NCBI GenBank assembly: GCA_947258885.1
Contig: CAMYKD010000039.1
Coordinates: forward strand, 1 to 36,381
Direction: 5' to 3'
From: an uncultured Kiloniellales bacterium
GTDB taxonomy: Bacteria > Pseudomonadota > Alphaproteobacteria > Kiloniellales > JAKSDN01
Length of the DNA stretch: 36,381 nt
Positions 1 to 36,381 of the stretch are shown piece by piece. The number at the start of each line of letters is the position of its first letter. The first letter of the stretch is position 1. Both the position numbers and the translations under genes were made by a program. The notes below the pieces were generated by a model that made no database searches, was not told the DNA's origin, and saw nothing but the letters and a program-made list of their open reading frames with translations.

Positions 1-99
1 TCGATCCTGAAATTCCGGGCCCCGGCGATCAACTACGCCGCCTTCTCCGAGCAGGCCTTCTACAACGCCCGTTCCCTGCCTTTCAAATACGTGCGCTAG
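1..99 (+). CDS. C-terminal end of a probable TRAP transporter substrate-binding protein (partial)
   Basis: The window opens inside a reading frame that codes for 32 residues and stops at TAG 97-99. The tail (FSEQAFYNARSLPFKYVR) resembles the last helix of DctP/TakP-type periplasmic binding proteins, where a 'SE.A..NAR' pattern is common. The adjacent genes are TRAP permease subunits, which supports this reading, although they lie on the opposite strand and converge on it. If correct, the protein binds the organic-acid ligand in the periplasm and delivers it to the DctQM pair. The family call rests on a short tail and on context, so it is tentative. The start is outside the window. Confidence 0.5.
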   Translation, partial: SILKFRAPAINYAAFSEQAFYNARSLPFKYVR

Positions 100-142
100 G
101 GTGCGGCGAGCCCGCGCCAAACTCCTGACAAGCGCATACCAA

Positions 143-164
143 CCGGCGGGGGTCACCCCGCCGG
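143..164. terminator. GC-rich hairpin between convergent genes
   Basis: CCGGCGGGG (143-151) and CCCCGCCGG (156-164) form a perfect 9-bp stem around the loop GTCA. It lies midway between the stop of the partial binding-protein gene (+) and the stop of dctM (-), so it could end transcription from both sides. There is no clear T-tract on either strand, so efficiency as an intrinsic terminator is uncertain. Confidence 0.5.
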
Positions 165-198
165 ATTGCGTTCGGGAGATCGGCGGCGGGCCCGATCG

Positions 199-1770
199 TC
201 AGAAGAGCACCTTGGGCAGCCAGGTCGCGAGAGCCGGGAATGCGGCGATCAGGAACAGCCCGATCACCTGGATCGCCACGAAGGGCACGATACCCCGGTA
301 GATGTCCATGGTGCCGATGCCGGGCGGTGCGACGCCGCGCAGATAGAACAGGGCGAAACCGAAAGGCGGGGTCAGGAAGCTGGTCTGCAGGTTGACCGCG
401 ATCATGACGCCCAGCCAGACCGGCGACATGTCCATCTGGAGCAGAATGGGGCCGACGATCGGCACTACGACGAAGACGATCTCGATGAAGTCGAGGAAAA
501 AGCCCATGACGAACATGACCGCCATGACCAGCAGCACCGCGCCGAACATGCCACCGGGCATGGTGTTGAGCACGTCGGCGACGATTCTCTCGCCGCCCAG
601 CCCGCGGAACACCAGCGAGAAGACCGAGGCGCCCAGCAGGATCAGGAACACCATGCAAGAGATCTGCATGGTGCTGCGCATGACGTCGGTCAGGATGCCG
701 CTGCGGTAGATCCGGTCCAGGCTGACGACCAGGCCCCAGAGCAGCACGACACAGAAGCCGCCGGCGACGAGCGCCGCGATCAGGTCGCCGGTCGGAATGA
801 CGACGCGCTGCATGCGCAGGTCGAAAGTGCCGGTGACGAGCACCAGCCCGACCACCGCCGAGCCTGCCAGGAGGACCGGGCGACGCACCGAGCGATCGAT
901 TCGCTGCGCGGCCAGCAGCATGGCCCCGACCGAACCGACGGCGGCCGACTCCGTCGGCGTGGCGATTCCGAGCAGGATCGACCCCAGGACCGCGACGATC
1001 AGGATCAACGGCGGCACGAGAACGCGGACGACGCGACTGCCCAAGCGCTCACGACCTTCCAGCCTCTCCACGGGGGGACAGCTCCGCGGACGCAGCAGGC
1101 CCATGAGCAGAACCCAGAGCATATAGAGCCCGACCAGCATCATGCCCGGCAGGAACGCGCCGGCGAAAAGATCGACGACCGACACCGGGTCGGGCGCGAA
1201 GTTGCCCTTGGCAAGCTGGGCCTGGGTATTGGCGCCCTGCAGGATGTCGCCCAGCAACACCAGCACGATCGACGGCGGAATGATCTGGCCGAGGGTTCCC
1301 GAGGCGCAGATGATGCCGCAGGACAGCGGCTTGCTGTAGCCGACCTTGAGCATGGCGGGCAGGCTCAGCAGACCCATGGTGACCACCGTCGCGCCGACGA
1401 TGCCGGTCGACGCGGCGAGCAGCATGCCGACGAAGATCACCGAAAGGCCCAGTCCGCCGCGCAAGCGGCCGAACAGCAGGCCCATGGTCTGCAGGAGCTC
1501 CTCGGCGATCTTCGAGCGCTCGAGCATCACGCCCATGAACACGAAGAGCGGTACGGCAACCAGCAGCTCGTTGACCATCACGCCGAAATAGCGTGACGGC
1601 AGGCCGCCGAGGAAGCTCAAGTCGAACACGCCGAACAGCCAGCCGGCGAATGCGAAGAGCAAGCCCGAGCCGGCCAGCGTCAGGGCCACCGGATAACCGA
1701 GGATCAACAGACCGCAGGCCGCCGCGAACATGATCAGGCTGAGGATTTCGCCGAGCACGGCCGGGTCCAT
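199..1770 (-). CDS. dctM: TRAP transporter large permease subunit (DctM/TakM type)
   Basis: This 523-residue polytopic membrane protein is the ion-coupled permease of a tripartite ATP-independent periplasmic transporter. It uses the sodium or proton gradient to import an organic acid handed over by the binding protein. Its many hydrophobic segments include an N-terminal one (IMFAAACGLLILGYPVALTL) and the DctM-type stretch 'ELLVAVPLFVFMGVMLERS'. At about 520 residues it is longer than the classical 425-residue DctM and matches the larger subtype seen in TakM and mannitol/chloroaromatic-type systems. The ATG at 1770 lies two bases after the dctQ stop, which fixes the start; the open frame continues upstream but overlaps dctQ. 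Substrate cannot be told from this subunit. Confidence 0.93.
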   Translation of the reverse strand: MDPAVLGEILSLIMFAAACGLLILGYPVALTLAGSGLLFAFAGWLFGVFDLSFLGGLPSRYFGVMVNELLVAVPLFVFMGVMLERSKIAEELLQTMGLLFGRLRGGLGLSVIFVGMLLAASTGIVGATVVTMGLLSLPAMLKVGYSKPLSCGIICASGTLGQIIPPSIVLVLLGDILQGANTQAQLAKGNFAPDPVSVVDLFAGAFLPGMMLVGLYMLWVLLMGLLRPRSCPPVERLEGRERLGSRVVRVLVPPLILIVAVLGSILLGIATPTESAAVGSVGAMLLAAQRIDRSVRRPVLLAGSAVVGLVLVTGTFDLRMQRVVIPTGDLIAALVAGGFCVVLLWGLVVSLDRIYRSGILTDVMRSTMQISCMVFLILLGASVFSLVFRGLGGERIVADVLNTMPGGMFGAVLLVMAVMFVMGFFLDFIEIVFVVVPIVGPILLQMDMSPVWLGVMIAVNLQTSFLTPPFGFALFYLRGVAPPGIGTMDIYRGIVPFVAIQVIGLFLIAAFPALATWLPKVLF

Positions 1771-1772
1771 GG

Positions 1773-2318
1773 TCAGAGCGCCTCGTGCTCTTCCTCGACC
1801 GGCATGAACCCCTCCCGGCCGGCGAGCGCCAGGAGGCTGCGCCCGGCCAGCGCCAAGCCCTGCAGGCCGAGCAGCACGCAGAACGCCAGGATCACGGTCT
1901 TGAGCAGGAACAGCCCCGGCAGGCCCCCGGCCTCGCGCGACTCCTCGAGCTTGAACCAGGACGCCAGGACGTATTGATAGCTGACCAGAAAGACCACGAC
2001 GACCAAGGGCAACAGCAGGACCAGGGACCCGAAGAGGTCGATCACCGACTTGTAGCGGGGACTCGCCGTGCCGTAGATGATGTCGACCCGGACGTGGCCG
2101 TTGTGCAGCAGGGTGTAGCCCGCGCCCAGCATGAAGACGATGCCGTGCAGCCAGACGTAGGATTCCTGCATCCAGACCCAGCCGATCGCATAGATATAGC
2201 GCAGAATCACGACGATGAATGCGATCAGCACCATCGCCAGCGTAAGCCAAGCGACCCCGCGGCCGATCACGTCGTTCAGGCGGTCGACGAAACGGACGAA
2301 GGCAGCCAGACCTGCCAA
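1773..2318 (-). CDS. dctQ: TRAP transporter small permease subunit (DctQ)
   Basis: The 181-residue protein has four hydrophobic segments: residues ~19-40 (LTLAMVLIAFIVVILRYIYA), one around residues 55-70, one around 95-115 and one around 130-150. This is the usual topology of the DctQ subunit, which pairs with DctM in the inner membrane. It contains the family-typical 'W.QE...WL...FMLGAGYTL' region. The start is TTG at 2318, 43 bp after the bioY stop; a GAGGGG stretch upstream may act as ribosome binding site. dctM follows after two bases, so the two are translated from one mRNA. The distant similarity typical of DctQ makes context an important part of this call. Confidence 0.9.
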   Translation of the reverse strand: MAGLAAFVRFVDRLNDVIGRGVAWLTLAMVLIAFIVVILRYIYAIGWVWMQESYVWLHGIVFMLGAGYTLLHNGHVRVDIIYGTASPRYKSVIDLFGSLVLLLPLVVVVFLVSYQYVLASWFKLEESREAGGLPGLFLLKTVILAFCVLLGLQGLALAGRSLLALAGREGFMPVEEEHEAL

Positions 2319-2361
2319 GAGGTTTGCCCCTCTTCGGTAACCGGCCCCCCGGCGGGCCCCG

Positions 2362-2997
2362 CTATGCGCGCCAGCGCGCCGCCGCCCGCCAGACCAGCGG
2401 CAGGATCGCCGCCGCCAGCATGACCTTCAGCAGATCGCCGAAAACGAACGGCAGAAAGCCGGCGGCAAGGGCGGCGCCCAGCGGACCGCTCGCCCCCGTG
2501 GCAGCGATGTAGGCTTGGCCCGGACCGGCATAGAACAGCGCGAGCCACGCCAGGCCCGGCAGATAGATCGCCAGATTGCCGGCGAGCATGGCGAGCGCCG
2601 TCAGCGGAACGCTTCGGTCCCACCCCAGCTCGGCCAGGTAGCCGACGAGGGCGGCAGCCAGCACGAATCCAGCGATGAAGCCGCCGGTCGGACCGGCCAG
2701 GACCGCCGGGCCGCCCGAAAACTGAGCGAAGACCGGCAGGCCGAACGCGCCCTCCATCGCATAGAGCAGCAACGTCGCGGCGCCCAACCGCCAGCCGAAG
2801 GCGATACCGACAACCAGCACCGCAAAGGTCTGCCCGGTGACCGGCACCGGCCAGAGCGGCACCTGCACCTGCGCGCTGAGCGCCACGAGCAGGCTGCCGC
2901 AGACCGCGAGGATCGAGTTGCGCAGCCAGGTCCGGGCCGCATCGCTCGGCCAGAGCGTGGTTGCCAGGGTTGCCCTGGTGATGGATTGCGAGAACAA
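2362..2997 (-). CDS. bioY: BioY biotin transporter substrate-specificity component
   Basis: This 211-residue membrane protein is the S component of an energy-coupling-factor type biotin importer, which in many alphaproteobacteria works with BioMN or alone. The BioY signature runs through 'QVQVPLWPVPVTGQTFAVL', 'GAATLLLYAMEGAFGLPVFA' and the glycine-rich 'GPTGGFIAGFVLAAALVGYL', with about six membrane segments. The open frame extends to 3126, but the likely start is TTG at 2997: an AGGAGAG ribosome binding site (3003-3009 on the complement) lies five bases before it, and the added N-terminus would be arginine-rich and unlike the family. No bioM or bioN is nearby. No TTAT..ATAA-type BioR palindrome was seen upstream. 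Confidence 0.92.
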   Translation of the reverse strand: MFSQSITRATLATTLWPSDAARTWLRNSILAVCGSLLVALSAQVQVPLWPVPVTGQTFAVLVVGIAFGWRLGAATLLLYAMEGAFGLPVFAQFSGGPAVLAGPTGGFIAGFVLAAALVGYLAELGWDRSVPLTALAMLAGNLAIYLPGLAWLALFYAGPGQAYIAATGASGPLGAALAAGFLPFVFGDLLKVMLAAAILPLVWRAAARWRA

Positions 2998-3199
2998 AAG
3001 CCTCTCTCCTTTCTGCGCGACGAACCCAACACAGCCGTTGTCACTCGCGCGGTGATTCCTGCGCCGCGGGACGGCGCCCCGGAGCCCCATCTCAATACGG
3101 TAACGGACTCTGGCTGCCAAGTCCAAACGCGGAAGCCAACCCCGCGTGCGACCGGGGCGAAGGAAGCGTCGGATGCGGTCGTCGGGATTCCGAGGGGGG

Positions 3200-5434
3200 T
3201 TAGCCGAACTTGTCCGTCTTCGGGAAGCCCTTGGGCGGCAGGCGGCCGGCCTGGGCGCGCTTGCCGATCCAGGCAGTCAGGTCGGTCTCGGTGCGCGTGC
3301 GCCCGCCGGAGGTGGTCCAGGACAGACCGTCGGCGAGAGTGAAGGTATTCACCGCCCAGAGACCGCCATCCTTGTACTTCTGCAGGATCACGCCGCGCCC
3401 GCGGGTCATCTCCGGCAGTTCCTCCAAGGGGAAGACCAGGAGCTTGCGGTTCTCGCCGATGACCGCGACGCTGTCACCAACAACCGGCGAGCAGGCGGCC
3501 GCCTCCTCGCCCTCGGCCAGGTTGAGCACCTGCTTGCCGTTCTTGGTCTGGGCGATCACCTCGTCCTCGGGCACCACGAAGCCGCGGCCGGCGGACGATG
3601 CCACAAGCAGCTTGCGCTCCGGCTGGTGGACGTAGAGCGCGACGATGTCCTGATCGTTCGGCAGGTCGATCATCAGGCGCACCGGCTCTCCGAAGCCGCG
3701 GCCGCCGGGCAGCTTGTCCACGCCGATCGTGTAGAAGCGTCCGTTGGTGGCGAACATCAGCAACTTGTCCGTCGTCATGGCGCGCAGCGCGAAACGGCCG
3801 CGGTCGCCCTCCTTGTACTTGGCGTCGGAGACGTCCTCCTGGTGCCCCTTCATGGCCCGGATCCAGCCCTTGGCGGAGCACAGCAGGGTGACCGGCTCGC
3901 GCTCGACCACGGCCTCGAGCGGCACGACGACGTCGGGCGGCGCGTCGCCGATTTCCGTGCGCCGCCGGCCGAGCTCGGTCTTGGGGCCGAAACGCTGCTT
4001 GATCTGCCCGATCTGCGCCGCGATCACGCCCCAGCGCCGATCCTCGTCCTTGAGCAGCTTCTTGAGGTCGGCGCGCTCCTCGGTCAGCGCCGCGTGCTCC
4101 TTGCGGATACCCTCCTCCTCGAGCTTGCGCAGGGCGCGCAGGCGCATGTTGAGGATCGCCTCGGCCTGCACGTCGCTCAGCTCGAAGCGTTTCATGAGGA
4201 TGGCCTTGGGCTCGTCCTCCCCGCGGATGATACGGATCACCTCGTCGATGTTCAGGTAGGCGATCAGATAGCCATCCAGCACCTCCAGACGCCGGGCGAT
4301 CTGCTCCAGGCGATAGCGGGTGCGGCGCAGCAGCACCTCCTGGCGGTGGTCGAGGAAGGCCTGCAGCACCTCCTTGAGGCTCATGACCCGCGGCGTGTGC
4401 TCGGCGTCCAGCACGTTCATATTGAGGCTGACCCGCGTCTCCAGGTCGGTCTGGCGGAACAGCGATTCCATGAGCACGACCGGGTCGACGTTGCGGCTCT
4501 TGGGCTCGAGCACCAAGCGGATCTCGGCGGCCGACTCGTCGCGCACGTCGTTCAGTACGGCGAGCTTGCGGGCGGCCAGGAGCTCGGCGATCTTCTCGAC
4601 CAGACGCGACTTCTGCACCTGGTAGGGAATCTCGGTCACCACCACCAGGTAACCGCCGCCCTTCAGCTTCTCGCTATGCCAGCGGGCACGCACGCGGAAC
4701 GCGCCGCGCCCGGTCTTGTAGGCCTCGACGATCGACTCGCGGCCTTCGACCAGCACGCCGCCGGTCGGGAAATCCGGCCCCGGCACCAACTCGACCAGCT
4801 TTGCCATGGTCGCCCTGGGATGCTTGATCAGGTGGACCAGCGCGTCGCACAGCTCGGCCAGATTGTGCGGAGGGATCGCACTGGCCATGCCGACGGCGAT
4901 GCCCTGGGCGCCGTTGGCCAGCAGGTTGGGCAGGCTGGCCGGCAGGACCACCGGCTCCTCTTCCGCGCCGTCGTAGGTCGGCCGGAAGTCGACCGTATCC
5001 TCGTCGATACCCTCAAGCAGGGCCATCGCGGCCTCGGTCAAGCGCGACTCGGTGTAGCGCATGGCCGCGGCGTTGTCGCCGTCGACGTTGCCGAAATTGC
5101 CCTGGCCGTCGATCAGTGGGTAGCGCAGCGAAAAATCCTGGGCGAGCCGCACCAGCGCGTCGTAGATCGACTGGTCGCCGTGCGGGTGAAACTTGCCGAT
5201 GACGTCGCCGACCACCCGGGCCGATTTCTTGAAGCCCTGGTCCGGGTTGAGGCGCAGCTGGCGCATGGCGTAGAGCAGGCGCCGGTGCACCGGCTTGAGC
5301 CCGTCGCGCACGTCGGGCAGCGAGCGCGCCATGATGGTCGAGAGGGCATAGGCCAGATAGCGCTCCTCCAGGGCATCGGAGAAACGTACGGTCCTGATCT
5401 CGCCGGCCGGTTCGGTATTCGAGGACGAACTCAT
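3200..5434 (-). CDS. parC: DNA topoisomerase IV subunit A
   Basis: ParC is the DNA-cleaving subunit of topoisomerase IV, which decatenates daughter chromosomes together with ParE. The 744-residue length suits ParC. The catalytic tyrosine is Tyr127 in '[11 protein letters not shown]', and the quinolone-determining region reads [17 protein letters not shown] (residues 80-96). '[16 protein letters not shown]' and '[14 protein letters not shown]' are characteristic of the GyrA/ParC family. Two arguments favour ParC over GyrA: the shorter C-terminal part, without a recognisable GyrA box, and the FGNVDGD segment. The residue at the position of E. coli ParC Ser80 is Gln88, and Glu84 corresponds to Asp92. 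Start at ATG 5434, preceded by a weak AAAGAG. It stands alone, with about 225 bp of non-coding DNA upstream. Confidence 0.96.
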
Positions 5435-5659
5435 GGATCTCTTTCAAGGAACCGCGACATATAGTAGGTACGTGTCCCAGGGTCTACAACAGATTGCTGC
5501 GAAACGCCGCAAGACTGCCCGACCAATCCTTAAGGACGGGTTTCCACGGCGAAACGGGGGCGTTCAGGACCAGTCGATCCGGTCGGCGCCATGCCGGGGC
5601 CCGGGTCGACGCGGCCGCGGCGGGGCAAGGGCTGTCCCCGACCAGCAAGCAACGGATTA

Positions 5660-6403
5660 TCACGCGAATTTCGCCGACGGCTCGTCGAGCAACTTCTCCA
5701 CCGCACCGATCAGCCTTTCCGGCGCGAACGGCTTGACCAAACAGCCCGCGGCCGACAATTCGGCGAGGCTCCCGATGCTCTGCGCCTCTTCGGCGGCATA
5801 GCCGGTAACGACGATGGTCGGAACCGACCGGTCACGCTTCTTGAGCTCGAGGTAGACCTCGAGTCCGCTCAATACCGGCAACCTGAGGTCAAGTATGAGC
5901 ACGTCGATGCCGTTCGAGAGCGCCTTGTCGACGGCTTCCCTCCCGGTGTGAGCGACCAGCACCCTGTGACCTTGTTCGGTCAGAAAATGTTCTACGCTCC
6001 GGACGAACTCCGGATCGTCGTCGGCCACCAGGACGACCCCTTCGGGCTTGATGGCCTCCAGCAATCGCAGGACGTTCTCCGAGTCGAAAGGCTTGCTCAA
6101 GATGTCCAAGGCGCCTGCATCGGTCGCCTGGGCCAGCAGGTCTTCGGCCCTATAGGCGGTCATCATCACGACTTTGGCGCGGGGTTTGATCTTGCGAATT
6201 TCAAGAAAGCTTTCGACCCCGTTCATGCCAGGCAGCCTGACATCCATGAAAACGACCTCGAAATCCTGTTCACGGGCTGTTCGCACGGCTTCTTCGCCGT
6301 CGAAAGCGTGTTCCACCTGGTGCCCTTCGAGCTGCAAAAGGAGCGTCAGACCTCTCGCGAAATCTCGATCGTCGTCGACAACCAAGATGCTAAGCGACCT
6401 CAT
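5660..6403 (-). CDS. Tandem-receiver response regulator without output domain
   Basis: The 247-residue protein consists of two CheY-like receiver domains and nothing else. REC1 (residues ~4-120) has the acidic pocket Asp10-Asp11-Asp12, phosphoacceptor Asp54 (VVFMDVRLP), Thr82 and Lys104. REC2 (~123-240) has Asp128-Asp130, Asp172 (LILDLRLP), Thr200 and Lys224. Both therefore look phosphorylatable. There is no DNA-binding, cyclic-di-GMP or other effector domain, so it probably acts by protein contact or in a phosphorelay. The ATG at 6403 overlaps the kinase stop by four bases (ATGA), which implies translational coupling and makes this the cognate regulator of the upstream kinase. An in-frame ATG at 6442 is possible, but it would overlap the kinase gene further. 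Confidence 0.9.
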   Translation of the reverse strand: MRSLSILVVDDDRDFARGLTLLLQLEGHQVEHAFDGEEAVRTAREQDFEVVFMDVRLPGMNGVESFLEIRKIKPRAKVVMMTAYRAEDLLAQATDAGALDILSKPFDSENVLRLLEAIKPEGVVLVADDDPEFVRSVEHFLTEQGHRVLVAHTGREAVDKALSNGIDVLILDLRLPVLSGLEVYLELKKRDRSVPTIVVTGYAAEEAQSIGSLAELSAAGCLVKPFAPERLIGAVEKLLDEPSAKFA

Positions 6404-7875
6404 GAAGCCGTCCTTTGTCGGCCGGTGTTCAACGGCAGCCAAAGCGTGAACTCCGCACCCTGGCCCGCTGCGCTGGAGACCTCGATCCCGCCGGCGTGCT
6501 GTTCCATGATCTGTTTGACCATGGGAAGGCCGAGGCCGACGCCGAAGGATTTCGTGCTGAACAACGGCTCGAAGATATTCTCCACATTCTCCGGCGGAAC
6601 GCCGGGGCCGGAATCCCGGATCGACACTTCAAGCCGCCCTTTCGCCGAACGAGTGGCCACGCGCAGCAGGCGTTGGCCATTTTCGCCGTTGCCCTTCTCC
6701 TCGCATTCCGCCTTCGGTGCCATGGCATGGCAGGCATTGTCGATTATGTTGAGCATAACGCGGCGGAAACGCTGCTGGTCGATCGCAAGCTTCACCCCGG
6801 CCTGGAGATCCTTGTCCAAGACACTCCCCGATGGAAGGTCGTATTCGTCCAGCACCTCCGCCAGCCAGTCATCGACGGCCGTCAACGTCAAATTGGGCTC
6901 GCGGTTGCGCGTGTAATCGAGCAAATCGGCTATAATCGCATCGCAGCGCCCGATACTACGGTCGATAATGTCGAGTGATTCCTTCGTCAGAGACTCCCCG
7001 TCGACCGCAAGCTTCCTGACGACGGCAACGGAGTTGCGCATGGCGCCCATCGGGTTGCGCAACTCGTGGCTGACCGTGGCGGTGAGCTGGCCGAGGGTGG
7101 CGAGCCGCTCACTGCGCACGAGTTTCTCCTGGGCCGCGCGTAGCTCCGCCGTTCGTGCCTCGACGCGTTGTTCCAGATCGGCGTTCAAGAGCTGCAATTC
7201 GCGTTCGGCCTGCTCCACCTGATTGAGCGCGGCGCCGATTTGCCGGGTGGCGTACCTGAACGCAAAGGCGCCGACCAGCACGATGATCGCCGCCAGGGGC
7301 ACGAGAAACCAATTTCTCCGGAACTCGTCGGCCTCCTGATGACGTTTCGCGTCCGCGAAGGCGATGGAATGCAACCTCTCCAGCTGACCGAGGAACAGCC
7401 TGAGGGCCCCTACAATCTCCAGAAATCGGGCGCGGGCGGGTTCAACCGGAGGCGAGGCGTCACCCGAACCTTGGGCCAGCGTATTGTAATAGTCTTCGAT
7501 TCTCTTGAGCGTCTTCTCGAAGTCCGCCCCGCCGTATGCACGCTGCAGATCCTGAATCGACAAGAGCTCCGCGCGAATCACATGAAAGCTGCGTTCCAGA
7601 TGCAACACCTTCCGGCCTTCATACGGAGTCCGGCTGCCGCTTATCGGTGATGCCCGGGAAGGGAAGTTCGAGGCCTGTCTCTCGAGTTCGAACAGCTCTT
7701 CCTTGATCCTGAACGCGTGCTGGATCGTTCCAAGATGGAAATTAGCCGACCTTTCCTTAAGAGCATCAACGTGTATTTCGTGCCAAATGAACAAACAAGA
7801 TACAGATATTAATGATACAAGTATAATTGTCGCCATAATATAGATATATTGCCTTATTTTATTATACCTCAACAT
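6400..7875 (-). CDS. Membrane sensor histidine kinase
   Basis: This 491-residue kinase has a transmembrane segment at ~13-31, a mostly helical periplasmic region (~34-188), a second membrane segment at ~189-207, a coiled-coil linker (~212-255) and a kinase core. His270 lies in the H-box 'VSHELRNPMGAM'. The N-box is NIIDNACHAM (376-385), the G1 box DSGPGVP (421-427), the F-box IFEPLFSTK (434-442) and the G2 box GVGLGLPMVK (445-454). No HAMP or PAS domain is evident. The gene starts 18 bp after the PhnD-like gene and overlaps the regulator gene, so the three form an operon. The periplasmic binding protein is likely to present a ligand to the periplasmic region (inference). DNA coding for the first membrane segment is markedly AT-rich. 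Confidence 0.93.
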   Translation of the reverse strand: MLRYNKIRQYIYIMATIILVSLISVSCLFIWHEIHVDALKERSANFHLGTIQHAFRIKEELFELERQASNFPSRASPISGSRTPYEGRKVLHLERSFHVIRAELLSIQDLQRAYGGADFEKTLKRIEDYYNTLAQGSGDASPPVEPARARFLEIVGALRLFLGQLERLHSIAFADAKRHQEADEFRRNWFLVPLAAIIVLVGAFAFRYATRQIGAALNQVEQAERELQLLNADLEQRVEARTAELRAAQEKLVRSERLATLGQLTATVSHELRNPMGAMRNSVAVVRKLAVDGESLTKESLDIIDRSIGRCDAIIADLLDYTRNREPNLTLTAVDDWLAEVLDEYDLPSGSVLDKDLQAGVKLAIDQQRFRRVMLNIIDNACHAMAPKAECEEKGNGENGQRLLRVATRSAKGRLEVSIRDSGPGVPPENVENIFEPLFSTKSFGVGLGLPMVKQIMEQHAGGIEVSSAAGQGAEFTLWLPLNTGRQRTAS

Positions 7876-7893
7876 TGATATCGACCGTTCTAT

Positions 7894-8778
7894 TTATCCG
7901 TCAATTTGGAATTGCGGAAGATTTTGCATAACTCTACCAAGTTGCGAGAAATCTTCGGCGCGTGCCGGCAGAAAGCCCCCGGCCCCCATGCGACGGAGGA
8001 TTTCGGCGTGGCGATCCTCGGCCGGCGAAAGCTTGAGAAAGGCGTCTCTTAGAGCTATCCGAAACGCTTTGCTAAGGCCTGGCCGCATTGCCCAGACGTA
8101 GTCCGCGTAGGGGGGCGTCTCCCAGACGATCCTTACCGCGCCCGGCGCCAGTCGCCCGTCGCGGAGCATGCTGTCCACGATCTCGGCATTGGCCGCGCCC
8201 AAATCCACGACGCCGTCACGGACCCACGCCGCGGTTCGGTCATGAGCACCGGAGTAGCGCACCGCGCCGAAGAAGCTTTCCGGCGCAATTCCCACCTCCT
8301 GCAGGAAATAGCGGGGCATCAAATGCCCCGAGGTCGACAGATCGGAGCCGAAGGCAAAGGTCCGGCCCTCGAAATTCGCGACCGCCGCGCCCGGCGTCTC
8401 CGGGCCGGCCAGGAAGTAGGTGGTGAATTTGGCATCGACGTCGCGCATGGCCAGCGGCACGGCGCCGTGTTTCATATGGGATTGGACGAACGTCACGCCG
8501 CCGAAATAGCCGACGTCGATTTCGCCCTCCCCGAACAGTTCGAGCAGATCCGCATAGTCTTCCGGAATCTGCAATTCCAGCTTTGTATCCAATTCTTCGG
8601 CAAGGTATGCCAGTAAGGGCTCGTATCTCCGGCGCAGCGCCTTCCTGTCGTCATCGGGAAGGACACCGACATTCAACACAGAGGGAGCCGTCTCTTCCTC
8701 TTCGGGAGAACACCTGACCAGGGAGAGCAGCAGGCCAAGAATCAAGAGATTGCAGAGTCGCCTTCGCAAAATAGGCAA
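7894..8778 (-). CDS. PhnD-like periplasmic substrate-binding protein
   Basis: The mature part resembles PhnD-family phosphate/phosphonate-type solute-binding proteins. Features are an early 'LNVGVLPDDD' strand, 'YEPLLAYLAEEL', 'GEIDVGYFGGVTFVQ', 'GRTFAFGSDLSTSGHLMPRYFL' and 'YSGAHDRTAAWVRDGVVDLGAANAEI'. No ABC permease or ATPase gene is adjacent; instead a sensor kinase follows after 18 bp, so a sensory role is more likely than transport. An arginine-rich, hydrophobic N-terminus (RRRLCNLLILGLLLSL) looks like a signal peptide. It ends at a Cys, but Arg precedes that Cys, so it is not a convincing lipobox. The start is uncertain: TTG 8778 gives 294 residues, and TTG 8769 or GTG 8838 are alternatives. 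None has a good ribosome binding site. Confidence 0.82.
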   Translation of the reverse strand: MPILRRRLCNLLILGLLLSLVRCSPEEEETAPSVLNVGVLPDDDRKALRRRYEPLLAYLAEELDTKLELQIPEDYADLLELFGEGEIDVGYFGGVTFVQSHMKHGAVPLAMRDVDAKFTTYFLAGPETPGAAVANFEGRTFAFGSDLSTSGHLMPRYFLQEVGIAPESFFGAVRYSGAHDRTAAWVRDGVVDLGAANAEIVDSMLRDGRLAPGAVRIVWETPPYADYVWAMRPGLSKAFRIALRDAFLKLSPAEDRHAEILRRMGAGGFLPARAEDFSQLGRVMQNLPQFQIDG

Positions 8779-8903
8779 AAGTCCAAACCGTAAACGTAGA
8801 GACCTTAAGTTGCAGAAAAAGACTGTCAGCTGCCGCACACACCCCACTCGGGACCAAGCAAGCCGACAATCGAACCCGGTGCAACCGATCCTTAACTTGC
8901 CCG

Positions 8904-8931
8904 AATATAGCACAAACCAGCTATAGATAAA
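8904..8931 (-). promoter_or_regulatory. Candidate extended -10 promoter for the binding protein-kinase-regulator operon
   Basis: Reading the minus strand, TTTATC (8926-8931) is followed after 16 bases by TATATT (8904-8909), which is preceded by TGC, giving an extended -10 element. Transcription would begin near 8897, upstream of every plausible start of the PhnD-like gene. The surrounding DNA is clearly AT-richer than average. This is motif matching by eye only. Confidence 0.4.
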
Positions 8932-9076
8932 CCGAAAATCCAACCGTCCGATTGTTAGGCCAAGGCCACCTTTGCCAAGAAATCTCGGCGAAGTCGCGAA
9001 TTCCGGATGCAAGGCGAACCGCTCCGGCGGCAATCCGTTCGGCCGGCCGCGGCCGGACCTTCGCTGCGCCCAGCCC

Positions 9077-10283
9077 TCAGAACCGGTCGATCCGGTAGGG
9101 CGCCATGTCGAGGCGCGGGGCGCGGCCGGCCACCAAGTCGGCGACCAGGCGGCCGGTCTTGGCGCCCAGGCCCAGGCCGCAGTGGCCGTGGCCGAAGGCG
9201 AAGAAGGCGTTGGCGTGGCGCGGCGAGGCCGAGATGACCGGCAGGGAATCGGGCATCGAGGGCCGGAAGCCCATCCAGCGGGTCGCACCGCCCGCCTCGA
9301 GCCCGGGCAGCCAGCGCCGTGCGTGGCGCGCCAGAACCTCGGCGCGGCGCCAGTCGGGCGGCGCGTTCAGCCCGCCGAGCTCGACCGTGCCGGCGAGCCT
9401 GAGACCGGTTTCCAGCGGCGTGCAGACGAAGGCCCGCTCGGAGGAATAGACTGGCAGGCGCGGCAAGACGCCAGGGGCGGGCAGGTGCAGGTGGTAGCCG
9501 CGTTCGGTGTCGAGCGGCGGCCGGCTGCCGAGCTGAGCGCTCAGCGGCTTGGACCAGGCGCCGGCGGCGACGACCACGGACTCGCAGGGCCGGCGGCCGT
9601 GGTCGGTGAGGACCGCGCGCGGGCCCGCCGCGCCGAGATCGAAGCCACGCGCCTCCTCGCGCAGCAACCGGCCGCCGCGCTGCTGGAACGCCTCGGCCAG
9701 AACCTGGATCAAGCGGAAATTGTCCACGACGTGTGCCACCTGCGGATAGAACACCGCGCGCGGAAAGATCGGCGCCAGGGCAGGTTCGAGCTGGCGCAGC
9801 TCCTCGGGGGCCAGCACTTCGAAGCGGACGCCGCGCCGACGCTGCAGTTCGAGCATCGGCGCGGCGCCCTGGAACCCCGCCTCGCTCTCGTAGACGCAGA
9901 CCCAGCCGGTCCGGCGCAGCATGTCCCCGGCCCCGGCCATCTCCAGCAGCGGCTCGAAGGCCTCGACCGACCCGTCGTGCAGGGCGGCGAGCGCGATCGA
10001 GATCTCTTCGACCCGCCGCGCCCTGCTGGCGGAGATGAATCGGAGCAGCCAGGGCGCGATGCGCGGCAGGTAGCCCCAGCGAACCCGAAGCGGCCCCGAG
10101 GGATCGAGCAGCATGCCGGGCGCCTTCCACAGAATGCCCGGGGTGGCCACCGGCACGACCGACTCGGTCCTGCCGGTCGATCAGGGTGACCCGGTGCCCG
10201 TCGCGCAACAGCTGGAGCGCGCAGCACACGCCGACGATCCCGGCGCCGATTACCGCAATGTCCTTGGCGGGGCCGGCGTTCAT
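9077..10283 (-). pseudogene. Frameshifted FAD-dependent D-amino-acid dehydrogenase-like oxidoreductase (DadA family)
   Basis: The first 38 codons from ATG 10283 (strong GGAGGGGGG upstream) encode a dinucleotide-binding fold, IAVIGAGIVGVCCALQLL..HRVTLIDRQ. From about 10170 on, the protein continues in another frame as 'ESVVPVATPGILWKAPGMLLDP' and runs intact to 9077, including 'VVVAAGAWSKPL', 'TPLETGLRLAGTVE', 'GFRPSMPDSLPVI' and 'FGHGHCGLGLGAKTGRL'. DadA relatives carry some 14-20 further residues here, with a conserved 'S..NAG' motif that touches FAD. Those residues are absent in both frames. The lesion is therefore a small deletion plus frameshift, not a single miscalled base. Family members oxidise D-amino acids or similar amines. 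The gene is probably inactive unless the break is an assembly error. Confidence 0.8.
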
Positions 10284-10318
10284 TCCCCCCCTCCGGTCAG
10301 CGCCTTATCCCGTCGCAT

Positions 10319-10561
10319 TCAGCTAGAACCTCCGCCGCCCCGTCCGCGCCAACCCTTCCACCAGGCCCGCGCCCGCCGCCAGCGTTCGCGCACCCAGGGC
10401 ACGTCGAAGAACATGACCAGCAGGCCCAGCGGGATCATCCAGAAGCCCAGTATGGGCAGGAACCCGAGAACGCCCCCGGCGACGAGCGCGAGGCCCAGAA
10501 CGATTCGAAAGATCCTGGGGGCGGTGACAGTCGACCGGTAGTAGTGACTGGGTTTTTTCAT
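10319..10561 (-). CDS. Small membrane protein, PGPGW-like
   Basis: The 80-residue product has one long or two short hydrophobic helices (IFRIVLGLALVAGGVLGFLPILGFWMIPLGLLVMFF), then a basic, tryptophan-rich tail (PWVRERWRRARAWWKGWRGRGG). Overall it resembles small PGPGW-type membrane proteins, whose core is 'PGPGW..IPLGL..LA.EFPWARR'; here the matching stretch is 'LPILGFWMIPLGLLVMFFDVPWVRERW'. The function of that family is unknown. Start ATG 10561 has no clear ribosome binding site. It lies 35 bp upstream of the broken dehydrogenase gene and may share its transcript. Confidence 0.65.
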   Translation of the reverse strand: MKKPSHYYRSTVTAPRIFRIVLGLALVAGGVLGFLPILGFWMIPLGLLVMFFDVPWVRERWRRARAWWKGWRGRGGGGSS

Positions 10562-10723
10562 ATGTTCGCATGCGATTCTAAGTACTTACATTGATATCAA
10601 CGGTCCTATTGAATTGATAGACTATTCAGGGCCGCTGGTCGTCATTGAATGGCCTTGCGCGCAGCTTAGCGATAATATGACGGCAGACCAGCCCGGGCAT
10701 CGTGGGCGGGCGGGGAGTGAAAC

Positions 10724-11531
10724 ATGTCTGCTGTCATATCGACCAGAGAAGAGCTGTCCCGTATGAGCAAGGAACAGCTCATTTCGGACCTGGTCGGCCT
10801 GAGGCGCCGGATCCGGAGCCTGGAGGCGGAGCAGGTCCACTACGAGCAGGCCGAGAAGCTGCTGAAGGAACGCGAAGCCGAACTCAGAAGGGCACAGACG
10901 ATGGCCAGGATCGGCGTCTTCGTCTGGGACGACGGGACGGACCGCTGTGCTGACGGTATTTCGCGATATCACGGACCGCAAGCGTTCGGAAGAAGCGCTA
11001 CGTGAGAGCGACGCCAGGTTCCACGAAATTCTCGAGGAATCGCCGGTTTCGTTGTGGGTCGAGGACTGATCGGCTTTGAAACGCATGTTGGACGGATTGA
11101 CCGAACAAGGCGCCGAGGACCTTTCCGACTAATTTCGCGAGCACCCCGAGCAGCTGCGCGAAGCGTATGATCTCCCGGAAGTCGTCTATATCAGCCGAGA
11201 AACGCTCCGGATTTACCGTGCGCCGAGCAAACAGGAGCTGCTCGACATCATGGGTAGCGACCATGTGAACCCCGAGGATCTGGAGAGCTTCCGCAAACAG
11301 CTCTCACGGCTCTTCTCCGGAGCCCGGAGCAACGCATACGAAGCGAACGAGATACGGACATCAGTGGGCCCAGGTCTGTGGCAGGCGATGGCCGACCCGG
11401 GGCAGCTGGAGGGGGCCGAGACCGCACTCCGCGATCACAAGGCGGTGCACGACGGAGCCGGAATGATCAACAAGCCGTTCCACAGAAGCGAACTGGCCCG
11501 GAAAGTGCGCGCCGCTCTCGACGGCGGCTGA
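10724..11531 (+). pseudogene. Remnant of a PAS-histidine kinase-receiver hybrid sensor
   Basis: The gene keeps its start (ATG 10724 with GGGGAG upstream) and an N-terminal coiled coil, 'LVGLRRRIRSLEAEQVHYEQAEKLLKEREAELRRAQTMARIGVFVWDD', which leads into a first PAS domain. Around 10946 the frame shifts and resumes at the end of a PAS module (TVFRDITDRKRSEEALRESDARF). A second PAS follows but is interrupted by TGA 11067-11069 and TAA 11130-11132, then reads 'YISRETLRIYRAPSKQELLDIM'. After 'YEANEIRT' the whole kinase core and most of a receiver are missing, and only the receiver's last helix remains (INKPFHRSELARKVRAALDGG). At least two deletions, one frameshift and two nonsense codons make it a true pseudogene. 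Confidence 0.82.
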
Positions 11532-11610
11532 TCCCAGGCGACCGACACTCCGCGGACAGGTCGTCACCGTCCCTGGAGCCGGCGACCCTGGGCTGTCAAA
11601 TCACATTTCC

Positions 11611-11639
11611 TTGCAACATAGGCCGCGCATGGCAATAAT
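11611..11639 (+). promoter_or_regulatory. Candidate sigma-70 type promoter for the receiver gene
   Basis: TTGCAA (11611-11616) and AATAAT (11634-11639) are separated by 17 bases, in an AT-rich stretch (11600-11670) about 80-110 bp upstream of the receiver start at 11720. A second AT-rich element follows (around 11641-11662), so the exact -10 is uncertain. Confidence 0.35.
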
Positions 11640-11719
11640 CTGTTTATATTAATACTATATAGTTAAGCACATTGGAAAACCGGAGCAGGCGAGAACCGCG
11701 AGACCCGAAGGGAGTCAGG

Positions 11720-12163
11720 ATGGCGAGGATACTGCTCATCGACGACGAGGCGGACTTGCTGGAAGCGATGCATGAAGCGTTGTGTGCCGCTTCCCACGAA
11801 GTCACAGCGGTCAGCAATGGCAGCTATGTCGTCAGAGGGGATACCGGGGTCGATTTCGATGTGGTGATCACGGATATCATAATGCCGGAGACCGAGGGCA
11901 TCGAAACCCTGACATACCTGAAACGGCACAATCCCGGGATACGGATCGTCGCCATTTCGGGAGGCGGCAGTATCGGTGCGACCTTTCACCTGCGTATGGC
12001 GGAGCGCCTGGGCGCCTTTCGCACGCTCGGCAAGCCCTTCCCTCTTCGGGCCCTGCTCGAGGCGGTCGAAGAAACGTTGAGCCAGGACGACGCGGCCGAA
12101 GCAGAGGGGCCCGCGCCCTCCCCTGCAACACTACGCCGCGATCCTCAAAGCAAGGCCGGCTAG
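11720..12163 (+). CDS. Single-domain response regulator (receiver only)
   Basis: The 147-residue protein is one CheY-like receiver (residues ~1-120): 'MARILLIDDEADLL' supplies the acidic pair, the phosphoacceptor lies in 'FDVVITDIIMPETEGIE', and 'RIVAISGG' and 'TLGKPF' provide the conserved Ser/Thr and Lys. A charged, proline-containing tail of about 25 residues follows, with no output domain. The ATG at 11720 is chosen because AAGGGAG lies five bases upstream; TTG 11672 is an in-frame alternative without that support. It stands just downstream of the decayed hybrid kinase and converges with another receiver gene. Its kinase partner is not evident here. Confidence 0.87.
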   Translation: MARILLIDDEADLLEAMHEALCAASHEVTAVSNGSYVVRGDTGVDFDVVITDIIMPETEGIETLTYLKRHNPGIRIVAISGGGSIGATFHLRMAERLGAFRTLGKPFPLRALLEAVEETLSQDDAAEAEGPAPSPATLRRDPQSKAG

Positions 12164-12210
12164 GGCCACGACCGAGACCGCTCAGGATCGGGTCTTTACC
12201 TGTGGCGAAT

Positions 12211-12588
12211 CTATGGAACGTCGTCGCCCAACTCTTCCCGTATCCTGCTCGCCAACTCGGTCATACGGAACGGCTTGCTGATGACCGGAAACTCGTCCTG
12301 GTTCACCAACTCCGGGCGCCCGGAGGTCACTACGATCTTCAGGTCGGGGCGCTTGGCAAGCACGTCCCTGGCCAGGTCGACTCCGCTCACCCCGCCAGGC
12401 AACACCATATCGGTGAACAAAAGGTCGACGCTTTCGTTTTCCGCCAGGGCCGCAACCGCGGAGCGCGCGTCCTGGGCCTGAATAACCAAGAATCCGAGCG
12501 TCTCCAGCAACAGCGCGGTGGAATTGCGGACCTCGGGTTCATCGTCCACGACCAGTATCGTCTTACGGTCTTGCGGACGGTATACCAT
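12211..12588 (-). CDS. Single-domain response regulator (receiver only)
   Basis: The 125-residue protein is a complete receiver: acidic residues in 'TILVVDDEPEVR', phosphoacceptor in 'VDLLFTDMVLPGGVSGVDLA', Thr in 'KIVVTSGR' and Lys in 'VISKPFRMTELASRI'. The 'DMVLPGG.SG.DLA' and 'KPF....LA..IR' wording is typical of receivers attached to or partnered with hybrid histidine kinases, so it may be an orphaned or detached partner. There is no output domain. Start ATG 12588 with GAGGG about ten bases upstream. It converges with the other receiver gene, with 47 bp between the stops. Confidence 0.87.
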   Translation of the reverse strand: MVYRPQDRKTILVVDDEPEVRNSTALLLETLGFLVIQAQDARSAVAALAENESVDLLFTDMVLPGGVSGVDLARDVLAKRPDLKIVVTSGRPELVNQDEFPVISKPFRMTELASRIREELGDDVP

Positions 12589-12603
12589 CGGTTTCGCGCC
12601 CTC

Positions 12604-12616
12604 ATACCTTTGGTAT
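12604..12616. promoter_or_regulatory. Short inverted repeat upstream of receiver gene
   Basis: ATACC-TTT-GGTAT forms a perfect 5-bp inverted repeat with a 3-base spacer, placed 16 bases upstream of the ATG of the minus-strand receiver gene. It could be an operator half-site pair or a small mRNA hairpin near the ribosome binding site. No matching regulator is known to me, and a 13-bp palindrome can occur by chance. Confidence 0.25.
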
Positions 12617-12741
12617 CAGTCAACTTGCCGACCCGAGCCGCCACTCGGACAGGCTGGCAATCCGCTTCGTCAGTTAGGCGTTTTGAATAACGCCGCTGGA
12701 CTAGCAACGCAACACCTTGCTCCAGGCACGGCCCCTAAGCT

Positions 12742-13317
12742 TCATATCTTGGCGTGGCGGAAACAGTCGACGGTGTGATCATTGACCATACCGACCGCCT
12801 GCATGAATGCATAGCAGATGGTCGGGCCGACGAAACGGAACCCTCTGGTCTTCAAGTCCTTGGACATCGTCTTCGACTCCGGGGTTTCGGCTGGGACCTC
12901 GCTAGCGGCGCGCCAACGGTTGACAATCGGCCGGCCATCGACGAAGCCCCACAGGAGACCGGCGAAGCCGCCCTCCTCGCGCTCCATGACCTCGAGCCAA
13001 GCCTTGGCGTTGTCGACGGCGGCCCGGATCTTGGCGCTGTTGCGCACGATGCCGGGATCGGCCTTGAGCGCCGCCATCTTGTCCGAGCCGTAGCAGGCGA
13101 CCACCGCGGGATCGAAGCCGTCGAAGGCGGCGCGGTAGGCCTCGCGCTTCTTCAGGATGGTGATCCAGGAAAGCCCGGCCTGGGCGCCTTCCAGGATCAG
13201 CATCTCGAAGAGCGCCCGGTCGTCGTAGAGCGGAACGCCCCACTCCCGGTCGTGATAATCGATATAGATCGGCTCGCCCCCGACCCAACCGCAGCGGATC
13301 CTACCGTCACCGGTCAC
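12742..13317 (-). CDS. tag: 3-methyladenine DNA glycosylase I
   Basis: Tag removes 3-methyladenine from alkylated DNA and starts base-excision repair. The 191-residue protein matches the family end to end: 'RCGWVGGEPIYIDYHDREWGVPLYDDRALFEMLILEGAQAGLSWITILKKREAYR', then 'RGFRFVGPTICYAFMQAVGMVNDHTVDCFRH'. The zinc ligands of E. coli Tag (Cys4, His17, His175, Cys179) have counterparts in Cys9, His22 and the final His and Cys of 'NDHTVDC'. The frame stays open far upstream, but GTG 13317 is the right start: it gives the family length and overlaps the recO stop by four bases (GTGA), so tag is translationally coupled to recO. Confidence 0.95.
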   Translation of the reverse strand: MTGDGRIRCGWVGGEPIYIDYHDREWGVPLYDDRALFEMLILEGAQAGLSWITILKKREAYRAAFDGFDPAVVACYGSDKMAALKADPGIVRNSAKIRAAVDNAKAWLEVMEREEGGFAGLLWGFVDGRPIVNRWRAASEVPAETPESKTMSKDLKTRGFRFVGPTICYAFMQAVGMVNDHTVDCFRHAKI

Positions 13318-14057
13318 CCCACCGGCCCCGCGCCAACGACTAGCGGTTCGGGAAAGCGCTCGGCCAAGCGCCGGCGCGGCTGCGGCAGGGACCGATCCTG
13401 AGGCGCGAACACGAAACGCTCCAGGAAGAAGCCGGTCAATTTCAAGCCCTGCCCGACCTCCTCGGGCCCTCCGCCGCCACGCCTCGCCAGGAAACCGGGC
13501 AGGGCGAGCAGCCGGTCCCGATAGGGCTCGCCGGCCGCCAGCGACACCGCGCGGCCGGTCCTCGGGCTGACGTAGGCCAGCTGATCGTTGGCGCCGCCGG
13601 CCGCACAGGATCCGAGGTCCAGACCGAAGCCGAGCTCGGCGAGCAGCGCCAGCTCCCAGCCGACATAGGCCTCGGCCCAGTGGCCGCCCTCGAGCGCCAC
13701 CAGCAGCGCCAGGAAACCCTCGTAGCAGGCCGGATGGGGCTCGCGCTCCGACAGGGCCCGCTCGGAGACCGCCGCCGCGGCGGTCAGGGCCGCCAGGCGG
13801 TCCGCATCGTCCATCAGCCGGGCCGCGTGGCTCGCCTCCAGCTCGCAGGTATAGCTGCCCAGGTGATCGGCGAGCCGCGCTCTCCACGTGGCCGCGACCC
13901 GGTTGCCCGGCTGCAGCACGCCGCGCGCCCGGCGCCCCTGGCCGCCGCGCACAAGGCCCGCGTGGCGGCCGTGCGCGCGGGTCAGGAGCTGCACCACCGC
14001 AGCCGCCTCACCGTGCGGTCGCGCGCTCAAGACAATGCCCTGGTCCTGCCATTCCAT
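13314..14057 (-). CDS. recO: DNA repair protein RecO
   Basis: RecO helps load RecA on SSB-coated single-stranded DNA in the RecFOR pathway. The 247-residue protein has the expected N-terminal OB fold (MEWQDQGIVLSARPHGEAAAVVQLLTRAHGRHAGLVRGGQ) and a helical C-terminal part (HWAEAYVGWELALLAELGFGLDLGSCAAGG). The zinc-binding cysteines of some RecO proteins are reduced to one (Cys in 'DLGSCAAGG'), as is usual in this class. The gene follows era after 18 bp and overlaps tag. Confidence 0.93.
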   Translation of the reverse strand: MEWQDQGIVLSARPHGEAAAVVQLLTRAHGRHAGLVRGGQGRRARGVLQPGNRVAATWRARLADHLGSYTCELEASHAARLMDDADRLAALTAAAAVSERALSEREPHPACYEGFLALLVALEGGHWAEAYVGWELALLAELGFGLDLGSCAAGGANDQLAYVSPRTGRAVSLAAGEPYRDRLLALPGFLARRGGGGPEEVGQGLKLTGFFLERFVFAPQDRSLPQPRRRLAERFPEPLVVGAGPVG

Positions 14058-14075
14058 GGTTCAACCTGCACCAGA

Positions 14076-14987
14076 TCACGCCTCGAAGTCGAGGCCCCAG
14101 TGGCGGTAGCGGGCCGGATCCTCGAGCCAGCCCGCGCGCACCTTGACGAAGAGGAAGAGGTGCACCGGGCGCCCCAAGGTCTCGGCCAGCTCGGCCTGCG
14201 CGGCCTCGCGGACCGCCTTGATGGTCCGCCCGCCCTTGCCGAGCACGATGGCCTTCTGCGAATCGCGCTGGACATAGATGGTCTGCTCGAGGCGCAGGGC
14301 GCCGTCCTTCCGCTCCTCCCAGGACTCGGTCTCGACGGTGAGCGCGTAGGGCAGCTCTTGATGCAGATCGAGGAACAGTTTCTCGCGGGTCACCTCGGCC
14401 GCCAGGAGCCGCTCCGGCAGATCGGAAAGCTGGTCCTCCGGATAGAGCCAGGGCCCTTCCGGCAGCGCCGCGGCGAGATGGCGCAAGAGGTCCGCGACCC
14501 CGTCTCCGGTCAAGGCCGAAATCATGAAGATGTCCTCGAAGATCCCTTCGGCCTGGAACCGGGCGGCCAGTGCCAGGAGCTTGTCGCGCTTGATCGCATC
14601 GATCTTGTTGAGGGCCAGGATCGACCGCCGGCCCTGGGTCTTCAACCCCTCGATGATACGCGCGGTATTCGAATCGGGTTGCTTGACGGCCGCATCGACC
14701 ACCAGCACCAGGAGATCGGCGTCCTCGACGCCGGACCAGGCCGCGGCCACCATGGCCCGCTCGAGGCGCCGCTTGGGACGGAAAATGCCCGGCGTGTCGA
14801 CGAACACGATCTGGCTCGCGCCCGCGATAGCGATGGCCCGGAGCCTCGCGCGGGTGGTCTGGACCTTGGGCGTGACGATCGAGACCTTGGTCCCGACCAG
14901 GCTGTTGAGCAGGGTCGACTTGCCGACGTTGGGCGCGCCGAGCAGCGCCACGAAGCCGCAGCGCGGCGGAGCGGCGGCCTCGCTCAC
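14076..14987 (-). CDS. era: GTPase Era
   Basis: Era is an essential GTPase that binds the 3' end of 16S rRNA and assists 30S subunit maturation at the membrane. Visible motifs are the P-loop GAPNVGKST (17-25), switch region 'QTTRARLRAI', 'FVDTPGIF', and 'LNKIDAI'. The C-terminal KH domain contains 'KAIVLGKGGRTIKAVREAAQAEL' and ends with 'VHLFLFVKVRAGWLEDPARYRHWGLDF'. GTG 14987 gives the usual 303 residues. GTG 15029, overlapping the end of rnc, is an alternative; neither has a strong ribosome binding site. The neighbours rnc and recO are the classical arrangement. Confidence 0.96.
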   Translation of the reverse strand: MSEAAAPPRCGFVALLGAPNVGKSTLLNSLVGTKVSIVTPKVQTTRARLRAIAIAGASQIVFVDTPGIFRPKRRLERAMVAAAWSGVEDADLLVLVVDAAVKQPDSNTARIIEGLKTQGRRSILALNKIDAIKRDKLLALAARFQAEGIFEDIFMISALTGDGVADLLRHLAAALPEGPWLYPEDQLSDLPERLLAAEVTREKLFLDLHQELPYALTVETESWEERKDGALRLEQTIYVQRDSQKAIVLGKGGRTIKAVREAAQAELAETLGRPVHLFLFVKVRAGWLEDPARYRHWGLDFEA

Positions 14988-15015
14988 GGCCGTGTCCCGC
15001 GCGGACCGGTCCGTC

Positions 15016-15732
15016 TCATTCGTCGACACCGGCGAGCCGCGCCAACAGCCGGCTGGCCGCGACCTGCTCGGCCAGACGCTTGGACCGGCCCGCGCCCTCG
15101 GCCGGAGCATGACCGGCCACAACCACCTCTATGGTGAAGATCGGTTCGTGCGGCGGTCCCTCCCGGCGCGTCTCGCGATATACCGGCAACGGTAGCCCGC
15201 GGCCCTGGGCCCATTCCTGAAGCGAGGTCTTGGCGTCCTGGGGCGGGGTCCGCTCGGCCTCCAGCAAAGGGGTCCAGCGCGGCTCCACGAAACCCCGCGC
15301 CGCCACCAGTCCACCATCCAAGTAGAGCGCCCCGATCACCGCCTCGCAAGCGTTGGCCAGCAGCGCCGGATTGGCGCTTGCCCCGGCCTCCCGTTCGGCC
15401 TTGGCCAGTATCAGGAAATCGCCCAGAGCGAGGTCCCCGGCAACCTCCGCCAGGGTCTCGCGGCGCACCAAGGCCGCCAGGCGGCGCGCCAGGGCACCCT
15501 CGGCCTCCTGCGGAAAGCGGGCCAGCAACCGGTCCGAGACGATCAACGCAAGGACCCGGTCGCCCAGGAACTCGAGACGCTCGTAACTTTGCGCCGGCTT
15601 GCCCGCGGCGCTCGGGTGGGTCAACGCCTCGCGCAGCAGACGCGGCTCCTCGAATCGGTGGCCAAGGCGCTCGGCCAGATCATCGAGAGCGCCGTCGGCC
15701 GGGCGGCCGGACTCGTGTGCCGTCGCCACCAC
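15016..15732 (-). CDS. rnc: Ribonuclease III
   Basis: RNase III cuts double-stranded RNA and processes the rRNA precursor. The signature ERLEFLGDRVLAL lies at 51-63, with catalytic Asp58; the second catalytic acid is Glu130 in 'ANACEAVIGALYLDGG'. A double-stranded RNA-binding domain occupies ~157-235 (DAKTSLQEWAQGRGLPLPVYRE...GRSKRLAEQVAASRLL). The length of 238 residues is normal. The gene starts with GTG at 15732, one base after the lepB stop, so the two are closely coupled. GTG 15729 would serve equally well. Confidence 0.96.
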   Translation of the reverse strand: MVATAHESGRPADGALDDLAERLGHRFEEPRLLREALTHPSAAGKPAQSYERLEFLGDRVLALIVSDRLLARFPQEAEGALARRLAALVRRETLAEVAGDLALGDFLILAKAEREAGASANPALLANACEAVIGALYLDGGLVAARGFVEPRWTPLLEAERTPPQDAKTSLQEWAQGRGLPLPVYRETRREGPPHEPIFTIEVVVAGHAPAEGAGRSKRLAEQVAASRLLARLAGVDE

Positions 15733-15733
15733 C

Positions 15734-16468
15734 CTACTCTATGCCGTTGAAGATCCGGCTCCAGCGGATCGTCGTCGGCCAGCGCCAGACCTGCCAGAAC
15801 GACGCCTTGCCGTTTTGCGAGAAGAACAGGAACTCGGCCCGGCCGACCAGGTTCTCGAAGGGCACGAAGCCGACCGTGGCTCGACTGTCTTCGCTGTGGT
15901 CGCGGTTGTCGCCCATGAAGAAATAATGCTCGGACGGCACCACGAACTCCCGGGTGTTGTCGTAAGGCTGGGCGTCGCCATCTTCCCAAATCAGATGCTG
16001 GCGCCCGTTGGGCAGGGTTTCCAGGTATTCCCTGACCTCGATCATACGGCCCGCGAAGCTCGGCACCGAACGGGTCTCGAGGAGTTCGCGCACCATCGCC
16101 TCACCGTTGATATGGAGCACGCCCTTCTTGACCTGGATCCGGTCGCCCGGCAGACCGATCAAGCGTTTAATGTAATCGGTCTCGTTGTCCTTGGGCAGCT
16201 TGAACACCACGACATCGCCCCGTTCCGGCTGGTCGGCCAGGACGCGGTCGGAGAAGAGCGGCAGGCCGAAAGGCAAGGAATAGCGGCTGTAACCGTAAGA
16301 GAACTTGGACACGAAAAGATAATCGCCGACCAACAGGGTCGGGATCATCGATCCCGAGGGGATGTTGAAGGGCTCGTAAGCGAAGGTCCGTACCACCAGT
16401 GCGATCAGCACCGCGTAGATCACCGTGCGCAGGGTCTCGCCCCAGCCACTCGTTTTCCTGCCTGACAT
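15734..16468 (-). CDS. lepB: Signal peptidase I
   Basis: LepB removes signal peptides from exported proteins at the inner membrane. The 244-residue protein has an N-terminal membrane anchor (TLRTVIYAVLIALVVRTFAY), the catalytic serine Ser40 in 'IPSGSMIPTLLVGDYLFVSKFSYGYSRYSLP' and the general base Lys101 in 'DYIKRLIGLPGD'. The third conserved box is 'GDNRDHSEDSR'. ATG 16468 is preferred because GGAAGG lies five bases upstream; ATG 16480, which would add four residues, is possible. It follows acpS after about 100 bp and runs directly into rnc. Confidence 0.95.
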   Translation of the reverse strand: MSGRKTSGWGETLRTVIYAVLIALVVRTFAYEPFNIPSGSMIPTLLVGDYLFVSKFSYGYSRYSLPFGLPLFSDRVLADQPERGDVVVFKLPKDNETDYIKRLIGLPGDRIQVKKGVLHINGEAMVRELLETRSVPSFAGRMIEVREYLETLPNGRQHLIWEDGDAQPYDNTREFVVPSEHYFFMGDNRDHSEDSRATVGFVPFENLVGRAEFLFFSQNGKASFWQVWRWPTTIRWSRIFNGIE

Positions 16469-16573
16469 CAAGCCTTCCATTATGGTTTTGAGTTCCTTGG
16501 CCTTCCGGCTGAACGGCGACACTTCGCCTCGTACTCGAATTCCGGCCGCCGCGACGCACACCGGCCAGCCCGA

Positions 16574-16984
16574 TCACCCCCCCTGGCCGGGTACCGCGGA
16601 AATGATAACGATCGCCTGCGCCAGGGGATAGTCGTCGGTGATCGTAATGTCAATTTGCGCCGACATGCCCGGGGGCGTGATCTCCTCGAGGCGCCGCAGA
16701 GCACCATCGGTGAGCGCCATGGTCGGTTTGCCGCTGGGCAGATTGACCACGCCCATGTGCAGCCAGTGGACGCCGCGGCGCGGCACACCCGTTCCCAAGG
16801 CCTTGGCGCAGGCCTCCTTGGCGGCGAAGCGCTTGGCATAGCTGGCCGCCCGCGCGGCGCGGCGCTCGGACTTCTGCCGCTCGACCCCGGTGAAGACCCG
16901 CTGGACGAAGCGGTCTCCAAAGCGCTCCAGGGTCCTTTCGATCCGGCGGATGTCGATCAGGTCGTTGCCGAGGCCGATGATCAT
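16574..16984 (-). CDS. acpS: Holo-[acyl-carrier-protein] synthase
   Basis: AcpS transfers 4'-phosphopantetheine from CoA to acyl carrier protein. The 136-residue protein has the magnesium ligand Asp8 in '[14 protein letters not shown]' and Glu57 in '[15 protein letters not shown]', both at their usual places. The C-terminal '[15 protein letters not shown]' is also typical. ATG 16984 overlaps by four bases (ATGA) the stop of a 24-codon upstream ORF. acpS has no clear ribosome binding site of its own, so its translation probably depends on that ORF. Confidence 0.95.
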
Positions 16985-17055
16985 CCGTGGTCAACCGATC
17001 GCGGCCCAGGCCGCTGCCCGTCTGGTCGCCGGCGCGGAATGGCATCCTTGGTCAT
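16981..17055 (-). CDS. 24-codon mini-ORF coupled to both neighbours
   Basis: This frame begins with ATG 17055, six bases after a strong GGAGGA, and ends with TGA 16981. Both ends are ATGA overlaps: its start overlaps the stop of the DUF2062 gene and its stop overlaps the start of acpS. The predicted peptide is hydrophilic and rich in Arg, Pro and Gly (for example [14 protein letters not shown]) and resembles no family I know. Its most likely role is to carry ribosomes from the DUF2062 gene to acpS, which lacks its own ribosome binding site. The site is where many alphaproteobacteria have pdxJ, but the peptide is not PdxJ-like. Confidence 0.55.
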
Positions 17056-17660
17056 TGGGGGTCCTCCTTGCCGCGGAACTGCTCGGTCGAGAGCTCTGCA
17101 GGATGAGCGGCCTTCGCCCTCTGCCGGCGCCGCAGGACCATTCTGCGGATCCGCCACCGCCGGGCCCGCTGGTATTCCTCTACGAGGCGGCGCATCGGCA
17201 GGAAAAAGACCACCCAGGCCATGATCGCGGTCGGCATTCCGCCGACCGTCATCGGCCACAGCACCTGCATGGGATGGTCGCGAATGTAGATGAAGGTAAG
17301 TTGATCCGGAAGGTCGCCGCTCCCTTCCAGACCAAGCAGCCAGCGTCCGAAGGTATATGCCCACAACCAGATCAGCGGGAAGGTCCAGGGGTTGCCCACC
17401 ACGGTGCCGATTCCCGAAGCGATGAGGTTGCCCCGGATCAACAGCGCAAGAAGCATCGCCAGCAGAATATGGAACCCGATAAACGGGGTGAAGGAGACCG
17501 CCGCGCCGCAAGCGAATCCAGCCGCTATCCGGTAAGGCGTACCAGGCAGACGCCCCAGCCGGTGCGCGACGTACCTCATGGAGCGCCGGAAACCGGTGGT
17601 CGGCCAAAGCACTTCCTTGAGCTGGCGGTGGAACGGCAGGGGAATTCGTCGTTTGAACAT
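17052..17660 (-). CDS. DUF2062 family membrane protein
   Basis: The 202-residue protein carries the DUF2062 pattern: 'GTPYRIAAGFACGAAVSFTPFIGFHILLAMLLALLIRGNLIASGIGTVVGNPWTFPLIW' in the middle, with a second hydrophobic region at ~135-155 (VGGMPTAIMAWVVFFLPMRRL) and a very basic C-terminus (RRWRIRRMVLRRRQRAK). The family is common in proteobacteria and its biochemical role is unknown. The gene sits between rsh and acpS, where it overlaps the mini-ORF. Start ATG 17660 follows the rsh stop by about 80 bp. Confidence 0.88.
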   Translation of the reverse strand: MFKRRIPLPFHRQLKEVLWPTTGFRRSMRYVAHRLGRLPGTPYRIAAGFACGAAVSFTPFIGFHILLAMLLALLIRGNLIASGIGTVVGNPWTFPLIWLWAYTFGRWLLGLEGSGDLPDQLTFIYIRDHPMQVLWPMTVGGMPTAIMAWVVFFLPMRRLVEEYQRARRWRIRRMVLRRRQRAKAAHPAELSTEQFRGKEDPQ

Positions 17661-17741
17661 CTTGGGCGACGACCCCTAAAGCGCTCGACCGAACATGTTG
17701 ACCATCGTCCAAGACCGTTGCAGATACGCGAACCCGGCCGC

Positions 17742-19886
<2,145 letters not shown>

Positions 19887-20006
19887 GACGTGCCATTGCG
19901 ACGGCCCTCGCCACCCTGCTCCACAGGTTCGAGAGTACGCCCGGCAAGACCCGCCGCCAAGCTGCCAAGCGACGGGGTTTCAGGGGAAAATCTGAGTCGC
20001 TGTTCC

Positions 20007-20477
20007 TCAGACCTTGGCCTCGTCGTCAGCCGGAGCACTGTCGGCTTCGGGCTCTCCCGTCTCGGCGCCGCCAGGCCCGACATCGGCCTGTTGCGCCTCC
20101 TCGTCGTCACCTTCAACGGCGAGCGCATCTTCGACGGTGAATCCGTCGGCGAGCAGGTCTTCGCCGTCTCCGACCTCAGCCGTATCCAGCTCCAAGCCCG
20201 GGATGCTCGGCACATCGAACTCCGGGACATCCTCTTCCGGTTCGTCCATTTCGACATGCTTTTGCATGCTCTGCACCAAGGATTCCGCGAGAGTCCCAAG
20301 GTCCGTGGTCTCCTCCGCGATTTCCCGTAGTGCAACCACAGGGTTCTTGTCCCGGTCTCGTTCGACCGTCAGCTGAGCACCAGAGGTGATTTCGCGCGCT
20401 CGTTGAGCGGCCAGCATGACCAGATCGAAACGATTGGGGACCTTGAGGACACAGTCTTCGACAGTAACACGCGCCAT
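20007..20477 (-). CDS. rpoZ: RNA polymerase omega subunit with long acidic tail
   Basis: Omega helps assemble RNA polymerase and, with beta', forms one ppGpp site in E. coli. Residues 1-60 are typical: '[55 protein letters not shown]'. The remaining ~90 residues form an acidic, low-complexity tail ([15 protein letters not shown]...[12 protein letters not shown]...) that makes the protein 156 residues long against about 90 in E. coli. Alphaproteobacterial omegas are often extended, but this one is long. ATG 20477 is chosen by family alignment; the open frame continues upstream. The neighbouring rsh is the conserved partner. Confidence 0.94.
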
Positions 20478-20608
20478 GGGGCAAGAGCTCCAGTGGTTGT
20501 CCCAAAACAGGCCTGACTTGAAGGACCATGGAATATATGGGCGCCGCCCCGCCAAGACAAGGCGAATCACTGGGATATTTCAGTTTTTCCCGGGGCCTTG
20601 CCGGCAAT

Positions 20609-21118
20609 TCAGGGCTCGGCGGCAGCCTCGATCGTCCACGCCGTCCGACCTGCCGGCAGGCGTCTGACCAAGCCGGCGGCACTTAGGCCGCTCACCGGAT
20701 GGCGCCAGTCGGGAGCCAACTCGGCTAGCGGCAGCAGAACGAAAGCCCGTTCGGCCAGGCGCGGATGGGGCAAAATGGGCGATGCACCCGGGGCGCTGAC
20801 GCATCCGCGGTATGCCAGGAGATCGAGATCGAGAACACGTGGCTCGTTCGCCCGATGCCGCACCCGACCGAAGTCGGCCTCGATCCGGTGCAGCCGTTCG
20901 AGCAGTTCAGCCGGGGCCAGGTCCGTCGCCACCTCGGCCACGCCGTTGACGAACCGGGGCTGATCGGAGGGCGGCATCGGTTCGCTCTCATACCAGCGCG
21001 AACGGCGCAACACCCGCAGCCCGGCGGCGTTCAATGCCGCCAGCGCGGCATCGCAGGTTTTCCGAGGCGGCCCGTGTTCAGGGTGCGGAAGGTTGGCGCC
21101 GATACCGATGAAAATCAC
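20609..21118 (-). CDS. folK: 2-amino-4-hydroxy-6-hydroxymethyldihydropteridine pyrophosphokinase (HPPK)
   Basis: FolK transfers pyrophosphate from ATP to the pterin precursor of folate. The 169-residue protein has 'FIGIGANLPHPE' at the N-terminus, the pterin-binding 'SRWYESEPMPPSDQPRFVNGVAEVAT', and the metal-binding aspartates in 'EPRVLDLDLLAY' followed by 'LPHPRLAERAFVLLPLAELAPDWRHP'. These are the standard HPPK signatures. It is transcribed towards rpoZ with 131 bp between, and faces the NYN gene across a 193-bp divergent promoter region. Confidence 0.95.
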   Translation of the reverse strand: MIFIGIGANLPHPEHGPPRKTCDAALAALNAAGLRVLRRSRWYESEPMPPSDQPRFVNGVAEVATDLAPAELLERLHRIEADFGRVRHRANEPRVLDLDLLAYRGCVSAPGASPILPHPRLAERAFVLLPLAELAPDWRHPVSGLSAAGLVRRLPAGRTAWTIEAAAEP

Positions 21119-21311
21119 AAGATCGTTTGCTCCTCGCGATCGCCCTTGCGGCGATTATGGAAACGCCTACATAGCACATTGTCCGGGCACATTATCCGGC
21201 GGCTTGCGGGACGGGCCGCCAAGTGGTAACCCCTCGTGTCGCTCGCTCCCGGTCTTTGGGTACCGCGGTAATTGTTGTACTTGTCAATGTGATTATGTGG
21301 AAAGGGTAGTG

Positions 21312-21938
21312 ATGAAATTCCATTCGCAAGAACGCGTGGGGCTGTTCATAGATGGTGCCAATCTTTATGCCACGGCCCGCGCGCTGGGCTTTGACATCGA
21401 CTACAAGCGCCTGCTGGATCTGTTCGAGACCCGCTGCCGCTTGGTGCGGGCTCTCTACTACACGGCTTTAGTGGAGGATCAGGAATATTCCCCGATCCGC
21501 CCCTTGATCGACTGGCTCGACTACAACGGTTACACCATGGTGACCAAGCCGACCAAGGAGTTCACCGATTCCTCGGGTCGTCGCAAGATCAAAGGCAACA
21601 TGGACATCGAACTGGCCATCGACGTGATGGAGATGGCCGAGCATCTGGACCACATCGTCCTGTTCTCCGGCGACGGCGACTTCCGCCGGTTGGTCGAGGC
21701 GATTCAGCGCAGGGGGCGGCGAGTTACCGTCGTATCGACCGTGCGCTCGCAGCCTTCGATGGTTGCCGACGAGTTGCGACGGCAGGCAGACCGCTTCGTC
21801 GATCTCGTCGACCTGCAGGCCGAGATCGAGCGGGCGCTCCCGGCCGACCACCCCCGCGCACGCGGCCGCGAAGACCTGAACAATCCGGTCGACGATTACG
21901 AGGACGACGAGGAATACTACGAGCCGGAGCCCGCCTGA
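21312..21938 (+). CDS. NYN-domain (LabA/DUF88) putative ribonuclease
   Basis: The 208-residue protein is a PIN-like NYN domain. Acidic residues expected to bind metal are Asp14 (VGLFIDGANLYATAR), Asp98 and Asp104 (KGNMDIELAIDVME), and Asp121/Asp123 (LFSGDGDFRRLVEAIQRRGRRVTVVST). This arrangement marks the LabA-like/DUF88 family, whose tested members are RNases or RNA-binding proteins. The last ~25 residues are acidic and tyrosine-rich (DDYEDDEEYYEPEPA). ATG 21312 is preferred because AAAGGG lies five bases before it. udgB follows after 18 bp, probably in the same transcript. The substrate is unknown. Confidence 0.85.
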   Translation: MKFHSQERVGLFIDGANLYATARALGFDIDYKRLLDLFETRCRLVRALYYTALVEDQEYSPIRPLIDWLDYNGYTMVTKPTKEFTDSSGRRKIKGNMDIELAIDVMEMAEHLDHIVLFSGDGDFRRLVEAIQRRGRRVTVVSTVRSQPSMVADELRRQADRFVDLVDLQAEIERALPADHPRARGREDLNNPVDDYEDDEEYYEPEPA

Positions 21939-21956
21939 CGAAAACGGCGCCGGGCG

Positions 21957-22601
21957 ATGAATGGTGACGTGTCGGCTGCCCCTGATCACGACTGTCCGCT
22001 GTGTCCCCGTCTTGCGGCGTTCCGTTCGGCCAATCAGCAGGCCCATCCCGACTTCTTCAACGCCCCGGTACCGTCGTTCGGCGGCACCGGGGCCCGGCTG
22101 CTGATCGTCGGCCTAGCGCCGGGCCTCAAGGGGGCCAACCGCACCGGACGGCCCTTCACCGGCGACTATGCCGGCGATCTGCTCTACGCCACACTGCTCA
22201 AGTTCGGCTTCGCCAGGGGCCACTACAACCGGCGGTCCGACGATGGCGTTCGACTCGCAGACTGTCGCATCACCAATGCCGTTCGCTGTGTCCCTCCGGA
22301 AAACAAGCCGCTCACCGAAGAGATTGCGATCTGCCGCCGCTTCCTCGAGGTGGAGTTGGCCTCGCTGGAACGCCTCGAGGCGGTGCTTGCCCTGGGCGCC
22401 ATCGCGCACGGCGCCGTGTTGGGCGCGCTGGGTCTGCGCAAGGGCCATTACCCCTTCGCCCATGGCGCGTTGCACGAGCTTCCGAATGCCCCGCTGCTCG
22501 CGGACAGCTATCACTGCTCTCGCTACAACACCAACACCGGCCGTCTCACCGCGGCCATGTTCGAAGCGGTCTTCACCGAGTTGAATAACCGCCTCGGCTA
22601 G
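21957..22601 (+). CDS. Family 5 uracil-DNA glycosylase (UDGb type)
   Basis: The 214-residue enzyme removes uracil, and in this family also other deaminated bases, from DNA. Motif A is [16 protein letters not shown] (52-67), where the absence of a polar residue in the usual Asp position and the '[12 protein letters not shown]' wording indicate family 5. Motif B reads '[12 protein letters not shown]' near residue 190, with Cys in place of the usual Pro. Cys13 and Cys16 (CPLCPR) and two later cysteines ([14 protein letters not shown]) fit the four-cysteine iron-sulfur site. It follows the NYN gene, and its TAG stop shares the tetranucleotide CTAG with the smpB stop on the other strand. Confidence 0.9.
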
Positions 22602-23062
22602 CTCTTCTCGCGCATGAGGCGTGCCTTTTCCCGGCTCCAATCTCGCTGCTTCTCGGTTTGGCGCTTGTCGATCTTGCGCTTGCCGCGGGCGATGCCCACC
22701 TCGACCTTGGCGATGCCGCGCGGATTGAAATAGAGCCTGAGCGGAACCAGGGTATAGCCTTGGCGCCGGATCAAGCCGAGCAGGCGATCGCGCTGGCGGC
22801 GGTGGAGCAGCAGCTTGCGGGGCCGTTTGGGTTCGTGGTTGAAGCGGTTGGCCGCCTCGTAGATCGGTATGTTGGCGTTCAGCAGGTAGAGCTGGCCACC
22901 CTGCTCGCCCGCATAGGCCTCGACGATCGACGCGCGCCCCTGGCGTAACGACTTCACCTCGGTGCCCGTCAGAACCAGGCCCGCCTCGAGGCTGTCCTCG
23001 ATGAAGTAGTTGTGACGTGCCTTGCGGTTCTGGGCGACGAGCGTATCAGCGCCCTCTTCCAC
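22598..23062 (-). CDS. smpB: SsrA-binding protein SmpB
   Basis: SmpB binds tmRNA and brings it to stalled ribosomes for trans-translation. The 154-residue protein has the core '[43 protein letters not shown]' and '[63 protein letters not shown]', with the basic C-terminal tail that enters the decoding centre. Start is GTG 23062, 22 bp after the dapA stop; there is no strong ribosome binding site. The dapA-smpB pair is common in alphaproteobacteria. tmRNA itself was not found in the window. Confidence 0.96.
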
Positions 23063-23084
23063 ACCCGGACGCGGCCTCGGCCCG

Positions 23085-23972
23085 CTAGTTGATCAGGCCG
23101 GCGTGGGCCATCGCTTCACGCACCTTGATTTCGGTCTCCTGCGAAACCGCGATCAGGGGTTGGCGGACGATATCCCGGCACTTGCCCAGCAGGCTGGCGG
23201 CGAATTTGACCGGCGCCGGGCTGGTTTCGACGAACAGCGCCTCATGCAACGGCATGAGCCGGTCGTTGATCGCCTGTACGGTCCCGATATCGCCGCCCTG
23301 CCATGCCTCGTGCAACTCCGCACAAAGCCGCGGCGCCACATTCGCGGTCACCGAGATGCAGCCGTGACCGCCCTGGGCCAAGAACGGCACCACCGTCGCA
23401 TCCTCACCCGACAACTGCGTGAAATCGGGGCCGATAGCTCGCCGGGTCTTGGCCGGCCGGGCCAGATCGCAGGTCGCGTCCTTCACGCCGACGACATTCG
23501 GCAGCATAGCCAAGCGTGCCATCGTCTCGACGCTCATGTCGACCACGCAGCGGGGGGGGATGTTGTAGATTATGATAGGAATATCGACCGCATCTTGGAT
23601 CGACTTGTAGTGCTGGTAGAGGCCTTCCTGAGTTGGCTTGTTGTAATAGGGCGTGACCACCAGGGCCGCGTCGGCACCCGCCTGTTTGGCGTGGCGGGTC
23701 AACCTGATCGCCTCCTCGGTGCAGTTCGAGCCCGTGCCGGCGATGACCGGAACCCGGCCTTTCGCCACTTCGACGCAAAGCGAGGTGACCCGCATGTCCT
23801 CGTCGTGGGAAAGGGTGGGTGATTCGCCGGTCGTGCCGCAGGGCACGACCCCGTTGCTGCCCTGTTGAATCTGCCACTCGACGAAGTCCTGAAAGGCCGT
23901 TTCGTCCAACTCGCCGTTGGCGAAAGGCGTGATCAGGGCAGGGATAGACCCTTTGAACATCGGCCCAGACAT
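23085..23972 (-). CDS. dapA: 4-hydroxy-tetrahydrodipicolinate synthase
   Basis: DapA condenses pyruvate with aspartate semialdehyde, the first step towards diaminopimelate and lysine. The 295-residue TIM-barrel protein has the pyruvate-binding 'GTTGESPTL' (46-54), Tyr136 in 'IIIYNIPPR', Arg141, and the Schiff-base Lys164 in '[10 protein letters not shown]'. All catalytic residues are present. ATG 23972 has GGGGA seven bases upstream; ATG 23960 is also possible. It is divergent from slt across a 242-bp region and followed by smpB. Confidence 0.96.
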
Positions 23973-24214
23973 GGCGTTTCCCCAGTCGTTTCTTTTGAGC
24001 AGGGCAATTCGCGGCGAACGCGGTTGCCCGTCTCGCCGGACAATACCCCTTCGCCCCTATGGCGGCAAGGCCGCCGCCCCCCGACAACTGCCGGCGAGAC
24101 CGCAGGCGCGACCACCGGCCGGTGTCACATTTCTTGATCCATTCTGTTAATATCCCTGGTGTAGATTTTCCCGGCGTGGAAGAATTCAAACCTGGGTAGA
24201 ATCGGGAAGAATTA

Positions 24215-26194
24215 GTGCGATATTTGGTACAGATTGTTGTCTTGACCGTGTGGGCGGCCTGTCTGACAGGCAGCGCCAGCGCGGCCAATGGGATTCTGCT
24301 CTCCGAGGCAGACCGGACCATCTACACCGCCGCCTTCGAGCAGCTCGAAGCCAGACGGTTCGAGAGCGCGCGCGAAACGGCGGCCAAGGCCACCAATGCC
24401 CTGCCGGCAAAGGTCATTTACTGGCTCGATCTGACCCGAGAGAAGACCGAAGCGGATTTTGCCGAACTGGCCCGGTTCATCGAGGAGAACCCGGATTGGC
24501 CGCGCCAGCGGAACCTGCGGCGAAATGCCGAGCGGGCCATGCCCGCCGACCTGTCGGACAGCGATCTGCTGGCTTGGTTCGAGGCGCGGCCACCCGTCAC
24601 CACCGACGGTGCGCTGCGTTATGCCGAGGCCCTGAAGCGCAGCGGGAACGACGATCGGGCGGCCGCGTTCCTGCGCGAGGTTTGGATCGAATTCAAACTA
24701 ACCACCAAGCAGGAAAAGGCCTTCCTGAAACAGTACGGCGGGCTGCTTCGAAAGGACGACCATATTGACCGGCTGGACCGTCTCTTGTGGCAGCGCAGCG
24801 CCAGGGCCGCGCGCCGCCAGGCCCGGCGCATCGGCAACGGCTATGTCCAGCTTGCCGAGGCCCGGCTGCTGTTGGCGTTCCGCCGTCCGGGTGTGGATCG
24901 CGCCGTCAGGAAGGTCCCGAGCAAGCTGCGCGAAGACCCCGGGTTCATCTACGACCGGGCCCGATGGCGCCGGCGCAAGGGCCGGCGGCAAGGCGTGATC
25001 GCCCTACTGGACCCGCCCCGGCCCGACGCTCCCCACCCCGAAGTCTGGTGGCCTCTGCGCCACTGGGCGGCCCGTGGCGCGCTCGACCGACGCGACTTCG
25101 CGGTCGCCTATCGGCTCGCCAGCCATCACGGTTTCGAGAAGGGGCTGGGTTTCGCCGAGGGCGAGTGGCTGGCGGGATGGATCGCCCTGCGCTTCGTAAA
25201 GGACCCGAAACGGGCCTATGACCACTTCGTTCAGCTGTTCGACGGCGTCTCGACCCCGGTCAGCCGCGCGCGCGGGGCCTATTGGGCCGGCGAAGCGGCG
25301 CGAAGCAAGGGTGACGAGGAACAGGCCGAACACTGGTACCGGCTGGCCGCGAAACATATTTCGACGTTCTATGGTCAATTGGCGGGCAAACGCCTGGGAT
25401 TGCCGCCCGCGACGGCCTTGCCCCGCCCGGTCGAGCCACAGCCGGAAGATCGCCAGGACTTCGCCCGGCGGGAGCTCGTTCAGGTGGTGCGGCTGCTGGG
25501 CCAGATCGACCGGAAAAACATCCAAAGGAGGTTCCTCGATCGTCTGCGGAAAACGGCCACGACGACCAGCGATTTCTGGCTGACCGCCGAGCTGGCCCTG
25601 GAGCAGGGGCGTCCGGACAGGGCGCTGCGGACCGCCAAGGAGGCGCGCAGGGTGGGCCTGATCCTGCCGGACCACCTCTATCCCCTGCCGAACTTGCCGC
25701 ACGACGACGCAATGGACCGGACCTTGCTGTTTGCGGTGATTCGCCAGGAAAGCCAGTTCTACAACGAAGTCGTCAGCGGGGCTGGCGCACGCGGCCTGAT
25801 GCAGCTCATGCCCGCCACGGCGAAGCGGGTGGCAAGGAAGCTCAAGATCCCCTATCGCCGCAGCAAACTGACCCAGGATCCGGCCTACAACATGCGGCTC
25901 GGAGTCGCCTATCTGACACAGATGCTGGACCGCTATCAGGGCTCGCAGCTCCTGGCCCTTGCCGCATATAACGCGGGACCCCGCCGCGTGGACCGCTGGA
26001 TCAAGCGATTTGGCGATCCGCGGAAGCCCGGGGTCGATTTGATCGACTGGGCCGAACGAATCCCCTTCGGCGAAACCAGGAACTACGTGCAGCGCATTCT
26101 CGAGGCCGTGCCTATCTACGATCTGCGCATGACCAGCAGCCAAGTCGATCTGCCGCTCGACTGGGCGACCGCCGGCTTTCCCCAACCGAATTGA
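24215..26194 (+). CDS. slt: Soluble lytic murein transglycosylase
   Basis: Slt-type enzymes cleave peptidoglycan to anhydromuropeptides in the periplasm. The 659-residue protein starts with GTG 24215 (GGAAG upstream) and a clear signal peptide (YLVQIVVLTVWAACLTGSASA, cleavage likely after the last Ala). A long helical superhelical region of TPR-like repeats spans ~35-460. The catalytic SLT domain begins near 495: Glu512 in 'VIRQESQFYNEVVSGAGARGLMQLMP' is the catalytic acid, and 'AYNAGPRRVDRWI' and 'ETRNYVQRILE' are the further SLT motifs. The slt / dapA-smpB divergent layout is common in the class. Confidence 0.95.
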   Translation: MRYLVQIVVLTVWAACLTGSASAANGILLSEADRTIYTAAFEQLEARRFESARETAAKATNALPAKVIYWLDLTREKTEADFAELARFIEENPDWPRQRNLRRNAERAMPADLSDSDLLAWFEARPPVTTDGALRYAEALKRSGNDDRAAAFLREVWIEFKLTTKQEKAFLKQYGGLLRKDDHIDRLDRLLWQRSARAARRQARRIGNGYVQLAEARLLLAFRRPGVDRAVRKVPSKLREDPGFIYDRARWRRRKGRRQGVIALLDPPRPDAPHPEVWWPLRHWAARGALDRRDFAVAYRLASHHGFEKGLGFAEGEWLAGWIALRFVKDPKRAYDHFVQLFDGVSTPVSRARGAYWAGEAARSKGDEEQAEHWYRLAAKHISTFYGQLAGKRLGLPPATALPRPVEPQPEDRQDFARRELVQVVRLLGQIDRKNIQRRFLDRLRKTATTTSDFWLTAELALEQGRPDRALRTAKEARRVGLILPDHLYPLPNLPHDDAMDRTLLFAVIRQESQFYNEVVSGAGARGLMQLMPATAKRVARKLKIPYRRSKLTQDPAYNMRLGVAYLTQMLDRYQGSQLLALAAYNAGPRRVDRWIKRFGDPRKPGVDLIDWAERIPFGETRNYVQRILEAVPIYDLRMTSSQVDLPLDWATAGFPQPN

Positions 26195-26287
26195 ATCAAG
26201 GCGGTTGCCTTTCGCGCCAGGACGCGCTTGCCTATGGGCCCAGCGTCGACAGACCGGCGCGGATCCTTTCGGCGAAGCGAGCGAGCT

Positions 26288-26974
26288 ATGAACCACCCGG
26301 CCTTTACCGATATCGGCGCCTGCGTGTTCGACGCCTACGGTACGCTGTTCGACGTGCACTCCGCTGTCGCGCGCGGCGGCGCGACACTGGGCGAAAAGGC
26401 CCAGGGCGTCTCCGACCTCTGGCGCCAAAAGCAGCTCGAGTACACCTGGCTGCGTAGCCTGATGGACACCCATGTGGACTTCTGGCAGGTCACGAACGAC
26501 GGGTTGGACTACGCCCTGGCCGCGCATGGCATCAACGACCCCGCCCTCGAGGAGTCCTTGATGAGCCTCTATCTGACGCTGGACGCCTATCCCGACGTGT
26601 CGGCCTGCCTGGGCGCTTTGCGCTCCGGCGGCAAGGCGACAGCGATTCTATCCAACGGCGCGCCGCGCATGCTGGAGGCGGCGGTCGGTTCGGCGGGGTT
26701 GACGGAACTGCTGGACAAGGTGCTCTCCGTCGAGTCGGTTGGCATCTACAAACCGGACCGCCGGGTCTACCAGTTGGCCGTCGACGCGCTCGACGTGGCG
26801 GCCGATCGGATCTGCTTCGTTTCGACCAACCCCTGGGACGCCTCGGGCGCCGCCCATTTCGGCTTCAAGGTTGCCTGGCTGAACCGCTTCGGCAAGCAGC
26901 CGGACCGGCTGCCGGGCGAAATCCCTGGCGAGGTCGCCACGCTTGCCGATCTGCCCGGACTGCTCGGACTTTAG
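26288..26974 (+). CDS. L-2-haloacid dehalogenase (HAD superfamily, type II)
   Basis: The 228-residue protein matches L-DEX-type haloacid dehalogenases, which hydrolyse (S)-2-haloacids to (R)-2-hydroxyacids. Residues equivalent to the catalytic set of L-DEX YL are all present: nucleophile Asp15 (CVFDAYGTLFD), Thr19, Arg46 (DLWRQKQLEYTWLRSLM), Ser122 and Asn123 (LSNGAP), Lys155, Tyr161, Ser179, Asn181 and Asp184 (FVSTNPWD). The family 'WRQKQLEY.WLR' hallmark separates it from phosphatases of the same fold. ATG 26288 is preferred to an upstream in-frame ATG at 26228, which would add 20 non-conserved residues. It lies 93 bp after slt and 13 bp before the next gene. The natural substrate is not known. 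Confidence 0.9.
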   Translation: MNHPAFTDIGACVFDAYGTLFDVHSAVARGGATLGEKAQGVSDLWRQKQLEYTWLRSLMDTHVDFWQVTNDGLDYALAAHGINDPALEESLMSLYLTLDAYPDVSACLGALRSGGKATAILSNGAPRMLEAAVGSAGLTELLDKVLSVESVGIYKPDRRVYQLAVDALDVAADRICFVSTNPWDASGAAHFGFKVAWLNRFGKQPDRLPGEIPGEVATLADLPGLLGL

Positions 26975-26987
26975 GGCCCCAGCGACC

Positions 26988-27893
26988 ATGGGTTCGGGGA
27001 TTCCGGCGTACCGCGAGCGCTGGCTGGGCGCACAGGACGGGCTCGAGCTGTTCTTCCGGGACTATGGCGACCCTCTGGCGCCTGGAACGCCCGTGTTGTG
27101 CCTCGGCGGCCTGGCGCGTAACTCGAAGGATTTCGATCACCTCGCCGGGCGCTTGTCCGAAAAGCGGCGCGTGATCTGCCCCGATTACCGGGGCCGTGGC
27201 CGCTCCGCCTATGATTCGGATTGGCGGAACTACCGGCCAGAGGTCTATCTGCGCGACCTGATCCACCTGCTCGCGGCCTGCAACCTGCACAAGGTGGCGG
27301 TCTGCGGTACCTCGATGGGCGGCCTTCTTTCGATGGGACTGGCCGTGGCGACGCCGACCGCCCTGGCCGGAGTGATCTTGAACGACATCGGGCCCGACCT
27401 AACCTCGAGCGGCCTGTCGCGCATCCTGGAATACGTCGGGGTAGACCGACCCCAGCCGGATTGGGATGCCGCGGTGACCCACTTGAGGTCCTTGCTCCCC
27501 CGACTCGGCCTCGACAGCGACACCAAATGGCGCAGGTTCGCGGAGGCAACCTACCGAACAGGCGACGACGGCCTTCTGCACTACGACTGGGATGTCGCCC
27601 TGGCCAAGGAATTGATCCGAAGCGGGGGCACGACGCTCGACCTGTGGAAGCTCTACGGGGCGCTCCGCCGACTTCCCGTGCTCGCGTTCCGCGGCGCCCT
27701 GTCGGATGTCCTTTCGGAAGCGAGCTTTGCGCGCATGGCCGAAGTCAAGCCCGACCTGATCCAGGTGACCTTGCCCGGTGTGGGCCACACACCGATGCTC
27801 AACGAACCACAAGCGGAGACGGCAATCGATGCCTTTCTCGCCGGGCTCGACGATTGCGCCGGGAGCCGGCCCCGGGAAACGGCCAATGGTTGA
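26988..27893 (+). CDS. Alpha/beta hydrolase
   Basis: The 301-residue protein has the alpha/beta hydrolase triad: Ser109 in the nucleophile elbow GTSMG (107-111), Asp240 in 'FRGALSDVLS', and His267 in 'GVGHTPML'. The oxyanion-hole region is 'VLCLGGLARNSKDFDHLAG', followed by 'VICPDYRGRGRS'. Overall it resembles small esterases, lactonases or C-C bond hydrolases; the substrate cannot be told from sequence. It is probably in an operon with the dehalogenase gene (13 bp upstream), and its end overlaps the dehydratase start by eight bases. ATG 26988 was chosen because the earlier in-frame start would overlap the previous gene. Confidence 0.88.
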   Translation: MGSGIPAYRERWLGAQDGLELFFRDYGDPLAPGTPVLCLGGLARNSKDFDHLAGRLSEKRRVICPDYRGRGRSAYDSDWRNYRPEVYLRDLIHLLAACNLHKVAVCGTSMGGLLSMGLAVATPTALAGVILNDIGPDLTSSGLSRILEYVGVDRPQPDWDAAVTHLRSLLPRLGLDSDTKWRRFAEATYRTGDDGLLHYDWDVALAKELIRSGGTTLDLWKLYGALRRLPVLAFRGALSDVLSEASFARMAEVKPDLIQVTLPGVGHTPMLNEPQAETAIDAFLAGLDDCAGSRPRETANG

Positions 27894-28878
27894 GCCCGCC
27901 CAGCACCGCAAGCCGACCTTCGCCGATGTCGAGGCCGCGGCGGCCCGACTGGCCGGCTGGGCGGTCGTCACGCCGCTGCTCGAGTTCCCGGCGCTCAACG
28001 AACAGGTAGGCGGCCGGGTGCTGATCAAGCCGGAGGTCCTGCAGCGTACGGGATCTTTCAAGTTCCGCGGGGCCTACAACAAAATCAGCCAGTTACCCGA
28101 GGCGAAGCGGCCGGCCGGCGTGGTCGCCTATTCCTCCGGTAACCATGCCCAAGGGGTCGCCGCGGCTGCCCGGCTACTCGACGTGCCGGCCACCATCGTG
28201 ATGCCTGCGGACGCGCCGGCCATCAAGATCGAAAACACCCGAAGCTATGGCGCCGAAGTACTTCTTTACGACCGGTACCGGGAGGCCCGCGAAGAGGTCG
28301 CCGCCGGGCTCGTCGCCCAGCGCGGCGCGACCCTGGTACGGCCCTACGACGACTCGGACATCATCGCGGGTCAGGGAACCTGTGGTCTGGAGATCGCTCG
28401 CCAAGCGGCAGCCTTGGGGCGGCGGTTGGACGCGCTTCTGGTCTGCTGCGGCGGCGGCGGCCTCACGGCCGGGTCGGCCCTGGCGTTGACCGAGTTGAGC
28501 CCGGGCACGACCATCCATACCGTGGAACCGGAAGGCTTCGACGACACCGCCCGCTCGCTCGCAGCCGGCCGGCGGGTGGCCAACGACCCCGGGCCGCCTT
28601 CGGTCTGCGACGCCCTGCTGGCGCCGACCCCGGGCGAACTGACGTTTACGATCAACCGCGGGCTGGTGACCGGCGGGCTGGCGGTCACGGACGAGGAAAC
28701 CCGTGCCGCCATGACCTACGCCTTCCGCAATCTCAAGCTAGTGGTCGAGCCCGGCGGCGCCGTTGCACTCGCGGCCGTGCTATCGGGCAAGATCGAGGCT
28801 CGCGGCAAGACACTGGCGCTCACCCTTTCGGGCGGCAACGTGGATCCGCAATTCTTCGCAACAGTGATCGCCGGGTGA
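27886..28878 (+). CDS. PLP-dependent threonine/serine dehydratase family protein
   Basis: This is a fold-type II PLP enzyme of 330 residues, without the C-terminal ACT domain of biosynthetic IlvA. The PLP lysine is Lys59 in 'RTGSFKFRGAYNK', the substrate loop is SSGNHAQG (83-90), and the glycine-rich phosphate clamp is GGGGL (189-193). 'VEPGGAVALAAVL' and 'LTLSGGNVD' close the fold. Catabolic threonine/serine dehydratase, serine racemase and hydroxyaspartate ammonia-lyase all share this pattern, so the reaction stays open. It is the last gene of the dehalogenase-hydrolase-dehydratase series. Start ATG 27886 lies inside the end of the preceding gene. Confidence 0.9.
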   Translation: MVEPAQHRKPTFADVEAAAARLAGWAVVTPLLEFPALNEQVGGRVLIKPEVLQRTGSFKFRGAYNKISQLPEAKRPAGVVAYSSGNHAQGVAAAARLLDVPATIVMPADAPAIKIENTRSYGAEVLLYDRYREAREEVAAGLVAQRGATLVRPYDDSDIIAGQGTCGLEIARQAAALGRRLDALLVCCGGGGLTAGSALALTELSPGTTIHTVEPEGFDDTARSLAAGRRVANDPGPPSVCDALLAPTPGELTFTINRGLVTGGLAVTDEETRAAMTYAFRNLKLVVEPGGAVALAAVLSGKIEARGKTLALTLSGGNVDPQFFATVIAG

Positions 28879-28901
28879 CTCGAGGTCCCGCCGGCCGGAA
28901 A

Positions 28902-29375
28902 TCAGGCGTGCGAAGGCTCCGGCTTGGTGCTGGTGCTCGGCTTGGCCGAACCGTTGGCTTTCGACTCGCTCGAGACATCCTGCGGGGTCGTGGCCACGGC
29001 TTTGAGCCTGGGAGCCTCCTGGCGTCGGATATGGCCTTCCACGTCGGCGCCCGGCTCGATAGCCAGGCTCTCGTGGATGATGTCGCCGTTGACCCTGGCA
29101 CCCTTGTTCAGGGCGACGTTGCCCGCCGTCACCTCGCCGACCACCTCTCCGGATACCCGAAGCTCCTTGGCCAAGACCTTGCCCTCCACACGGGCGGTCT
29201 CGCCGATGGTGAGCGAGTCGCTCTTGACGTCGCCGATCAGAATGCCGTTCAGCTGTATGTCGCCGTCGCTGATCAGATCGCCGGTGATCTTGAGGTCGGC
29301 ACTGATGATAGAGGGCACGCCACTACCTTTGCCGTTCGAGAACGCAGCGTCCCGGTCTTCGGGTTTCGAAAACAT
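28902..29375 (-). CDS. Bactofilin (polymer-forming cytoskeletal protein)
   Basis: Bactofilins polymerise into filaments by end-to-end stacking of a right-handed beta-helix and act as scaffolds in cell shape and wall synthesis. The 157-residue protein has a flexible N-terminus, a core at ~20-115 with the repeated 'G.I...L.I.G...G.V' pattern ('ITGDLISDGDIQLNGILIGDV...VEGKVLAKELRVSGEVVGEV'), and a hydrophilic Ser/Thr/Lys-rich tail. The ATG at 29375 follows AGGCAGGTAG; a longer in-frame opening upstream runs into the peptidase gene. The gene is 38 bp downstream of the M23 peptidase gene, a pairing known from other proteobacteria. Confidence 0.93.
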   Translation of the reverse strand: MFSKPEDRDAAFSNGKGSGVPSIISADLKITGDLISDGDIQLNGILIGDVKSDSLTIGETARVEGKVLAKELRVSGEVVGEVTAGNVALNKGARVNGDIIHESLAIEPGADVEGHIRRQEAPRLKAVATTPQDVSSESKANGSAKPSTSTKPEPSHA

Positions 29376-29413
29376 GCTACCTGCCTGCCTTTCTCTGACA
29401 TACCTGTGTTGGT

Positions 29414-31027
29414 CTAGCTCTTGAAGACGTATTTGCCCGCCTTCAGAAATTTCATGGGGTCGACGGGCTTGCCGAAGACCTGCACCTCGTAGTGCACGTG
29501 CGGGCCGGTGCTGCGACCCGAACTGCCAAGCAAGGCAATTTTCTCCCGGTGGCCGACTTCCTGCCCGAGCTTGACCAGGATCTTGCGCAGATGCGCATAG
29601 CGGGTGCGGATGCCATGACCGTGGTCGATCACGACCACCCGGCCGTAACGCCCCTTCCACCCGGCGTAGACGACCTTGCCCGGCGCGGTGCTCAGGATCG
29701 GCGTGCGCATCGGTGCTGCGAGATCGAGACCGTGATGCGAGGACTTGCGCCTATTGACCGGGTCCCGGCGCGATCCATAGGTGCTGGTAATACGGAACTG
29801 ATCCAGAGGCGCGGTCAGCGGCAGGGTCCGCACGACCTCCTGCAGCCCCTCCCAGCGGTCCATCTGCAAATCGAGCAGGGCGATCGATGCCCGCAGGCTA
29901 TGGATCGGGTCTTCTTCGACCACATAGTCGCCGGGAATAAAGGGCCCACCTTGATCCTCGGCCAAGTCGGCCGTTTGGGCACCCGACAGCAGCCTGTTGA
30001 CGTCCAGGCCGGTCATGGCCACGGTCTGCTCGAACGTATCGATGGAGAGTTCCGTGCGCTCGGACAGACGGCTCACCATCGTCTGCTGGGTTTCGCGCAT
30101 ATCGACGAGTCGCTGCTCAAGCCCGGTGATTCGTGTCTGCAAGTCACTACGCTCGCTTTCGAGCCGGTCGCCGCGTCCGCTTGCTTCTCCGAGCGCACCC
30201 TCCAGCGATGCGATCTGAGTGCCGAGAAAAGCCTCGCGGGTCTGCGCCTGACTCAGATGCTGCTCCAGGCGAGCAACGGCCCTGCGGAGGGCCGACTTGG
30301 CGCCCACTAGGTTCTCGCGGGCCGCCTTCGACTGTTCCAGCTGCTGGCCAAGGTTGGCCACGGTCGTTTCCAGCTCGCCGTTCGTATCCGTTACCTCGGC
30401 AAGCTCGTTATCCATCTCGTGCACTCTGCGCCTGAGGTGGTCACGGGCTTCGACCACCTCGATCGTGTCGGACTCTGCCGGTGCGAAAGTCGTGGTCACC
30501 TTGGCCAACTTGGATTCAAGCGCGGGGCGGCCATCGGCCATGTCGTTGAGCTCGGATTCGAATGCGGAGAGGCGCTGGCGCAGCCCATCGCGGGCGATCG
30601 CGACCCGGGCGCGTTCCGTCTGCGACTGCTTCAGCTGCCATTCCACGTCGGCCAATTCTTCGGCATTCAACTCGCCGCGCCCCAACAACGACAACAGGTA
30701 GGTCTGGTTGTCTTCCAGGTTGCGCGTGATGCGTGTAAATTGGTCGTGGTATTCGCTGACTTCGGTCAGAAGATCCAGGTAAGCGAGCTGATGCTGCTCG
30801 ACCTCGGCTTCCTTGCCGGCGACGATCCTGTTGTGGAAGACGACGCCGAAGCTGGCGTAGGCGACCCAGGCGATGGCCAGCACCAGAGTAAGGGCGGCCG
30901 TAGTTTGCACCCGGCGCGAGACCTGCAGATAGCGCACCCGACCATCGGTGCGCACAAACAGCTCGCGGTCCATGAAGATTCGCCCGGAAAACCCCGCAAT
31001 TCTTTGTTTCACGTTCAGATTTGCCAC
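29414..31027 (-). CDS. Membrane-anchored M23 family metallopeptidase with coiled coil
   Basis: The 537-residue protein has a short cytoplasmic N-terminus, one membrane segment (~43-63, AALTLVLAIAWVAYASFGVVF), a long periplasmic coiled coil (~70-330, Glu/Leu/Gln-rich) and a C-terminal LytM/M23 endopeptidase domain. Zinc ligands are His431 and Asp435 (HHGLD) and His512 in 'GPHVHYEV', all conserved, so the enzyme should be active on peptidoglycan cross-links. GTG 31027 opens the gene, preceded by GAGAGGA. It is followed by the bactofilin gene after 38 bp. Related bactofilin-M23 pairs (CcmA-Csd1 in Helicobacter, BacA-LmdC in stalked alphaproteobacteria) shape the cell; the same role here is inference. 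Confidence 0.93.
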   Translation of the reverse strand: MANLNVKQRIAGFSGRIFMDRELFVRTDGRVRYLQVSRRVQTTAALTLVLAIAWVAYASFGVVFHNRIVAGKEAEVEQHQLAYLDLLTEVSEYHDQFTRITRNLEDNQTYLLSLLGRGELNAEELADVEWQLKQSQTERARVAIARDGLRQRLSAFESELNDMADGRPALESKLAKVTTTFAPAESDTIEVVEARDHLRRRVHEMDNELAEVTDTNGELETTVANLGQQLEQSKAARENLVGAKSALRRAVARLEQHLSQAQTREAFLGTQIASLEGALGEASGRGDRLESERSDLQTRITGLEQRLVDMRETQQTMVSRLSERTELSIDTFEQTVAMTGLDVNRLLSGAQTADLAEDQGGPFIPGDYVVEEDPIHSLRASIALLDLQMDRWEGLQEVVRTLPLTAPLDQFRITSTYGSRRDPVNRRKSSHHGLDLAAPMRTPILSTAPGKVVYAGWKGRYGRVVVIDHGHGIRTRYAHLRKILVKLGQEVGHREKIALLGSSGRSTGPHVHYEVQVFGKPVDPMKFLKAGKYVFKS

Positions 31028-31462
31028 CGAGTCTGTCCTCTCTCAACAACCTTCATCTTGCCCGGCGCCAAACGGCGGATGCCGGCCCGAAGGCGGCACA
31101 AGGGCAGGCGATTTCGATCGGACTTGAATCGGCTCGCGGCCGACGGCACCTCTCCGCACCTTTGTCACGCCTTCCGGTAACTGGAACCCCTGCACTAGCA
31201 AGCTTTACTCTTTTCGGTACCCGGCGGATCCCCTGGAGAACACCGAGCCGAACTGCTTTTTCGTTCGTCCAGAAACCTAGCCAGCACTGATAACCCGGGC
31301 AAGCGTTAACTAAGATGCAAACGCTTCAAATAACGCAGACTTTCTCCTCATGCCGATCGAGATTCCAGTAAAGTGGGATAGTTATAAGAATTCATTAATC
31401 TGAAAGCCTCAGTTGCGGCCCCATTTTTGACACGGCCGGGCGCCCGACCATTTGGCGCCTGT
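31028..31462. other. Non-coding region between cysNC-like and M23 peptidase genes
   Basis: This 435-bp stretch separates two minus-strand genes and holds no convincing gene. The part at 31300-31410 is much AT-richer than the surroundings and probably contains the promoter of the M23-bactofilin pair. I could not settle on -35/-10 boxes. No RNA gene, repeat or terminator was recognised. Confidence 0.5.
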
Positions 31463-33286
31463 TCAGTCGTCTCTGTCACCTGCTGTGGGCTCGAGAGCAA
31501 AGACCCGGTTCACATAGTCGACGATTTGCTGGACGCATTCGTCGATCGTGTGGCTTGCTGTATCGACGCAGAGTTCCGGTGCCACGGGCTCCTCGTAGGG
31601 GGCGGAAATGCCCGTGAAGTCCTGGATCTCGCCCGCGCGCGCCTTGCGATAGAGGCCCTTGGGATCGCGTTGCTCGCAAGTCTCGAGGTCCGCCTTGATA
31701 TGGATCTCGTGAAAGTCATTGCCGGCGGCAGCACGCGCCCGGTCGCGGTCGCTCTGATAAGGCGAGATGAACGCGCTGACGCAGATGATGCCGGAATCGG
31801 CAAAGAGCGCCGCGACCTCGCCTATCCGCCGAATATTCTCCGCCCGGTCCATCGGCGAGAACCCGAGGTTGGCATTGAGCCCTCGCCGTACGTTGTCGCC
31901 GTCCAGCACGTAAACGTGGAACCCCTTTCTGAACAAGTGCTGTTCGACCGCCATTGCAAGCGTCGACTTGCCCGCGCCCGACAACCCGGTTAACCAAAGC
32001 ACACCGCCGCCATGCCCGTTGCGCTGGAGCCGGCTTTTCGCGGTGACCCGATGTGCCACGCTGGTGATGTTGGTCGATTTGACGGTCAACGCCTGGCGCT
32101 GATCCGGATACCCTGCCATGGAAATAAGGCCGCCGGCGACTTTCTGACCGCCATCGAACAGAGCGAAGCGGCCGGTCTGGGCGATCGCCCGGAACTCGTC
32201 GACCGCAAGGATCTGACGGCCACGCAGGATCACTTCGGCAAAGGTGTCGCACTCGACCCGCCCACCGGCACGCTCAGCCAGCGTATCCATATCGAAAGCG
32301 CGTTCGATCGACTGGACCGCGATCCGGGCCTCCTGGGTGGCTATTCGCAGCGTGTAGGTCTTGCCCGCCCCCAGCGGCTCGGCGCCGTTCCAGACCAAGC
32401 TGGCCGGGAAAACCGTCGTCAATTGAGGCGGGTTTTCCTTGTGGCTCGCCATCTCGCCGCATTCGACATAGATCTTCTCGTCCAGGACAACGCCGACGGT
32501 GTCGCCCGCCCGCGCCACGGCGACCGGATCGTGTGCACTGGAGACCTTGATAGAGTGGACCTGTGCGTTCTTGTTGGAAGGAGAGAGCAAAAGCGTATCG
32601 CCGACCCGCAGCACTCCGGTCTCAATGCGCCCGGTCAAGAGCCGGCGCCCCTCCAATTCGCCGACGTCCTGAATCGGCAATCGGAGCGGCTGGTCCATGG
32701 ACAAGGTAACGCTTTGGAAACGCTCCAATGCCTCCAGCACGCTCGGTCCACCGTACCAGGCCATGTTCTTCGATCGCCGGGCTATATTGTCTCCGTCGCG
32801 AGCCGAGACCGGCACGGCGAGGGCCGGGGCGATCCCAATCTCGGACAAGTGCCGCGACATGTCGCCGGCCACCTCGGCGAAGCGATCCTGGCCGAAGGCG
32901 ACCAGATCCATCTTGTTGACCACGACGGCGACCTGGCGAATGCCGAGTTGGTGCAGCAAATAGGCGTGCCGGCGCGAATCCTCGGACACGCCCTCGGCGG
33001 CGTCGACGATCAGGATCGCGGCATCCGCGCAGTCCACGCCGCTCACCATGGTGCGCAGGAACTCTCGCGGACTCGGGGCATCGATGACCGTGCAGTCCCG
33101 TGAACCGGTCATGAAGCGGATCCGCGAGACCTCGGTGGCCTCGCCTTCCTGCCGTTTCCCGGGCGGGGGAGATCCGGTGTCGTGGAGCAGGCAACCGATG
33201 AGGGTCGACTTTCCGGAATCGACATGGCCGACCACCACGAGCTTCAAGGGCGGTTGTGCGGTCCTGGGGCTCTGGTTTCTGGGCAT
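31463..33286 (-). CDS. cysNC: CysNC-like fusion: degenerate GTPase/EF-Tu-like domains plus APS kinase
   Basis: The 607-residue protein joins an elongation-factor-like sulfate adenylyltransferase large-subunit part to a C-terminal APS kinase. The kinase half looks complete: P-loop GLSGAGKS (434-441), 'DGDNVRRGLN' (462-471), and the phospho-Ser region 'AFISPY' (Ser508). It should make PAPS from APS. The GTPase half has a P-loop GHVDSGKST (20-28) and NKMD (124-127). However, only ~40 residues separate P-loop and switch II against ~70 in CysN, the 'REQGITI' switch I is absent, and switch II reads DAPSP where CysN has DTPGH. No cysD is adjacent. GTP coupling to ATP sulfurylase may therefore be lost or altered. 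Confidence 0.88.
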   Translation of the reverse strand: MPRNQSPRTAQPPLKLVVVGHVDSGKSTLIGCLLHDTGSPPPGKRQEGEATEVSRIRFMTGSRDCTVIDAPSPREFLRTMVSGVDCADAAILIVDAAEGVSEDSRRHAYLLHQLGIRQVAVVVNKMDLVAFGQDRFAEVAGDMSRHLSEIGIAPALAVPVSARDGDNIARRSKNMAWYGGPSVLEALERFQSVTLSMDQPLRLPIQDVGELEGRRLLTGRIETGVLRVGDTLLLSPSNKNAQVHSIKVSSAHDPVAVARAGDTVGVVLDEKIYVECGEMASHKENPPQLTTVFPASLVWNGAEPLGAGKTYTLRIATQEARIAVQSIERAFDMDTLAERAGGRVECDTFAEVILRGRQILAVDEFRAIAQTGRFALFDGGQKVAGGLISMAGYPDQRQALTVKSTNITSVAHRVTAKSRLQRNGHGGGVLWLTGLSGAGKSTLAMAVEQHLFRKGFHVYVLDGDNVRRGLNANLGFSPMDRAENIRRIGEVAALFADSGIICVSAFISPYQSDRDRARAAAGNDFHEIHIKADLETCEQRDPKGLYRKARAGEIQDFTGISAPYEEPVAPELCVDTASHTIDECVQQIVDYVNRVFALEPTAGDRDD

Positions 33287-33474
33287 CGCTCTGTTATCCG
33301 GTGTCAGAGTTAGCCGCCCGAGCGCAACCGCTCCAAGGCGGGCCCGCAGCTAGAAGACGCGCCGGGAGGACTCGCGCGCCGGATAGCCTCTTTGGTCCGC
33401 CGAAGCAACTGTTTTTCGGTGTTTCGGGGCGACCGGCACCGGGGATAGACTGCCTAAAACACAAGAAGGAACTG

Positions 33475-34677
33475 GTGACCGTGCGCAACACGACCGCCTC
33501 CGGATCGCGAAGATACGCGGGGCCCGCGATTCTGGAGCGGGGGTTCCGTCCCTTCTTCCTGGCGGCCGGTCTCTGGGCGGCTTTGACGGTCGTCTTGTGG
33601 CTGGCCATGATCGCGGGCGTCTTCACCCTCCCCAGCGCTCTCGGTCCGGTCGACTGGCACGCGCACGAGATGCTGTTCGGGTATGGCGCCTCGGCAACCG
33701 CCGGATTCCTGTTGACCGCGATCCCGAACTGGACCGGGCGGCTGCCCGTCCGCGGGTGGCGCTTGGCCTTGCTGGTCGGGGTCTGGGCCGCAGGACGCCT
33801 GGCGGTCGCCACCTCGGCGTCGATCGGCTTGGAGGTCGCGGCGGCCATCGACGTCGCCTTTCTCCTGGTGTTCTGGGCGACCATTCTGCGCGAGATCCTG
33901 GCGGGACGGAACTGGCGCAATCTGATCGTCGCCGGCTTGGTCGGCTTTCTGGTGGTCAGCAATATATTGATTCATCTGGAGTATCTGGGTGTCGCAGAAT
34001 CGGCGGCCCTCGGATTTCGCCTTGCCATCGCCGATATGCTGCTTCTGATCACGTTGATCGGCGGGCGCATCGTTCCCAGCTTCACACGCAACTGGCTCGC
34101 GAAGGGAGGCGAGACGGTCCTTCCAAGCCCATTCGGCCGGCTAGACCGACTGGCCCTGGCGACTTCGCTGGCGGCGGGTCTGCTCTGGGCCTTCTTGCCG
34201 GAGGGTGTCTTGACCGGCGTCGTTGTCCTGTTCGCCGCCCTATCCAACGGGTTGCGCTTGGCGCGTTGGCGCGGCCACAAGACCGTGGCCGAGCCGCTGG
34301 TCTGGATTCTGCATCTCGGCTACGGCTGGATCGCCGCCGGCTTCACGCTGTTGGCGGTCTCGCTGCTGACATCGGCATTGCCGCAAACCGCGGCGATTCA
34401 CGCGTTCACGATCGGGGCCGTGGGAACCATGACGCTCGCCGTGATGACCCGCGCCACATTGGGTCACACGGGGCGCACGCTGACCGCCGGGCCCTGGACC
34501 ACGGCGATCTACGTGCTCGTGACCGCCTCAGGCCTTCTACGCGTGGTCTCGCCGATCTTGGCAGACGTTGAAACGGCCGTGGTCGCTCTGGCTGGGCTCT
34601 GTTGGATCGCCGCCTTCGGCGTTTTCGTAGCGTTTTATGGGCCCCTCCTCGCGGGCGGATCCACCCGCCCGGGATAG
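33475..34677 (+). CDS. nnrS: NnrS family membrane protein
   Basis: NnrS proteins are haem- and copper-containing membrane proteins linked to nitric-oxide stress and denitrification. The 400-residue protein has about twelve membrane segments, the histidine-bearing 'DWHAHEMLFGYG' near the first helices, and 'ILIHLEYLG' and 'HAFTIGAVGTMTLAVMTRATLGHTGR' further on, all family hallmarks. Likely start is GTG 33475, four bases after AAGAAGGA; GTG 33481 is an alternative. It is divergent from the CysNC-like gene (188 bp). Its middle to 3' part and the following CBS gene were duplicated in tandem, leaving a broken copy at 35324-35570. Confidence 0.93.
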   Translation: MTVRNTTASGSRRYAGPAILERGFRPFFLAAGLWAALTVVLWLAMIAGVFTLPSALGPVDWHAHEMLFGYGASATAGFLLTAIPNWTGRLPVRGWRLALLVGVWAAGRLAVATSASIGLEVAAAIDVAFLLVFWATILREILAGRNWRNLIVAGLVGFLVVSNILIHLEYLGVAESAALGFRLAIADMLLLITLIGGRIVPSFTRNWLAKGGETVLPSPFGRLDRLALATSLAAGLLWAFLPEGVLTGVVVLFAALSNGLRLARWRGHKTVAEPLVWILHLGYGWIAAGFTLLAVSLLTSALPQTAAIHAFTIGAVGTMTLAVMTRATLGHTGRTLTAGPWTTAIYVLVTASGLLRVVSPILADVETAVVALAGLCWIAAFGVFVAFYGPLLAGGSTRPG

Positions 34678-34724
34678 GCGCAATCCGGGGAGGCCGACAG
34701 AGCGGTCGATAACATCAAAGGTAC

Positions 34725-34753
34725 TACAGCGCCGGGCGAAATGGCCTTATACT
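34725..34753 (+). promoter_or_regulatory. Candidate promoter of the first CBS gene
   Basis: TATACT at 34748-34753 makes a good -10 element inside the 18-base block AATGGCCTTATACTGCCG (34740-34757), which is repeated exactly before the second CBS gene. A weak -35 (TACAGC, 34725-34730) lies 17 bases upstream. In both copies the -10 begins 101 bases before the ATG, although much of the leader between has diverged. Confidence 0.5.
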
Positions 34754-34848
34754 GCCGCTTGGACTCGCAACGACAATAGTGACTGCCGGGCACACGGGCG
34801 ATTTGCTCGCTTCGGATCGGACCCGGCCAACGGGGGAGGAGGCTTGCC

Positions 34849-35283
34849 ATGAAGGTTCGCGACATGCTCGCTCAAAAGGGGGGCGAGGTGGCGACAGTCC
34901 GGCCGGATGCGACCATCGACACCGTAGTTCACAGACTTAAGGTCGAGGGCATCGGCGCCCTCGTGGTGAGCGCGGACGACGACGGGGTCGACGGCATAAT
35001 TTCCGAACGCGATATCGTACGCGGTCTGCCCGAGCACGGCGCGGCCTTGCTCTCGATGAAGGCCTCCGAGATGATGACAAGCTCCGTGAAGACCTGCGCG
35101 CCGGACGACAAGATCGAGGACATCATGTCCGAGATGACCAGCCACCGCTTCCGCCACCTGCCGGTCGTATCGGACGGCAAGCTGTGCGGAATCATCAGCA
35201 TCGGCGACGTGGTCAAGAACCGGCTGGAAGAGTTGGAGACCGAGACCCACGTGCTGCGCGACTTCATCGTCGGCCGCAGTTGA
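34849..35283 (+). CDS. CBS-domain-pair protein (copy 1)
   Basis: The 144-residue protein consists of two CBS motifs forming one Bateman module: CBS1 ~1-65 (MKVRDMLAQKGGEVATVRPDATIDTVVHRLKVEGIGALVV...GIISERDIVRGL) and CBS2 ~70-132 (SEMMTSSVKTCAPDDKIEDIMSEMTSHRFRHLPVV...LCGIISIGDVVKNRLEEL). Such modules bind adenine nucleotides or related ligands and act as stand-alone sensors. A GGAGGAGG ribosome binding site lies just before ATG 34849. It follows nnrS after 171 bp and has its own candidate promoter. About 83% of residues are shared with copy 2. Its partner protein is not known. Confidence 0.92.
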   Translation: MKVRDMLAQKGGEVATVRPDATIDTVVHRLKVEGIGALVVSADDDGVDGIISERDIVRGLPEHGAALLSMKASEMMTSSVKTCAPDDKIEDIMSEMTSHRFRHLPVVSDGKLCGIISIGDVVKNRLEELETETHVLRDFIVGRS

Positions 35284-35323
35284 CGCCGCGCCCGGCGGGC
35301 ACCTGCCGAGGGTCATCCGGGCC

Positions 35324-35570
35324 CCCTGCCCAGCGCTCTCGGTCCGATCGACTGGCATGCGCATGAGATGTTGTTCGGATATGGCGCGGCGGCGATCGCC
35401 GGATTCCCGTTGACCGCAATCTCGAACTGGACTGGATGGCTGCTTGTCCGAGGTTCTCGATTGACCTTGCTGATCGGATCCTGGGCCGTCGGATGGCTGG
35501 CCGCCGCCTCCGCGTGGATCGGCTTCGGAGCGTTCTATGGACCCCTCCTCGCGGGCCGGCCCGCCCGACA
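35324..35570 (+). pseudogene. nnrS fragment from tandem duplication, internally deleted
   Basis: This stretch matches nnrS 33626-33835 (PSALGPIDWHAHEMLFGYG... through SAWIGF) and then jumps to the match of 34627-34672 (AFYGPLLAG). The two parts have offsets of 1698 and 900 from their counterparts, so 798 bp (266 codons) are missing, in frame. The start region of nnrS is not included, and the old stop codon is lost, so the frame stays open to 35739. The first ATG, at 35368, would give a 123-residue product with at most three membrane segments. No ribosome binding site is apparent, and I regard it as non-functional. Confidence 0.85.
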
Positions 35571-35643
35571 ACAACACCCAAGGTGCCTACGCCTCTCCGG
35601 CGTTTGCTGTGTTCGGAGCTTGGTGGCAACAGAATTGGAGACT

Positions 35644-35672
35644 TACGGCACTGCGCGGAATGGCCTTATACT
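35644..35672 (+). promoter_or_regulatory. Candidate promoter of the second CBS gene
   Basis: TATACT at 35667-35672 sits in the same 18-base block (35659-35676) as at copy 1, with a weak -35 (TACGGC, 35644-35649) 17 bases upstream and the same 101-base distance to the start codon. Conservation amid diverged flanks supports a working promoter. Confidence 0.5.
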
Positions 35673-35767
35673 GCCGATTGAGTTGGTGAGGGCACTGAAG
35701 ATTGCCGGGCAGAGGGGCGATCCGTTCGCTTCGGACTAAGCTTGGTTGACAAGGGAGGAGGCTTGCC

Positions 35768-36202
35768 ATGAACGTTCGCGACATGCTCTCCAAGAAGGGT
35801 AACGAGGTGGCGACAATCCGGCCGGATGCGACCATCAACACAGCCGTACGCAGACTCAAGCTCGAGGGCATCGGCGCCCTCGTGGTGAGCGCGGACGATT
35901 CCGGCATCGACGGCATCATCTCCGAGCGTGATATCGTACGCGGCCTGCCCGAGCACGGCGCGGACCTGCTCTCGATGAAGGTCTCCGAGCTGATGACAAG
36001 CTCGGTGAAGACCTGCGCGCCGGACGACAAGATCCAGGGCATCATGTCCGAGATGACCCGCCGCCGCTTTCGCCACATGCCGGTCATAACGGACGGCAAG
36101 CTGTGCGGCATCATCAGTATCGGCGACGTGGTCAAGAGCCGGCTGGAGGAGTTGCAGACCGAGACCCACGTGCTGCGCGATTATATCGTCGGCCGCAGTT
36201 GA
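35768..36202 (+). CDS. CBS-domain-pair protein (copy 2)
   Basis: The second copy has the same length of 144 residues, the same two CBS motifs and the same strong GGAGGAGG ribosome binding site. Some 24 residues differ from copy 1, mostly conservative changes (Val/Ile, Asp/Asn, Lys/Asn) at surface-like positions; the 'GIISERDIVRGLPEHGA', 'TSSVKTCAPDDKI' and 'GKLCGIISIGDVVK' stretches are unchanged. That pattern suggests that both copies are functional and may form hetero-dimers or sense different conditions (inference). Confidence 0.92.
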   Translation: MNVRDMLSKKGNEVATIRPDATINTAVRRLKLEGIGALVVSADDSGIDGIISERDIVRGLPEHGADLLSMKVSELMTSSVKTCAPDDKIQGIMSEMTRRRFRHMPVITDGKLCGIISIGDVVKSRLEELQTETHVLRDYIVGRS

Positions 36203-36272
36203 CCCCGCGTCCTGCGCGCGTCTGACCTCGACTTGTCTCGCTTAGGGTCTGGAACGGAATTATCGATACGTT

Positions 36273-36294
36273 TGGCGGGAGCGAAGTCCCGCCA
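36273..36294. terminator. Hairpin downstream of the second CBS gene
   Basis: TGGCGGGA (36273-36280) and TCCCGCCA (36287-36294) pair perfectly over 8 bp around the loop GCGAAG. It lies 70 bp after the CBS stop and could terminate its transcript, although no T-tract follows. TGGCGGGA recurs at 36355-36362 and can pair there with TCCCGC at 36373-36378, so it may be part of a repeated palindromic element that continues beyond the window. Confidence 0.4.
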
Positions 36295-36381
36295 GGGTTA
36301 GGAGCGGGCGGCGCGGTGGGGTGGGGTGCCCATGAGCCGTCCGCGACGCGGCCCTGGCGGGAATTGGCCCCGTCCCGCGGG

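Follow-up and report, generated by a model that had tools for sequence, protein, structure and literature searches.

The window analysed here (the whole stretch of DNA, 36,381 nucleotides, from an uncultured Kiloniellales bacterium) encodes a CysNC-like protein that is probably an APS kinase fed by Sat/Apr, in which the fused CysN half would now be a pseudo-GTPase remnant, retained because it helps folding or acts as a scaffold. An APS kinase with a scaffolding EF-like half was among the readings offered by the first-pass annotation of this DNA, and it fits the lesions of the GTPase switches, the absence of CysD, the presence of Sat and a folded EF-like half under non-neutral evolution.

Domain architecture of the window protein

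The gene lies on the reverse strand, and its features are as follows.

31463..33286, minus strand: whole ORF, 607 aa with an ATG start, putative pseudo-CysN (EF-like) half fused to an APS kinase (ORF reading, relatives)
33203..33229, minus strand: P-loop of the EF half, GHVDSGKST (residues 20-28), retained (motif reading and alignment)
33134..33139, minus strand: junction of residues 50/51, where the switch I segment is gone (27 residues in intact relatives, ending in ERDQAVT) (alignment)
33068..33082, minus strand: switch II, DAPSP (residues 69-73), replacing DAPGH (alignment)
32906..32917, minus strand: NKMD guanine-specificity motif (residues 124-127), retained (motif reading and alignment)
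32087..32716, minus strand: EF-type domains 2 and 3 (residues ~191-400), retained (Pfam, structure model, structural matches)
31562..32005, minus strand: APS kinase domain PF01583, with its own P-loop GLSGAGKST at ~31961-31987 (Pfam, curated model, alignment)

Pfam analysis recognized an EF-Tu-type GTP-binding domain (PF00009) and EF domains 2 and 3, together with an entire APS kinase domain, so that the EF-like half lies N-terminal to the APS kinase as in the CysNC/NodQ layout. The Sat-type sulfurylase domain (PF01747) had no Pfam match in this protein, where the EF fold is found instead. The kinase half, which had been described as looking fully active, does look intact: it scored 249.4 bits against TIGR00455 (APS kinase; cut-off 138.7) and 219.6 bits against PF01583 (cut-off 21.1), and retained the blocks that do not vary across a 21-row alignment. 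These include the P-loop and the DGDN, FISPY and RDPKGLY blocks, all present in the window protein and located in largely invariant columns. No second APS kinase was seen in the genome of the window when the window protein itself, rather than the PF01583 profile, was used as query, and the other four matches all fell in its GTPase half.

Scores of the CysN half were less clear-cut. The window protein reached 255.1 bits against TIGR02034 (CysN), below the cut-off of 336.1, and an intact relative (P0002) passed with 353.4 bits; however, a degenerate protein from genome G415 also passed (458.5 bits), and the TIGR02034 score by itself therefore does not decide between intact and degenerate CysN. 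Against PRK05506 (CysNC; cut-off 715) the window protein scored 510.9, and an intact member of its subfamily was likewise below the cut-off (615.1).

Origin from a DAPGH-type CysNC subfamily paired with cysD

A distinct CysNC subfamily, whose members are mostly 56-65% identical to the window protein, was frequent in the order (61 genomes). We compared 32 intact members, 29 from genomes of the order and three from other metagenome-assembled genomes. The P-loop GHVDHGKS and a switch I of the ERDQ(A/G)(V/I)TID type were present in all of them, DAPGH in 31 and NKxD in 29; it should be noted that NKxD, missing from three intact members, is not a strict marker. A divergent cysD was usually located directly upstream, with ~200 bits to TIGR02039, which is under the cut-off of that model. 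Throughout the order (for example in G021:C73:821-1600), the match of this CysD to TIGR02039 is split into positions 1-205 and 237-293, which looks as though ~30 positions had been lost or exchanged.

The DAP that this subfamily normally has where CysN reads DTP resembles EF-1alpha, and a PDB sequence search with an intact member gave a near tie between archaeal EF-1alpha (284.5 bits) and CysN 1zun (281 bits). The subfamily pair on a plasmid of Skermanella mucosa, annotated cysD and cysC, represents the direct relatives and the source subfamily of the window gene. Such pairs keep GHVDHGKS, switch I, mostly DAPGH and usually an upstream cysD, whereas the window protein is without intact switches and CysD. 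It had been proposed that the protein might belong to a distinct subfamily of PAPS synthases, which is half right. The window gene descends from a distinct and widespread alphaproteobacterial CysNC subfamily with an EF-1alpha-like DAPGH; however, the members of this subfamily are as a rule undamaged and have cysD as a partner gene, and the damage to the GTPase is a later, genus-level loss.

Lesions of the GTPase switches in the genus

The genome of the window (G000; 4.9 Mb, 97% complete) formed the genus set together with G031 (94% identical) and G032 (88%). As annotated, the P-loop and NKMD are both kept, and guanine nucleotides might still be bound; the P-loop reads GHVNSGKSA and GHAGSGKSA in the two sister species versus GHVDSGKST in the window protein. 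The reported shortening of the switch I spacer by about 30 residues was also confirmed, with 27 residues deleted relative to five intact relatives and 30 relative to three canonical CysNC proteins. All three genus genomes share this deletion, and with it the loss of the switch I motif R-E/D-Q-x-[IV]-T (originally noted as a missing REQGITI), which is kept in each of the 32 intact members of the subfamily and the eight canonical proteins compared. The suspicion that the alteration was confined to one strain does not hold: since the deletion is found in 3/3 genus genomes, the lesion is not accounted for by chance or by one faulty assembly, and an isolated mutation or assembly error was rejected.

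Switch II reads DAPSP in G000 and G031 and DASSP in G032. In the first-pass annotation, DAPSP had been set against the DTPGH of CysN. The change from GH to SP is indeed a lesion, but the alanine is normal, because DAPGH is the usual form in the intact subfamily (31/32). The derived features are the switch I deletion and the GH-to-SP replacement only.

Absence of CysD and presence of Sat and Apr

No CysD match was obtained in any of the three genus genomes (91, 96 and 97% complete), which are draft assemblies in which an absence is not proof. This extends the original remark that no CysD is adjacent, since none was matched anywhere in the genome assembly of the window or in the two other genus genomes, and a hidden CysD was rejected on this basis. 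The same search was positive in 55 of the 61 genomes of the order and in 10 of 14 control genomes.

On the other hand, the homomeric ATP sulfurylase Sat was present in all three genus genomes, scoring 498 bits against PRK04149 (cut-off 387) in that of the window. The contig that carries it also encodes AprA (965 bits against TIGR02061; cut-off 641.75), an HdrA-like protein, a protein in which the AprB C-terminal domain was recognized and, as identified by eye, another AprA-like ORF, and holds an APS-handling cluster of the dissimilatory kind. Motif scans revealed AprA and AprB motifs close to Sat in G032; in G031, whose contig is short, an AprB-type motif was detected. According to passages of one report, Sat of Allochromatium vinosum is co-transcribed with aprMBA, and a separate CysDN serves assimilation (PMC3779200).

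In the order, Sat was detected in 6/6 CysD-less genomes versus 6/55 genomes with CysD (Fisher p 1.7e-5, for related genomes that are not independent). In one of the six CysD-less genomes (G016), only a fusion of Sat and APS kinase was found and no CysNC. We then turned to the class, evenly sampled with 385 genomes, in which Sat was present in 44, any CysD match in 223, a strong CysD in 212 and a strong CysNC match (to P0002, the intact relative, with E up to 1e-60) in 214. Among these 214 CysNC genomes, 10 were without a strong CysD; Sat was found in 7 of them versus 20 of the 204 with CysD (p 2.2e-5, kinship ignored), although in one of the seven (G363) only as a 31-position fragment. Because the genomes are related, the p-values are only a guide. 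The three with neither a strong CysD nor Sat (G068, G203 and G353) have an intact GTPase half, and their CysD was therefore likely lost in an assembly gap. The GTPase half of G369 is intact as well. Among the 20 class genomes with both Sat and CysD, the 18 other than G346 and G392 all keep switch I and DAPGH, so that Sat is permissive, not sufficient, for the loss.

The scenario that we favor is as follows. The ancestor would have been one subunit (CysNC) of a GTP-driven, sulfate-activating CysD-CysNC pair, in a lineage carrying Sat and AprBA, which produce and process APS with no need for GTP. Once Sat or AprBA (acting on sulfite and AMP in the oxidizing direction) provided APS, CysD would have been lost, and the GTP switch, namely switch I and the histidine of DxPGH, would have decayed afterwards; in these bacteria with sulfur-oxidation genes, partner and switch were most likely lost because another pathway already supplies APS. 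Without CysD and switch I, the job of CysN would be out of reach for the EF-like half, which has probably been retained mainly as a folded appendage for solubility, oligomerization or placement of the kinase. The kinase half, which would convert APS to PAPS, would have stayed under strong selection throughout, since no other APS kinase was seen in the genome. We infer the order of these events, the source of APS, the role of the EF-like half and the use of PAPS.

Parallel decay and fusions in other genomes

Degenerate GTPase halves were also found outside the genus, in genomes that have no strong CysD. In G033, a member of the same family with a canonical-type CysNC, the P-loop, switch I, switch II, NKMD and most of domain 2 are lost and the kinase is intact. 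The pattern of the window protein is repeated in G415 (also canonical type), where the P-loop and NKMD are kept, switch I is shortened away and DTPGH has become DIPGR. Two members of the subfamily of the window protein, from G179 and G282, retain the fusion but no longer have the GTPase motifs, the P-loop and NKMD among them; both genomes gave weak CysD-family matches (3.5e-7 and 2.6e-4, respectively). Kinase-only proteins of 212-226 aa are encoded in three Sat-bearing genomes (G022, G400 and G088), and little more than the kinase is left in G363. Motif scans placed AprA and AprB next to Sat in G022, G033, G400, G415, G346 and G088; no apr motif was detected around Sat in the 17 kb read of G179 or the 8.8 kb read of G282. 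We did not count as decay five genes that look shortened but lie at contig ends (G424, G063, G140, G430 and G338), nor the gene of G317 with its frameshift. The latter is a CysNC of the intact subfamily (L112) split into overlapping ORFs at 2131-3198 and 2835-4175.

Considering that the lesions differ and that two types of CysNC are affected, the natural reading is that at least three separate losses of the GTPase may have occurred. A tree of 73 APS kinase domains, in which bootstrap was not settled, the centre was unresolved and branches were long, assigned G033 and G415 to the canonical clade and grouped G179 with G282; G022 fell next to the intact G021. The dead-GTPase label required at least three changes on this tree; well-supported branches alone forced only one (60 unlabelled rows ignored). 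A count of origins from the kinase-domain tree was rejected, since the strong branches alone do not force several origins.

Two fusions of another kind were observed. In G392 (L114:2015-4102, plus strand), CysD with its PP-loop kept is fused in frame to domains 2-3 and the APS kinase of the CysNC subfamily, and the G domain is missing, possibly a GTPase-free fusion; Sat and a match to CysNC over its full length were found in this genome as well. A fusion of the same type in G346 (L116:1396-3549, minus strand) has an altered CysD PP-loop as well (SLDADS). It is the sole match to intact CysNC in G346 at E up to 1e-20, and Sat lies beside apr motifs there.

Selection on the two halves and alternative explanations

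The two halves of the protein have evolved at different rates within the genus. For the genus pairs, dN was 0.040-0.087 and omega 0.29-0.32 in the EF half, versus 0.009-0.018 and 0.06-0.16 in the kinase half. The EF/kinase dN ratio was 3.0, 4.9 and 9.8 in the three pairs, versus 0.38-1.87 in 39 close pairs of intact relatives and a median of 1.19 with a maximum of 1.87 over 492 of the 496 pairs of intact relatives, which are not independent, a simple dN comparison that is weakened by the different synonymous density of the two halves (p 8e-4). The omega of the EF half (0.31 for G000-G032) differs from 1 (p 5e-11) and is no higher than that of the neighbouring nnrS and dehydratase genes (both 0.32). 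Because of the latter, the relaxation of the EF half rests on the contrast inside the protein; it is relative relaxation, not free decay.

An AlphaFold2 model of the window protein built with the 21-row alignment (mean pLDDT 81.8, pTM 0.60) predicted three folded domains in the EF half, with a nine-residue low-confidence loop just before the switch I junction. The best structural matches were to archaeal EF-1alpha (Z 42.3, rmsd 2.5, 369 aligned), and CysN 1zun was matched with Z 38.5 (rmsd 3.7, 372 aligned). The match list from VIA-align contains EF-type chains only, being filled by the EF half, and has no bearing on the kinase half.

These data bear on the possibility that the EF half is evolutionary debris on its way out, roleless and preserved only by the reading frame that leads into the kinase. 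Its fast change relative to the kinase half and the disappearance of the whole half from the Sat-bearing G022, G400 and G088 would agree with such a fate; however, an omega that departs from neutrality and a model that still holds three EF domains with good matches to EF-1alpha and CysN make it unlikely.

The EF half might instead be a nucleotide sensor that binds GDP/GTP without hydrolysis and tunes the APS kinase, the lesions locking the switch for regulation. Purifying selection on this half would be expected of a sensor, as would the retention of the P-loop and NKMD where switch I and the switch II histidine are gone, in the genus and in the canonical-type G415. There is also a precedent in Entamoeba, whose dead sulfurylase-like domain influences APS kinase activity (PMC13213808, in the portion available). 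However, the P-loop drifts in the sister species, and G033, G179 and G282 have lost both P-loop and NKMD yet kept the fusion, so that binding is not generally needed, and we consider this role rather improbable. Equally doubtful is a broader version, in which Sat-bearing Alphaproteobacteria (with Sat beside apr in most cases read) repeatedly and independently turned the CysN half into a pseudo-GTPase, which in lineages that still have the P-loop and NKMD (such as the window genus and G415) would have taken on the regulation of the APS kinase by binding guanine nucleotides. Finally, a working CysN-type GTPase with an unrecognized CysD or another partner is hardly tenable: the P-loop and NKMD are present, but switch I is absent, CysD-family matches are missing from 3/3 genus genomes, and the sole PAPS-reductase-family protein of the window genome (48 bits) is on another contig. 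The preferred reading remains an APS kinase with a folded pseudo-GTPase appendage.

Relation to known systems

Among known systems, CysNC/NodQ (with CysD/NodP as partner) shares with the window protein the domain order, full-length homology and a complete APS kinase half. The window protein differs in that no CysD was found, switch I is deleted, DxPGH is lost and the scores are below the TIGR02034 and PRK05506 cut-offs. CysN is unusual in that GTP hydrolysis drives a metabolic reaction. The genomes compared here offer a natural series that begins with intact pairs, continues with GTPase halves that are partly or fully dead and ends with free kinases, alongside CysD loss and Sat presence, and comparison makes it testable why sulfate activation should cost GTP. 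In addition, a gene labelled 'CysNC' or 'CysN' in a genome of this kind does not necessarily encode an ATP sulfurylase.

Thiobacillus denitrificans is a sulfur-oxidizing bacterium. Its APS kinase and that of Entamoeba histolytica are, as far as the available part of the source goes, the nearest functional parallels, in which the kinase is fused to a catalytically dead sulfurylase-type domain. In E. histolytica this domain affects kinase activity, and the two-domain layout of T. denitrificans is similar (excerpts of PMC13213808). Their dead domain is of the Sat type, whereas the putatively dead one of the window protein has the unrelated EF-like CysN fold and would be an EF-fold parallel to them. 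APS kinases with a dead Sat-type domain are known; the like outcome on the EF-like CysN fold would be new here. In the passages available from two surveys of translational GTPases (PMC1780047 and PMC4342817), CysN is treated as a derivative of EF-1alpha, one of them stating that GTPase activity is kept, and no dead members are mentioned; no description of a pseudo-GTPase CysN was found in the literature covered, namely open-licence papers.

Use of PAPS and gene neighbourhood

PAPS probably feeds sulfotransferases. At least three sulfotransferase genes (PF00685/PF13469) lie within 5.4 kb in the window genome, in which no clear PAPS reductase was found. The only PAPS-reductase-family (PF01507) protein detected there (L059:1649-2542, minus strand) is under the curated CysH and reductase cut-offs and is without the ECGxH motif. 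CysH as a user of PAPS was rejected, given this weak PF01507 protein in the window genome and none in G032. The suggested link to sulfated surface polymers would agree with the sulfotransferase genes and the lack of a clear reductase, but it stays circumstantial, as no sulfotransferase gene was recognized in the window and PF13469 had no match in G032, the third species, for which the case for PAPS use by sulfotransferases is therefore weak. Gene neighbourhood was rejected as a clue to sulfation: the sulfotransferase motif scan of 21 loci was too insensitive, missing the neighbour of the Skermanella pair and two of the three genes in L057.

PAPS-reductase-like proteins without ECGxH were observed by eye beside the apr-sat clusters of G022 (L068:8138-8842, plus strand), G415 (L166:14030-14650, minus strand) and G033 (L072:10450-11070, minus strand). 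In the window itself, gene content is repeated at 33256-36202, where nnrS and a CBS-domain gene (34849-35283) are followed at 35368-35739 by a fragment that resembles NnrS by eye and at 35768-36202 by another CBS-domain gene.
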